Notes under the pieces: generated by a model | The model's database searches: none | What the model was told of the DNA's origin: nothing | Seen by the model: only the letters and a program-made list of their open reading frames with translations | Shown: positions 1-64,000 of the stretch, in pieces | How the letters are laid out: the number at the start of each line of letters is the position of its first letter | Position numbering within the stretch: position 1 is the first letter of the stretch | Translations under genes and position numbers: made by a program | Assembly: GCA_002077065.1 (NCBI GenBank) | Contig: NAJO01000067.1 | Span: 1 to 64,000, forward strand | Direction of reading: 5' to 3' | Origin: Cryoendolithus antarcticus | Lineage: Eukaryota; Ascomycota; Dothideomycetes; Cladosporiales; Cladosporiaceae | DNA: 64,000 bases

Positions 1-785
1 CTAGAAAGATTAAGACTAGAGGTAGACCTAGAAGAGGATAGAGAGGATTTAGACTTAGTTACTAGATTTAGAATATATAGAGTAGACTATAAGGTACTAT
101 AGTATAGGAACTAGAGTTATATAGATCTATAGTAGTCTTTAAAACTATATTATAGCTAAGACTTTCTCTTTCCTTAGTACTAGTACTACTATTAGATATA
201 TAGACTTCTTACTATAGTCTTAGCTATATTAGCGCTATATTCTATATTCTATATAAAGATCTAAGAGTTCTATAGAGATAGTTACTACTCTATAGAAAGC
301 CTTAATAAAACCTACTCCTTAGAGACTTATAGAACTAGAGAGATACTTTACTACTTCTAGGTTTTAATAGAGCTCTCTACTAGCGTTCTTACTCTAGATT
401 AAATAGAACTAGACTATAATAAGCCTAGATAATTAAGTAAAACTAGTCGCTAGTCTATTAGAAGTTATCCTAAGAGATATACCTAAAACCCCTATAAAAT
501 AAAATTCTCCTAGAATACGCGGTTTTTAGTAAGACTCTCTAGTAACGTTTCTAGCTATACCTAGTAATATAATATACTATACTAAGCCTAGAGAGTCTAA
601 TGAAAGTAGCTAATACTCGCTAGGGAAGGCTCCTAGGAGAGAAATCGTAAAAACCGCGTATTCTCGGGGTCTTTAGAAAAGTGCGCTAGGTAGAATACGA
701 GGTCTTCCTAAAAACCGCGATATAGAGTTAACGGGGCTACTTCGAAGCGTCCGAAACCGTTTTGTAACGATCGTAGAAGCGGCCT
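1..785. repeat. Hyper-RIP-mutated AT-rich tract
   Basis: The sequence is AT-rich and dominated by TA-containing words. I scanned bases 1-600 and found no CpA and no TpG on the given strand; the first TpG is at 601, and only three occur before about 785, where normal composition returns. CpG is still present. Loss of CpA and its complement TpG, with gain of TpA, is the signature of repeat-induced point mutation in ascomycetes. The tract is probably the end of a dead transposon continuing to the left, but no coding trace is left to name it. Confidence 0.9.
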
Positions 786-1953
786 ACGACAATTCTTCAA
801 GTAGATCCTAGTATCACGTCTAGATGCGCATTCCTATCGTCGACTAGTTTCCTTATACTAAATCACGCGAGCGAATGCGACCCTACGTGTTTAGTGTCAA
901 GCTCTCTACCGCTCTAACGGCTTTGCCTGCCGCCCGATCTTCCGGCATTAACATGTGTAGTGCCCATCCACAGATACTACGACTGTTGCGTGGCCCTCTT
1001 TATAGCGCGATATATTGCATCCATCCCATGATCTGGCTTCTCCGGGCCGCTCTGTGGCGAAGTTCGCTAAAAGCAAGAGCCCGTGAACGACTCGTCAGCC
1101 AGCGATAAGACGAATTCGCGCTGAACAGCCCATCGTTGGCTCCGCAAACATCTTGCGGTCGATGTAGTGGCGAATATGTTACAGCAGGTGGCTGGCCATG
1201 AACTGCGATTCGTCACCCGCTCCCATTCGCCAACACCCAAACGACTCTCGCTAGCGCTATCGAAAGCAGCATGGACAAGAGCCTAAGCGCCGTCGTACTC
1301 CAGACTCAAGATCTGATCCCGGAGCGCTCTATTCTATCGTCAACCATTCACATGTCCAAGCACTCAGGGGGATGACAATCAGTCACCTTCTGCGGGAAGT
1401 ACATGAAAACCTGCGCCGGTGGTGAGATCTGTGCTGCTTTGGGCCGGAGAAGTAGCGGCTTCGAACAGAGTTACTGCCACGAACGCGATAAGATGCGCCT
1501 TTGAAACTCCATCTAATAATGGGTCTCCTTCTTGCAGTGCCCACATGGCCTTTGGCTGTACCCCGAGGTTCTCCGGAGCCAAATCTGCAACGGCTTATAA
1601 CGGCGACCCTGAAGACGCAAATCAGCGGCCAAATCCGCACGCTTGGCTGCATATTCCACGTGGACTATGCTTGTCAACCGTCCCTAATACCGATCACTCG
1701 TCGCTCCGGTTTGCTTGGCTATGTTCAGGAGGTGAGTAAGGCATGGCTCCCGAGTGGTATTGCACACGCGCACAGATGTAAGTGGATGCATGAGTGCAGC
1801 GGAATGAGACTTCGAACTTCATAATCCTCCGGTATACTTCGGCACGTTCTCGTACATAACTCGACTCCATGCGCAATCGAGTGTGTATGTGCTTCTAAGT
1901 GCGCAATTAACGCCCACACGCGAGCATCACGTGTATGTCACACCCGAAGCAAC
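786..1953. other. Intergenic, no gene seen
   Basis: Composition is normal after the RIP tract. Short ORFs on both strands (for example 875-1108) have no recognisable motif. The last part is presumably the promoter and leader of the acyltransferase gene starting at 1954. Confidence 0.5.
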
Positions 1954-3771
1954 ATGGCAGTCGCACATCTTGAGACTCTCGGCCAGCGCCTGCGCGAGAC
2001 CATTGGCGAGCGCCTACATGCATTACCACTGCCACCATCCATCTGGCGCGTTCTGACCTTTGAAAAGCTCACTGGATGGCCACCAGAAAAGTCGAAACGA
2101 GATACGGCGTGGCTGGACGGCCTTCGCGGTGTTGCAGCATTCCTGGTCATGATCGGTCATTTTGGTCCAACATTCTGGAGTCCGATGACCTACGAAGCTC
2201 CCTTCGGCGCGAACAACAAGGGAATGCAAGGCGGAGAAGAAAACCCACGAGTTCCAATGAACGATATATTCAGACTCCCACTGCTGCGCGTCTGGTTCTC
2301 ATCCGGCCATGCGCAAGTGTCCATCTTTTTCGTCTTATCAGGCTTTGTGCTGAGCTGGAGTCCATTGCGCAGCATGCGTCAAGGTCAGGGCCAGAACAGC
2401 ACACTTGGCCAATCGCTCAGCTCAGCTGTGTTCCGCCGATGGATTCGGCTGTATCTCCCATGCTTTGCCATCGCTTTTTGGCAGCTATGGGAGTACCGGG
2501 CTGGATGGCGAGTCATGGCCGGGGTTCCCAATGAGAAGTATGTCTTCATGCAAATTTGGGACTTCATAAAACGCAGCGCGCGATTTGCGAATCCTTTCTG
2601 GATCAATCGAGCGGAGAATCAGTACGTCCACGCCTACGACTGGACTATGTGGACAATCCCGCACGAGTTTGCAGGCTCCTTGATGGTTTTCCTCACTGTG
2701 CTCGCCATCAGTCGTATTAAGAAGGCCTGGAAGCGAACAGTCGTCCTGTCCATGTTGGCAACAGTGGCATTCATAGCTGCGCAGTGGGACTTCTGGCTAT
2801 TTGCCACAGGAGTCCTCTTTGCCAACTATGTGGTAGCGCAGGGTGGGTTCGAAAAGCTTGATCCAAGTAGGCTGCAACAATCAATGTGGATCGCCACATT
2901 ACTCATAGGTCTTCTCCTAGCCGGCGTGCCGCCGCGCTTGGACGTCTACTACGATCGCCCCGATTACGAGTGGCTCGATGTGTTCACACCTGAGGATTGG
3001 CAGGACATCGAAGGCGGTGGGCGCCTCTGGTGGTGCTGGGGCGGAATTCTATGCGTAATCAGCTTTGCGCATCTACCCTTAGCAAGGAAGTTCTTCGAGC
3101 TTCCATTGATGCGGTACATGGGACGAATCAGCTACATGCTGTACCTCGTCCATCGGATTGTGCTCAATCTTGTGGGCGGGCGGCTGACAACAGCGGTGTA
3201 CAAAACTTTCGGAAGGAGCGGCTACATCGACATTTCGAAGGCTGCAGATGGCTCATTCAAAGCAGGAGGCAACTTCGGCTTCAGGTGCATCACCTACTTC
3301 ATCTACTTGATCTTGCTAGTAGTCATAGTCCCACTTGTCTTCCTGGCGTCGCATTGGGCCGAGCGTTTGATCGATGCGCCCAGCACCCGGCTAGCACGCT
3401 CGATTGACACGTGGTTCGTCAAAGGTGGGGCAGACCAGACAGAGTCAGAGAAGACTATGGAAGAGCTGGAGACGCTTCCGACTCACTCGGTGACGCTTCC
3501 GACTCACGCTTCGGATCATACCAGGAGTTACACCGATACACCATCATCGAGCAGCCGAGCGGCGGATGAGGCCGATAATCATACCGGGAATTATGTCGAT
3601 ACGCCATCATCGAGCACCCGAGCGGCGGATGAGGCCGACAGTCATAGCAGGAGTTATACGGCTGCGTCACCTTCAAGCAGCCGAGCGGCGGATGAGGCCG
3701 ACGATGAGGACGCACCACTCCTTGCTGAGGATCCCTTCCATGATGTTCATAGCGAGCGGCCGGAAGTGTGA
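1954..3771 (+). CDS. Acyltransferase family 3 (OafA/YrhL-like) membrane protein
   Basis: A single-exon gene encoding 605 aa with an ATG start. From about residue 50 it carries the family's opening motif, a WLDGLRGVAAF stretch ending in an IGHFGP element whose histidine is the presumed catalytic residue of acyltransferase-3 proteins. About ten hydrophobic segments follow to about residue 480, so it should be a polytopic membrane protein that moves acyl groups onto a sugar or other acceptor; the substrate cannot be read from sequence. The last 125 residues form a hydrophilic Ser/Thr/Asp-rich tail containing three 21-aa repeats. Similar fungal proteins are common and mostly uncharacterised. It lies between the RIP tract and a transposon, but its own reading frame is intact. 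Confidence 0.85.
   Translation: MAVAHLETLGQRLRETIGERLHALPLPPSIWRVLTFEKLTGWPPEKSKRDTAWLDGLRGVAAFLVMIGHFGPTFWSPMTYEAPFGANNKGMQGGEENPRVPMNDIFRLPLLRVWFSSGHAQVSIFFVLSGFVLSWSPLRSMRQGQGQNSTLGQSLSSAVFRRWIRLYLPCFAIAFWQLWEYRAGWRVMAGVPNEKYVFMQIWDFIKRSARFANPFWINRAENQYVHAYDWTMWTIPHEFAGSLMVFLTVLAISRIKKAWKRTVVLSMLATVAFIAAQWDFWLFATGVLFANYVVAQGGFEKLDPSRLQQSMWIATLLIGLLLAGVPPRLDVYYDRPDYEWLDVFTPEDWQDIEGGGRLWWCWGGILCVISFAHLPLARKFFELPLMRYMGRISYMLYLVHRIVLNLVGGRLTTAVYKTFGRSGYIDISKAADGSFKAGGNFGFRCITYFIYLILLVVIVPLVFLASHWAERLIDAPSTRLARSIDTWFVKGGADQTESEKTMEELETLPTHSVTLPTHASDHTRSYTDTPSSSSRAADEADNHTGNYVDTPSSSTRAADEADSHSRSYTAASPSSSRAADEADDEDAPLLAEDPFHDVHSERPEV
3529..3717 (+). repeat. Three in-frame 63-bp repeats in acyltransferase tail
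   Basis: Units run 3529-3591, 3592-3654 and 3655-3717. Each encodes 21 aa built around an SSSRAADEAD core preceded by Tyr and Thr/Asp residues. The core is nearly identical at DNA level, while unit ends differ. The length is a multiple of three, so the repeats can expand or contract without breaking the protein. Confidence 0.9.
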
Positions 3772-4478
3772 GGGGTCGGATTATAGTCAATCACAGCACA
3801 TCTTCCAACCGATCGCTGGCGATGCGAATTGCATCTCGAGCCGTAATTCTTCTCATCGTTGCGTGGACAGCAGTACACATTGACCCTCTCGATCTTGCTG
3901 CCAGTCCAGTAGGCGTCCAGCGAGCACAACTCGCGACGGTGTTCATTCCTGGCCCTCTTCCCTAGTGATCCTGATATGATGACGTTGACCTCAAGTCCTG
4001 TCCTCGTCGCGCAAATTCCATTTTGCCTCGATTCTTTCCTATGTCGTACCCCATCCCTGCTCATGGGGTCCCACAGACATGTGGATGGGCGTACGGCGTC
4101 TTGTCAAACATCACTCAGGCGCCCTGATCGCGAACTGTATCGAACTGCGTCTGGAGTCCCGTCGCGTTCTGCTTCACAAGGTCATAGCACTATCTAGTGC
4201 GGTCCGATGGGAATGGTCGGACTCGTCCTTAGGTATCTCATTCCGCCTCGGGACTCAAATGATTGGGTACGCAGCTTTGAGAAGCGTTGCCGTAAGCGAA
4301 AGTCGGCATTCGGAGCAAAAGCTGGGTAAGGACCATACGTCGTTCCTCACTACCGAGGAACAATAACGATACTCATAGTTCCAAGCCGTGAAAAGGGTGC
4401 AGGGCGGGTCCATTGGCAATCACAACCAGTAATCGCTCGCAGGTGTTTGTGGTTCGAAGCGAATGACCTCGGCATCTG
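3772..4478. other. Intergenic, no gene seen
   Basis: This stretch lies between the acyltransferase stop and the left inverted repeat of the transposon. Only short unconvincing ORFs are present. Confidence 0.5.
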
Positions 4479-4576
4479 AGTACCACTCCTTGCAGTTTCC
4501 TGTGTCGGTCGGTTGCGGGGAAATTCAAGGTGCTCCTCATAGTAAATTTGGTGACAGTGACCTCAATCGTGCCCAC
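4479..4576 (+). repeat. Left terminal inverted repeat of Tc1/mariner-like element
   Basis: Starts AGTACCACTCCTTGCAG and matches the reverse complement of 7661-7769 over its whole 98 bp, with about three mismatches and lacking an 11-bp insert present on the right. Confidence 0.92.
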
Positions 4577-4680
4577 ACCTACTTCAATTGTCCACATTGG
4601 TCCATTTCATGTCGATGCCAAGGCTCTGATTGAGGTGTTGTTCGTGTTGCTCGTGTGGTTGGTGGTTGTGTGCTCTCAAA

Positions 4681-6108
4681 ATGGTGGATCCTAGGCCTCC
4701 TCGCACGCGGGAACCTAGTGGCAAGGCGCGTGCCAACGAAGTGACCTCTACGGCTAAGGTGACCAAGCAATCACGTCATGTTGGTGGTGGTAGTAAGAAG
4801 GGAAGAGCTGCACGCTCGCAATCACAGCCTCCTGCACGTCGGACTGGTTCATCTCTTACAGCACGCGGTGCTCAATCACAGGCCCTCAATCAGGTTATGA
4901 CGGATATCACTTCTAGCCCACCTCTTTCAAGTCTTGATGGCTCGCAGGCCGGCAACGACGGAGCAGAGCTTCTGAGGGGTGCTGTTGATGAGGATGTCGT
5001 GGAGGAGGAGGCCCTAGATGGAACGCCAGAGCCATCATCAAATCAATTAGCCTTCATGTACAACTCTCAGATTCAGATCGTGTGCGAGAAGAAGCTTCTG
5101 AACAGCACCGTGCGGCGGTACACCTCTAGTAGTGGTACTCAATGGCCAATCGACGAGGCTAAAAGGTGGATTGAGAGCGAGGTTGCGAAGCTCTCTGGAT
5201 ACGGCCTATCGAAGATCGTGTTGCGTGTTGGCTTCGAGCGGCTCGGTGAGAAGAGTTGGTTAACGGATAACGTTGATAACTTTGCCGTGCTCTTCGACAA
5301 CATGAAGGCGTGGCATGCCGATAAGAAGAAGGGCCTAAAGCTCGTCGTCGAAGGGCAGACTGTTGCTACTACTACACCACCTCCTGCAACGCAGGGTCGT
5401 CGGAGTGCTACGAACAATCAGATGGCCATGATAAGCACTCAGCGTGAGCAGTTAGAAGGGCAAGGTAACCTCGCTGTCGACATAACCGAGCGGTGGATCT
5501 GCAAGGTGAAGAACTGTGATAACTACTCGCATCTGTGTTACTAGGGAGTACGTGATACAAGGGACTACTACCGTACTATCTACGCTCAGATCTTAACGCA
5601 ATGGGCCCAGGCTATTCGCGATGGCACGCTCACTGCCGATGCCCCTTCCGGTGGTATGATCTAGCAGATAGAGTCGGAGCATCGACGTAACGCGGTGAGG
5701 AGCGGTGGCAAGGAGTCGTCGAGTAGTAAGGCGGTTGCTTAAACGCCTTCAACGCACTTCAGCTTCGCTTTTGACAGTAATAAGAAGGTGGTAGCTAGAC
5801 CTGCTGCGAACGAGGCTTCAACGTCGAGTCCAGTGCGGATGCCGGCCTCTCAGAGCTCGTCGATAGAGCTAAGGGAGCAGTTCTTCAAGTAGTGTTGTGT
5901 TCAATCGACGTGGCGTGGTGAAGAAGCAGCTTTGGATCGGATGGCTTCGGTGTTTGCTGCAAATGGCTTCTCTGTAGATGGTATTGGCACAGCAGATCTT
6001 GCGGAGTGGAAGGATCTCGATCTAGCACCTGGCTATCGTCGTCGTATGCGTAGATCAGTGAAGGAATGGTTGTTGCAGCGTGGTGTGAGAGTGTCGGACT
6101 CTGAGTAG
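4681..6108 (+). pseudogene. Second (accessory) ORF of the transposon, four in-frame stops
   Basis: One reading frame runs from ATG 4681 to TAG 6108 (475 codons) and is interrupted at four places by TAG, TAG, TAA and TAG (the first at 5542-5544). Each can be a former CAG or CAA. The first 120 residues are basic and Ser/Thr-rich. A folded-looking middle (about 120-235) follows, then a possible zinc site, CKVKNCDNYSHLC, at about 275-287. The final 60 residues resemble a small helical SAM-like domain, with an FAANGFSVDGIGTADLAEW segment. I do not recognise the family. Tc1/mariner elements usually encode only a transposase, so this may be an accessory protein or a captured host gene. Its position between the inverted repeats shows that it belongs to the element. 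Confidence 0.75.
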
Positions 6109-6596
6109 GTAAAAGTCATGAATTTGACGTATGCTACACCTAAACTTCAGCACCCTATAACATCACGAATACTTACTCGATCGACAAGCGGATTAATTCA
6201 TGTTGAAGCTAGGATTCAGCTCTATGAAGCCATATGTCGATATGCTGGCTATCTTGCTATACGGTGTAGCAATGCTGCAGGCTGTTAATGCAAACTTGCT
6301 GCCTCAGGCCGTCGGATACAGCCGCCTACAGCCTAGTAGCTCCGAAGCTGCTCCGGATTTGAGGCAGCAACAGAGCCCTAACCTTATAACAGCGATAACA
6401 TTATCAATACTACACGTATGGATATGCGATAAACTGCATTGAGATTCAGAGACTTATAGCTACATAATCATATGCTTAAAGGTGGCATATGTATTGTAGT
6501 GCAGAAGGTGTATCTACAGACTTGGCTGTTGCCTTAGGCATACCAACTCCGAATTCGAGGACAGCGAGGTCTACGCAGTCGATATTGCACAATCAA

Positions 6597-7598
6597 CTAT
6601 ACTAACTCGTAACCACTCTCGTTGAACCATCCCTCCGCACTCTAGCAGGCCACAGACTCGATAGCACGCAGAAGGAAGTCCTTAAAGCAAGGATAATGCT
6701 CCATCTCATCGACATGCCGACGGATCCATGCCTTCAACACATTGAAGGACTGTTCGATAGGATTCAGATCCGGTGAATACGGAGGCAAGAACTGGAGCTC
6801 TATGCTAGCCTCGACAATGGTCTCTACGAGGCCAACGGTGTGGTGGATCGACGCGTTATCCATCATAAAGATAGTGCCAGGCCCACACTAAGGGATAACT
6901 ATAGTGAGCATCCACTCGTTGAACAGCTCTGCAGTAATAGAGCCCTGTATAATAAGAGGATCTCGCAGGTAGCCATCGATCGAGAGAGCTGGCAACACAC
7001 TCCATCGCTTAGTACGTTCGAGGAACTGGATATCGTGTGCTCGTTGGTTGATAGGACTCCAGCCATACTTCCTATCACCTGTGCGAGGGCAACACGCGCT
7101 CTCATCGATAAAGACCAGTTGGTGAATAGGCCAACCGAGCCGCCTTCCAAAGAAGCCAGCACGTAGCTCATCGGAGCGTTGATGCGCGATCTTTTTACTC
7201 ACTTTACGACTCCACTAATGAGAGTGTAGCAACCGTGACACCGTAGCAGTCGACACTACCTTATCGAAGTCATTAAAGATGTACTAGGCCACCTCATCGA
7301 GATACGCCGTTAGGTGTTCGTTCAGATACTTAAGAACTAGCTCCTCCTCATGCCTAGTCAAGATCTTATGCCGGCCTGCATTTGAGGCTCCTCCTGGCGG
7401 CCTTGGTGACCCAAACAACCTCCAATTTTGACGCCACTTCCTCACTCCGCTCGCACTCACACCATTGTCGGCGGCAACCTCCTCTACAGAGCGGCCCACC
7501 GTGAAGAGCTGGTGGTAGATCCGCGACATTATGTGATCCTCAAGAGGTGGAGGCATGGTAGGCAGTAACACACGCTCTTCGACGACGACAGCGAGCAT
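6597..7598 (-). pseudogene. Tc1/mariner (DDE_3) transposase, broken by four TAG stops
   Basis: The minus-strand frame from ATG 7598 down to 6597 encodes about 333 aa, a normal Tc1-type length. It is interrupted by TAG at 7284-7286, at about 7215, at 6888-6890 and at 6642-6644, all explicable as CAG to TAG. The N-terminal part has a helix-turn-helix with a GRSVEEVAADNGVSASGVRKW segment for end binding. The catalytic core shows the first Asp in LVFIDES, the second in MDNASIHH and the Glu in PPYSPDLNPIE, with 34 residues between the last two (DD34E). An upstream GTG at 7613 extends the frame, but the first ATG is 7598. The gene is non-functional as read. Confidence 0.92.
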
Positions 7599-7660
7599 AG
7601 AAACTAACAACACCTCAATCAGAGCCTTGGCAACAACATGATTGAACTCGATGTAGCATA

Positions 7661-7769
7661 GTGGGCACGATTGAGGTCACTGTCACCAAATTTACTATGA
7701 GGAGCACCTTGGCCTTCCCCGCAACCGAGCCGCAACCGACCGACACAGGAAACTGCAAGGAGTGGTACT
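7661..7769 (-). repeat. Right terminal inverted repeat of Tc1/mariner-like element
   Basis: Reverse complement of 4479-4576 with an extra 11 bp (CTCGGTTGCGG), a local duplication of adjacent repeat sequence. It ends at 7769. Confidence 0.92.
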
Positions 7770-7896
7770 GTAGGTGAGTTCGCCACGGCACCTGGCACTC
7801 TTCAGCCCGCAGTAGGTCACGTAGCATAGCACATACATACATCAGGCTGCTGCACCATCCCCAAAACATCAGACTAGGAGTGATACTTCCGCCAAC

Positions 7897-8340
7897 ATGT
7901 CATCAAGTGAAGTGAACATTGTCGCACTGATGCGGCCGCGGAAAGGTCAAACTAAGAAGGTAGGCCGACGTTCAAACACCCACTGTAGCGGCCTGGATGC
8001 TGAGCGAGAACAGGTCCTAGATCTGATCCAGGAGGCTGCAAATCACGTCGAGAAGAACGAACAGGGTACCGATCGCTACGAGATCTACTCTTCCTTGCGC
8101 CCTAGCAAAGAAGGCACTGACACCATCTGCATGGTTGAGAGGTACGCTATGCTCGTGGAAGCCTGGGAGACCATCTCGCTGACTGGCTCAAGGTACAAGC
8201 ACAAGCAGGCTTTGAAGGATCATGGCGGGAGTGAGCCTTTCATGAAGTTTCAAAGCGAGCTTTCCAAGCAAGACCTCTTGCTGGCGCCCCCTGTTATTCA
8301 TGTTCTAGCACGGCGGGGAGGATTTAGTTCTAGACTGTAG
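7897..8340 (+). CDS. Hypothetical protein, 147 aa
   Basis: An ATG-initiated ORF starting 128 bp outside the transposon. The product is hydrophilic, with a basic N-terminus (RPRKGQTKKVGRRS) and a mostly helical middle (EREQVLDLIQEAANHVEKNE). There is no signal peptide, membrane segment or motif I recognise. It sits beside a transposon end and two gene fragments, so it may itself be a remnant. Expression is unknown; it could be a chance ORF. Confidence 0.35.
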   Translation: MSSSEVNIVALMRPRKGQTKKVGRRSNTHCSGLDAEREQVLDLIQEAANHVEKNEQGTDRYEIYSSLRPSKEGTDTICMVERYAMLVEAWETISLTGSRYKHKQALKDHGGSEPFMKFQSELSKQDLLLAPPVIHVLARRGGFSSRL

Positions 8341-8446
8341 GTCCGCGGTACAGTTGCAATCACTGAGTATCATGTTCAGGCTTCTCGTGTTCGTGATTAA
8401 GGCATGCGGTACAGGTCTACGCTAGTACGGCGGCTGTGAGCCTTTT

Positions 8447-8640
8447 CTATCCATCCACCGCAGCAAGGAGATCAATGACTGTGACATACTTATGATCTGG
8501 ATGCGCCACGAGAATGCTACTTGGACCGTACAGATAGCGCTTGTGACCACCCTGCAGACTGATGATATCAGTGCAGTACGAGAAGACGGCGGTCTCGAAG
8601 CCTCCCGCACGTGTCAGATCATTCGACACGGGATGCAGGC
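8447..8640 (-). pseudogene. C-terminal fragment of an M20-family peptidase/deacetylase
   Basis: The minus-strand frame contains GFETAVFSYCTDI followed by KRYLYGPSSILVAHPDH and a short helix. This resembles the C-terminal end of fungal acetylornithine deacetylase-like M20 peptidases, which carry a YLYGPGSILVAHxDHE-type segment. Only about 60 residues are recognisable; upstream residues in the same frame (to 8941) are unlike the family and overlap the MFS fragment on the other strand. It is a truncated relic. The assignment comes from motif recognition only. Confidence 0.45.
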
Positions 8641-8789
8641 AGCAAGAATACATACCGGCTATATCATAGTCGATACGCACAGGCCACACGCCGTGTTTGC
8701 CCCTGGCCGTGCTCAACCACTGCGATGCATCCGTCACACCTTTCTCGATCACAGTCTCGTCCATCATATCGATCGTGGCTTGATCCGCT

Positions 8790-9203
8790 GTCGAGGACAC
8801 GCACCCGAACGTCGGCAGTGTGTACGCCGCGACACTGCTGGTAGGTGGCTTCTCAACAGCTTGGTACATCATGATGTGGCCGTGGCGCGTGCAGGCACTT
8901 TGCGGCGCCACCGGATCCGCATTCGCGATCGCCTTCGCCAACAGCTACGGTCAGATAGGCGGCGCTGTCAGCGCGCAGCTCTTCCACTCCCGCTATGCAC
9001 CGCGGTACGAGACGTCTTTCGCGATCGCCATGGGCTTCGTCGGCATGGTTGTAATCATGGTGCTAGTCACGTGGTACGTGACTAGTAAGACCGGTATCAA
9101 GCTTCGTCACATCAGACTAGCTCGGATCCAGCCGACCAAGAGCGGAGATGCGATAGTCGAGCAGCTGCCAGAGTCGGCTGGTGAGAAGGCCGGAAAGATA
9201 TGA
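8790..9203 (+). pseudogene. C-terminal fragment of an MFS (allantoate-permease-like) transporter
   Basis: The frame ending at 9203 encodes the last two or three membrane helices of an anion:cation-symporter type MFS transporter. It has an ATGSAFAIAFANSYGQIGGAVSAQ-like segment (first part ATGSAFAIAFANS), then FHSRYAPRYETSF and a hydrophobic helix, then a basic tail. The upstream ten helices are absent. The frame is closed by a TGA just upstream, and there is no plausible ATG giving a full protein. The fragment faces the M20 relic, so this 800-bp stretch looks like debris of an older gene pair. Confidence 0.6.
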
Positions 9204-9260
9204 GCAGCGGCGAGGCGGCCTGCCAATGGCAGCGGAGGCGAAGTAAATGATAGTATCGAT

Positions 9261-10921
9261 CTAGTGCTGTGCATTGAGATATGTGTTAATGCCCAGGCAT
9301 GTCACCATGACGCACAAACCATAAACTGCGAGGGCCAGACTGAGCTTGCGCAGTAAATCTCTACGGTACTGTCGTCCTTTCGCTTTGGGGTTCCAAGCGT
9401 CCCGCCAACTGCCTGGTGCAGTAATCGGCGAACCTGCCTCATCCCCTGACTCTGACAATGAACCATCGTAGTCTTCATCGTCATCTTCTTTCATCAGCCG
9501 CTGGTGATGTGGGGAGTCTGGGCTGCTGATCTTGTAGTAGAATAGACCGGGCAGAATGAACGAGATCGAGGTACTACCAGTAGAGCCGACGTAGGCCAGC
9601 ACTTTGTCCAGGCTGCTGACCGTCATGGCGACGATGTACGACAGAATGATGATGCTCGTCGTGATGACGGCGAAGCGCAGCTCTGACATCTCCTCAGGCT
9701 TGGATCGGCTGGGTACTTTGCCAGATGACTGATTGAGCAACGAACTCCTGCTAGGACTACCAGATGCCGGGGTGAATTCCTGCGTTCGCTTTGAGGCCGG
9801 GCGCCACTTGCTGACAGCGTCGACGCTGGCGCGGCAAGGGTGAACCTGAAGAGGGTAGGAGAACATAACCAGGACGACAATAGCTGCGCGACCAACTGTA
9901 CTTGCGAGGTTCGGGATATACTGCGAGACGATGTTGCCGACAACGTTATCACCGAATGAGAGATAGCCTGTGATCGCAACAAGGACGTATATGCTGGCCG
10001 CAGTGCCGATGGAAGCCGTGACGACGCCTGTTGTGCGGACATGGCGGTTGTCCTTGATCTCGTTGAGAATGGAGAACATCTGGCAGTAGTCAGTGACTTG
10101 CTCATTCGATGGTTTTGGCCCATTGACTCACGTTCTGGTGGCATGTGTATGCGAAGACGATGACTGGGAATGATGCGAGGACTTCGATGACGCCTTTCGC
10201 GCGCACTACGTCGACATTGCCGCGCTCAGCGAGCGTGTCGCCTGCAGCAAAGTGGTAGACAACGAGTACCACCAGGTAAGCGATCGAGACCAGCGCGATG
10301 ACTGATGTGTATTTGAGGCTGTCGAGCCGTCGCAAGAATGATAGAGGGATGACGATGAGCCTGGTGTTGACGTCAGTATCCTTGCACATAGTCCATAGAC
10401 ATAGATGCTGCTCACATGAATGCCGTGACCCAGAAGTGGCGATCGACCAAGTAAGAAGCGTCGCCGGGGTCGCCAAACCCACGCACTACCCCCGGCATGA
10501 GGTCTCCAATGATGATCAGGTAGCTCACACCAACGCCAAAGCACTTGATCGATATTGCCGCGTCGAACAACACCGCCGCATTCGGGTATGTGATCTGACT
10601 GAGCGCGAAGAAGCTCGATGCTCCTCGGTCCAGGTAGCGTGCGCACTGTGTTTGCAGATAAAGTCCAAAGCCCGCCGTGAGCCCAGCCCAGAGTATGATG
10701 ATTGTCCCCAGCACTATGCCCATGTTCGACATGGCATGCGGCATCGCCAGCACTCCTGCCCCAACGATCGTGTTCAACAGGTTAATCACCGAGGACGCCC
10801 ATGATGCATTTCCTGCTACGCCGTTCTCCTTGCGATGTCGCCGTCGGCCATTCGAGGCAAGCGATGGTGAGCGAGAGTCGTATCCTGTTGCCTCGCCAGG
10901 GATGGCAGCGTATGAGGCCAT
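9261..10921 (-). CDS. Vacuolar amino acid transporter (AVT / AAAP family)
   Basis: Three exons: 10416-10921, 10132-10360 and 9261-10079, with introns of 55 bp (10361-10415, GTGAGC..CCAG, branch CTGAC) and 52 bp (10080-10131, GTGAGT..CCAG). The joined frame gives 517 aa. After a hydrophilic N-terminus comes the family signature NLLNTIVGAGVLAMPHAM (about 47-64), which opens the first of about 11 membrane helices; PVIVFAYTCHQN spans the second splice site. A long cytosolic loop rich in Ser and charged residues follows the eighth or ninth helix. AVT proteins move amino acids across the vacuolar membrane in exchange with or together with protons. Which AVT paralog this is cannot be fixed here. It is divergent with the RO10 gene. 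Confidence 0.88.
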
Positions 10922-11344
10922 TGTATTAGTCTGCGCCTATTGGCGATCCGAACCAGAAGTATCCTATCGCGAGGGCGGCATTGGTCGCGTGCACGTGGCG
11001 TGAGCGTTGACGGTTGTGCCGTCAGTTGAAAGAGAGGTGAGCGAGAGAGAAAAGGTGGTGATGTGTATTCGGGTCCAATCGTCGAATGGAATATGGCAGA
11101 GAGGGTCGAAGGCTATCGGGATTGCGATATGCAACTTCTAATCGCAAAGATGCCATCTCAACCACCAAGGGTTCGCGCCAAGGCCGAAGTTGTTGCACTC
11201 GGCGCGCTCGGCTTACCGAGCCGTGGACTGCCATCTCGCGTTGACTACGGGAGCCAGTCCACCTTTCCAACTCGCACGTGGGAAACGACAACGATGTCGG
11301 TAGCGCGATAAGTGCAGAGTGGAGCATGGTGCCATACTCCGATC
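10922..11344. promoter_or_regulatory. Shared divergent promoter region, AVT / RO10
   Basis: The 423 bp between two oppositely oriented start codons must hold both promoters. No specific element stands out. Confidence 0.5.
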
Positions 11345-11986
11345 ATGAACGCCAATAGTTCGGCCATGACTAATACGACCATGGCGGACCATCAGACGGT
11401 CCAAGATCTGCAAGCACGCCTCAAGCGTCTCACTTTCGCAATCCATGGAGATGGCAGCGCCAGAACTGGACTACCATCGCCGACACAAAACTATGGCTCC
11501 CACCCGGAAGCACAAATCAAGGACCTACAGAGGCAGCTCCAGTCCCTCGCATCGCGATCTGGAGCTGTGAACGAGGTCCTGCAGCTTCAAGCCACGCATC
11601 CTGAAGTCCTGTTTCCGCCCACGTCGAATGCTACCCTTCCACCTACAGCTCTAGCAGCGTTGGTCGTATCGCACGCTCGGCTCTACGAGAGTCTGTCGGC
11701 GCAACTAAACACTCTGCAATCATTCTCGGTCCCAGATGCAGCAGCTTTGACTGCGCTTTCTGCCTTGCAACCACGGGTCTCGAAAGCTTCAGACAGACAG
11801 CAGCAGCAAGCTCGAGAATTTGCTGAGTTGCGAGCCAGAAGTGCTGCTGTGGTGGAACAGTGGTACGTTGGTGGGGTGCTAGGCATGGGCGAGAAGTGGG
11901 CAGAGTGGGAAGAACGATTACGTGACGTTGAACTCACAGTGAGACGAATGGAAGGAGCTGCGAAGAGGGAGAGAGGGTTGGTGTGA
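11345..11986 (+). CDS. ro-10: Nuclear distribution protein RO10 / dynactin p24-like subunit
   Basis: A single exon encodes 213 aa from ATG 11345; an upstream in-frame GTG (11312) is not a likely start. The protein is almost wholly helical and coiled-coil: an N-terminal coil (HQTVQDLQARLKRLTF), a central helical bundle, and a C-terminal stretch with VVEQWYVGGVLGMGEKWAEW followed by a charged coil. This pattern and length fit the fungal RO10 family, the p24 shoulder subunit of dynactin needed for dynein-driven nuclear movement. The call comes from overall pattern and the GEKWAEWEERL segment; another small coiled-coil protein is possible. Confidence 0.65.
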   Translation: MNANSSAMTNTTMADHQTVQDLQARLKRLTFAIHGDGSARTGLPSPTQNYGSHPEAQIKDLQRQLQSLASRSGAVNEVLQLQATHPEVLFPPTSNATLPPTALAALVVSHARLYESLSAQLNTLQSFSVPDAAALTALSALQPRVSKASDRQQQQAREFAELRARSAAVVEQWYVGGVLGMGEKWAEWEERLRDVELTVRRMEGAAKRERGLV

Positions 11987-12451
11987 GCAGGCTGGCATCA
12001 CTAATGGACCAACGAACTGGCGTCATTGCCGACTACTCACGTCAATCCACGCCATTCATGCAGCAGTGGACGAGCAACATACAGCCACCGGCACTGCATC
12101 ATCTGGCACGCGCATTGCCCGAGGCGCCTCGCATGTCCGAAGATGACAATCTTACACGAGGCGCCGCTACTCAGTGCACCAAGCGGCTATGCCTCCATGC
12201 AGCAAGTTGACTGTCCTGTGAGCATCGAGCCACGTCCCCTACGTGGCCGAGATCTGTGTCGCTGGGCACGGGTTGCTCCTTACCTCGGTCTGACTGCAAC
12301 GTCAGTCGCTTGAACTACCATGAACGATCTACGGCAGTCGGCGGGTGAAGCACGTGCCTTGCTGCAGGGCTAGGCAGGACTTGCCGTGTGCGAGGAAAGA
12401 TAAGGGGAAGCAGTTGATAGCTGGCGCGACAGCCAAAGTAGGTTCACACGA
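11987..12451. other. Intergenic between convergent genes
   Basis: 3' flanks of RO10 and RIO1. The short ORFs here have no recognisable content. Confidence 0.5.
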
Positions 12452-14173
12452 CTACTTCTTCCCTCTGCTGCCTTGACTGATGAGCTTCTTCTTCATATGC
12501 TTGGGCAGCTTCGTCGTGCGCTTTTCCCGCTTCTCCTCCTTCACTAATAGCTTGTGTGCTTTCCGCTCCTCCTTGTCTTCGAATCGCTTGCCTCGCGGCT
12601 TGCCGTCTTCGCGCTCTACCCATATCAGCTCGCCATTCTCGTCAAGAGTTTCTTCATCGCTGCTGCCCCCATCATCATCGTCGGTCCCAGTGTCGCCTTC
12701 ACCCGGAGTCTCAGCATCCGCAGCTAGCTTCCTCGGCTGGTCGGTGCCGGGAGCCAGCAGGTTCTTGTACACAAGCGATTCACCCTTGCCTTCATGTATA
12801 GTCTCCGCATCGCGCTCGATGTCGTACACTTGCTGCAAGTTTTGAGGGATGTACTGCTGCCGGAAGACTTCATTGTCGACGTCCTTGCTATTGGTGCCGC
12901 TCTCCTCATCTTCGGCGTTGGCTGGGTCAGCAAGGAGGTCCTCCACCGTCTTAGTCATAGCCGTCAGATCCCGGCCACCGTGAGAAGAAGTGATAAAGTC
13001 AAACACTCTTCGTTCTGAAAGCGTGTTGACGCCCTTCCGCGCGAAGAAATCCGAGACATTCTTAATATCCATACGCAAGAACTCAAGTGATCGCGGGTGA
13101 TCGTGCTCCACACTCTGACTCACATCGATCATGTAAAGCTGCTTGCTATGGTACAGCAAGTTGTACTCACTCAGATCTGCATGCACGAGATGGCAGATCT
13201 GGTACATCATGCGCATGTAAGTGAGCAAAGTAATGTAGACCTCTCGCCATCGCTGCGCCACTAGCTCTGAGGTGTCCTCTTCGAACTGAACGTCTCGTAA
13301 TCTGGGGGCTGCGACACCTTTGCCCGATCCCAAGAAAGACATGACGAGCACATGAGCCTTGAGGTAAAGTGGCTCAGGACATGGGATGCCCGCAGCGTGA
13401 AGTCGCCGGAGGTTGCGATACTCTTTTTCAGCCCAGACCTTGACCTTGGCTCGGTTCGAAGACTTGTTGTAGCCCTGCTTGAAGCGGTGCTCACCAGACA
13501 CATACTTGTCTCGATCTTTGAAGACCAGAATACTTGTCTTGTAGACTTTGATGGCTCGATGGAGCGGCGCTGCAGTCTCGTCTGACTGAGAGACAGTCGT
13601 GCTATGATACACATTCGCCTCCTTGCCTGTCGAAATCACTCCGTTGATCTCGCTGACGATGTTGCGGTTGAGCATTTGCAGCAAGATCATCCGAGTACGC
13701 GGGTCTAGGACTTGCTCACTCGTCGCGCGATCGCTTTTCTCGGCACCGCCATGACCCTTGCCACCCAGTCCAGCTTCAGCGTTGGACAACTTTAGCTTGG
13801 CAGTATGGGCAGATAAGGATTTAATGTGATCGTCGACGGCCGCTCGGGTGTTGAGCTGTGGATTAGCTTTGGGTTTCTGCGACTCCGGCACTGTGTTGTC
13901 GTTGTTGCGTCGTTGCCGGTTGTAAGCTTTTGTGTAGTCGGAGGGATTCGATGCCTGGAGTTCAGTATCTGAGTAGCCATCGTCGGATGGTTCAAAGAGA
14001 TCGTCAACATCTTCGTCATGCTCTGCATCATCTTCCGCATTCGTCTCTTCGGGTCCATAATTGGTTCTATCTGCTGTGCTGGCTTGGACTGGCAGCGCAA
14101 CATAACCCTCGTTTTCGACGAAACGATGTGGCGGTTCATGCGCCGCAGCAGGATTGATGGCTGATGGGCTCAT
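12452..14173 (-). CDS. RIO1: RIO1 atypical serine/threonine kinase
   Basis: An uninterrupted 573-aa gene. After an acidic N-terminus comes the RIO kinase domain: ISTGKEANVYH (about residues 178-190) forms the flexible nucleotide-binding loop, AIKVYKTSILVFKDRDKY carries the conserved Lys, LVHADLSEYNLLYH (about 328-341) is the catalytic loop, and YMIDVSQSVEHDHP is the metal-binding segment (DxSQ replaces the usual DFG). The C-terminal third is acidic and then strongly basic, typical for RIO1. The kinase acts in late 40S ribosomal subunit maturation in the cytoplasm, releasing assembly factors from pre-40S particles. All key residues are present. The start codon lies 284 bp from the divergent mitochondrial gene. 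Confidence 0.96.
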   Translation of the reverse strand: MSPSAINPAAAHEPPHRFVENEGYVALPVQASTADRTNYGPEETNAEDDAEHDEDVDDLFEPSDDGYSDTELQASNPSDYTKAYNRQRRNNDNTVPESQKPKANPQLNTRAAVDDHIKSLSAHTAKLKLSNAEAGLGGKGHGGAEKSDRATSEQVLDPRTRMILLQMLNRNIVSEINGVISTGKEANVYHSTTVSQSDETAAPLHRAIKVYKTSILVFKDRDKYVSGEHRFKQGYNKSSNRAKVKVWAEKEYRNLRRLHAAGIPCPEPLYLKAHVLVMSFLGSGKGVAAPRLRDVQFEEDTSELVAQRWREVYITLLTYMRMMYQICHLVHADLSEYNLLYHSKQLYMIDVSQSVEHDHPRSLEFLRMDIKNVSDFFARKGVNTLSERRVFDFITSSHGGRDLTAMTKTVEDLLADPANAEDEESGTNSKDVDNEVFRQQYIPQNLQQVYDIERDAETIHEGKGESLVYKNLLAPGTDQPRKLAADAETPGEGDTGTDDDDGGSSDEETLDENGELIWVEREDGKPRGKRFEDKEERKAHKLLVKEEKREKRTTKLPKHMKKKLISQGSRGKK

Positions 14174-14457
14174 GTTGCCGATGGAACTGCGTCACCGTTT
14201 GCGACTCGCAGTGACAGACGCAGTTATTTCCTTAGAGATCTACGAGCGGCTGCGCAGTTATGAGGCGCTTTCGACAATAGTCACTAATTCATGCCAAGCG
14301 TAGGTTGTCGAAAGTTCGCCATTCAAGGTTCAGGGTGGATTTAAAGTAGCGGCTGTGGCGCCTCTCCACACGTGGGATGACCTCCAATCTCTATGACAGG
14401 ATGGTAGTGACAGATTTTACTCGCATAAGTCCTGCCTCGAGATAGCGAGTGACGTTG

Positions 14458-16029
14458 ATGTCGGTCAGGCGCAGCAGTATCGTCTGCCTCGCTTGCCAGC
14501 ATTACCGAAGTCTCGCTTCTCGGAGAATGAGACACCGTCCTGCGGTAATATGGCCCACCCCAAGACCGGCCACGTCAAGCCGATCGTTCGCGAGCAATGC
14601 TCTTGTCGGGGAAACGCAAAGAGAGGCTGGTGGTCTTGAGATTGTTGCATCTCTCAGATCCACGATCCAGCAATGGAGCCCCAGCAGCAACATCGACGAC
14701 CTGCGAGCGGCGGTGCTCAGTCTAGACACCCTGATCAAGTCGAGGGACCGTCGAAACGAAGTACTGCGGAAGCTTTCGAATCCAGTGCCGCGTGTCCTCA
14801 CCGGACGCATTCAAAACGAGAATGTCGTCCTTCCTACCCTGCTCCGCCTGCCTGAGGCTGATGGAGCACCGATTGCTCACTCAGCATTCAGACAAAAGAT
14901 GAGGGATGCAACGGGATACAAGGAAGTCAGGCTTGTCTTGCGTGCGCAACTGCTTCGATGCGAGTGGCCACGGGACATATTACGTATCGTGGCCGTCGCA
15001 ATGCTCCATCGGAAGACTGCTGAGCAGCTGTGCTTGCTTCACGAACCCATCATGCGTGCGCTATACAGATGCCGCAACAATGTCACAGACAAAGATGTAC
15101 TCTCGGCGATCACTGTTATTGTCACGCGCTTCAATGTTGCTGGCCTACGACCGCATGATATGTTGATACATATGGGCTTTAAGTTTGCAGCTAGAGCGAG
15201 GAGTCTGCGTGGTATGAAGCGTTTCCTCAAGCTGCAGCGCGAACGCGACAATGGCATGTCGCGCAATCAATTCAGGAGTGTCATCGCAAAGTTCAGTATA
15301 GGTCATCGCGGGTTGGGCGAGATCCGCAACGGCCGCTGGCGACGGTCTGAGCTCTTGCAAGTATTGGTCGGCTTCGACGACGATGCAGGTCTGCCGATGG
15401 AGGAGCAGTACCATCTTGGCAGCTTTCTACATCGACAAGACTGGCAGTACCTACATGGCTGGGTTGCTGTGCTAGCTCGCTGCAAAGCCAGCGATGCGAT
15501 CTGGGAGGAGTGGCAGCAGTGGAAGATCTGCGATGCCAGGCAGAGACCGAAGACATTGCAAAGTCATGCACGGATGAACACTCGCATTCGCGGAGACTAC
15601 TGGTTCATCGAGCAGATGGCCTACTCTGGGGATATCAAGCGAGCCTGGCAGCTGCTGGGAGAGTCAGATGTACCGTTTGAACGACTCAAGTCTCGGGTCA
15701 CGCATCGTCTGCTGGATCATCTGGAGTATTGTACGGTGTGGAGTGATGCCATCGCTGCTGCGATGCTACGGAAGTACGATTACGAGCTTGGCATAATCGA
15801 GAAAGCCCTCGGCGTCACCTGGGAAGCTCTTGGAGAGGATGGTGATGGCAGGCACGTTCTGTTCCGCGACCAGGAGGAAGCCCTGGAGGAGTTGAGCGCG
15901 GAGAGTTGGACGCCGAGTGAAAACTTCGGCTTCCCTCATGCCGACAGTGCGCCTCTTTCGACTGAGCAGGAGCAGTTGCTGCACGATGCAGCGGAGGGCG
16001 AATTAGTCGAACGTACTCATCCAGACTAA
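14458..16029 (+). CDS. Predicted mitochondrial protein of unknown function, 523 aa
   Basis: A single exon from ATG 14458. The first 50 residues are rich in Arg and Ser and lack acidic residues (for example MSVRRSSIVCLACQHYRSLA), which is typical of a mitochondrial presequence. The rest is helical, with repeated Arg/Trp/Leu-rich segments that could be degenerate PPR-like or other helical repeats, and ends in an acidic tail. I recognise no catalytic motif. Mitochondrial RNA-processing or respiratory assembly factors in fungi often look like this, but that is inference only. It shares a 284-bp divergent promoter region with RIO1. Confidence 0.75.
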   Translation: MSVRRSSIVCLACQHYRSLASRRMRHRPAVIWPTPRPATSSRSFASNALVGETQREAGGLEIVASLRSTIQQWSPSSNIDDLRAAVLSLDTLIKSRDRRNEVLRKLSNPVPRVLTGRIQNENVVLPTLLRLPEADGAPIAHSAFRQKMRDATGYKEVRLVLRAQLLRCEWPRDILRIVAVAMLHRKTAEQLCLLHEPIMRALYRCRNNVTDKDVLSAITVIVTRFNVAGLRPHDMLIHMGFKFAARARSLRGMKRFLKLQRERDNGMSRNQFRSVIAKFSIGHRGLGEIRNGRWRRSELLQVLVGFDDDAGLPMEEQYHLGSFLHRQDWQYLHGWVAVLARCKASDAIWEEWQQWKICDARQRPKTLQSHARMNTRIRGDYWFIEQMAYSGDIKRAWQLLGESDVPFERLKSRVTHRLLDHLEYCTVWSDAIAAAMLRKYDYELGIIEKALGVTWEALGEDGDGRHVLFRDQEEALEELSAESWTPSENFGFPHADSAPLSTEQEQLLHDAAEGELVERTHPD

Positions 16030-16272
16030 AACTGCAGCTTACCATGGGTTCCCCAAAGTGTTTTCCTGATGAGCTCTAGGAGTGTATGCAGGCAGTAGCG
16101 CACTCGAGGTGCATACTGCGTCGCTCCTTCCTCAGTATTCTCGACGGCGCTCGAATGGCCAAGAAGATGTCCCAGACGAACCGCAGGCGTGAATCTCTTC
16201 ATCACTTCACACCAATTACACACCAAGATACGGAACTTGGTGAGATTTCATCGAGCGCTCATCGTCATCGCT

Positions 16273-17720
16273 ATGGAGCCCCCCGATCAGGATCCCGCCA
16301 TCGCCTTCGAGGTAGATGACATGACACGCAATGCAGTCCATGCACTCCTCATCCAAAATCACAACATCTTCAAGAGATGCACCACCGAGGAACGCAACCT
16401 TACAGGCTTGTACCATCTCACCCCCGCCACTCACCTGGTGCAGACTTTCCCGAAGACATTCGACTATGAGAGCATCACCAAGGACAAGGCGGCCATGTCT
16501 GTGGCAGACAACAAGGCGCACTGGGCGGCTTTAAAGGGTCTGGGTCGCGGAACAGGTCGCCTCGCTGCGCTACCTTGCCACGTAAGGGCTCCTAGGTAGA
16601 GCATGCGGACGGTAAAACAAGGGACATGGACGGACGGCTGGCTTTGCACGAAGCGGCGATGTACTTCGTCGGCACGATCCCCGAAATCCGGATCAACATC
16701 TCAGACTTTACAGGACCCTAATTGGCAGGTCTGACATCACAGGATGTCGCAGCGGCTTTTAGCCGCATTAAGCTCAAGCTTGCGCAGCTTATGGGCAGGG
16801 GAAACTCGCCAGAGAAAGCTGCGTCCCTGTATTCCGACCACGGTGACCAGCGTGTCGAGCTCCGCTAGGACGGCCACCTCAACTTGATGACACTTCACCA
16901 GCACGCCAGACTCAGTCCGGACACCAATCCAGATTTCCAGTGCGACCTGAGTAAAAGGGACTGGCAGTCTGAAACGACCGTCCATGATCCGCTTGGTCTA
17001 CAAACCATCGTCGATCCTTCGCGCGCAGAGAGAGTCACCTTCCCGGGGCACTTGCCGAGTATTCAAGACTGGAGAGGTACGTACTATGCGGATAAGCCAA
17101 GACCAGAGTAAATGGACCGTACCGACTTCTCCCTCATCGCCCTCCTCAATCGAGCTGGAGCGCCGTCGGACAAGCGTGTCGTTATAGGCATAGTGCGTCC
17201 TTGGGAGGATGACCGCGACCGGGTTAACGTGCGATGGTGCGCGTGTCCGCAGCTCATGGTCACTGCGGGTTGGGATCCCGATGAGGCCGTTGTGAAGTTT
17301 CTGGTGCGAAACGTCGATCCGAATCTGCACCTCACAGACGACGCTGGATCACAGTCACCAGATGCTACTGTCGATTGGCGCGAGCTGCGACGACGCGGGA
17401 TGACCTTCCTCGGCCGCTTCGACGGTGCCACAGAAGACGAGAGACGTGACTTTGCATACGCCCTGCATAGGTCTAAGGGTCGTACCCTCGATAAGCTACA
17501 GCTTCCACTCCGATCTGGGTCCCAAAGCAACCAGAATCCGGAAACGTGGGGCGGCTGGGGGAGGGATGGGTGGGGGAGGGATAATTATGACAGCCACGCT
17601 GTGACGACGGCCAGGCTTGCCGACGAGGCAAATGGCGCCTACAATCGACAAGAAGCGCTTCTAGCCGCTGAAGATCCTTCCGAGGGAGTTCAGCCTGCGT
17701 CCCACGTCTACACCTTGTAG
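16273..17720 (+). pseudogene. Decayed gene, frames broken by TAG/TAA stops
   Basis: An open segment starts at ATG 16273 (MEPPDQDPAIAFEVDDMTRN) and ends at a TAG near 16599. From about 16596 a different frame continues to 17720, interrupted by TAA at about 16719, TAG at about 16866 and TAA at 17109-17111; the last stretch, 17112-17720, is open for 202 codons. The uninterrupted segments read like protein (for example LALHEAAMYFVGTIPEIRIN and WDPDEAVVKFLVRNVD). The stops could all be former CAA or CAG codons. I do not recognise the family. Either it is a pseudogene, or 17112-17720 is a small separate gene whose product ends in a Gly/Trp-rich part and a polar tail. Confidence 0.45.
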
Positions 17721-18323
17721 GCAAGTAGCAGGGACATATCAAACATCGCCGCCTAAAGTAAGCGGGCACAACGTAAGTCTATCTTCCTCCCAGACTTAGC
17801 AGCGCTCTGATGAACCACAATGCTCATCACCGGCGCAACCTGCGGTTCGTCCAGCACTGCTGCTCCAAGCCCAAGTCGCACCGGGAGCGACACTCACACC
17901 ATCTCATTGAGGTAGTGGACGAAGACTACAAAGAGAGCACTGAGCAACGACTGTCGCTGCGCCTTCACGATCATGGACTTTCGGAGGACCTTGCTGACTT
18001 CCACTCGCAGATAGCCAACGAATGATCAGGATGTACTCCATCTTGCAGGACAGCAAAGCGACGAGAGGGCTACATTGAGGGCGATGGAGCAGAGGATAGC
18101 GGTCAAAGACTCGCAGCAGGAAGGGGCGCACGACTATGGTCTACGGTAGTCATACACGCGCGGTCATCGAGCTATAGACACTTCACTGCTTCCAGCCAGT
18201 CGAGAGTAGCGCACTAAAGCAAACCTGTCCAAACTCCATTTCCACTCTTCATCATCCACCCACCTCGGATATGTCCAGCATCCCTTCTCCGTCGACTCCA
18301 TCCCCTAACCCCTCCCCTCAACC
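17721..18323. other. Intergenic, no gene seen
   Basis: The small ORF at 17810-18025 (71 aa, His/Arg-rich) has no supporting features. The last 100 bases are the pyrimidine-rich 3' flank of SMC3. Confidence 0.5.
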
Positions 18324-21300
18324 TCACTTCCCCGCCCCACCAACCTGCCCCTCAACAAAGTCCAACGCATCCTCAACCCCCACGACACTAATATTGCTCG
18401 CCTTCCTCTGCTGACTAACCCCATAGCACCTATCCGCAACCCTCAACATCTCCGGCCGAAACGTAGTACAAATAAACTGCCCTCCAGCCGCACTCTCCTG
18501 AATAAGCCCCGCGACAGCAGTGCGGTATTGGGCGTCGAGATTCGCATCAACCTCGTCGAAGAGGTAGAAAGGCGCTGGGTCTGAGGCTTGGATGGCGAAG
18601 ATGAGAGTGAGAGCGCAGAGCGATTTCTGACCACCGGAGAGTTGCTGGATACGCTGCTGTTCGTCGTGCTTGCTGTTGAAGGAGACGGAGACGCCGACGC
18701 CGGTGTAATTCTCTACTGTGCCAGTAGTCTCCTCTTCATCGCTTTCGTTGCCGTTGCCATTCGCAGCAGCGCGATCGGAGCGACGCTGAATGATCAGTCG
18801 GCCTTTGCCGGCAGGCACGAGACGTTCGAAGATTCGCGCGAACTCCTTGGAGACTTGGCGGAAGGTACGCTCGATGGCTTCGTCTTTGCGGGTATCCAGA
18901 ATGTCGATGAGAGTCCTGATCGAGCCGTCGGAGCTATCGAGCTCTGTGCGGCGTTCTTCGAGGACTTCGCGCTGGCGCTCGAATTGTGCGAACTGCTCGA
19001 AGGCTTTCTTGTTCACGTGGCCGTACTTCTTCAATGCCTCTTTGACTTTATGCAGTCGTGTGGTGGCGGTGTGGGAGGACATGTTAGTATATGTGGCAGC
19101 GAACGCCGCCTCTGGCAGGGCTCCGAGAGAGCGAATCGAGGATGTCACGTCCGTGAGGCGCTCTTGCACGGCTCCGCGCTTGTGGGCAGCTTTCTGCATT
19201 GTTCTCTGGTAGTTCTGAATCGACCGCTGGAGCTCTTCGACTTGTTGCTGCTTCTCTGCGCGGGAAGTCTCGGAGACCGTGAGCTGCCGTTGTGCTGCTT
19301 CGATGGCGGTTTCATTCTCAGAGTGCTTCGTGTTGACGTTGGAGAGCGACTTGGTCAAGCGTTTGAGGTCCGTCTTTCGTTCGTTGATTTGCGCAGCGTT
19401 GCCAGTACCCTCGCTCGAATCGCCCGCATCCGCATCCTGGTCTTGAAGCTGGTCAAGGCGAAGGCGCAGATTCTCTCGCAGCTCAAGCTCGATTGTTGTT
19501 TTCCTGGCTTCGAGATCGGAACGCTGAGAACTGAGATCTGCCACCTGCTCGCGTAGCGTTGGGAGCTGACTGCTCGCTTGCTCCAATTGCTGCTCTTCGG
19601 CATTCGACAGCGCCTTCTGGAATGCGCTGTCAAGCTCGTTCTGATAGTCAGTCAATTGCTGGCTCTGATCGCGCTCATGATTCTGCACATTGACCCGCTG
19701 CCGTTGCTTGCTCGCCACCTCGTCCTTACGCACACCAAGCTCTTGCTCCTTCCTCCTCAATTCATCTCGTAGCGGTCCATACCCGCCCTCGATTTGCTGT
19801 CGACGCTGCTCGATGTGCTGGAGATCGCTCATTGCCTTGGTGACCTGCTGATCCAAGGCCTCGCGCTCTTGCTGTAACGCAGACTTCTGCGATGCGTGGC
19901 TGTCGAACTCCTCCTGCGCAGCAGCAGTCCGCTTGATGGCTACCAGTCGCGAGTTGCGCACATCATGATATCCACCAGTGAGGGCGCCCTTCTTGTCTGA
20001 ACGATCGCCGTCTGGAGTAATGGCACTGACACCGTGAGAACGGGCATACTGGGAGGCGACTTGCAGCGTCGGGCAGACAATAGTCTTGCCAAACACCTGC
20101 TGGAAAGCCTTGTCGTAGATTGCGTCGTATCGCAGCTTCGACAACAGCGGCACTGCATCGCTTGCCTTTGGGATGTTGGCAGGCCGCGGCTTGAGTCGAT
20201 TAAGTGGCATGAACGTACATCGACCGCCTCTCTCTCGTTGCAGTATGTCCACAATACGAGTAGCGATGTCGTCGCTGTCGACCACGAAGTGGAAAAGCGA
20301 GGTGCCGGCGGTAATCTCGATAGCAGTCTTGTACTTGTCCGGGAACTCGAAAAGTTCGCCGAGACAGCCATGTGTGCCCTGGATGTTATGTTGTCGGATG
20401 ATGCGTCGTACTGATGCAAGACCGCGAGCTGCACTTTGGTCCATCATCTGAGCGAGGAAACGCTCCGACTTGTCAAGCTCTTGCTGGGCGTGTGTGAGCA
20501 CGCTGTCAAGTCTTGCCTCTTCCCGCCAGACTTCCTTGCGTCGATCGCTAAGGCGCTCCTTCTCGTCTTTTGCAGTCTGGAGTCCGGTCGAGACTGCCTC
20601 CTGATCGCCACCACGGTTCTGCAGGCGGTCACGCAATACTGTGATGTCTTGTTCGAGCTGCGCGATCTGACCCTCCATCTCCTCGAGGTCGTCACCGATC
20701 TGCATGCTGACTGCTTTGCGTGTTGCGAGCTGTACATTCATCTCGTTGATCTGGCGTGTCAGGTCGGCATCTCGCTCCTTCTTGTTGCGGTAGCGCTGAT
20801 TACGACCCTGCTTCGCGTATAGTCTTGCACGTAGAGCTTCAGCATCGTGCATCTGCTGCTTCGCAGCCTGCTCTGCCGCGCTGGCAGCTTCGTACTGTGG
20901 AAGGAGACCTGCGAGCTCGGTCTCATGCGCTGCGATCTGCTGCTGGACCTGACGCAACTCTTGCGCTGCTTGTGTACGAGCCTGCTGAGCTGCGTTCTGA
21001 CCATCCGTCATAGCTTGAACGTCGTACTCGGCAGCAGCCTTGTCCTTCGCAGTGTCACGGCGGTCCTCCTCCAGCTGCAGCTTCTCCTCAGTCAAGGCCT
21101 TCAACTGCTGCTGCAAATCGGCAATTTCAGTTTCGACAGCCTCCAGCTCCCGTTCGCGCTCGGCCAGCACCTCCCGATTCTCGTCACTCGTCACCAGACC
21201 TCGGTCGCGATCCTGCCCCAGTGTGCTGAGTGCATCCTCAAGTGCCTCCTGTTCCTTCTTGTGGATCGTATACTCGAGACACCGTCGTTCTCGATCCTTC

Positions 21301-21995
21301 TCCTGGAACTCGCGCAACTCGTTCTTCTCCTCTTCCAGCTCTCTAAGGCGCTCGCGAATGTGATCTAGTAAATCGTCGATCTTGCCTCGCTTATTCTTCG
21401 ATTCGTCCATGATGCGAACACTCTCGGCACGGCGATCTTCGTAGACTTTGGTACCAGCGACCTCCTTCAGCATGAGTAGTCGCTCAGGGTCCTTCATGTT
21501 GGTGATGGCGGTGATGCGACCTTGTGGCACGATATAGTACGGATTACTCTTGGAGAAGCCCGCGCTCTCCAGCAAGCTCATGACTTCGCTCTTGGTGCTG
21601 TTCTTGCGATTGAGCGAGTACTCGTCCTTCTTCTGGCCGATGGTGCGGCGGAGGACAACCTCATCGCCACCGGTGGGGAAACGTTCATCCGAATTGTCGA
21701 AGAGGAGCTCGACGTAGGCACTCATCACGGCTGACCCAGCACCCTCATGCAGCAATGCCTGCCGCTCCTCACGACTCATACCCTGGTACTGATCGCCCAG
21801 CACGAAGCGGATGGCGGCGAAGAAGTTTGACTTGCCCGAGCCATTGCGGCCGACAATGACATTGTGCTTGGGCGAAAAGGGCTCCACTTCGGTGCGGTCT
21901 TTGTAGCTGCGTGATTGTCAGCGAAACGTCTGGGCGTACCATCTGCGACTTCCTCACCTCTTGAAGCCCTGTATGAAGATCTGCTTGATATGCAT
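18324..21995 (-). CDS. SMC3: Cohesin subunit SMC3
   Basis: Two exons: 21958-21995 (38 bp, starting MHIKQIFIQGFKS) and 18324-21906, separated by a 51-bp intron (GTGAGG..CGCAG, branch CTGAC). The joined product is 1206 aa, the usual SMC3 length. Walker A GRNGSGKS lies at 32-39. Long coiled coils flank a hinge (about 500-660) containing GCLGELFEFPDKYKTAIE. The C-terminal head has the ABC signature LSGGQKS and the Walker B region FYLFDEVDANLD. With SMC1 and the kleisin it forms the cohesin ring that holds sister chromatids together. The acetylatable lysine pair is not visible from inspection alone. The short first exon is easily missed, and without it the N-terminal strand of the ATPase is lost. 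Confidence 0.97.
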
Positions 21996-22839
21996 CTTGC
22001 CTGTGGCGCGCCGCGCAACCTGGTGAAGCCTTTTTCCTCAGCAGAGTCAACTGTTCAGGTCGCTCACAGGGTAAATGTCGCACATAGTGAGGATGTACGC
22101 GTCGATGTTATGAGACAAACTTTCGTGAGCCGCTCACACAAGTCTGTTCGGCACCTCCTGCTATTCGATGCACGCCACGCCCCTGCCTGGTTGGTGATAC
22201 CAAGCATGTTCCATATGTAGATGTAGCACAGTCCTGTGACCACATGCTATATATTTGTCACGCTTGAGAAGCAAGTATGAAGTGATAAGTGTGTGTTATT
22301 CTGCATACTGCAACCAAAGCTCGAGTCGTTGTGATCGTCTAGCCCGATCGCGTAGGAAGATCGATAAGCCGCGGCTGAAACATATGACTTGGCACGCAAA
22401 GTGAGCGAACGAGGGTGAGGGACAATGTCAGTGTTTCTCACGCATCTCGGTGCGCATGGCAGTGAGCGTAAAATCGTCACTATCTCATGCCTTGTCGACG
22501 ATTCCCAAAGTGTGCTGTTTTGGTGATGGAAACCACAGAAGGTAGGCTGCTTGCACATGTGTAACATATGCTATACCCGGGAGATGACATAGCCATGAAG
22601 CTGTGGACACCATAGTCAGCCACGCAGTCCGTTTCTGCATAGCAAATGAATGTCTAGCCAACAAGTACATGTAGAACTGCTTCCCTGCACGTTCTCAGCG
22701 GTGAGTAGCAGGAGTATGCTGGACGCAGCGGCTTGCCCAAACGGGACCTGCCCTAGCGGTAGCCTAAGTCAACCTCATCGCAATCCACGCCTGTGAGGTG
22801 GCTTCTTGTCTACCTGCAAGCCACACTCATTGACGAGCA
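21996..22839. other. Intergenic / promoter region
   Basis: This lies between the SMC3 start and the first stem-loop upstream of the Ulp1-like gene. I see no gene or clear element. It should contain divergent promoters. Confidence 0.5.
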
Positions 22840-22997
22840 GCGACACCTCTTCTGGTGCTCGCGTCCCTCTCTCTACAACCCCCTGTGACACCTCTTCTGG
22901 TGCTCGCATCAATCTCTACTCCTCCTCTGTGACACCTCTTCTGGTGCTCACAACCCACTTCTTAGTAACATCCAGCGACTCCTCTCCTGGAGCTCGC
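22840..22997 (+). promoter_or_regulatory. Array of four 23-nt stem-loops in the leader of the Ulp1-like gene
   Basis: Copies lie at 22840-22862, 22885-22907, 22929-22951 and 22975-22997, starting 45, 44 and 46 nt apart. Each can fold as an 8-bp stem with a 6-nt pyrimidine loop (TCTTCT or TCTCCT) and one bulged C on the 3' side: 5' arm GCGACACC, 3' arm GGTG-C-TCGC. Base changes are compensated: copy 3 has GTGA paired with TCAC, copy 2 is the T-G wobble intermediate, and copy 4 has CTCC paired with GGAG. There is no ATG between the array and the start codon at 23016, 18 nt past the last copy. The transcript boundaries are not known, so leader location is inferred. Confidence 0.8.
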
Positions 22998-23015
22998 ATC
23001 CCAATCTCTTCCTCA

Positions 23016-26000
23016 ATGGCTCCACCTTCCGCCAGTAATCTACAGTATGCTAGTACGACAAGAGGACGGCCAGGGGCTGTCAATGTGCGCGGAGCACATT
23101 CCGATAGATCAGGCCGGGCACTCATGAGACCATCGAGATCGGCGAACTCGATGCAAAGCATGCACTCAGTCACTCCCTCTGATGACGCTCGAACGGCAAG
23201 GGCAGCACAAAGCAACATTCGAGCAGGTGCTAGAGCCTTGACTCGGGAGTCCAGCATGAGGTCGACCCAGCAAACACGAGCCCCTGTGCAAGCCCCTCCG
23301 CAGCCCGGACGATCGGACACGACACCACGGCACCTTGCACTACCTGCGGTCACTCGCCCTTCCGTAGACGTTCTGACCAATTCGACTGACAAGTATCAGA
23401 CGTCCAGTACTCCGGACCGTCCGTCAAAGAGGACGAAGTCGGAGAGCGACGAGAAAGATTCCAGGCTTTCGCTCGACCAGTCCTCGACAATGACCTATGA
23501 GCACACGGCAGAGGTGTGTCGAGAGGTTCTTACTGACTCTCGCCAGATGTTTCCAGTCACCCCTGGCGTAGCGGAAGACTCGATCATCGTCAAGAACATC
23601 TTGTCCCAACTGTCGAGGCCATTCGTCACGCCGACGCAAACCCGAAGCGGATCTTCCCTGCACCCAGAGAATCTATCTCGGATTCATCGATCGCCGACTC
23701 CGCCACACGCATTTTTCGAGCCACTGTCCCCGTTGCTAACCCAAACTCGAGCCACGGGGCCAGGAACTAGCGTGGAGCTCGGACGTGATGCTGGGCAGTC
23801 TCCATCCATACCAGGCTGGGTCGATGACGATACTGCCAACGCAAACAGCTTGAATGTAGGTGATGAGACCGGCGTTGATGGTATCGATGATTTTGCCACG
23901 GCACTGGCGGCCGATCGCATGCGCACATCCACAGTTAAAGGTGGGAGCCTCGCTGACCTCGGCGACAGGCTGAATACAGTGAATAGCATTGGGGAGATGC
24001 CGGTGATGGCGGCCACACCCATAGGAGCTCGGAAGACAACTGATTCGCAGACAAGCCAAAATGGACATGAAGACAGCGACGAGGATGAAGTCCAGGAAAT
24101 CGATCCTGTGACTCAACAACCGAAGACGGCAAGTGCAGTCAGAGCGGAAAACCGGCTGATAGCGCAGAAAGGTGACGAGTACTTCCAGGCTGTAGTGAGA
24201 AGGCTGCGCGAAATGCATCAGAAAGGTCGTCACTTGCAGCTGCCATGGGTCTCACCCATGTTACGCATTGCCAACCGTTTCCAGACCGCTGATGAGCAGC
24301 GCATGGAGGTGCGCCATGATCCTCTCATGGCCTACCCACGGGCTTTCGGACTGGTACTGGGACGTGAAGACATGCAGCAGAACGTACCTTCCCTGACATT
24401 CGCGGCATATCTCAACATCCCACCGGAATGTATAGAATTCGACACCTCCGGATGGTACAACGAGAGTACGATAGAAGATCTGATCTTGTTGTCGGCTCCC
24501 GTGCCTGCGCCGGGCTGCCACTACGCCAGATTCTCCGAAACGTCGCCATGGCTTGATCCTAGCACAGGCTCACCTACCAGCCGCACTTTTGTGATGCGCT
24601 CGGTTATAGAAGAGCTGAACCATGCAATTAATGAACGTGGCCACAGACTGAGCCATGAAGCGCTTAGCGTCAAGATCCGCGGACGCTCGATGACGATGAC
24701 GATCCCGCGTCGTGAAGAGGCACAGCGTATCAAGTCGGTGGTCGCAGTAGTGTGGCACAATAGTCATTGGTTGACATTGCATATCTCGAACGGTCGCTGT
24801 TCATTATATCTTTACAATTCCATGAACGGTTCGCGAGGGAGAGCCGCCGGGGTAAACTCACAGGTGCGCGATCTGATCACAGCTTTTGCAACGCTCATGT
24901 CTATTCTCCATATATGGGATCAGCGGAGGTATCGTATCTTACCAGTTATCACGACGCAGCAGACCAACAGTAGAGACTGTGGTCCCATCACCGTTGATAC
25001 ATGCGTAAGCATCCTGAAGGGACGTTCGCGCAAGGTCGTGGATCCTATCCACGACAGGATAAACTTCCACAAACATCTGCGGGGCATGCATCTCAGTCTG
25101 CTTTATGAGCGACTGATGGGAGTTCGCATGTGTGAAGCCACTGCCGACAAGGCATCAGCGGAGCTGGACGAGTTTCATTTCGAAGCCGGCTACAACCCTC
25201 TGCTTGCCGCTGATGGACTGGACACGGACACGGACGCTGTGCCGGCGATCAGCGAGTGGTTGACATATGCTGACAATACTGGCGGCCATATTCGAGGGCA
25301 GATTTGCGAGTTCATGACTTCGCAGCAGCCAGTGCCCGTTACTACCAAGCAAATATGCGACGCCGTGCAGGCCTGTATCGACAAGACGCTCGACGCAGAC
25401 TCTCCTACCCCGTTGGATGATGAAACTCTTCTGGACCATGACACCGAAGATGTAGCTCCAGCTTCGAACGACACCGAGAACGTAGTAATTGTGATAATAA
25501 GGTCGACGCCAGAGGTATTCCGGATAGTGACGATGCCAGACGATTCTTTCGCATGGGTACTCTGCGATGGACCGGGTCGTGACACAGGGAGCAGCTGCCT
25601 TAAACAACATCTGAGGGATTCATCCGGATCGTCGGCCGAACGAGATATTCAGACTTCCAAGGCCGATTTTGCGTTCTGTCTAGTGGTCGTACGACACAGC
25701 CCAGGCCGTAAACGCAAGAATCCATACAAGGGAGAGAGGGAGACCGCCGTCCGGCACGAGGATGCTGCCGTGTTTGCGGACAAGCTGTTCAAAGCCTATT
25801 GGCAGTCGCACAAAGGAGTCAGGATACGAGGTCCCGTGGACCATACGGCGTACTTCTCTCCAAGGCGATTGAAGAGACCAGATCCGGAGATTTTCGATGA
25901 CAGGTTCTGGAAGACCATCGCCATGAACGAGACGTCAAGCCGTGTCGACTTCATGACAGAGCCCGACGGTACAGGGGCGTATGAGCTGCTCCTTGCGGCC

Positions 26001-26420
26001 AACGACCTCGCCCGTGACCGTGACCGGGCAATGAAAGTGCTCATTCTCGGCAGTGGCTGGGATGGTGTCAGTACGAACAATACGCTCTGGCCACAATTGC
26101 AGAGCTTATTCCCGCACCTCGAGATGGAGTTGTGTTTACGACTGACGACTCCATCGATCCCACGATGTCTCTTCGATGCCGAAGACGAAGATCCTGGCGC
26201 TGACCTTCTCCCAATGGCGTGGCCTAGATATGCGATCAAGGCGCTCGCAAGTCTTTACGCACGCGAATCATACGTGACACTGTCAGCTGATGAGCAAGCA
26301 CATCACCTGCAAGCACTACTGTTATTGCAGATCGCAAACAACAGGAAGGTATGCGCTCAAGAGAACCTATCACCCGTCGGCAACCAGCGCCATATTGACA
26401 TCCTTTGCAGCTTGACATGA
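23016..26420 (+). CDS. Ulp1-like (peptidase C48) cysteine protease-domain protein, 1134 aa
   Basis: A single long ORF. I start at ATG 23016 because the open frame upstream of it has no ATG and contains the stem-loop array. The N-terminal 450 residues are disordered, rich in Ser/Thr/Arg. The protease domain spans roughly 470-700: SHWLTLHI supplies His584, LYLYNSMNG has Asn601 at the spacing where Ulp1 has its catalytic Asp, and TQQTNSRDCGPITVD supplies Gln and Cys655. Ulp1/SENP enzymes remove SUMO or related modifiers. The Asp-to-Asn change may weaken or alter activity. The last 350 residues contain no domain I recognise. Ulp1 domains also occur in transposon-encoded proteins, but I see no terminal repeats here. 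The neighbouring helicase gene has the same kind of leader array. Confidence 0.75.
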   Translation: MAPPSASNLQYASTTRGRPGAVNVRGAHSDRSGRALMRPSRSANSMQSMHSVTPSDDARTARAAQSNIRAGARALTRESSMRSTQQTRAPVQAPPQPGRSDTTPRHLALPAVTRPSVDVLTNSTDKYQTSSTPDRPSKRTKSESDEKDSRLSLDQSSTMTYEHTAEVCREVLTDSRQMFPVTPGVAEDSIIVKNILSQLSRPFVTPTQTRSGSSLHPENLSRIHRSPTPPHAFFEPLSPLLTQTRATGPGTSVELGRDAGQSPSIPGWVDDDTANANSLNVGDETGVDGIDDFATALAADRMRTSTVKGGSLADLGDRLNTVNSIGEMPVMAATPIGARKTTDSQTSQNGHEDSDEDEVQEIDPVTQQPKTASAVRAENRLIAQKGDEYFQAVVRRLREMHQKGRHLQLPWVSPMLRIANRFQTADEQRMEVRHDPLMAYPRAFGLVLGREDMQQNVPSLTFAAYLNIPPECIEFDTSGWYNESTIEDLILLSAPVPAPGCHYARFSETSPWLDPSTGSPTSRTFVMRSVIEELNHAINERGHRLSHEALSVKIRGRSMTMTIPRREEAQRIKSVVAVVWHNSHWLTLHISNGRCSLYLYNSMNGSRGRAAGVNSQVRDLITAFATLMSILHIWDQRRYRILPVITTQQTNSRDCGPITVDTCVSILKGRSRKVVDPIHDRINFHKHLRGMHLSLLYERLMGVRMCEATADKASAELDEFHFEAGYNPLLAADGLDTDTDAVPAISEWLTYADNTGGHIRGQICEFMTSQQPVPVTTKQICDAVQACIDKTLDADSPTPLDDETLLDHDTEDVAPASNDTENVVIVIIRSTPEVFRIVTMPDDSFAWVLCDGPGRDTGSSCLKQHLRDSSGSSAERDIQTSKADFAFCLVVVRHSPGRKRKNPYKGERETAVRHEDAAVFADKLFKAYWQSHKGVRIRGPVDHTAYFSPRRLKRPDPEIFDDRFWKTIAMNETSSRVDFMTEPDGTGAYELLLAANDLARDRDRAMKVLILGSGWDGVSTNNTLWPQLQSLFPHLEMELCLRLTTPSIPRCLFDAEDEDPGADLLPMAWPRYAIKALASLYARESYVTLSADEQAHHLQALLLLQIANNRKVCAQENLSPVGNQRHIDILCSLT

Positions 26421-27943
26421 CAGTATTTGCGAAGTTGAGGCCTGCGCGGTGGTACTTGCGGCTCATGTGTTATGGCGGACTGTGCAAGAAGTTGCACTCT
26501 GGTGGGCGCCACGACTTGGACTGAGCGAAATGCAAGGCCCAGTTCTGAGAGGCAAGATTACGGAATTGGCGCGCTGTGGTGTCAATCACCGAAATACCCA
26601 TCGTCACCACTCTAGGCTTCCGAACGCACAGCATATCATATACCATGTGATATCCACGCCGTAGCACCTTGAACTCCTTCGAATTTGCTCGTGGTTTGTG
26701 TTGATGCCAGTGGCGGAAGGGCCTTGGGCGCTGTTACCGATGCAGTTTGTGCGCAAACGTTACCGAGGATGATGTGAAGGAAGGAAATATTAGCCGGCGC
26801 TGAGTGATCGCCGACTTCACTTCTTGTCTGGCGACTTTGTCATTCATCCCTCGTCTTCCCGCGCCATGCTAGAGGGCAGGCGGACCAGGGTCTTGCATCT
26901 CGCTGTCATTGCGCTCGTCTACTCGGTTTGTTTGCGATGTCGGATCCATGTCTCTCGGCGTTCAAGCAGAGGACAGCCGCCTCTTGCATGGTTTTCCATC
27001 TACCCCCAGGAGCCTCGACATGCCAGAGCTCGATCGCATGTAGAGTTGGATGAGATATTGGCGGTGTAAGGTTCGTCGTCACACTTGTCGCAGGTCAGAC
27101 AGCGAAAGAGATGTCCTCAGGCCCTCTGTGCGCCTACTTGGCACCGCTCCAGGGAGGATTGTGGGCGCCGCAGACATCGTATATCTGCACATCCAAGGCA
27201 TTGAGAACGCGACTTCCTCGGTGAGGCGTTTTCCAGTGTCTTTTAAAGTCTCCAGCTTCGCGCCTTGCTCTCTTGTCATGTCAAATTGGAGTAGACAATT
27301 CTGCTGCGCCGTAAGATTTCAGTCCTGTCACGGCTGCATTTGCCTCCCTTGCAGACTGTCTCCGAGATAGAAGATATGTTTGCGCTTCCTGCCTCTGCTG
27401 TGTTTGGCTGGCGCGACACCTCAGCGGCGCAGCGTGCCCACTTGAACTGGCAGGAACGATTGGCGGTGGCCAAGGCTGGTGGAGCATGCGAAGAAACCCA
27501 TCTTCGTACATGGCATGGTACCCAGTAGCGGTCATGCCCTACGTAGGAGGGGCTGTATCGTCTGCAAAGGAAAAGGTCAAACTCTGGGCTCTGCCGTGGA
27601 TCGACACTGTGGTAGGTGGATTGGTGATCATGAAGCAGATTGGAGGCGCGCAGCATACTAAAATCGGCACGTTGATGTGGTTAAGGCGCTGCGAATGTTT
27701 CATATTACTTGGTACCGAAGATGCTGGTAGACTCTGTGGTACGAATGAATAATAGCCTCGCACTCTGCGCTCGCCGCTGTCCTGGTAAATTGACCTACTC
27801 GCTACGTTCCCGCGGCGCACGGACCCAGCGCACTTTGTGTTCTGTACAGCAAACACGCGTCTGGGTTACAACTTTCTCTTCTTCAAATCCAACACCATTG
27901 TTGGACTCTGCAGTTGTTTGACCACCCTCCTCCGCCGACCCTC
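26421..27943. other. Intergenic, 1.5 kb, no gene seen
   Basis: Several short ORFs on both strands lack motifs and start codons in convincing contexts. The right end becomes pyrimidine-rich just before the second stem-loop array. Confidence 0.5.
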
Positions 27944-28069
27944 GCGACACCTCTTTTGGTGCTCGCAACCACCTCCCCAGCTTCACCCGCGACTCCTCTT
28001 TTGGAGCTCGCACCCCTCCCTCACCTCCCGCCTCACGGCACAACCTTCGACTCCTCTTCTGGAGCTCGA
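27944..28069 (+). promoter_or_regulatory. Array of three 23-nt stem-loops in the leader of the SF1 helicase gene
   Basis: Copies lie at 27944-27966, 27989-28011 and 28047-28069 (spacing 45 and 58 nt), in the same orientation as the gene. They show the same fold as the array at 22840-22997: 8-bp stem, bulged C, six-base loop (TCTTTT or TCTTCT). Arms are GCGACACC with GGTG-C-TCGC, GCGACTCC with GGAG-C-TCGC, and TCGACTCC with GGAG-C-TCGA. The last shows a compensated G-C to T-A change at the base of the stem. The array ends 14 nt before ATG 28084, and no ATG intervenes. Confidence 0.8.
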
Positions 28070-28083
28070 GCCCCGCCTCCCCA

Positions 28084-31000
28084 ATGTCTTCATTCGGCAT
28101 GCCCTCCTCCTCCAACGCGTTTGGAAAGCGGCCTGCGCCGTCGCGCAACTCGTTTGCGCCATTGGACGGAGCGCGCGTCCCTGATGAAGTCGAGGACGAC
28201 AACGACGGGCTGATCGAAGACGGTGCTGAGGACGATGACGACTTCGTGCTCGACAACGAGGGCGACTTGGCACCGAACAAGAGTGCCTCCACTGGCATCG
28301 TCGGCAAGCCGGCGACTCTCTTCGACAAGTACCCCCTTGCCAAGCTTACTGAGGCGCCAGGTCCGTGGTATGGCACTGGGCTCGATGAGCGCGATGCGAT
28401 GTTCGTACCGCACATCAAGTATGTCACGGAGCGATACGATGGCAGAGATTTCCCCGCCCCTTCGACGTTCAGGCAGACGATTGACATCCAGGGCAAGGCG
28501 GCTCCAAAGGATCTGAGCACTGCCGCAACTGCGATAGTGCAGTTTCCGATTTACACGGATAACGACGGCAACACCACGTCTTTCGGGTCTTTCGGTGGCG
28601 ACTGGTGGATTCAGATTGATCCGGTTATGCATAGCCAGCGCCCGGCCTTGAGACTGCGCATCAAGGGAGGCGATGGCGTCGGTGACTGCTGGACCTTCCT
28701 GTATCCGGACTGCGTTCGCCGCGATGCTGCAGGAAGCATCAAGAACAACTTCAACATCCTTGGTGGTACTAAGGCTGGGACCGACAATGTTGGCAACGAG
28801 GAAGTCCTCAAGGCTCGCCGTGGCAACAATCTCGTCGAGTACCGCATGCAGCGCTGGACCGCAGACGATGTGATCCCGGGCATTGGCCTTGCGACTGATT
28901 TTCCCAGATGGGTCGGCATTAGCGAGGACGACATTGATGCGATCGCCGATCAGGGCCAGAACACTGGAGCTGGACCCGGATACGAGGATCTCAGCAATCG
29001 GGACAAGCTCATTTGGTGCCTCCAAGCCTGTGCCGACATCAGAATCTTTAGACAATGGCCTGACAGAAACTGGACTCCGCTCGACAACCTCCAAGACTGG
29101 ATGCACGGCGTCTTCCAGCTCAATGCTAGACTCGGCTACTTCTGGTTCTACAGGCTCCAGGATCGCCATGGGGCTCTGAGACTCGAAGACTTCGACTTCA
29201 AGAGCTACATCCAGCCGCGATGGCTCGCGACTCAAGCACGTCTGGAGTTCACCACTGACGACAACAACAAGCAGAGCCTTTCTCTCAGCCCGGTCAAGGT
29301 GAACGGTTTCGTCCCGAACGCCAAGCAGAACTCGAAGATGGCCAGCAACTTCGTCTATCCAGACTCTGCGACACTGGTCTTTGAGTACATTGCTGGGCTT
29401 GAGAGGAACCAGGCCCATCAAGAGTTCGCTATTGCTGCGCCATTCGCCAATCTTGATTTCAGCATCAAGGCCGACGTTAGGTGCCACGATACGGAGCAAG
29501 GCGTCTACTTCTTGGCGCTCAAGAACGGCGAGAGCAAGGTCCTCAAGGCGGACTCGAGCTTGCGTCCAAAGAAAGGCTGTCGTGTGGAGATCAACGTACG
29601 CAAGTACGACGGCAATGATCATCCGAGCAACTACGTCCTTCTCAAGGGCCAGATCTCCGCGGACTTCTTCGGCACCGGCGCAGACGTGAACTGTGTTGTA
29701 GAGGGTAAGCCTGATCTCGCCCCTGGTACCTACGCCGTCTCGGTTGAGATGAAGAGCGATCCGACACCCTGCAATTGTCAGAAGGCTGCCCTGATCGAGT
29801 TGCTGTATGGCTGCCAAGATCGCAAGCAGGGACCAGACTTCAATCAGGCCTTGTTGCAGGCACCCGCTACGCGCGGACTCGTCACCAACTCTCTTGCCCT
29901 GGAGCTAGCGGCCTCGCCTGGCACGCTGGAGACGATTCTTGCGACTTTGAAGAAGCGGCGCAATCTCAACGACATGCAATTCGCAGCCGCCAAGCATGCT
30001 CTCACTGGCAAGAAGGGTATCACCCTACTTGTTGGTCCTCCGGGCGCAGGCAAGACAGAGACCGCAGCTGCCATCGCGGAGGCTCACTACATGTCCGGGA
30101 AGAATCTCAACAAGCGTCGTCCGATACTGTACGTGGCGTCTTCGAACTACGCCGTTCAGCAGGGCCTGATCAAGCTGAAGTCCCATATGGATACCAATGG
30201 GAAGATCTACACTCCTCACGTTGTCCATTACAAGGGCAGCTTCCTATCGAAGCCGAAGGAGCGCAAGAAGAAGGAGGCTGATACCACCATGATCGACATC
30301 GACAATGAGAGTGAATTCGGCTCTGACGACGATGACGACGGCGAGGAGGACGATGCGGATGTGGACGCCGTTGCTCGACTCGCCATTGCGCAAGAGAAGG
30401 CTAGCAAGCGTGCTGAGGAGAAGATCGCTGCGCGTCAGCGTCGTCGTGAGCGCAGAGAGCTCGGCTGGGACATGGCAAACGCAGCCATGAGGAAGAGTGT
30501 TGACGACAGCAACGAGAACAGCTTCTACCTCAAGCGCCATAACTGGATCGCCAGTGTTGCTACCTTGGCGAATCATTCGATGCAGAAGAACGCCGTGAAC
30601 TACCTCGACCTGCTGAAGAAGAAAGAGGAGCGGAGCTTCCCCAAGAATGACATGAATGCGAGGTTCAAGGAGCTGCGGGCACTCGAGTGGGAATTGAGTG
30701 CGTACTACTTCGAGAATGTAGTGGACATAGTCTTCTGCACAAGCAACACGGCCGCCCGAGGTATGTTGCGTACGCTCGGCAAGTTCAAGGTCATCATCCA
30801 GGACGAAGCTGCCCTCACCGCCATTCCGGATGCTGCTACTCCGCTAGCGTCTTTCATTGACCGCTGCTACTCCGCTAGCGTCTTTCATTGACCACTGCGA
30901 GTATCTTGTGCTCGCGGGTGATGACGCTCAGCAGCGCCCAATGGCGACATCAATGGGCTACAACGAGTTCTTCGAGGTGCTCACTCGATCCTTCTTCGTG

Positions 31001-31924
31001 GTCATGAAGAATAGCCGCATGTGGGATGATTGCCTGGTCGAGCTGGACACGCAGTACCGCATGCACTCGCAGATTGCGAAGCCCGTGAGCGACATCTGGT
31101 ACAAGGGCAAGCTCAACAACGGGCCCAACACTGACGACGACACGCCCGAGTGGCTGACGATGCAGAAGTTCCTTGACACCCTCCGCCCGGCCTGGAATGG
31201 GCGTCGAATCATCGCGATCGATTGCAGTGGCTCGTACTCTCACTGCCCGGGCAATGGTACGTCGCATGTCAACGACCTCGAGGTCGATACTCTGCTTCGT
31301 TTCGCCGACAGAGCGATGAAGACCGTGCCGCCCCCTGGAGGCGTGAAGCTGGAGCCTCGCCACTTCTTGATCACCACTCCCTACAATGCGACCAAGTGGG
31401 AGATCATCACCAAGGGTGGCGAGTTGGGCATCTCGCAGAAAGGCAACCGCCTCGATGTTCAGAACACGCGTGCCGTGCAGGGAGGTCAGGGTATATTCAA
31501 CTTGATCTCGTTTGCGAAGAACAAGGCGGGCAAGCCTCTTAGCCTGGGCATGGTCGGCGACTCGCACAACTTGAACGTCACCTTGTCGCGTGCCATGTGC
31601 CTGCAAGTCATATTTGGCAATATCGCGCCTTGGGTGCAGGCTGTGGAGAACCAGGCGCCGATTGTCATGCGTGGAGGGGACCTGGAGTACTTCGGCAAGG
31701 TGATCGAGAGCATACACACGAACAAGGACGCCATAGCCATGGCGGACTTGAACTCGCTGATGCCCATCGATGAGGACGCCATGGCCGTTGAGGTCAAGGT
31801 GCCTACTTTCGACGCCATGATCAAGACGAACGAGAAGGGCAGGGCGAAGAAGGCGAAGGCGGCCACCGGGGTAGAGAAGAAGTCGGCATTCGGCAGGCAA
31901 GAGCAAGGTGTTCGCAGGCGCTGA
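28084..31924 (+). pseudogene. UPF1-like SF1 helicase (AAA_11/AAA_12), frameshifted by a 31-bp duplication
   Basis: The first open segment, 28084-30891, encodes 935 aa: an acidic N-terminus, a large N-terminal region without a domain I know, then Walker A GPPGAGKT (651-658), an acidic/basic insert, and the Walker B segment VIIQDEAAL (Asp907-Glu908). The frame then shifts at a perfect 31-bp tandem duplication and stops at 30891. The next frame, to 31924, continues with motif III LVLAGDDAQQRP, LDTQYRMHSQIA, and motif VI-like NVTLSRAMCLQVIFGN, ending in a basic tail. Without the extra copy the two parts would form one protein of about 1270 aa. The family includes UPF1 and NFX1-type RNA helicases; the exact role is unknown. 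As read, the product lacks half its helicase core. It could be a true pseudogene, a strain-specific allele or an assembly error. Confidence 0.8.
30832..30893 (+). repeat. 31-bp perfect tandem duplication inside the helicase gene
   Basis: The unit 30832-30862 is repeated at 30863-30893; both begin GCTGCTACTCCGCTAGCG and end TTCATTGACC. The length is not divisible by three, so it shifts the frame. Sequence on both sides is normal helicase coding sequence in two frames that become continuous if one copy is ignored. Confidence 0.97.
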
Positions 31925-32414
31925 TCAACGTCGGTGAGCACCACCCCCTTCACGCGACGCTAACTCGTGATAGGCTGTCAATCGTCTGGAGCATTGATCG
32001 AAGGGTGGACAGGAGCAGCGAGTGGTTCGAGGGAGGACAAGAGAGCGTGTGCGTGATTGATGAGGTAGCGGTGGGCAGAAATGGTGGGCGTATGTATGCA
32101 TTGTATTGAAAGATGCAACCCACGTATGTATATCAATACCGTGCTTAACGGAAAGGCTGTCACTCGCAATATCGCAGCTTAACTCCTCAATGGACATCAG
32201 CCAGCGAAGTGACAAAAATTCAAATACAGCCTCCCACTTGTATATCGATAACTTATATAGCTCTGGTCACTCTTGTATGTATCGATCATCCATAAGAAGC
32301 GGATGGACTTTCTTCCGATCTGAACCTTGGCCTACTCATCGCTGCACTTTGTCACCACCCATCAAGCTCATCTCCATCTTCATCACTCACTCATCACCTC
32401 ATACTATATCGATC
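31925..32414. other. Intergenic, YAF9 promoter and leader
   Basis: AT-richer DNA between the helicase stop and the YAF9 ATG. No further feature is seen. Confidence 0.5.
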
Positions 32415-33209
32415 ATGCCCGCCGCCCCCTCCAAGCGCCTCCGCGGCCAGAAAATCGCGCGAAACTTCATAATCGGCAACTCGGCCGTGCAACTTCCCCA
32501 CCCCCTCTTCATAGACCCCCCCTCAGGCCACACAAAAGGCTGGCGAGTCTACGTGCGGCCCCTCCCAAATGGCCCAGACATCACGACCTGGCTCAAAAAA
32601 GTGCAATTTAAACTGCATCACACCTACGCAGACGCTTCGCGCACGATAGAGAGCGCGAATGTAAAGGATGGGTGTTTTGAGATACAGGAGACTGGGTATG
32701 GGGAGTTTGGGGTTGAACTGAGGCTTTATTTTCCGACTGAGAGTGGCGAGAAGGCGCAGTATAGGGAGCACTATCTTGTGTTGACATACTGGGGGAGTCC
32801 GGAGCAGCAAGCCGCGCAGGAGGCGAAGAATTGGATTGTCAGTGAACGGGTGGAGACGATTGAGTTCAATGAGCCGACTGTCGACTTCGCCAAGACACTC
32901 ACTTCGGAAGAGCAGTTCAACTGGCTGAAAGTGAAGAAAGGGCGAGGGAAGGGGAAGAAACCGGAGTATGTGTTCGAAGGGGAGATTGATCCTTCTGCGC
33001 TGCTGCCTGAGAAGGCGCCAGAGGGAAAAGATGGCAGTGGGATGGGTGCTGGAGCTGCGTGGAGTCAGCGGTATGAGAGGCAGGTCATTTCGCAGTTGAC
33101 GAGTAGTGAGAAGATACTGCAGGGCATGATTGAAGAGGAGCAGGGGAAGATGGAAGAGAGGAAGAGGCGTATGGAGGAGTTGGGAAGGGCGATAGAGTCA
33201 AAAGGGTGA
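32415..33209 (+). CDS. YAF9: YEATS-domain protein YAF9 (NuA4 / SWR1 complexes)
   Basis: A single exon encodes 264 aa from ATG 32415; the frame is open upstream, but that ATG (32106) would add 103 residues unlike the family. The N-terminal YEATS domain (about 10-150) shows GWRVYVRPLPN, KVQFKLHHTYADASRTIE and GYGEFGVELRLYF, the aromatic-lined strands that bind acylated lysine on histone H3. The C-terminal 60 residues form a coiled coil (EKILQGMIEEEQGKMEERKR), used to bind partner subunits. Yaf9 is shared by the NuA4 acetyltransferase and SWR1 remodeller, which deposits H2A.Z. The gene is complete and ordinary. Confidence 0.95.
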   Translation: MPAAPSKRLRGQKIARNFIIGNSAVQLPHPLFIDPPSGHTKGWRVYVRPLPNGPDITTWLKKVQFKLHHTYADASRTIESANVKDGCFEIQETGYGEFGVELRLYFPTESGEKAQYREHYLVLTYWGSPEQQAAQEAKNWIVSERVETIEFNEPTVDFAKTLTSEEQFNWLKVKKGRGKGKKPEYVFEGEIDPSALLPEKAPEGKDGSGMGAGAAWSQRYERQVISQLTSSEKILQGMIEEEQGKMEERKRRMEELGRAIESKG

Positions 33210-33539
33210 GATGCTGTGTTCTTTGAATGACTGCGTACTTAGCGGGGCGTTGGTAAGTGTGCCTTCGATACCCCAAAAACGAAAGCGCACCACTCGGAGG
33301 ACAACGCGTGGGCCCGATCTGTGCAGAGACCGCTGTTGGTGTCACTCAAACGCAGCTTTGGACTTCAAATGCTGTTATACATCAAACTGCAACAATGGAA
33401 TGTCTGAAGAACCGCGACGGAGAGCGGCCACTTCGACTCGCCGCCGTCGACATGATCTGCTTCCTTGCCACTGGTGTGCCGACTACGGACGATGTTGACC
33501 TGCTTGGACGAACGACCCAAATCCCTACATGAAGGTGGT
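33210..33539. other. Intergenic between convergent genes
   Basis: 3' flanks of YAF9 and the F-box gene. Short ORFs only. Confidence 0.5.
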
Positions 33540-34247
33540 TCAATCCATTTTCAGCCCATGCAGCCTCGCCACTTTCTCATCATGGACCTCCGTATGCACA
33601 CCCAACCTCGCCTTCGCAGGTTGCTCATGCCGACAGAATCTCTGGAGCAATTGCAGGTTGTCCACCAGCTCTCCCATCGTCGGCGCTACACCTCGCATTA
33701 CCGCCGCCGGCATCGCATCGGTCCCTTCATGGATGAGCGTATAGGCCAGCTGCTTTGCGATCGGATTTCGGGAAGCGAAGAGATGGGTGTTTCTCCAAGA
33801 AGCCACTCGACCGGCCTGTGATGCTATGCATACGCTCGCAGCATTGAGAACCAAGCCGATTTGTATGAGATAGTGGCGCGGATTGGCGAGCACTTCGTTC
33901 GTCCGTGGCGCTATCGGCGTCTTCACGGTGCTCACATCGCAGAAACCCTGCAGGAGAGGATTGACTACGAATGGACAGTCGATTGTCGCAAGACCGCGGA
34001 TGATTTGTGCCGCACTGGTGTCTGCCATAGCGAAGTCGAAGGGGTATCGTGAAAGCTGGAAGCCAGCTGGATCTGGAGCGTGATGAGTTGAACGAAGGAA
34101 CAGGGCAATCTGCAGAATCGAAGACCGTTCGATCGTAGCTCGCCACAGCCTGCACACGCGCTGCACGGCGAATACATTGCGAATCGGGAGCTCGAGCAGG
34201 ATTCCCTCGAGTAGCTCAACAAGTGTGAGAACCTCGTGGACCGCCAT
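33540..34247 (-). CDS. F-box domain protein
   Basis: Starting at the ATG at 34247 gives 235 aa beginning MAVHEVLTLVELLEGILLEL. This matches the usual beginning of the many small F-box proteins of Dothideomycetes; an in-frame ATG at 34304 would add 19 residues. The F-box (about 4-45) reads on with PIRNVFAVQRVCRLWRATIE, where hydrophobic and Trp positions fit Skp1 contact. The rest has no recognisable LRR or WD repeats. Such proteins act as substrate receptors for SCF ubiquitin ligases. The target is unknown, and this family is usually large and rapidly evolving. Confidence 0.75.
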   Translation of the reverse strand: MAVHEVLTLVELLEGILLELPIRNVFAVQRVCRLWRATIERSSILQIALFLRSTHHAPDPAGFQLSRYPFDFAMADTSAAQIIRGLATIDCPFVVNPLLQGFCDVSTVKTPIAPRTNEVLANPRHYLIQIGLVLNAASVCIASQAGRVASWRNTHLFASRNPIAKQLAYTLIHEGTDAMPAAVMRGVAPTMGELVDNLQLLQRFCRHEQPAKARLGVHTEVHDEKVARLHGLKMD

Positions 34248-34508
34248 ATCCTTTCTCGAAATCGTCTGTCCTCTCCCACTAACCTGGCGTGTGTGTAAGA
34301 TCATGTACAGTAAGCTGCACGTTTACTGCTAGTACCACGGCATCCCAGAGAGATATCATATTCTACCCAAAGGATCTGTTGTAAACAGCACAAGTGCGGC
34401 TTCCGTCAAGCCACGGCTGTCAGCAAAGGGCATGCAAGAGAAAGCACAATGCGTGCCTCCCAGCCGAGAACATAGTCTGTTCTGTCAATGCATGCATTTG
34501 ATTCATCG

Positions 34509-35465
34509 TCATATCGCCGTCCCTCTCTCAAAGCTCTCCCGTATATCCGCGGTATACTTATTATAAAACCTCGCCAGCTTCTGATTGAACTGCTTGTTCT
34601 TCTCGTTGATGAACGTGACATCCCCACTATCATCGCCCTGCCCGCGGTCCCTCCGCTTCTTCAACCGCACTTCTTCAGCCTTGCGAATATCCTCCACCAA
34701 CCGATCGACCGACGCGCGATCCGGCTTGTTGTCGACAAAATTCGTCGAATCCGCAGTGGAGTAGAACGCCCCATCCTTATCCACCGCAATCAACTCCCCC
34801 GTCTCGGTCTCCACGATCTCAAGCCCACCGGACTGCACCGCCCTTCCCACAGCCACTCGCTTACTTCTCTCATACTCCGCCTTCCTGTCCTCCCACCCCG
34901 CCTTCTCCATCCCCATAACCTGCCTCTCATAGATCTTCCCCGCCTCAGCAGCATAACTCTGGAACGCCACGCCCTGCCTCGCAGCCTCCTTCTTCTCCAA
35001 CCGCGCATCCCAATCCTCTGCTTCCTCGACAGTCCAGTCCCAGGCGCGCTTGCGCTCGAAGTCTTCGCCTGCGGCTTCGGTAGAGGCTTGCAACAGCTTG
35101 TGCTCGGCTATGTTTTTCTTGCGGGATAAGGCGGTGAGTTGCGAGGGGTCGGTGGAAACGCGCTTGGCTTCTGCTTTGGTGTCTTTGAGGTTTTCTTTGC
35201 GGGAGGTTTGGTTGCGGGCACGGAGGGCGGCGAAGCGGGAGGCGCGGTCGGTGGGGTCGGCGGTGGATGCTGCCAAAGTGAATGCCGGAGGCAAGTTGGC
35301 GGTGGTTGTGGCTCCATCTTCGGCAACGGCAGCGCTGGAAGGATCGACTTCGCAAGTGTCGTCGCCGTTGGTTTCGGGGTCCTCAGTCGCAGCGAACATG
35401 CGCTTTGAGCTTTCAGCATCATCTTCCAGGCTGGGCGAGCCTTTGCGCTTCAGTGAGGGTGCCAT
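34509..35465 (-). CDS. SYF2: Pre-mRNA-splicing factor SYF2
   Basis: A single exon encoding 318 aa. The acidic N-terminus is followed by the SYF2 domain: SRFAALRARNQTSRKENLK at about 91-109, an ERKRAWDWTVEEAEDWDARL segment in the middle, and the very conserved end FYNKYTADIRESFERGTAI. Helical, highly charged composition throughout. SYF2 is a component of the NineTeen-associated (Prp19) complex and acts with Isy1 in spliceosome activation and cell cycle progression in yeast. The family's C-terminus is intact and no intron is needed. Confidence 0.95.
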   Translation of the reverse strand: MAPSLKRKGSPSLEDDAESSKRMFAATEDPETNGDDTCEVDPSSAAVAEDGATTTANLPPAFTLAASTADPTDRASRFAALRARNQTSRKENLKDTKAEAKRVSTDPSQLTALSRKKNIAEHKLLQASTEAAGEDFERKRAWDWTVEEAEDWDARLEKKEAARQGVAFQSYAAEAGKIYERQVMGMEKAGWEDRKAEYERSKRVAVGRAVQSGGLEIVETETGELIAVDKDGAFYSTADSTNFVDNKPDRASVDRLVEDIRKAEEVRLKKRRDRGQGDDSGDVTFINEKNKQFNQKLARFYNKYTADIRESFERGTAI

Positions 35466-36187
35466 TGCGATGATCGATCTTGACGTGCAGTGGAGTCGTA
35501 GTGGCGAGATTTAGGGTGCAGTAGTGAATCCTCGTCTGCAACCATGAACATGTGAGGACACATGACTCGCGCGCAATCCCAGCATGTACAATGCTTTTTG
35601 AAAGTCTGTGCCGGAGTCTGAAGTTTGGCCTTCAGGGTCACCTGACATAAGGTATCGAAACAATTGAATCTTGGCGATTGTCATCACAGTCACACAACCA
35701 GATGGAGAATAATGTCTCAATGCTAGCGCAAGCTCTAGATTTGCAATATAGTGTGCAGCAGGCGTGCCTATGGTAATTCCGTAGGCGATTGTTCCAAGCT
35801 CGAGTCAGGATTTCCGGCATAACCTTCAAGAAGAATGCCCTCCACCGCACACCATCTTCGTGCTTGATTCAAGGTAACCTGACACGTGCCTGACTACACA
35901 CAGCTCGACTCTGGCATCTTTGCGACATTGAGCTTTGCGACCCTTTCGGCTCTATATCAGGCTGCTGTACAATATTACCAGGTTACAGTGTGTCTGAACC
36001 AAGGTAGGATCCCAGAACGGCAAGTCGTCGATCATTGAAGTCCACATCTGCCTGGTCACGCCTCAGCTATGTATCCTCAAACTTTCAAATAAGAGAACTG
36101 CTTGGGCTCTCGGATTAAGACTGCGTCCTCTCACTTCTTCAGAGTCCCTACATTTACAAGTACGACCAGAGTACATCGTTCAGGGCC
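35466..36187. other. Intergenic, no gene seen
   Basis: Upstream of SYF2 and of the orphan family copy A. No convincing ORF. Confidence 0.5.
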
Positions 36188-37181
36188 ATGTCACGAGTCC
36201 TGGAGCCTGGGAAGCTCACTGCGGTCTGCTGCGCCACAGAGATCAGTGCGGAGGTGACCACGCTTAGCTGCCACTGTCATTTCGCCACTCTGACTACTCT
36301 CATGATCTAGGCGAAAGGTCACCTCTTAGAGCTCAACAAGCTATTCGAGCACCTTGAACAGACCGACTTGGTCTTTGTCGACAGCATCACCAAGTCATAC
36401 CTCGAAGAGGACAAGCGAGGTCATGTCAGCACCAGCTCAGCAAGTTCCGACTTCGTCGACAAGACTCCGGAAGAATGCTCGCAAATGCTGTTCGACATGT
36501 GCAAAGCAGGCTCGAACATCAACTACGAGAACTTTGTCATCTACGCCGCGCGCTCAACCGATGACCACGCCGTCTTAGTAGCAGGTAAAGAGTACCTCGT
36601 AGATGACACTACCGATCAGGATCAAGGTACGCAGCTGCGGTCAGTCCGTATGGGTATGGGTCTAGTGAAGGATCGAACGCTATCCTACCTTGTCAACGGT
36701 GATTTCCGGGAAGATGTCGTGGAGCTCAAAGCCGAGAAGATGGAGTACTTTTGCGACGCGATGCTTGGGATGTACTGAGCCCGGAGGAGGAAGAGAGGGC
36801 GTGGGGTCCAATTGACCGTGCGCTCCATCGAATTCCCGAATGAGGATATGATCTCTGACCGACTGCCATTTTCTAGCTAAGCCAGCTGGCACCTACAAGC
36901 TGCATGAGCCGGATATTGCAGACTTGATCCCTCCACACCGACGACGAGAATTGCTCCTCGATAATGGCGAGCGAGTCTTGCGCGGCGATTTAGACGCGGA
37001 TAGGAATTGGAGCAAGGAAATATTCTTCATGGATGGCAAGCCCGCACGATTCGTCAAGGAGCTCCTCGGCGACGAGAAGAGTCCTGGCCTCAGACCGGAC
37101 GCTGATATTCCGGCCTTGGACGCTGCTATTGCGCAGGCGAAGCGCGACAGAGCTGAGAGAGAGGCCGGATCGTCGATATAG
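36188..37181 (+). pseudogene. Orphan protein family, copy A (near full length, apparent frameshift)
   Basis: Exon 1 is 36188-36253 (22 codons ending CCATEISAE). A 57-bp intron (GTGACC..TCTAG) follows, then exon 2 from 36311 with QTDLVFVDSITKSYLEED, PEECSQMLFDMCKAGSNINY and SVRMGMGLVKDRTLSYLVNG. The frame stops at 36778, yet one base out of frame it continues with LSPEEEERAWGP, matching copy B. A further exon beginning near 36890 carries KPAGTYKL and EIFFMDGKPARFVKELLGDE and ends at 37181. Comparison with copies B and C defines these parts. I do not recognise the family. No signal peptide or membrane segment; mixed alpha/beta, acidic. The frameshift lies near 36763-36772 and may be an assembly error. 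Confidence 0.6.
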
Positions 37182-37184
37182 CGT

Positions 37185-37852
37185 TTGCTGACACTGACCG
37201 CAGGTGAAGGCTACCTGGATGCAGACAATGGCCCTGATGATCAACGCGCACCTGTGGAGTCTGTGCGCATGAACATAGATCTAGTGAGGGAGCGGCTGCT
37301 CTTCTACCTGGATGATGGCGAAATGACAGAGGATGTCGTGAGAGCGAAACGGAGAGAGGATCACGTTCTGACGCGAGAGAACGCAGAAGATGAGCTGACG
37401 CCGGATGAGTTCCACAGGGCGCATGGCTCATCCCACTGTGAGTATTGAATCACGTGCGCGACTCTCTAGTAACCACTGACGAAGCCATTCTAGGTGACGA
37501 GCAACGGCCGACTAAGACTTACAAGGTTGCCGACATAGATTCGTCGAAGTCTTACAGGCCAGTGTCCCACCGATACTTCTTGCACGACGACGGGCATGTC
37601 AGTATGATGTTCGAGCCAGTCGACGATGAACGGATCGACTTCGTAGGCATGATCGTGCCGGCCGGTCGCAAGTATACACGAATAGTCAGAGAGCTGTCTG
37701 GAGATGAAGTTATTGCCGATCTTGGACCGAAGGTTGACACTAGCGCAGTCGAGTCTGCTTTTGCGATGCTCAGGGCTGAAAAGGCTCTTCGGGAGGCCAG
37801 TACAGATACGTGGGATCCTTCAGAACCAGGATCTAGTCTGTCGATACTATGA
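37185..37852 (+). pseudogene. Orphan protein family, copy B (5' part missing)
   Basis: Begins only 4 bp after copy A's stop, near a splice-acceptor-like CTGACCGCAG, and matches the second half of copy A: SVRMNIDLVRERLLFYLDDG, then ELTPDEFHRAHGSSH, an intron of about 57 bp (GTGAGT near 37438 to TCTAG near 37495), and RPTKTYKVADID with IVPAGRKYTRIVRELSGDEV, ending at 37852. The part matching exon 1 and the first 140 codons is absent, so it looks like an incomplete tandem duplication. Alternatively A and B might be spliced together into one gene with a repeated domain, but A's stop at 37181 argues against that. Confidence 0.6.
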
Positions 37853-38708
37853 TGGTATACTTTCGCCCATACTAAGTATCCTCGATCTACTTGGTGTGAG
37901 CACAAACAGACTCTTGCAGTGAACTTCGGACAAGAGACCACTTTGAACGTATTGCAAGCGGTCTTTGGAAGGTTCTCGTACGCAACATGATTCAGGCACA
38001 GCAACGTACACCTCCGGCCGGACCTCCACCTGTGGCGATCGTCTTCCCTGCACACCAGCGCGACGAGCCCTCTCCATCACCTCCGGTCCATTGAGAACTG
38101 TCTCCTCTTCGTACGTCAACTCTGAGTACACATCTTTAGCACGGAGCACATTATCTTCATGACGCCTCGCCTTGATCTGATCGCTCGGCACATCGGCATA
38201 CGCAACGAAGTACAGCCCGATCTAATGGTTCGCCAGCTCCATGTCCATGCGCACCGAGTAGTTGACACCACCACCCTCGACTCGATGCTCCTTTCCGACC
38301 ACTAGAACGCTCCCATCCACCAATGTCCGATCATCGAAGATGGCAAAACACTCGTAGTTGATGTCCGAGCCAGCCTGCCACAGCTCGAGGAGCATTTGAG
38401 AGCACTCGTCGGGTGACTTGCCCTTGAACGGGTTGTCTGGTGGGCTGTCGGAGACTTCGTCGATGCCGTCTTCCTAGAGGTAGATCTTGGTCATGCTGTC
38501 GATGAAGACAAGATCGATGCCGTCCATGAAGTCTACCGTCTTTTCCAGCATATCATTCTTCGCCTGTACAACACGTCAACTAAGGGTGTTACATCACACT
38601 CTGTATGGGTCAACTGGACTTGGACGAGGTCGGAGTACTTACCTCTGCACTAATATCGGCCACGCAACAGACTGGCCCGAGCCTTCCGAACTCGACGATG
38701 CGAGGCAT
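37847..38708 (-). pseudogene. Orphan protein family, copy C (inverted, two in-frame stops)
   Basis: Exon 1 is 38643-38708 (22 codons, MPRIVEFGRLGPVCC.., ending ISAE as in copy A). The intron is 38564-38642 (79 bp, GTAAGT..TACAG), at the same position as in copy A. Exon 2 gives IDLVFIDSMTKIYL, then TAG, then SPDECSQMLLELWQAGSDIN and YSVRMDMELANH, then TAG, then VPSDQIKARRHEDNVLRAKD. It aligns with copy A throughout, but the ending after about 37990 is unrelated. The two stops show that it is inactive. With copies A and B it forms a tail-to-tail inverted group. Confidence 0.65.
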
Positions 38709-38896
38709 ATGAGCCACACGCTATCGCTATACGATGGCTGGTGACAGCCATTCACCGAGCACTGATTTGTAAGCAAACCTTCGATGTGCCGTGATACGTG
38801 GCATCGATCGTGAAGTTGGATTGTATTGTGGCTACTAGCTCTAGATTATCGACATGCATGCATGTCTGGGCGGTCTAGGCATCCCAGGCAACACCA

Positions 38897-39812
38897 CTAC
38901 AAATCTCGTCTCACCAACCACGTCTCTAACAAATCTGGAGGTGCAGCCTTGACCATGACATGCACGTGATCGATGCCTGGAATACTCTGCAAGCGGACCC
39001 AATTCTTGAACCACATGATCCCACGCTTGACCTCCTCGGGCTTGGCTCCACGATGCTTCGCCAACGACTGCACGAAGTATCGATCGACAAACTTCTCAAC
39101 AATGTCTCTCGACTCGGGAGTCAAGTCGCCTTGGTCATCATCAACATCGATTGGTGTCCGAGTCCAGACGACGAGGTGCTTGATGCCATGTTCAATGCCA
39201 TACGGCCAGTCGTTCGCAAGCACAACAAAGTCACGCACGTCGGCGAATGGCGTAGCAGAGTGGTAAGTGAACGATGTTCGCGACACCGGTAATGACGAAT
39301 CCTTGAGAGTCCAATGAAGCCGTTCCTTCATGACGAAGTTGTTGATGCTGCCATACTGTCGCTTCGTATCGTGTGACCAACGAAGATATCTGTGCAGGTC
39401 GGAGGGGAAGCGTTTCAAGGCTTCGAGATCGTTGTCCACTTCATATGATTCAGTGTTCGGTCTGATACTCGAGAGCTGAACGAAGATTCATACCGACGAT
39501 CTGCCTGAGATCATCCCATGTGTATCGATGGAACTCATCGTCGGGAGTTGCCAATACTTTGCGATCGATTGCGGTCAAGGGGAAGGGGGGATTGTTGAGA
39601 TCGAATTCATCATCGACGCTTCCCATAGCGGTCTGAAGAGCCCTCTCACGCCGCCAGATTGCTGTAATGGACTCATCTTCGTCAATGCAAAGTGGCGGCT
39701 GCGTTGTACGAATGTAGACCTTCTGTCCCAACCAGAGCAGCGGAAAGAGGCCGCGGTGATTTTTGGTGGGGTCATATAACTTTATGCCATTGAGTCTCGA
39801 CATCACCTCCAT
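38897..39812 (-). CDS. GIG1-like protein (DUF3605, N-acetylglucosamine-induced protein family)
   Basis: Two exons: 39494-39812 and 38897-39438, with a 55-bp intron (GTATGA..TGAAG). Joined length is 286 aa. The DUF3605 features are clear: WDDLRQIV before the splice site, ALKRFPSDLHRYLRWS after it, FADVRDFVVLANDWPYGIE, then FVDRYFVQSLAKHRGAKPEE and the signature IMWFKNWVRLQSIPGIDHVH. Candida GIG1 is induced by N-acetylglucosamine and affects drug sensitivity; the biochemical activity is unknown. The protein is cytosolic by prediction. Its start codon faces that of cytochrome b5 reductase with only 49 bp between, so the two promoters must overlap. Confidence 0.85.
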
Positions 39813-39861
39813 CTTCGTTAGAAGACAGTGGTGCTAGGAAGCAGTGCGAGACTCAAAAGAA

Positions 39862-40932
39862 ATGTCGGCAAAGGTGATAGAACAGCCTTCGGGCCCGCTG
39901 TCTACCAAATACATCACCGGCGTGTACATACCCTCCGCCGTCCTCGTCATCGGCACAGCAGTGTTCAAGGCCCAATGGCTTCCGCTTGCTGTAGCCGTAG
40001 CAGCAGCATTGGGTGGCTACACATTCTACAGTAGTCGTATGCTTAGATTGTATCCCTTAGCGAGCAAACCACATCACTGATAGCCCTCAGAAACGAAGAA
40101 AGTCCTCATCCCCGACAAATTCCAAGAGTTCCCTCTCACAGAAAAGACGATCCTCTCCCACAATACCGCAATCTACCGCTTCGGCCTCCCTACGCCTAAC
40201 AGCATCCTCGGTCTACCTATTGGCCAGCACATTTCTCTTGCTGCCCATCTTGACGTCAAAGACCCCAAGACCGAGAAGACCGAGAACAAGGAAGTCGTAC
40301 GATCCTACACACCAATCTCCTCGGATGTTCACCCAGGCTTCTTCGACCTACTCATCAAGAGCTATCCCACCGGTGACATTAGCAGACATCTGGCTACGCT
40401 GAAAGTAGGAGATGTGATGAAAGTCAAGGGCCCCAAAGGCGCAATGGTGTACACGCCAAACATGGTGCGGAAGTTCGGCATGATCGCTGGAGGGACAGGC
40501 ATCACGCCTATGCTGCAGATCATCCGCGCGATTGTGCGAGGGCGGAAGAGTGGCGATAAGACGGAAGTTGACCTTATCTTTGCGAACGTGAATGCGGATG
40601 ATATTCTGCTACGTGATGATCTGGACCAGCTGGCAAGGGAAGATGCTGGTGTGCGAGTGCATCATGTGTTGAATAACCCACCGGAGAAGTGGGATGGCGG
40701 TGTTGGATTCGTCACGGCAGATATCATCAAGGTGAGCGCCTAAGTACGCCATGCAACGGAGCCGAACTGACAGTATTTACAGCAACGTCTACCCGCACCT
40801 GCAAGCGATGTCAAGGTCCTCATCTGCGGACCGCCACCCATGGTCAGCGCGATGAAGAAAGCCACGGAGTCGCTGGGCTACGAGAAGGCACGACCAGTGA
40901 GCAAGCTCCAAGATCAGGTCTTCTGCTTCTAG
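39862..40932 (+). CDS. CBR1: NADH-cytochrome b5 reductase
   Basis: Three exons, 39862-40036, 40091-40731 and 40783-40932, with introns of 54 bp (GTATGC..CTCAG) and 51 bp (GTGAGC..TACAG), joining to 321 aa. An N-terminal hydrophobic anchor (about 17-58) is followed by the FAD domain (VVRSYTPIS near 129 for flavin phosphate binding, GPKGAM) and the NADH domain ([14 protein letters not shown] near 190, LICGPPPMV). The end QVFCF is the usual C-terminus. The enzyme passes electrons from NADH to cytochrome b5 for fatty acid desaturation, sterol synthesis and diphthamide formation at the ER or outer mitochondrial membrane. The first intron's ends were chosen because they alone keep the frame with a good donor. 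Confidence 0.94.
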
Positions 40933-41147
40933 ACTGTGCATTATGCGCAACGTATGGAAATTATGACATAGACGAGCAGCGTCGAGCTACGCTCGAGCGA
41001 ACAATCGAAGTCTCCGCCTTTGAATTGCCGCTTTATATGTACATAACATCCACGTGGCTCGAGGGATGACGCACGCCCACCGCAAGTATGGGAACCGGTC
41101 GTCAGAGGTAGTGCGATACGATGAGATTGGCAATGTAGTACAGTTGA

Positions 41148-42178
41148 CTAGATTGCACTCGTCGTGCCGATGATACCAGCCTGCTGCGCTGTATTGAGCG
41201 TGATCCCAAACCACTCCTCCAGTGCATTCACTCGATCTGATTCGGTCTCGAAAGCCGTCGGCTCTCCCTTGACGCCTTTGACTTGCTTGTAGACACTCTT
41301 GCCGAACAGGACTGTAGTGCCAATGACCTCTAGCCCATGCTCGTCCAGTATGCATTTGGTGCAAAGAACAGTGTAGGTGAAGAAGCTCGAGGGACCTGAA
41401 CAGGGAAATGACCAATCAGACTTGATGTGTGAGACAAAGGGATAGACACCGACTCACTCGTAGACGTATGCAGATTCATAACCTCGTAGTCCCCAGGCAG
41501 GAAGTCCACGTAGTCCGGGAAACAGTACACAGCCCTCCACTCTGCGGCCGTCCCCTCTCGCCGTTCAAGCACCCACATCCTCGCTCTCTCGTCCTCATCC
41601 TCCCCGATAGTCTGGAACTTTGACCTGACGTACTCATCCGGAGCAATGTTGCACACTTCCTCCAGATGCACAAGCCGTATGGGGCTCGTAGGTCCTCCAG
41701 AACCAAACCCAATATCGACCAGATACCTCTTTTCATCTATGGTAACGATATTAACCATATGACTCCAGCCCATGTAGTTGACTTCAGCTTCGGGATCGCT
41801 AGAGCCTTGATTACTATTCACCCTCCCGCCTGTGGTGAGCACTTCGAAGCCCAAGGCGCGGAGGAAAGTGCCAAAGAAGGCGTTGAGTTCCATGCAGTAG
41901 CCACCGCGGCCGGTATCCTGTGTGACGATCTTGGTGAAGACATCTTGAGGATCGGTGGATACACGATGGTCGGGGGAGTAGTGAAGGCTGAGGGACTCGA
42001 AGGGGATGGTGCTTAGGGCGTGTCGTTGGAGGGCTGCTAGCCAGGGGAGGCCGTGTGGGCCACGGGCGAGGGAGGTGGTGGAGGCATCGTCCGGTGGCTT
42101 GCGGTGTTGGGAGGGAAGAGATATGCGGTCATAGATTTGATGGACTTGGGAGGTGGTGTAGGAGGCACGTGTGGGCAT
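41148..42178 (-). CDS. Arylamine N-acetyltransferase (NAT)
   Basis: Two exons, 41458-42178 and 41148-41395, with a 62-bp intron (GTGAGT..TTCAG), giving 322 aa. The catalytic triad is complete: Cys95 in DTGRGGYCMELN, His140 in NYMGWSHMVNIV and Asp155 in YLVDIGFGSGG. The second exon restores the third domain (SSFFTYTVLCTKCIL and GTTVLFGKSVYK), which is lost if the ORF is read through the splice site. NATs use acetyl-CoA (or malonyl-CoA in some Fusarium enzymes) to acylate arylamines and hydrazines, a detoxification step. Substrate preference cannot be told here. It is convergent with CBR1. Confidence 0.94.
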
Positions 42179-42823
42179 CGCGGGAATGTGAATTTAGGAA
42201 GCAAGCTGTAAACGTCGAATATGGAGATTGAGCCATGAGAAATCCCATGCCTCGAGTACAGCGCCTACAACAGAAAGCTACTCGCTCTATTTCTGCGGGT
42301 ATTACCAAGATCGAGACACGAAGCTAGGACTATATGCGGTCTATTCGTGTTTTGCCTGGAGGCTTTAAGACACAAGACTGATACGATCATCGGCCCACTC
42401 AACGCTATAGTCGCAGGCTGCAAGCTCCTGAGCGCCGAGCGACTCAGCGAGATAAATGCCAGCCACAAGAACACGATGACCGACTCAAGTCTGCTCCCAT
42501 GAGCACCGCTCTGCGATCACGGAGCGCGCGATCCTTCGACCACTGCATCTTCTGCCGCCAATAGATTCGCAGATTAGCGCCTGGCGTTACGTCCGATCCC
42601 AGGATCCATCGTGGCAATAGGGCATAGTTGTATATCCCTCACAGTCATCGTAGCTGGACCTTCGCGACGCAAGAGTGAAGGCCTCATCGTCAGGAACCTT
42701 AAACACGTGAGCTGCCCATTGCCGTACACATGTGGCCAAACTCCGCAGCCAGTAATTGACCGCTGGCGTTTCGGAGATAGGTAGGTAACAGCCTGATGTG
42801 TCGACGAGCTGGACAGGAGCGCC
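42179..42823. other. Intergenic, no gene seen
   Basis: Between the NAT start and the SND2 stop. Only fragmentary ORFs. Confidence 0.5.
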
Positions 42824-43410
42824 TCATCGGTACGCCACCCTTTGGCCGCCCTCCTCCCGCTTCTCCATCTTCGCCTGCCGCTTGCTCTGCCCAGCCGCAC
42901 TCGCATCACCGGGCGCAGCGTCCTGACTAGCACCTCCCAGTCCCTGCAGGCCAGATCGTGCACCGCTGAAAGTAGTCCACGCGAGCCAAGCCGAGTACGC
43001 TGGAATGACCACCCAAGCCCACCAGGCGCGATTGCCAAGCACAGTGGCAAGTCCGATACAGCCCCAGCTCCAGTACGTGATGTCCCACATCCACTCAGTC
43101 AGACCCTTGGCTTCGAGATCCTCGCCTGCGCGACGGACGGTGCCATCTGGGTTGAAGGTGGGTCGGGCTGAGCGTTCGAACCAGAGCTCGATTGCTAAAG
43201 AAGGTAGGGCAAAGATGAGCCAGAGATAGAGATTGCGCGAGGACAGGAGAACGTTGACAAGGAGGAATACGCCATTGACTGCCAAAGAGATCAAGTGCAG
43301 GCGATTGAGAGATGCGGCATTGCGGGCAGCCTGGACCTTGGTGGCTTTCTGACGATGATATGAGATTGCGTACTTACTGGGTACATGCGGCGTCCACTTA
43401 CTTGTGCCAT
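42824..43410 (-). CDS. SND2: SND2 / TMEM208-like ER targeting protein (DUF788)
   Basis: A tiny first exon, 43402-43410, encodes only Met-Ala-Gln; a 53-bp intron (GTAAGT..GTCAG) leads to the second exon, 42824-43348. Total 177 aa. The start KATKVQAARNAASLNRLHL, two pairs of hydrophobic helices (HLISLAVNGVFLLVNVLL; WWAWVVIPAYSAWLAW) and a basic, Lys/Arg-rich tail match the TMEM208 family. In yeast, Snd2 (Env10) is the membrane part of the SRP-independent route that delivers proteins to the ER. The short first exon was identified from the ATGGCACAA-GTAAGT context and homology of the joined start. It is divergent with CDC27. Confidence 0.9.
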
Positions 43411-43911
43411 GGCGAAGGTTGTCTCTCTTGTCTGTCGCTCTCCGAGTCACACGCTGTAAGTACAAAGGTGTGTAAATGGCAATTGTACGAAGACGACAGG
43501 AGGGTGATGTCGAGTTTCGATGCCAAATGCGGAAGTGGGGCCTGAGGCTCTGCGGGTGAGGTTGGCGGCTAGAAGCGAGCCAAACATCAACATCGAGTCG
43601 ACAACCACCTAACAGCAGTACCCGAGTGCAATTCAAGCCATTCGCAGGCACGCCTGTTCGCGATGGGGAATGCAGATCGTGTCCAGTGTACGATACCTAT
43701 GACTAACGGTCGCACATGAACCCTGCTATGGTCACGAACGCATTCAACGACGCCGACTTCCCCCAAATGTGCCTACACGAAGACGCACGTGCTGTTCGCG
43801 ACCATCACTTGGACTGATCTGCGCTTGGCTGCGCAGGAGAGTGACTCGCCAATCATCCTCAACTGTGGTCGAGGTACTGGACTTCCCACATCACCAAAAC
43901 GCATCGCCAAC
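43411..43911. promoter_or_regulatory. Divergent promoter region, SND2 / CDC27
   Basis: The 501 bp between the two start codons contain the CDC27-frame extension without ATG. No specific motif noted. Confidence 0.45.
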
Positions 43912-46391
43912 ATGTCGCCCACAGGCATTGCAGCATCACAGCTGCGGCAACTCATATTCTACCACCTCGACAATGACATGCTGGACAATGCCAACTTCCT
44001 TGCTGGCCGATTACATGCACTGGAGCCGCGCAATCCCGACAGCTCTCATTTACTTGCGCTGTCATATCTGAGGAAGTACCGCAACATGGCAGCCTACGAT
44101 GCGGCACAGAAGTACGGCTCGAACGGCAGACACTTAGGTTGTGCATTTGTCTTCGCACAGGCATGCCTGGCGCTGGAGAGGAACCTGGAGGGTACAGCAG
44201 CGTTGGAGAAGGCGCGAAGTCACTGGCAAGGGAAGAGCAGTTGGGGCAAGACCTCGGAGACATCGAGGCGGCATCTGCCTGATGCACCCGCGGTACAGAC
44301 ACTTCTGGCGAAGCTGTGGCAAGCTCACGGCGATCTTCGCAAGGCGGCAGACTGTTACGTCGAAGCACACAAGGCGAACGCTTTCATTTGGAGCGCGTTC
44401 GAGGGACTGTGTGATGTTGGAGCAGATCTCGATGTGGAGAAGATGTTCAGGCCCACGGTAGGAATGGGACACTCCGGAAAGGCGGTGGCACCCTCAGAAG
44501 TCTACCAGGATCAACCACGAGTGGTGTCCAGACCGCTGGCATCACAGCCGAGCTTCATCAATGCCAACATCTTGACGCCATCGAGTGATCCTTTCAACAA
44601 CAATCGACCGATGCATGCGGAGAGTGGCTTCGTCTTACCGAAGGTACCAAGTAAGCAGAGGATAGCGTCCGAGTGGGACACACCCACAGTCAACAGCAGT
44701 GGAGACTTGGAACATGAAGACGCCGCGATGAGCGATCCGCTGGGTCAAGATCTCGAACGGCAGGAGCGACTTGCTGTTGGACCTCGGCACGCGCGAGTCG
44801 CGTCGTCAATGGCCGCACCCGATCGAGTGCGGCACAGAGCGCGCGGTGTCGCAACTGTGGACTCTCACAGCACCGCAGGACCGCCCAATCCGTCAGGTAG
44901 AACGACAGCAGCGGGCACACACAAGCGCACATTTTCTGGTGCGCCAACACAATCCAGTATGGCTTCTGAAGACTCCTCTGGCCCACCAAGGAGAAGCAAC
45001 CGATTGTTTGGCCAAGGGCCAGCAATCAAGAGCGGTCGGCCTGCCGTGGAGCTGGTGTCATCAGTACTGATGAGAACAGACCGTGACGTGCGCCCCGCTC
45101 GCGCAGCTACAGGGACTAAGGGCAGATCTACCGTCGGTAGAGTCGTCAGCGGGAACCGCACGATCAAGCCTCCAGACCCATCGGAGAAGGACAAAGACAA
45201 CACCAGAAGGGCGCCCAGTCGGAACCGTGAGAAGTCTGTCGGTCCAGCATCAAGCCACGTTGTTGCCTCTACGGTGCAGGTCAGACAGGTGAATGTGCCG
45301 AGCATGGATCAGCAAGCCGAGCAGGAGGCTCTCGGGGGTCTCCTGAAGAGTTTGAAGCAGCTTGCGATCGGACGATACGCCGCTTCGAACTACGACTTGC
45401 CCCATGCCATTTCCTCATTCGATTCATTACCCGCATCGCAGCGAGAAACGCCATGGGTGCTGGCCCAGCTAGGCAGAGCGCATTACGAAGCTGCAGACTA
45501 TCGAGAGGCAAAAGTCTGCTTCACGAAGCTGATGAAGCTCCAGCCGTCGCGCATAGAAGACATGGAAGTATTTTCGACCGTCCTCTGGCACCTCAAGAAA
45601 AACAGCACGCTAGCCTGGCTTTGTCACACACTCCGAGACCAGCACTACAATGCTCCTGAAACTTGGTGTGCAGTCGGCAATTCCTTCTCGCTAGCCAGAG
45701 AGCACGATCATGCCATCTCAGCCTTCAAGCGTGCCACGCAGATATCGCCGAACTTCGCATACGCCTGGACACTCATGGGCCACGAATACATCGCCAACGA
45801 AGAATTCGACGCAGGGCTCTCAGCTTTCCGTAAGAGCGTCGCGGCTGATAAGCGTGCCTACGGAGGCTGGTACGGCCTTGGGCGATCCTTTGAACGCATG
45901 GGCAAGCTTGAGGAAGCCGAGCGGCACTACCGAATCGCAGCGTCTATCAATCCCTCGAACTCGACATTGCTCGTGTGCATCGGTGTAATCTATGAGAAGC
46001 TGCATAAGAAGGAGAATGCGCTGGACTGCTATACGCGCGCTCTTGTGCTTACGCCTGCATCGGCACTGGCGAGGTTCAAGAAAGCGAGGGTGCTGATGCA
46101 TATGCGGGACTTTCCGTCCGCATTAGACGAGCTGGAAATTCTGAAAGGTGTGGCGCCAGATGAGGCGAATGTGTGGTTCCTGCTTGGCAAATGTCTCAAG
46201 GGACTTGGGGCGAGAGGGGAGGCATTGAAGGCTTTTACTACAGCTCTGAATTTGGATGTGAAGGTGAGTATCTGGTCTTCATTGGAGTTGGGCGTCGCTA
46301 GACTGACACATCTGGACAGGCCTCACAGTTCATCAAAGAAGCCATGGAGTCTCTCGAAGACGACGAGGACATGGAAAGCGAAGAGGACTGA
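43912..46391 (+). CDS. CDC27: Anaphase-promoting complex subunit CDC27 (APC3)
   Basis: Exons 43912-46263 and 46320-46391 with a 56-bp intron (GTGAGT..GACAG), 807 aa. The start at 43912 (MSPTGIAASQLRQLIFYHLD) matches the family's N-terminal TPR dimerisation region; an open GTG extension to 43789 is unlikely. The N-terminal TPRs (HYHL..LAGRLHALEPRNP) are followed by a long disordered Ser/Pro-rich middle (about 230-480) and then seven or more C-terminal TPRs, for example AWTLMGHEYIANEEFDAGLS and CIGVIYEKLHKKENALDCYT. The acidic tail after the intron (ESLEDDEDMESEED) is typical. CDC27 is a scaffold of the APC/C ubiquitin ligase that binds the IR tails of coactivators Cdc20 and Cdh1. Confidence 0.95.
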
Positions 46392-47494
46392 GTGGCTTTG
46401 TGATTCTGCATTGCGAGGGTGGGGTATGACATGACAGGATTCTGGCATCGGCGGCGGTCTGGATTTGCATTGCGTGGACGCGCGGTTTATGGTTCGAGCA
46501 TTGGCAGACGGTGGAGAGCGGCATGTGCATGGCTTTGTATGACTGGCATGCTCACGACAGTTCTGGTCCAGGTCCGTGAGATGGCTACTGCGTAGAATGT
46601 GCATCGCTTTCAATCCCAAGTAATCCACCGACCGGGTCGACCGCCGTTACACTTGGGATTCTTGGATCTGCAGATGCGATATTGTAAGGTGGAACGTTAC
46701 TACCGTCCCGTCGTCTGAGCTGTACAAAGGTCCAGATGGATCCGTTGGCATCCTCACCTGCGTTTAGCTGGCCACTTTGACTTAAACATAGTGTCTAGCC
46801 GCCAAACGACAATTACTCGCCACGATATGATGTATGCAAGCTGAGGCAGACGTAGGATGAAAGGTAGTAATACCGGCATCATACCTTAGCATATGTGCAG
46901 TAGGTTTCATGTGTAAGCGACGCAAGCGTGCAGGCGTGCCGTGCCTGCAATGGAGCGGAGCACCCCAGAAGCTTAACACGAGCTCGAAGGCTCATCTCCG
47001 CCTCGACTTGTAATACCCTTGGCCTGATCTTCGGGCGTCTAGGCGTCCTCTCAGACGTCAAAGTTGAGCACCCACGAAGTTCACGTGACTCTATTGGACT
47101 AGATGGTACTGCTGGAGCGTTGTCGCCTCACTTCCACGTCGTACGCATGGTCTAGAGCCGGTCAGTTTTCCGTTCAGGCTCAGACAAAGGCCAGCCGATC
47201 AAGTGGGCGCTCTACCCAAGCCTTACGCTAGTTGCGTATGTGCTTCCGGTTCATGACGGGATAGCGACGCGGTCTCGGTCTTGACTCCGGCCTCTGAGCA
47301 GTCAGTGATGGTATTCCAGAAACTCAAAACGATGTTGAGCGGGTTTGTCTCCCTTTCTGTGTGTACAAAGCCATTCCCCCATTCGAAATTCAGCACGAAT
47401 TCGACATCTTCTACAGCGCACCCAGTGCTTTGCTCTGCCAACAGACGGAACACATCCCCGACAGTCTAAATTATTTCAGCTACTGAGCCACACG
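46392..47494. other. Intergenic, 1.1 kb, no gene seen
   Basis: 3' flank of CDC27 and promoter of the Zn2Cys6 regulator. No convincing ORF or RNA gene. Confidence 0.5.
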
Positions 47495-48462
47495 ATGCTC
47501 GAGCAATATACTCAGCGAGTCAGCAAAGCCTGCGACAGATGCCGAATGAAGAAATGCAAATGCGACGGCAATATTCCCTGCTCCAGATGCAGATTTGAGA
47601 ACAAAATATGTGCTTTTGAGTGGGTACTGCTGCCTTCCGTCGCTTCAATGTCCATATGTGCTAATGACAAAACAGTCGGCGGATGATTGCTCGGAAAACT
47701 GCACGTCCAGAACGGTACTACGAGCTACTCGAGGAGCAACAAAGCCAACTTGTTGCTGCCGTACAGGAAATGCACTGGTTGCTCCAAGTCGCTGGAGCGT
47801 GGCCAGGCTCAAAGTTGGCAGAAACCAATGGTCGTCCTTTCGTCCACGATATAGTGGCAGCCCTGGGCCTTCCAGTAGCTCGAGACAATACGACCGGTGA
47901 ACTCGAGGTGCTCGAGGAGAATTGCTCAGCTGAGTCCGCTGCATCGGATCAGAGCAGACCCGCTTCCGTCCGGTCTCGACGTAGCCCAGGATTGCTGCCA
48001 CACGCTGTGGAGACGGTCCAGTGGCGTGCACCAGATAGAGTCTCGGTGCCTCCTGGGTTCTTCACGCCTCCCTCGCTCCCTACAGAGGAAGCTACCGTGG
48101 AGACGTTCTGCTCAATAGATGAAGATGCGGATCCAACCGCTAGCAGCTGGCAATTCGATACCTTGGCCGATGATGCAGCCATGATTGCCCGCGCACAGTG
48201 TGACGACAGATTGCCATCCGCCACTGTAGCAATGCAGTCTAATGACAGTGCCGTTCAGGGCTACATGGGCTGGACGGATAGTAGTTATTCCATGCCACTG
48301 TTTCCCACGCCCTTGCTTCTGGACGATTCGACTCTGTCATTTACCTGCGATCCGCTTTTGTACAACCCGACATGGGCGACTCCAGCTCCAGCTCTGACGC
48401 GCGATCTCGATGACCCGCCATGGACACTACAGGCCGGATTCAGCCATATACCAATGCCGTGA
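47495..48462 (+). CDS. Zn2Cys6 transcription factor
   Basis: Exons 47495-47619 and 47676-48462, intron 56 bp (GTGGGT..AACAG, branch CTAATGA), 303 aa. The DNA-binding domain is at the N-terminus: Cys13, 16, 23, 29, 32 and 39 in the CX2CX6CX5CX2CX6C spacing, with CDRCRMKKCKCDGNIPCSRC. A short coiled coil (RYYELLEEQQSQLVAAVQEM) follows. The remaining 200 residues are acidic and Ser/Pro-rich without the fungal-specific middle homology domain, so this is a short regulator. It lies next to the amidohydrolase, transporter and deaminase genes and may control them, which is inference. Confidence 0.88.
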
Positions 48463-48570
48463 GCGTAGGACACGCAGATCGAATACCATAATGCTGAAAA
48501 CTCCACGAAAAGCATCTACGCAGGCAGACTGTTCCCACGCGCCGGTAGGGTAGCTACGCTCGCAACCCAA

Positions 48571-49920
48571 TCAGCACTGTCTCCGTCCAAGGTGCGTCAA
48601 CGCCGCAGCGCACAAGGCCTTGACTCCCGTCTCCATGGTCGGCTGAATGACAGGTGCAAACAGTGCACCGTGGTTGACGGGAATATCCTCAGCGATTCTC
48701 CTATTTGCAACTGCCTTGTCCCACTTCTCATGCTCAATACCGCCAATGAACCACATACAATATGGGCGACCAACACTGGTCGCTAGATCCGACACATCTT
48801 CGGAAGCGTTGGAAATGACTGTGTTGGGATCGAATGAGTCGCCGAAGACCGCTGCGAAGGAGTTTCTTAACTTCGTGGTGACCGTATCGTCGTTGACTGT
48901 CAAGGGGAATTTGCGGATCTGTTCAAATGTAGGCGGCTTCTCACAGCCACTAGCCTCGCACTCCTACCTCGGTCAGTAGCTCCCCTGTGCGAAATGACCA
49001 CACAAGGGTACGTACCTTCTCTACGATTCTCTTCATAGCCTTCAAGATCCTCTCCTGGTGTCCGCATGTTGACTCCTGATATCGATCTTGAGTACAGCTC
49101 TATCGGCGATCACATTCTCCGCGTGTCCCACCTGAAGACTCCCTACAGTGAGTACTGCTGCTTCCGTTGGGTCGACTTCTCTCGCCACGATTCCTTGCAG
49201 TCGTAACACGACATTCGCCGCCAGTACGACAGGATCGATGCAGAGATGCGGCATGCTGCCATGCCCGCCGCGCCCGAACAAGGTGATCTTGAAGCTGTCT
49301 GCCGCTGCAACCATGGTACCTTTCCTCACTGCTACATTGCCGGCTCTGAAAGGCATAACGTGTTGCGCGAGCACGACATCGGGCACGGGAACCGTCTTGT
49401 ACAGTCCATCATTCACCATCGCGTTTGCGCCGGATCCACGCTCCTCGTTCGGTTGGAACAAGACGATCAAGGTGCCCTGCCACGTCTTCTTTACTTCCTC
49501 CCCCGCTAGCCAAGCAGATGCCGCGAGAAGGCATGTAACATGCATATCATGACCACACGCATGCATCACGGCGGTCGTAGATCCGTCTTCCGGGTCCGTG
49601 AATGTAGCCTTGCTGGCGTACTTGAGACCTGTACTTTCTTCAATTGGTAGGGCGTCCATGTCCGCACGTAGAAGAATCGTGGGTCCATCGCCATTGCTAA
49701 GTACGGCCGCGACGCCATGTCCACCGATGGACTTGTGGACCGTGTATGCGCTGATGGCGGCTTGGCTAGCGATTGTAGCGGCTGTCTCGGCCTCGTGAAG
49801 CGACAGTTCGGGGTGGCTGTGAATTTGCTTGTAGACGTCCTTATAGGGTTGGAAGTCGAAGGGGAATTGGTTGATCACTTTGGTCACGGCAGACCCTGAC
49901 GCTTCGTTCTGTAGATCCAT
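48571..49920 (-). pseudogene. M20D amidohydrolase (hippurate/amino-acid-conjugate hydrolase-like), one-base frameshift
   Basis: Exon 1 is 49016-49920; a 52-bp intron (48964-49015, GTACGT..GTAG) leads to exon 2, 48571-48963. Metal-site motifs are all present: ADMDALP, MHACGHDMHV, FQPNEERGSGA, AQHVMPFRAG, and PVNHGALFAPVIQP near the end. The frame fails near 49051-49060: after LKIDIRSQHADT the expected continuation, ERILKAMKRIVEK, is in another frame, as if one G of a run were missing. The total coding length is one base short of a multiple of three, in agreement. Apart from this it would be a 432-aa enzyme that hydrolyses N-acyl amino acids. It could be a recent pseudogene or a sequence error. 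Confidence 0.85.
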
Positions 49921-50520
49921 GGCTACAGCAGGTAGGACAACGAGGAATTGGGACGAGTGAGAGAAGTTTCGGTGAGATTGCTGGTAATGTCGCGCTGAAG
50001 GCTTCGGTTGAATTCAATCGCGCAACAAAGGTGGAGTGTATGAATGATCCGCAGCTTTACATACCGCTGGAGTCAACCGCAGTTTAGATAATGCTGGCAG
50101 TGCCTGGCAACTTTTCCTATTGACGTATGGAGGTTGGGGTGCGAGCGTAGAGTGCGTTCTACTTCCGCCGCAACGGCATACTCTACGGTAACCGTATTGC
50201 TAACGGAATATAGAAGAATGCCGACGGTTGTCCGCAATAAGTTCGGAGAGAGGAAGCGGCAGCGGAAGTGGGATGACTGTGACGGCAAGGGAACATGTGG
50301 GAGACAGCGTAGACGCAATGACTTACTGCCAAAAAGAGAATAACGGCAGACGGTACACGTGAAGCCGAGAGCTAGTGGTCGCTGATGAGATCCAGTCTTC
50401 GTGGTAGATTTGATAGACTCAGGATTGTGGGCTTCTACTTCTAAGAGGAAATGCTGATTACAAGCACCACGTCCCATTCGCTATCGTACTACATGGTTAT
50501 CCGACCACGACTTGTCGCCT
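49921..50520. other. Intergenic / divergent promoter
   Basis: Between the amidohydrolase start and the ThrE-like gene. No further feature seen. Confidence 0.5.
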
Positions 50521-51949
50521 ATGGAGATCATACAGGCGTTCAGTCTCGCGCGAGTCAATGCTGCAACGCAGATTGGACCAGTCGAGACCGACCGAATAGC
50601 GCGACAATCAAGCTCCTCACAGCCTCAGACAAGGCTCAGCGATTCCAGGGAAACATACCTCGTCGAAGCCTGTCGCGCATTCATACGGTACGGCGCTCCC
50701 ACCCACCGCCTCGAAGAATATGCACGCCAGACGTCTGGAGCCCTAGGGCTGCAGCTACAATCTTTCTACATGCCTGGCTGCATGATCATCTCGATCCGTC
50801 ATTCGCTTCAGGAGCCGCCTACAGTGCATATTGTTCGATGTGACGAGGGCTTGGTGTTGTCCAAACTTTACGATGCTCACGCGATTTACAGGAAGGTCAT
50901 ACACAAGCAACTGACCGTCGAAGAAGCGATCTTGCGACTGAACGGTATCGCGCATCAGAAGGACACTTTTACCCGATGGCTGCGAGTATCTCGCGTACGG
51001 ACTAGCGTCAATGAGCATCGGTCCCGTGTCCTATGGAGCCCGCCCCATTGACCTTCCAATCACGTTCCTGTTAGGGTCTTTACTGGGCTTCATGGAACTT
51101 GTTCTGGCGCCAGCGTCGGAGTTGTATGCCCACGTCTTGGAGATCTCGGCAGCTATCTTGATCTCGTTCCTCGCTCGAGCATTTGGTTCCATCCCCTCGA
51201 GCCCTGAGACCCAACCCTGTTTCTCGGCCATATGTCAGGCGTCACTGGTCATGATACTGCCAGGACTTACGATGACCAAGAGCGCCTTGGAATTGCAATC
51301 GCGGAACACCGTCTCGGGTTCCGTGCGTTTAATATACGGAGTCATCATCGTACTGTTTTTGGCCTTTGGTATTACCATAGGTGCCACAATATACGGTGCC
51401 ATAGACGGCGCGGCAACATCTGCCACCACTTGTACAACCACTTGGCCGTTTTGGTGGCAGGTCATCTTTGTCGCCCCCTTCACCTTCTTCTATATTATAA
51501 TCAACCAAGGCAATTGGTCGGAGATGCCTGCCATGATCCTCATCTCGCTCAGTGGCTGGTTCGTCAACTACTTCGCCGGCCAACGATTTGCATCCAATCC
51601 GCAAGTCACCCAGGCGCTCGGTGCACTTGCTATTGGTATACTCGCATATCTCTGCTCGAGGCTTGGTCACGGCCTTGCAATTGCATTGCTGCTACCTGCT
51701 GTATATCTTCAAGTTCCAGGGAATTTTGCAGCCACGGGAAGTCTGATCAGCGGTCTGGCCCGTGCTGATGAGCTGGTTCACCATGGAACGGGTGGCACAA
51801 CAGATGCCCAGGCTGACACGGCGATCCTGAACGCTGGCTATGCCATGATTGAGATCGCGATTGGGATTACAGTAGGCTTGTCTGTCAGTGCTCTAGTTGT
51901 GTATCCTATTAGGAAGACAAAAGGCAAAAGCGGCTTGTTCAGCTTCTGA
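50521..51949 (+). pseudogene. ThrE/PRM10-family membrane transporter (DUF1212), one-base frameshift
   Basis: The first part, from ATG 50521, carries the N-terminal ThrE domain: YLVEACRAFIRYGAPTHRLE, a QSFYMPGCMIIS strand and KQLTVEEAILRLNGI. After TRWLRV near 50986-50990 the frame must shift by one base to continue with YGLASMSIGPVSYGARPIDL and about ten membrane helices to the stop at 51949; one extra T near 50989 would explain it. ThrE proteins export small amino acids in bacteria; fungal PRM10-like relatives are little studied. The N-terminal cytosolic region is shorter than in most fungal members. Read as is, the product would stop at 51051 before the membrane part. Confidence 0.8.
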
Positions 51950-52863
51950 TCATATGGAACATTGTGCTCCGAGGCGACGCTGAGGTACGAAATATGCCCA
52001 CACGAACATCGGTAACCCGCATGCTGGCTACAGCCACTGCTCTCGTAGCAAGGGCAGAAAAGCATCGAATTCCACTAGCCCAGCAGTATCCAAGTACGCA
52101 CCTACCTCATAACACTCGAACAGAGTCATCGATGGTGCAGACACTGACGAGGGCCAGATTACAACGTCCTTGATTTGCTGGCACATTGATCTCGAGGCAT
52201 TAGGCGGCTTTCGGGACCATTTGGCGTTAGCAGCGAACGTCTCTGAGCGACAAGACTAGCACGTTTCTCATCGACTTGCGTTCGCGGTGTCCTGCGATCG
52301 CGGACTCGCTCCTAAGCAGCTGTAATCTGCCAGTTCAAGCGTCAAGTCTTCATACCGGTGCGCGATCCACTGTGCCAAGGATTTGTTAGCGATACGTAGC
52401 TGCAGGGCATTGTTGAGCATGTGTGCCTCCATTACATGTAGAAGTCACGATACTAGTATTTCGTGAACATTGACATCGCACCTTAGTGAACACAATCACA
52501 CTGATCTCCAGATGCAGTCTCGGAATCGCGGAATCGCACCGCACGACATGACTTTATCCCGACCGTTTTCCGAACCAGCATCCAAGTCCTCAGTCTTCAA
52601 CTGCGGCACCTGAATCGGTAACGAGTCGCGTTGCGGACTCACGGGTGGGCGCGAGAGGGTGGGCGTCGAAGATTTTCGTTCGCGAACAGACATAACATGT
52701 CATAGGAGGCCGAACTGATCGGCGACACACGCTATCTGTCTATGTAGAACCTCCAAACCACGCCCGCGTGCGAACTAGTTTCAGTGGCTCCGCAGAGGAT
52801 GCAGATGCGCTACCACTGCCTTCCACTCCGACTCAATACCTTGCAAGCATTTCAGTGCACGAA
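51950..52863. other. Intergenic, possible untranslated first exon of next gene
   Basis: No clear gene. The deaminase frame is open upstream to 52696 without an ATG, so an upstream coding exon spliced near TTTCAG (about 52778-52783) cannot be excluded. Confidence 0.4.
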
Positions 52864-54111
52864 ATGCGTGTTATCAACGCACGTCTAAGGGACCATATCG
52901 GTCTTTGTGACATTGTGGTCGCGAACGAGAAGATCTCATCCATCAAAGAGCACGACAGCGAGACAGTGCCTGTCGGCGATGAGATCTACGACGCCAAAGG
53001 CTACTTGACTGTTCCTCAGTTCTGCGAGAACCACATACACCTTGATTATGCCAACACGGCTGGAGTGCCGCGCGACAACCAATCTGGTACTCTGTTTGAA
53101 GCCATCGAGATCTGGCGTGATCGGAAAGAGGCTGGCCTGACTCGCCCCGAGGAGATCAAGCATAACGCACTTTTAGCTGTTCGATCATGTGTGGAGCACG
53201 GAGTGGGCTTCATCCGGTCTCACGCCGACGTCACGGATCCCGATCTCATTGCACTCAAGGTCCTCCTAGAGCTGAGGGACGAAGTGAAAGAATGGTGTGA
53301 GATTCAAGTCGTGGCGTTCCCTCAGAATGGTATCATCGCGTTTCCTCACGGCAAGGAGCTGATGGAGAAGGCGATGAGTATGGGTGCCGATGTCGTCGGA
53401 GGTATTCCGCACCTGGAGCCTACTTACGAAGACGGAGTGGAGTCCTTGAAATTCATCTTCGACCTGGCGCAAAAGCACAATGCCATGGTCGACGTCCATT
53501 GCGACGAGATTGATGACCCAGAGTCCCGCTTCGTGGATATCATGGCCGCCGAGACTACGAAGCGCGGTATGCAAGGCCGTGTGACTGTGAGCCACGCGGT
53601 GGCTATGGGCTACTACCCACCCGGCTATCTCGCTCGCTTGCTGCCGAAACTGGTAGAGTCAGAAGTTGGATTTGCTGTTGCGCCTCGAGAGAATCTGCAA
53701 CTACAAGGACGAGACTTCGGAGCACCTACACCGCGCGGGGTAGCGCCGATACGCATGCTGGCCGATCGTGGCATCTCCGTGGCTTTCTCCCAAGACTCCA
53801 TCTGCGATCCGTGGTATCCCATAGGGGACGGCAATCCAATGCTCAACATGGACAGCGGTCTACACGTTGGACACATGCTGACGGCTCAGTACATTGATAG
53901 ATGCCTGGACTTCATCTCCTACAATCCTGCTGCAAATATGGGCCTCCAGGACCGCTATGGGCTCGACGAAGGCAAATCGGCGAGCTTCCTGATATTGGGT
54001 GCGACGACCGATCGTGAGGCGTTGCGGATCCAACCCAGGGTGCTATTGAGCGTCCACAAAGGTAAGGAAGTGTTCCGTCAGGCCGCTCCCGTGATAGAGT
54101 GGAAGACGTGA
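52864..54111 (+). CDS. CodA-like amidohydrolase (cytosine-deaminase-type)
   Basis: From ATG 52864, 415 aa, close to the length of bacterial CodA. The amidohydrolase metal site is complete: His57 and His59 (ENHIHLD), His212 (VDVHCDEIDD), with Glu215, His244 (SHAVAMG) and Asp311 (SQDS). Other shared blocks are NQSGTLFEAIEIW and CDPWYPIGDGNPML. The residue after the metal Asp is Ser312, where E. coli CodA has Asp314, which touches the pyrimidine ring. The enzyme may therefore deaminate something other than cytosine. Fungi normally use a small unrelated cytosine deaminase (FCY1 type), so this CodA-type gene may have come from bacteria, but it contains no direct mark of transfer. Confidence 0.85.
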   Translation: MRVINARLRDHIGLCDIVVANEKISSIKEHDSETVPVGDEIYDAKGYLTVPQFCENHIHLDYANTAGVPRDNQSGTLFEAIEIWRDRKEAGLTRPEEIKHNALLAVRSCVEHGVGFIRSHADVTDPDLIALKVLLELRDEVKEWCEIQVVAFPQNGIIAFPHGKELMEKAMSMGADVVGGIPHLEPTYEDGVESLKFIFDLAQKHNAMVDVHCDEIDDPESRFVDIMAAETTKRGMQGRVTVSHAVAMGYYPPGYLARLLPKLVESEVGFAVAPRENLQLQGRDFGAPTPRGVAPIRMLADRGISVAFSQDSICDPWYPIGDGNPMLNMDSGLHVGHMLTAQYIDRCLDFISYNPAANMGLQDRYGLDEGKSASFLILGATTDREALRIQPRVLLSVHKGKEVFRQAAPVIEWKT

Positions 54112-54824
54112 TGATCGACATGATTGAAGATGTAGGGCAAGATGTGAACTCTACGGGACGCGTCGCACGGGTTCAACGAACATGAGAAGGATGGGTCTCA
54201 ATCCTGACTGAGAATACACGTACTCACCAAAACGTCGATCGCGTGGGGGGCGATGGGAGTGCCAGCGACACGATTTGTAGTGTGCTCGATTCCATCATAG
54301 GTAGTGATTCCTTGCTCAGGGTTCAGGTGACCGATTTTCTGCTCAAGTCCGAGTTTCACTGGACTCAGCCCGCCGTGAGTGTTGTCTCCAGCGAAGCGAC
54401 TTGACGTTCCACCCTCGTCCGTGCTGTCGGTACGATTGCGGCTTCAATCGTTAGTGGTCTGTGCATCTCCACGCAGCCCAGACTGCGGGGAAAGTGCGAC
54501 CCGAACAACCCTTGAACGCTCCAGGCCAGCCACGAGGTGAGAAGTGAGGTGAGCCTCGACACACCCAGCTACGCCTGGACCAGCCACTCGGTCCGCCGGG
54601 AGTAGCTATGTATGCGCAGTAGATCTGCTGCATCTGTCGCTTCTTCTACCTTGTGCTGGGAAACATTCGTGAGTACTGCATTTCTCCCATCTCATCTGTG
54701 AACAGCACGACACTCGACCGAGGTCCATCGAGAGCTTCACGTCATTGTGAAGATCGCCCAGCAGCACGCGACGAACTTCTGACGTTTCACACGTGCAACG
54801 CCACCACTGCACCCACCCGCAGCC
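54112..54824. other. Intergenic, no gene seen
   Basis: Promoter and leader region of the CoA-ligase-like gene. No convincing ORF. Confidence 0.5.
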
Positions 54825-56643
54825 ATGGTGTTCTTCCCTCCCATATGGGCGCCCAAGCTCCCGAAAGTCCCCACGGACATCACTATCGAGCAGTTCATGC
54901 TCGACGAGGAGCACGGCCGACATCCACACAGACACTCCCGCAATCCGTTCACAGATGGCCTATCTGGAAAGACGTACAGCCTCCCCGAGGTCAAGCAGAG
55001 GGTTGACTTCGTCGCTCGCGCTCTGGTCGAGGAGCTTGGCTTCAAGGTCAATGAAGGTTCGGAGTGGGACAAGGTTGTTGGTCTCTTCAGTGTGAATACG
55101 ATCGATTACTTGACTGTGTGCTGGGCAGTGCATAAGATCGGCGGTGTGCTCACTGCTGCGAGTGCGGCGTACAGTGCGCCGGATCTCGAGTATCAGCTCA
55201 AGCATTCCGGTGCAAAGGCTGTGTTCACCTGCGCAACGTTGTTGGAGACTACGAAAGAGGCATGCGCCAAGTCTGGCATCCCCGAGAACAGAATCTACAT
55301 CCTGCCTCTACCCGAGAAGGCTGCATTGGGTGCCACGGCGCCAGGCTTGAAGACAGTCGACGACTTCATCGCTCGAGGCGCCAAGTTGCCAGAGCTGGAG
55401 AAGCTACGATTTGGCCCCAATGACGGCGCAGAGCGGACAGCTTTCCTGTGCTACAGCTCTGGCACTTCCGGACTGCCCAAAGGCGTCATGATCTCGCATC
55501 GCAACGTGATCGCCAATGTTCTGCAAATGTACACTTACGAGGAGCCTGGGCGTTCGAAGCTAAAACCAGAGGCCGGGCAGCCCAAGTATACGGAGAACTG
55601 CCTGGGTTTGCTGCCATACTCGCACATCTACGGACTGGTTGTCGTCACCCATACGGGTGTGTACCGCGGAGACGGCGTCATCGTGCTCCCGAAGTATGAC
55701 TTCGAGCAGCTCCTAAAGTCCATTCAGGATTTCAAGATCGCTATGCTATATCTTGTACCGCCCATGATCATCCACATCACGAAGGCGGCGAACATTGTCA
55801 AGAAGTACGATCTCTCACACGTGAAGGCGATCTTCACAGGCGCAGCGCCTCTAGGAGCGGAGACCGCAGAAGATCTGCAGAGGATGTTTCCGGACTGGTC
55901 CATCAAGCAGGGCTACGGCATGACCGAGACATGTACTGTGGTGTGCACGTCCGCAACACACGATATTTGGTTCGGCAGCTCGGGTAGCTTGTTGCCTGGG
56001 TACAAGGCCAGAATTGTGACAGTCGAGGGTGTCGAGTGCACTGGCTATGATCAACCGGGTGAGCTGTGGGTCAGCACACCAAGTAACACCCTTGGATACT
56101 TGAAGAATGAGAAGGCAACGAAGGAGACATTCACGATCGAGGACGATGGCGAGCGGTATACGCGGACTGGTGATGAGGCGGTAGTAAGGGTCAGCCCCGG
56201 TGGAAATGAGCATATCTTCATCGTGGACAGAATCAAGGAGTGAGTTTACCGTTTCATCTTGCAGAGTTCTGGCCACATACTGACAACACCACAGACTCAT
56301 CAAAGTAAAGGGCATGCAAGTCGCACCCGCCGAACTCGAGGCAGTCCTCCTCACCCACCCCGCAGTCAATGACTGCGTTGTCATCGGCATTCCCTCCGAG
56401 CGCGAAGGTGAAGTACCAAAAGCCTTCGTCGTCAAAGCGCCGGGCTCGATCGAGGAGAGCGATTCGCTGCTAAAGAGGGACATCTGCAAGCATGTGGAGA
56501 AGCTGAAGAGCAATCATAAGTGGCTGAGAGGCGGCGTTGAGTTCATTGATATAGTGCCCAAGAGCCCGAGTGGCAAGATCTTGAGGCGCATGATCCGGGA
56601 TCAGGAGAAGGCGAAGATGAAGAAGCAGGGTGCGAGATTGTGA
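54825..56643 (+). CDS. 4-coumarate-CoA-ligase-like acyl-activating enzyme, peroxisomal
   Basis: Exons 54825-56239 and 56295-56643 with a 55-bp intron (GTGAGT..CACAG); 587 aa. ANL-superfamily motifs are intact: YSSGTSGLPKGVMISH (ATP/phosphate loop), GYGMTETC, and YTRTGDEA. The second exon starts with LIKVKGMQVAPAELE and ends with PKSPSGKILRRMI, which carries the catalytic Lys. The last three residues, Ala-Arg-Leu, fit a peroxisomal targeting signal 1. The enzyme makes an acyl-CoA from a carboxylic acid through an acyl-adenylate; fungal relatives act on fatty or aromatic acids. The substrate is unknown. Confidence 0.93.
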
Positions 56644-56927
56644 GGGAAGATTCTGACGGAGTGTATAGTTGTGTATATATGTCAATCACGTTCTGCAGTT
56701 TGAAAGACCTTCTTCTCAACACTAAGGTACTTAAGTGATCACCATCGATGCAGGAGCTGTCGAGAGTTCTACCTGTGATTCCAGCTAACCTCGTTACCGC
56801 ATCTAGTCCGACAAGACCGATCGGCACGGTTTGGTCTTCTATCGCCGCCTACATATAGCTTGAGATTCCTACCAACGTTTTGTAGCCTTCATCGCCTGAG
56901 CTCGATCACCCCTCCATCACATCGATC

Positions 56928-58412
56928 ATGTCCCGTGAGATGCCCAGTTTGCCAAAGACCAACTCGCCGTGCGGCCCTCCGCACGAAACCTCATCCAACT
57001 CCTTCTGGCATTCTGAACCCTCGCCTCTCCTCCTCGGCCACAGATCCACACGCCATCTGCCCGAGAAAGTCGACGTAGTAGTCATCGGCAGCGGTCTCAC
57101 AGGCACAAGTGCAGCTCGCCACCTACTCCGCCCAAGTGCCTCTCACAGCAATGTCAAACTCGATGTCCTCATGCTCGAAGCTCGAGAAGCGTGCTGGGGC
57201 GCCACAGGACGTAACGGAGGACACTGTCAGCCACTGCTTTTCGAGCATCCCCACGACCCGAGCATAGGCGAATTCGAACTACGGAACTACAACACGCTCA
57301 AGCAACTGATTGAGGCCGAAAACATCGACTGCGAGTGGGGTTCTCAGCCCGGCGTGCGAGCGATCTATGGTGCTGAGATAGTCTCGAGAGCGAAGAAGGC
57401 GCTGGAAGTCGTGAAGGGCAATGCGCCGCATCTTGCCAATCTCATGCGACTGGTCACTGACAAGACGGAGCTCGCAAAGTGTCGAATTGCTACTGCTGAT
57501 GGGGCTATGGTCACGAGTGTTGCGGCGAGGATGTGGCCTTACAAGCTAGTTGCGCACTTGTTGGAGGACTTGCTCACGGCGTCGGACTTGCAGGGAACGT
57601 TCAATCTGCAGACATTCACGCTTGTGCAAGGCATCTCGCCAGCCAACGCTGGCGAGGGCTACGAGGTTGAGACCGCACGCGGCACAGTACTGGCCAAGCG
57701 CGTGATTGTTGCGACGAACGCATACACTTCGTTCGTCCTCCCAACCTTTACAAATTTCATTGTGCCGTGCCGCGGACAGATGTCAGCTCTCAAGCCATTA
57801 CAATCACTCTCTGACGAGCATCGACTCAAGACAAGCATGGGCTTCGAAGGCGACGGACTAGACGACTACCTCATACAACGACCGAACGAACGTGGCGGAC
57901 ATCTCATGTTCGGCGGCGGAAGGACGAATGCGCGTAGTATTGGCGTAACGGATGACTCCTTCGTCGATCCTAAAACTGCAGCATACCTACGCCGTCAGCT
58001 AGTGACTGTGTTCGACTTGCCGGAGAAGGAATCTGGCAGTCAAGCACCACAAGTGGAACTAACAGCCACCCACGAGTGGACGGGCATCATGGGCTTCTCG
58101 CGCGACGAAGTCCCGTGGGTTGGCCCGGTTCCTGGGCGGCCTGGTGTATTCATCGCTGCTGGTTTTACCGGGCATGGCATGCCGAACACATTTCTGTCAG
58201 GCGCTGCTGCGGCCATCATGGTCCGAGCGGCTTTCGATGGTAGGAACGAGAAGGAAAGTACTGCCAAGGCAATGGAGGAGACTGGTCTGCCGAAGAAGTA
58301 CTTGTGCACGGAAGACAGGCGGGTCAACTGTCAGCAGATGGAAAGCGTCGAGGAACGGGAGGAGGGATTCGAGAGGGTGCGCAGAGTCATCGCTGTGGTT
58401 TCTGATGCGTAA
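56928..58412 (+). CDS. FAD-dependent oxidoreductase (DAO family)
   Basis: A single exon encoding 494 aa from ATG 56928. The dinucleotide-binding fold starts at about 48 (VDVVVIGSGLTGTSAARHLL, GxGxxG at 54-59). The GATGRNGGHCQP segment near 90 is common in D-amino-acid-oxidase-like flavoenzymes, and GYEVETARGTVLAKRVIVATNAYTS and a C-terminal VFIAAGFTGHGMP close the FAD domain. These enzymes oxidise amines or amino acids, releasing peroxide; the substrate is open. No signal peptide is seen. It lies 284 bp downstream of the CoA-ligase-like gene in the same direction; a functional link is only suggested by position. Confidence 0.88.
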   Translation: MSREMPSLPKTNSPCGPPHETSSNSFWHSEPSPLLLGHRSTRHLPEKVDVVVIGSGLTGTSAARHLLRPSASHSNVKLDVLMLEAREACWGATGRNGGHCQPLLFEHPHDPSIGEFELRNYNTLKQLIEAENIDCEWGSQPGVRAIYGAEIVSRAKKALEVVKGNAPHLANLMRLVTDKTELAKCRIATADGAMVTSVAARMWPYKLVAHLLEDLLTASDLQGTFNLQTFTLVQGISPANAGEGYEVETARGTVLAKRVIVATNAYTSFVLPTFTNFIVPCRGQMSALKPLQSLSDEHRLKTSMGFEGDGLDDYLIQRPNERGGHLMFGGGRTNARSIGVTDDSFVDPKTAAYLRRQLVTVFDLPEKESGSQAPQVELTATHEWTGIMGFSRDEVPWVGPVPGRPGVFIAAGFTGHGMPNTFLSGAAAAIMVRAAFDGRNEKESTAKAMEETGLPKKYLCTEDRRVNCQQMESVEEREEGFERVRRVIAVVSDA

Positions 58413-59108
58413 CTTGTTGCCTAGAACTTGTCGCGGACAGCGGCAAGTAGTCTGTTGACTGAGGCAGACCTGCTTCATGATCTGCATGCCCTATGTCCGT
58501 CACGTGGAGGCCTCGTGGGGTTCGCCAAGCGATGCATATGCAACGACTGCCGTGCTGCTTACGGCTACAATTCGAGTGCGTGTCGACTCAGTCTCGGTGT
58601 GATCCTCCGCCGGACTTGAAATACGACCCTGCAGTACTAGATATCCCTCCATGGTGCGATGAGCTGATAGAAGAATGGTCCTGCGCCTGTTTGCGCTGTT
58701 TTCAGGTACTTCAGCCTTACGACAGGTCTCACGTCACCGGCATTGTCCCCGAAACTCAATGCTGTGCATCGATCCACTCATGCAGGACAGCAACCAATTG
58801 GACGCCTTTGCCATTCTCATAGGCTGAAGGATGCATTCGAAGTGGGCCTTCCACAGTTGTGAGTTCGGAAATCGGCAACACCGTGAATCACCTGAGTCCA
58901 GTCACCTGAGTGACATTGCATGGCGGCCTCTTGAGGCATTTCTGGGCATTAAGCGGACGCGTCAGGTGGTGAGAATATATAGAGGTGTAGGGCGTGCCAT
59001 CGAAATGTATCTGATCTGTTTGCAAGCAGAATATCAACGTACCAAACACTAGCAAGACCCAACTGCACTGCAACATCGTCCACCAATCAACGCCCAAAGA
59101 TCACAACA
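58413..59108. other. Intergenic with a weak Cys-rich ORF trace
   Basis: In the plus-strand frames near 58500-58760 there are Cys-rich stretches (FAKRCICNDCRAAYGYNSSA; then WSCACLRCFQVLQPYDRS in another frame) that may be the remains of a small zinc-binding or GFA-like protein. They are not joined in one frame and I cannot name them. Confidence 0.3.
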
Positions 59109-59327
59109 ATGAACTCCAAGTCTTTCGATCTGCAAATGCCAAAGCGCACTGGCACCGATCTCTCAATGGACAGCACATATTCGGCCAAGTCCATTCCGAA
59201 GAACAACAAGCGTCGCACTCAAAGCAGCGGCACCTTCAGCGAGTGCGGCAGGCATGGCAACAAATGGCTCTTCGGAGGCATCTCAATCAAGCAGACTGTC
59301 AAGGACGCGCTGAAGCGGAAGGAGTAG
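59109..59327 (+). CDS. Small conserved-looking fungal protein, 72 aa
   Basis: ATG 59109 in good context (CAACAATGA), preceded by an A/C-rich leader. The protein is basic and Ser/Thr-rich, with a C-terminal GRHGNKWLFGGISIKQTVKD segment. Small ascomycete proteins with a similar R-H-G-x-x-W-L-F-G-G motif exist in my recollection, without known function. No signal peptide or membrane helix. I accept it as a gene because of the motif and start context; expression data would settle it. Confidence 0.55.
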   Translation: MNSKSFDLQMPKRTGTDLSMDSTYSAKSIPKNNKRRTQSSGTFSECGRHGNKWLFGGISIKQTVKDALKRKE

Positions 59328-59891
59328 TCATGATCTGAGCCCGTACGATCGAGTCAAACCCGAAGTCCTCCAAGGCTTCGACCGAAGACAACCAGCCCGA
59401 CCTTTCGAAGACTTCGGCGATACCGAACGCCCCAACCCACGAGCCAGTGACGATTGTTCTGGACATGAAAGTCGTTTCCAGGAAACGCCTGCCTGGTTCG
59501 AACACACATTCGAATCCAGTCGAGCACGCCCACGGCGACTGAATCGAGCCACTTCCCCCCGCAGTTCATGGCACAGCAGCGGCTATGACACCCGCTCGCA
59601 ACTAGTCGCAGCAACAATTTTGAGGTGTGCTCCCTCCCAGACGCGCTGACGGCGGTATCTACTGCGCTGAAAAGGCTGCTGGTTATATGAGTCCGCTGGT
59701 TAAGGGGGGACATCAATGCCTTGGGAGCCTGCAGAGTTGAGCACGGGATGTCTCAAACAGAGGAGGAGGCAGTATGAAGATGAGCAGTAGGGATGATGAG
59801 CCAAATGCTGTAGATAGTGCCAATGGAATGATGTACCTCGCCATATCAGTACATACTATACAGCCCACCAATGCCCTCCGCACACTCGATC
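59328..59891. other. Intergenic, no gene seen
   Basis: Between the small protein and the DUF4267 gene. Short antisense ORFs have no features. Confidence 0.5.
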
Positions 59892-60365
59892 TCACCACAG
59901 CGGATCACTCCTCCCCCAGTAAAGCAGCGCCCCACCAATAGCAGCACAATTGAACACCCCAATAACATGCCCAAACACCGCCTCCTTAACCCCATACCAC
60001 CTTACCAACATCAGATCCGCCACCGTAGTAACCAAACCCGTCGCAAAGACCGTCCCCAGCGCCCTGCGATCCCGCCAGTACGTTGCGAAAGCGAGTATAA
60101 TGATCCCCTTTTCGATATTCCGCGCCGCAATCGCAGCCACTAAGGCGCGTTGGGTGTTGGCGTCTTTCTCGTCCTTGAGGTCTGCGGTGGATTCAGGGCG
60201 GGCAGCTGGAAGGGGCAGACCGTAGCCTTTGGCGAATTCGGTCGTGTTTGCTAGGCCGGCGAGGCCGAAGATAGAGACTTCTGCTAGGCCGACGAGGATG
60301 GCAAGGCATTCGGCGGGTGGGGGGAGGGTGGACCAGATGTTGCGGGAGGAGCCGAGGGTGGCCAT
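59892..60365 (-). CDS. DUF4267 family membrane protein, 157 aa
   Basis: Start ATG 60365; the frame is open further upstream, but no other ATG exists there. The protein has four hydrophobic helices: CLAILVGLAEVSIFGLAGLA near residue 20, a segment after ALVAAIAARNIEKGIIIL, GTVFATGLVTTVADLMLV, and AVFGHVIGVFNCAAIGGALL near the C-terminus. The RNIEKGIIIL and GLVTTVADLMLV motifs fit the fungal DUF4267 family of small integral membrane proteins of unknown function. Such genes often sit beside metabolic clusters. Confidence 0.75.
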   Translation of the reverse strand: MATLGSSRNIWSTLPPPAECLAILVGLAEVSIFGLAGLANTTEFAKGYGLPLPAARPESTADLKDEKDANTQRALVAAIAARNIEKGIIILAFATYWRDRRALGTVFATGLVTTVADLMLVRWYGVKEAVFGHVIGVFNCAAIGGALLYWGRSDPLW

Positions 60366-61515
60366 GTCCGGCAAGGGTGGGGAGCTAGTCGGAGGGTGAA
60401 TGATGAGCTTGGTATGGTGAGCGATGCTGTGTGTTGGCGACCCTCCAGTCGGTATCGAGTCTGGACCTTCGACGTGTTGATGCTCGGGAGTGATGGAGTT
60501 CAAAATCCGGGGTACGTTGGAGGCTAAAGATAGATGCGATATGAGCTGACACTACATACACTGTACCTTCGTGGTTCCGACGCACCAAAGGTGAACATAT
60601 CTCACAGAAAGGAGCCGTGTCTGGACATGTATTGATCATACCACGACAACGCGCTTGCTCTCGAAGCCTCATAGAGAACATAGAACGCATCGGAACAATC
60701 ATCCGTTCAACTACTACACGCCTATACGGCCCTCGCATATCACTCCACACAACCTCGCCACAACCTCTGGATCCCTTGAACTCGCACCCACATGCCTGCG
60801 CATGATGCGCTGAGCGTCTACGAGCCTACGTTCCGCAGTGTGATGGCCATAATTGGACACGTAAATTGTGACGCTAGGTATGGTCAGTTTCCACGGACAA
60901 CAACTCCTCAAGGGACCGGTATGAACTTCTCAGAGGCGCGAGGTTGACTTTGGGAGGGTAGTCCGGCGATGTTGTTGATATTTCCCAAAGTGGCAGTCCT
61001 TGCACCGACACTAAAGGACAGCGAGTGCTGCATAACCTCAGGTGAGCTCGTCTGCCTCACGCGGGTACAGCAAATTGAGCGAGATACAAGCAATATGTCC
61101 CTCTGCTCTTCTGTAAGTCTGAAGTCATTCTACATGGCATGAACTCGTGGTCAAAGCATCTCTACGCTTAAACAGGTATAACTAATTGTGGATTGGTATG
61201 TACGTGAGAGCCGTAGGTCGCTACGCGCTATCATTTATGAAAGGATACTCTCTCCTCGGCCTGCGAAGGCGCAGACAGACACTCATAGTGTGCATGATGA
61301 TAGAACTGAAATCTTCGAATCTCTGGAAGAGCGGAGATGTATTCATATGCGCTCTCGTCGACCCAGTGCGCGAGATACAACACCGCTGGTGAGTATGACA
61401 GTAGCACAAAAAGCTCCCGAGACTTTGAGAGCGGACTGCAATATCTGACCAACGACAATCTGTCATACCAATGCTAGCCCTACAGCTATCGACGACCGAA
61501 CGCGCTCGAACGACG
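60366..61515. other. Intergenic, no gene seen
   Basis: 1.15 kb between the DUF4267 start and the ADE13 stop. The ORFs are short, overlap on both strands and carry no motif. Confidence 0.5.
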
Positions 61516-63132
61516 TTAGACGTGCAACTCCGCCGCACCATTGAGCTTCACATCGCCATACTTCATCAGCGCCTTCTTCACTTTGGTGTTGACTAGCTTC
61601 TCCACAATCTCCGGACACCTTCCAATGAACGTACGGGGGTCCGTTAACGCGTCGAGATCCTTTATGATTGGATCAAAGAATGCATTGTTTTTGACGCGTT
61701 CAATCAAATCGTTGTCTTTGCCCTCTTGCTTGACAACGGCGCCTGACTCGTGCGATAGGACCCGTATTTGCTCGTGGGCTTCTTGCCGGGATACACCCTT
61801 CTCAACAAGGGCCATTATGATATTCTCCGTGGCCATCTATCCATCGCAGTCAGCACATCAAGCTTAGCACGACACCTTGAGATGGAAGCTTACGAATGGT
61901 AATTCGGCGTTTATCCGTCGTTGAATCACGGCTGGATACACGACCATGCCGGATGAGATGTTGTTGAGCTACGTGTATCGTCAGCAGCGAACCTCCCAGC
62001 ATTCATTTTCCATAAGGACGCTTACCAGTTGCAAGCATGCGTCCGCACACAGGAACGACTCAGGCAGACTAATCCGTCTAATCGCCGAATCGTCCAGACT
62101 TCTCTCAAGCCATTGCGCAGCGTAAGTCTGTTCCGCGTCACCACCGAAATTGCGCAGCTTTCTCCCCAGTGAGCAAAGACGCTCACTCCTCATCGGGTTG
62201 CGCTTGTACGCCATCGCCGAGGAGCCGATTTGCTCTGCCTCGAACGGTTCCTCGAGCTCCTTGAACATAGCCAGATGTCTGATGTCGCCACCGATTCGTT
62301 CGCACGTAGCTCCGAAGGACACTAGACAGTGTAGGACATCGACATCGATCTTGCGAGAGTAGGTCTGTGATGTACTGATCTCGGGTTCCTCGAAACCGGC
62401 TTTCTTGGTGACTAGCTCGTCAAGGGCTTCGACTTTCAAGTGGTCGCCTTTGAAGATCGTGAGGAATGAGGCTTGAGTTCCAGTCGTGCCTTTGACGCCA
62501 CGGAAGACTTGTAGTAAGTCATCTCTCGTTCGCTCGAGGTTGCGAAGGTCGTAGAGTAGGTCGGTGATCCACAGACTCGTGCGTTTGCCAACGGTGACGA
62601 GCTGTGCGGGCTGACCGTGGGTGTAGCCGAGACATGGCAGTGCCTTGTGCTTTATCGCAAAGTCCGATAGGAGGGATATGACTGTGGCGAGCTTTGGCAG
62701 GAGAAGATTGAGTGCGTCTCGGAGAAAGATCAAATCGGCGTTGTCTGTCACATAGCAGGAAGTAGCACCCCAGTGTAGGATACCAGCAGCTAGAGGAGCA
62801 GCCAGTCCATACGTATGGACGTGAGCCATAACATCATGACGTCTACGCTTCTCCTCGATAGCAGCTGTCTCGAATTCGCTGTCCGCGATACGCACATGAC
62901 TTTTGAGCTGTTGTATGGCTTCCTCTGAGATTTCTAGTCCGAGTTCTCGCTCAGATTCGGCAAGATATACCCATAGTTGCCGCCATGTACTGAATCGGTT
63001 CCGGGGCGAGAAGACATACTGCATCTCCTTTGAGCAGTAGCGCGAATTTAGCGGACTGAAGTATCATTAGCAATGCTCAGGGAGCTTGCTTATATGTGAG
63101 AGATACTTCTGATATTGATCAAGACCTGCCAT
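61516..63132 (-). CDS. ADE13: Adenylosuccinate lyase
   Basis: Four exons: 63107-63132, 62026-63055, 61894-61968 and 61516-61836; introns of 51, 57 and 57 bp, all GT..AG. The joined product is 483 aa, the normal length for this enzyme. The first exon encodes only MAGLDQYQ plus part of a codon and continues as [11 protein letters not shown]. Active-site features include [24 protein letters not shown] and the fumarase/lyase signature [15 protein letters not shown]. The third exon encodes [20 protein letters not shown]. It catalyses two steps of purine synthesis, releasing fumarate from SAICAR and from adenylosuccinate. The gene appears complete; the small exons are easily missed. Confidence 0.97.
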
Positions 63133-63871
63133 GATGGGCGATAGTGATTGAAATTCCCAGTCGAATCACACGAAAGTCGTCGATGTCGAAGGATCTGGTG
63201 TGTGTATGAAGCCCAAGGACCACAAAGTTTTTGATTGAATTTCTACAGGCAAGTACAAATCACACCAAACTTCGGAGTCACAGGAAACCACGTCCGTACC
63301 TCTGCTTCCCACCAAACCCCTGAGCGCTCGTATGCTTCTACAAGTGCACCTGCGATAGCGGGTATGCTCAGTGATATGCGTATGAGAGTAGACTCAGTAG
63401 TGTTGTTCGTGCCCAGACTCTCATTAGCACAGCAACGTAGCAGATCATGGTTACAGGTCCATGTATATTAGCACAGGCGCTGTCAAACTTTAACTGAGGG
63501 AGAAGTAGCTTCTGTGTAACTTCATCGTCGACGAGAACAGCTTGAGAGTCACATCATCTAAGTTCCCTTCAACTCAGCCGCGGTCGGGATGCTACATGAT
63601 GTACCGTGTGAGTTCTGCTATGGGGTTACCCTGCCGAAAATCTGTCTGTAGTACATGTAGGTTTTGGTATGGAGTGGGGTGGAGGGGCATCAATCAAACG
63701 CCTCCATCAAGTTCAGTCAATTGAATGATCAATGCCATCGACGTCACTTTGCGCTTCTCTCAGATCTGCAAAAGATTTCCAAGCACAACTATATCGATGT
63801 ATGTTAGCCACATAGGATTAGCATCCGCCGAGACTCCAGAATCGAAATTGGTAGGTCGAAATTGAGCAATC
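63133..63871. other. Intergenic / divergent promoter region
   Basis: Between the ADE13 start and the next plus-strand start. No gene seen. Confidence 0.5.
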
Positions 63872-64000
63872 ATGTCTGGTAAACCACACCGCGACGACGC
63901 AATGGACGACGCACATCTGGAGGACGAAGAGGAGGAGGCCATGCTAGACGAGGGCGAGGCAGAGGAGACGATCGAGGAAGACGACAATGAGGATGCGGCA
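63872..64000 (+). CDS. Start of an acidic protein, cut by window edge
   Basis: ATG 63872 begins MSGKPHRDDAMDDAHLEDEE and stays open for 43 codons to the end of the window, almost entirely Glu/Asp-rich after residue 7. Such acidic starts occur in ribosome assembly WD-repeat proteins (Sqt1/AAMP) and in chromatin factors. The visible part is too short to decide. Confidence 0.55.
   Translation, partial: MSGKPHRDDAMDDAHLEDEEEEAMLDEGEAEETIEEDDNEDAA

Follow-up and report, generated by a model that had tools for sequence, protein, structure and literature searches.

The analysed window (64,000 nt of a contig of Cryoendolithus antarcticus) contains two rows of short hairpins that stand directly before the start codons of two neighbouring genes and are confined to the stretch holding this pair, which raises the question of what the rows are for. 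Judged from the sequence, they are probably an RNA control element common to both genes; we found nothing of this type described in fungi. The preliminary description had reported seven copies of a 23-nt element in two arrays, 14–18 nt before an ATG and pointing the same way as the genes, and all of this was borne out. Four copies make up array A (22840–22997) and three make up array B (27944–28069), the arrays ending 18 and 14 nt 5' of the ATG, respectively. The start-to-start spacings are 45, 44 and 46 nt (array A) and 45 and 58 nt (array B); the final 58 nt had been given correctly, and the spacing of 44–46 nt holds for four intervals rather than the five first counted. The copies are as follows.

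22840–22862, + strand: hairpin a1, GCGACACC-TCTTCT-GGTG-C-TCGC
22885–22907, + strand: hairpin a2, second pair U-G; the whole stem is possible on the + strand only
22929–22951, + strand: hairpin a3, second pair U-A
22975–22997, + strand: hairpin a4, sixth pair U-A, loop UCUCCU; followed after 18 nt by ATG 23016
27944–27966, + strand: hairpin b1, loop UCUUUU
27989–28011, + strand: hairpin b2, sixth pair U-A, loop UCUUUU
28047–28069, + strand: hairpin b3, outer and sixth pairs U-A; followed after 14 nt by ATG 28084

All seven copies share one fold, ((((((((......)))).)))), that is, an 8-bp stem with a bulged C on the 3' arm and the hexaloop UCUYYU, as the preliminary description had it. The bulged C is conserved in every copy, and purines occur at none of the 42 loop positions. 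Folded in isolation, the copies reach -9.0 to -11.1 kcal/mol (z-scores -2.98 to -4.84), and the numbers of shuffles that folded as well were, from a1 to b3, 0, 3, 0, 1, 0, 2 and 0 (out of 200 each). Mean pairwise identity is 86% among the hairpins vs 51% among the spacers.

The differences between copies had been said to preserve pairing at the outer, second and sixth pairs, and they do: standard pairs fill 56 of 56 pair cells, and three of the eight pairs are changed on both sides. The covariation derives from seven duplicated copies in a single genome and amounts to about three independent compensations. Of the five measures, three (covariation score, percentage paired and count of doubly changed cells) were reached by 0 of 500 column shuffles, though the other two (how many pairs were doubly changed and how many extra pair types arose) were reached by 21 of 500. 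Moving the partner by 1–3 columns left zero covariation. With eight minimal events placed at random, all pairs were kept in 1,362 of 1,000,000 runs, none of which had three doubly changed pairs. When the eight variable sites were fixed and events and bases were dealt randomly, the count was 17 of 300,000, and when sites and groups of copies were both fixed, it was 6,597 of 300,000. A scan for the hairpin geometry, allowing at most one G-U pair, found seven instances in the two array regions vs a mean of 0.009 in Markov shuffles (largest 1 in 2,000 shuffles). The same scan over both strands of 264 kb (the window plus 20 non-random 10-kb stretches picked around pattern hits and the related block C90) found 46 including these seven, with neighbours within 80 nt only in arrays A and B. 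These sequence comparisons lend good support to selection on the base pairing of the hairpins.

Whether that selection acts on RNA or on DNA had been left undecided in the preliminary description. The RNA-level element fits better, because the bulged C, present in 7 of 7 copies, breaks the dyad symmetry of a DNA site, the changes are compensatory, the G-U partner in a2 exists on the gene strand only, the spacers are poor in G and mostly unpaired, and no ATG intervenes between array and start in either case. The presumed leaders extend as follows.

22719–23015, + strand: presumed 5' leader A; the nearest upstream ATG begins 300 nt before 23016
27748–28083, + strand: presumed 5' leader B; the nearest upstream ATG begins 339 nt before 28084

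The lack of ATG in these leaders is a modest argument, since 4.6% of the window lies in ATG-free gaps of at least 300 nt. In the stretches that separate and follow the hairpins, G makes up 0–5% in leader A and 5–14% in leader B. The leader of the neighbouring YEATS gene has 9% G (8% in its C90 copy), and other leaders in the window, most with putative starts, are richer (17–25% for six genes and 27% for the SMC gene, whose C90 copy has 33%). The less favoured DNA alternative, in which the 23-mer is a near-palindromic site for a dimeric transcription factor in both promoters, is unlikely. It would account for the upstream placement, the common orientation, the 44–46-nt spacing in four of five intervals and the restriction of the element to two genes. 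However, the half sites are made unequal by the invariant extra C, a DNA dyad does not require changes in one arm to be matched in the other, one of the intervals measures 58 nt, and the arrays reach to within 14–18 nt of the ATG.

We return to the RNA reading, and put at roughly 60% the probability that the arrays are multi-site RNA operators in two 5' leaders, controlling a two-gene module at a single locus. We infer that the arrays are transcribed; each transcript would then carry three or four hairpins separated by G-poor, mostly unpaired spacers, the last one just 5' of the AUG. A protein recognising the hexaloop and the bulge would occupy several copies simultaneously and, once bound, would jointly switch how both mRNAs are translated, or else their stability or location. 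The likeliest output would be a block of scanning or initiation, because the arrays stand right before the AUG.

The two genes and the stretch that contains them are listed below.

23016–26420, + strand: gene 1, an open frame of 1134 codons with a C48 (Ulp1-type) peptidase match at residues 578–674
28084–31924, + strand: gene 2, an SF1 helicase of UPF1/SEN1 type, with AAA_11 in the frame 28084–30891 and AAA_12 in the frame 30857–31924
30832–30898, no strand: site of the shift in the helicase frame, a 31-bp tandem duplication (2.2 copies, 97% matches)
22011–32359, no strand: stretch without a C90 counterpart, holding both genes and both arrays

The start used here for gene 1 (23016) differs from that in the NCBI model (B0A48_17618), which begins at 23256 and is spliced differently from the 23016 frame. 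At least one of the genes may be decaying, since the helicase frame is interrupted at 30832–30898. The SMC and YEATS genes lie 314 bp apart on the related C90 block vs 10,419 bp in the window, and the extra ~10.35 kb contains the array-bearing pair, i.e., the genes for the C48/Ulp1-like protease and the UPF1/SEN1-like helicase. Because the non-coding flanks no longer align with C90, the ends of the stretch are not fixed to the base. As DNA, 21900–28120 is single copy in the genome except for 61 bp in common with C90. Each of the two proteins likewise has one copy in the genome. Homologue searches, each scoring only the ~7,990 or so candidates with most words in common, returned the window's own products only, so that distant relatives may still exist. 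A bolder version of the operator reading, which we regard as rather doubtful, is that this protease–helicase module is self-contained, exists at just one of the two duplicated loci and is autoregulated by private hairpin arrays in both leaders, the reader being its own product or a dedicated fungal RNA-binding protein.

The preliminary description had stated that a lack of other copies in the genome or in related species would speak against it; on the genome half of that point, no further member was found. In the 47-Mb genome, the core pattern had exactly seven matches, all in the two arrays (reversed control, 0), and with up to three mismatches it had 76 forward and 88 reverse matches vs 111 and 115 for the reversed-pattern control. 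Among the genome matches listed outside the window, two places had one mismatch and nine had two. With the loop fixed, the inner hairpin (CNCCTCTYYTGGNGC) matched 16 times, seven of them in the arrays (controls, 3 and 2); by eye, two of the nine non-array matches (C2 and C24) kept the inner stem, both with an incomplete outer stem, and the one on C2 sits within long open frames. With the stem fixed and the loop free, there were 29 matches, seven in the arrays (controls, 21 and 21); the variable pair was kept, by eye, in ten of the 22 others (eight Watson-Crick, two G-U), which are scattered and have other loops. A two-unit array pattern matched eight times, five in the arrays (controls, 2 and 0), and the units of the three remaining matches, with 2 and 4 of 8 pairs, do not have this fold. 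These patterns are blind to arrays with a different loop or closing pair. In a covariance-model search of the 264 kb, the seven copies scored 38.6–41.6 bits and the best of 14 other matches scored 18.4. BLAST with array A against the genome returned only itself, which is no valid negative because array B went undetected. In a viral collection, there were three single matches, each inside an open frame 100 codons or more in length and two of them with a similar fold; we take them for chance, as a judgement rather than a computed expectation. The two-unit pattern had no match in viral or prokaryote contigs. A genome-wide regulon was rejected for this sequence family. Since no member was found in this genome outside the seven copies, the element appears to be a single-locus system rather than a regulon.

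The rows might also be functionless tandem repeats, homogenised by duplication and gene conversion, with the hairpin incidental. Such an origin, to which the ordinary 45-bp tandem repeat detected within array A (22842–22949) and the 71% likeness of spacers 2 and 4 would point, is quite improbable: conversion would not hold the hairpins at 86% while the spacers drift to 51%, gives no reason for compensatory changes, and leaves unexplained two arrays 5 kb apart with equal placement before a start. Bulged hairpins act as single-stranded DNA sites elsewhere (integron attC, REP/IS200 type), and with this precedent and both arrays inside the stretch that C90 lacks, the copies could be recombination, replication or transposase sites of a ~10.35-kb mobile element. 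We consider this very unlikely, given that the arrays are internal, before start codons and away from the stretch ends, that none of the inverted pairs listed (25 of 47) stood out as a terminal inverted repeat, that the three scanned frames of the two genes have no mobility-enzyme Pfam domain, and that 21900–28120, but for those 61 bp, is not repeated as DNA.

A coding explanation had been dismissed on the grounds that the copies share no reading frame with each other or with the downstream genes. That argument was misstated: counted from the downstream ATG, five of the seven lie in the same frame, and only a3 and b3, one in each of the other frames, fall outside it. The five read DTSSGAR, DTSSGAR, DSSPGAR, DTSFGAR and DSSFGAR, and both frames are open across the arrays, with near-cognate codons in that frame in array A; it is nonetheless highly improbable that both proteins are extended N-terminally by a repeated peptide, D[TS]S[SPF]GAR. 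In array B, the ATG frame has neither an AUG nor a near-cognate codon between the stop at 27919–27921 and ATG 28084, and the interval from that stop to b1 lacks an AG acceptor, so that b1 cannot be read in this frame through such initiation or canonical splicing, and to this extent the earlier dismissal stands. Moreover, a3 and b3 keep the hairpin out of frame, and third positions account for only two of the six variable positions within the seven codons, as counted on the alignment. Finally, it is very improbable that the element acts as antisense RNA, which would have a purine loop and a G bulging from the 5' arm: six of the seven copies fold into the complete stem on the minus strand, but a2 loses its lower stem there (-6.4 vs -9.0 kcal/mol on the + strand), and the arrays are oriented with, not against, the two genes.

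If the arrays do act as RNA operators, they would be a compact, naturally occurring example of how a eukaryote controls RNA through several sites, and the two genes, otherwise unplaced, would be recognisable as a single module. Because the covariation is present inside one genome, the RNA hypothesis is directly testable by breaking and restoring the stems.

Among known systems, our working analogy is the iron-responsive element (IRE), a small hairpin of the 5' UTR that has a hexaloop and one bulged C and whose bound protein (IRP) represses translation. The IRE is defined by the hexaloop CAGUGN and by a C that bulges from the 5' arm 5 bp beneath the loop, whereas the loops here are UCUYYU, the C bulges from the 3' arm and is separated from the loop by 4 bp (the upper stem), and each leader has several copies; CAGTG/CAGUG occurs in neither leader. 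The recognition hairpins of Smaug/Vts1 (SRE), a loop-binding protein present in fungi as Vts1, are short mRNA hairpins with CNGG in the loop. Here, in contrast, CNGG is missing from b1 and b2, and its GG is stem-paired in the other five copies and never within the unpaired loop. The Ssd1 5'-UTR motif, CNYUCNYU, occurs twice in leader A and once in leader B (shuffle means, 1.0 and 0.6), always in spacers and never in hairpins. Scanning the whole window with the Rfam 15 covariance models (4227 families) gave no match at the gathering score, for the IRE or any other family; at E up to 10 there were five matches around array B, all far below gathering, and none around array A.

Structured elements in or near fungal mRNAs have likewise been described. 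The accessible text of a comparative-genomics study reports SDC, hexA and an AU-rich hairpin (PMC5640933), SDC being a small hairpin with an 11-bp stem directly 5' of one gene, that for SAM decarboxylase, in 26 species, and eight of 12 examples of the AU-rich hairpin coming from one species; another reports 17 structural RNAs of fungi (PMC8216456). Judged by those texts, the present case differs in that one hairpin is arrayed at two unlike adjacent genes of one genome, and the word 'tandem' occurs in the main text of neither survey. Within the Rfam scans, text searches of open-access literature and the accessible parts of the two surveys, we found no description of repeated, pairing-conserved hairpins before fungal start codons. 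The leader hairpins of bacterial ANTAR/EutV systems are protein-bound hairpin operators too, although their sequences and outputs are different. The coat-protein hairpins of phages (MS2, PP7) are also protein-bound operators, again with other sequences and outputs, and the self-regulating module, if true, would be a eukaryotic counterpart of such phage-type multi-copy RNA operators.

The seven hairpins stand in two arrays, each directly upstream of the start codon of one of two neighbouring genes:

22840-22997, + strand: array A, four 23-nt hairpins (a1 to a4) starting at 22840, 22885, 22929, and 22975
23016-26420, + strand: gene 1, with a C48/Ulp1-type peptidase match
27944-28069, + strand: array B, three 23-nt hairpins (b1 to b3) starting at 27944, 27989, and 28047
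28084-31924, + strand: gene 2, with AAA_11 and AAA_12 helicase domains
30832-30898: tandem duplication of 31 bp, coinciding with a shift of the helicase reading frame

Folded individually, each of the seven copies formed an 8-bp stem capped by a six-base loop, with a single unpaired C on the 3' arm at a distance of four pairs from the loop, which bears out the preliminary description of 23-nt copies with a bulged C and a pyrimidine hexaloop. The loops read UCUUCU (four copies), UCUUUU (two), or UCUCCU (one), with no purine at any of 42 positions, and the bulge was C in 7/7 copies. The last hairpins of arrays A and B end 18 and 14 nt before ATG 23016 and ATG 28084, respectively. The spacers and the stretches following the hairpins had a G content of 0–14%. 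Two folds of 150 nt each, of which one omitted most of a4, left them largely unpaired, with some flanking bases paired near a1 and across array B.

Differences between copies preserve the pairing, as had been claimed. Standard pairs fill all 56 cells of the seven-copy, eight-pair alignment, with two-sided changes at pair 1 (GC in six copies, UA in one), pair 2 (CG in five, UA in one, UG in one), and pair 6 (AU in four, UA in three). Column shuffles matched the observed value in 0/500 cases for three of five covariation measures and in 21/500 for pairs with a double change and for further pair types, and the covariation was absent when partner columns were slid as a control. Since the copies share a history of duplication, we also used a kinship-aware test, in which eight minimal events were dealt at random sites onto the observed groups of copies. 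All pairs remained intact in 1,362 of 1,000,000 runs, none of which contained three doubly changed pairs; pairing was retained in 17 of 300,000 runs when the eight sites were given and the rest was random, and in 6,597 of 300,000 when both sites and groups were given. Independent compensations were few, at about three. Mean likeness between copies was 86% for hairpins and 51% for spacers, a difference suggesting conservation of the hairpin and not of the entire repeat unit.

Among RNA, DNA, and peptide, RNA of the gene strand fits best, because the extra C leaves no copy with the dyad symmetry of a DNA site, the changes are compensatory, and the minus-strand fold of a2 lacks the lower stem (the other six copies have a complete stem on both strands). 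Of the two options offered at the outset, an RNA-level element is thus favoured and a DNA site array fits less well. The preceding ATG lies 300 nt (gene 1) and 339 nt (gene 2) upstream of the start codons, but ATG-free gaps of at least that length make up 4.6% of the window. The other leaders examined contained 17–33% G, except for the YEATS pair (8–9%), which counts against a simple composition argument. Peptide selection was re-examined because five of the seven copies are in frame with the downstream ATG, where they read D[TS]S[SPF]GAR; the earlier statement that the copies have no common frame holds only for a3 and b3, which are out of frame and still keep the hairpin. The ATG frames are open through both arrays (22840–23015 and 27944–28083), and array A has near-cognate codons in this frame. 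In array B, neither an AUG nor a near-cognate start was found in frame between the in-frame stop and ATG 28084, nor an AG acceptor before b1, which rules out coding of b1 by ordinary means; its coding overall is unlikely.

Further genomic copies, whose absence would by the preliminary description count against the element, were sought in the 47-Mb, 149-contig assembly (the published assembly of Cryoendolithus antarcticus, formerly Rachicladosporium antarcticum (PMC10739867), is given in PMC5502844 as 47.4 Mb in 267 contigs). The core pattern matched seven times genome-wide, always within the two arrays, and looser patterns gave no more matches outside them than chance would give. In a 264-kb set (the window plus 20 stretches of 10 kb picked around pattern matches and a related block on contig C90), a covariance model scored the seven copies at 38.6–41.6 bits and the next match at 18.4; the hairpin geometry occurred 46 times on both strands, clustering in arrays A and B only. 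An Rfam scan of the window gave no match at the gathering score, and five sub-threshold matches around array B and none around array A with E up to 10.

The array-bearing genes form a stretch of ~10.35 kb at one of two related loci, since similarity between the window (C114:1–64000) and C90 stops at 22010 and restarts at 32360, and the SMC-to-YEATS start-codon distance is 314 bp on C90 versus 10,419 bp in the window. Window 22011–32359 faces positions 5038–5280 of C90:14900–24899, and the two-gene stretch is missing from the C90 block. The flanks are duplicated, with RIO-domain, SMC (which we take to be SMC3), and YEATS proteins 95%, 96%, and 99.6% (over 264 residues) identical, respectively. 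The collinear block spans window 12452–35582, and the DNA of its SMC and YEATS parts is 85–88% identical, which a large duplication or a hybrid origin could explain; PMC11412873 gives a protein number above expectation for the genome size in this species. The difference could equally be an insertion on C114 or a loss on C90: no terminal repeat stood out among the 25 inverted pairs listed of 47, and the non-coding flanks no longer align between the two contigs.

The C48 match of gene 1 barely exceeds the Pfam cut-off (22.9 vs 20.7 bits), and its motif, by eye, has Asn in place of the usual Asp. The NCBI model (P0003; protein B0A48_17618) begins at 23256 and omits the C48 catalytic stretch, while the frame 23016–26420 is open throughout. 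The gene 2 product is weakly similar to SEN1 and NAM7/UPF1, and its frame interruption may be real decay or a (short-read) assembly error. Both proteins are present in one copy each in the genome, and three word-limited protein searches returned no homologue.

The hairpins fold, their fold has been maintained, and they stand in arrays; we infer that the arrays are transcribed and bound, and likewise the sign of the effect. Several near-identical hairpins directly before the AUG, held apart by largely unpaired spacers, would then form a multi-site RNA operator, whose predicted protein binder would read the pyrimidine hexaloop and bulged C. Binding would control both mRNAs cooperatively and in coordination, with hindered scanning or initiation as the likeliest output. 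In the open-access literature, no description of tandem stem-loops in fungal UTRs was found; the sole match for a bulged-cytosine stem-loop with translational repression in fungi concerned an earthworm iron regulatory protein, and the two for tandem hairpins, translation, and RNA-binding protein in yeast concerned bacterial ANTAR regulators and IRE1 in cancer cells. Nor does 'tandem' occur in the main text of two surveys covering structured RNAs of fungi (PMC5640933 and PMC8216456). Cis-acting RNA hairpins are of a known kind; the novelty here would lie in their repetition in arrays and their restriction to a single locus. By the usual definitions, the hairpins differ from the IRE in loop and bulge position and from Vts1/Smaug sites in lacking the CNGG loop; the arrays may nevertheless function in the manner of IREs or of coat-protein operators.
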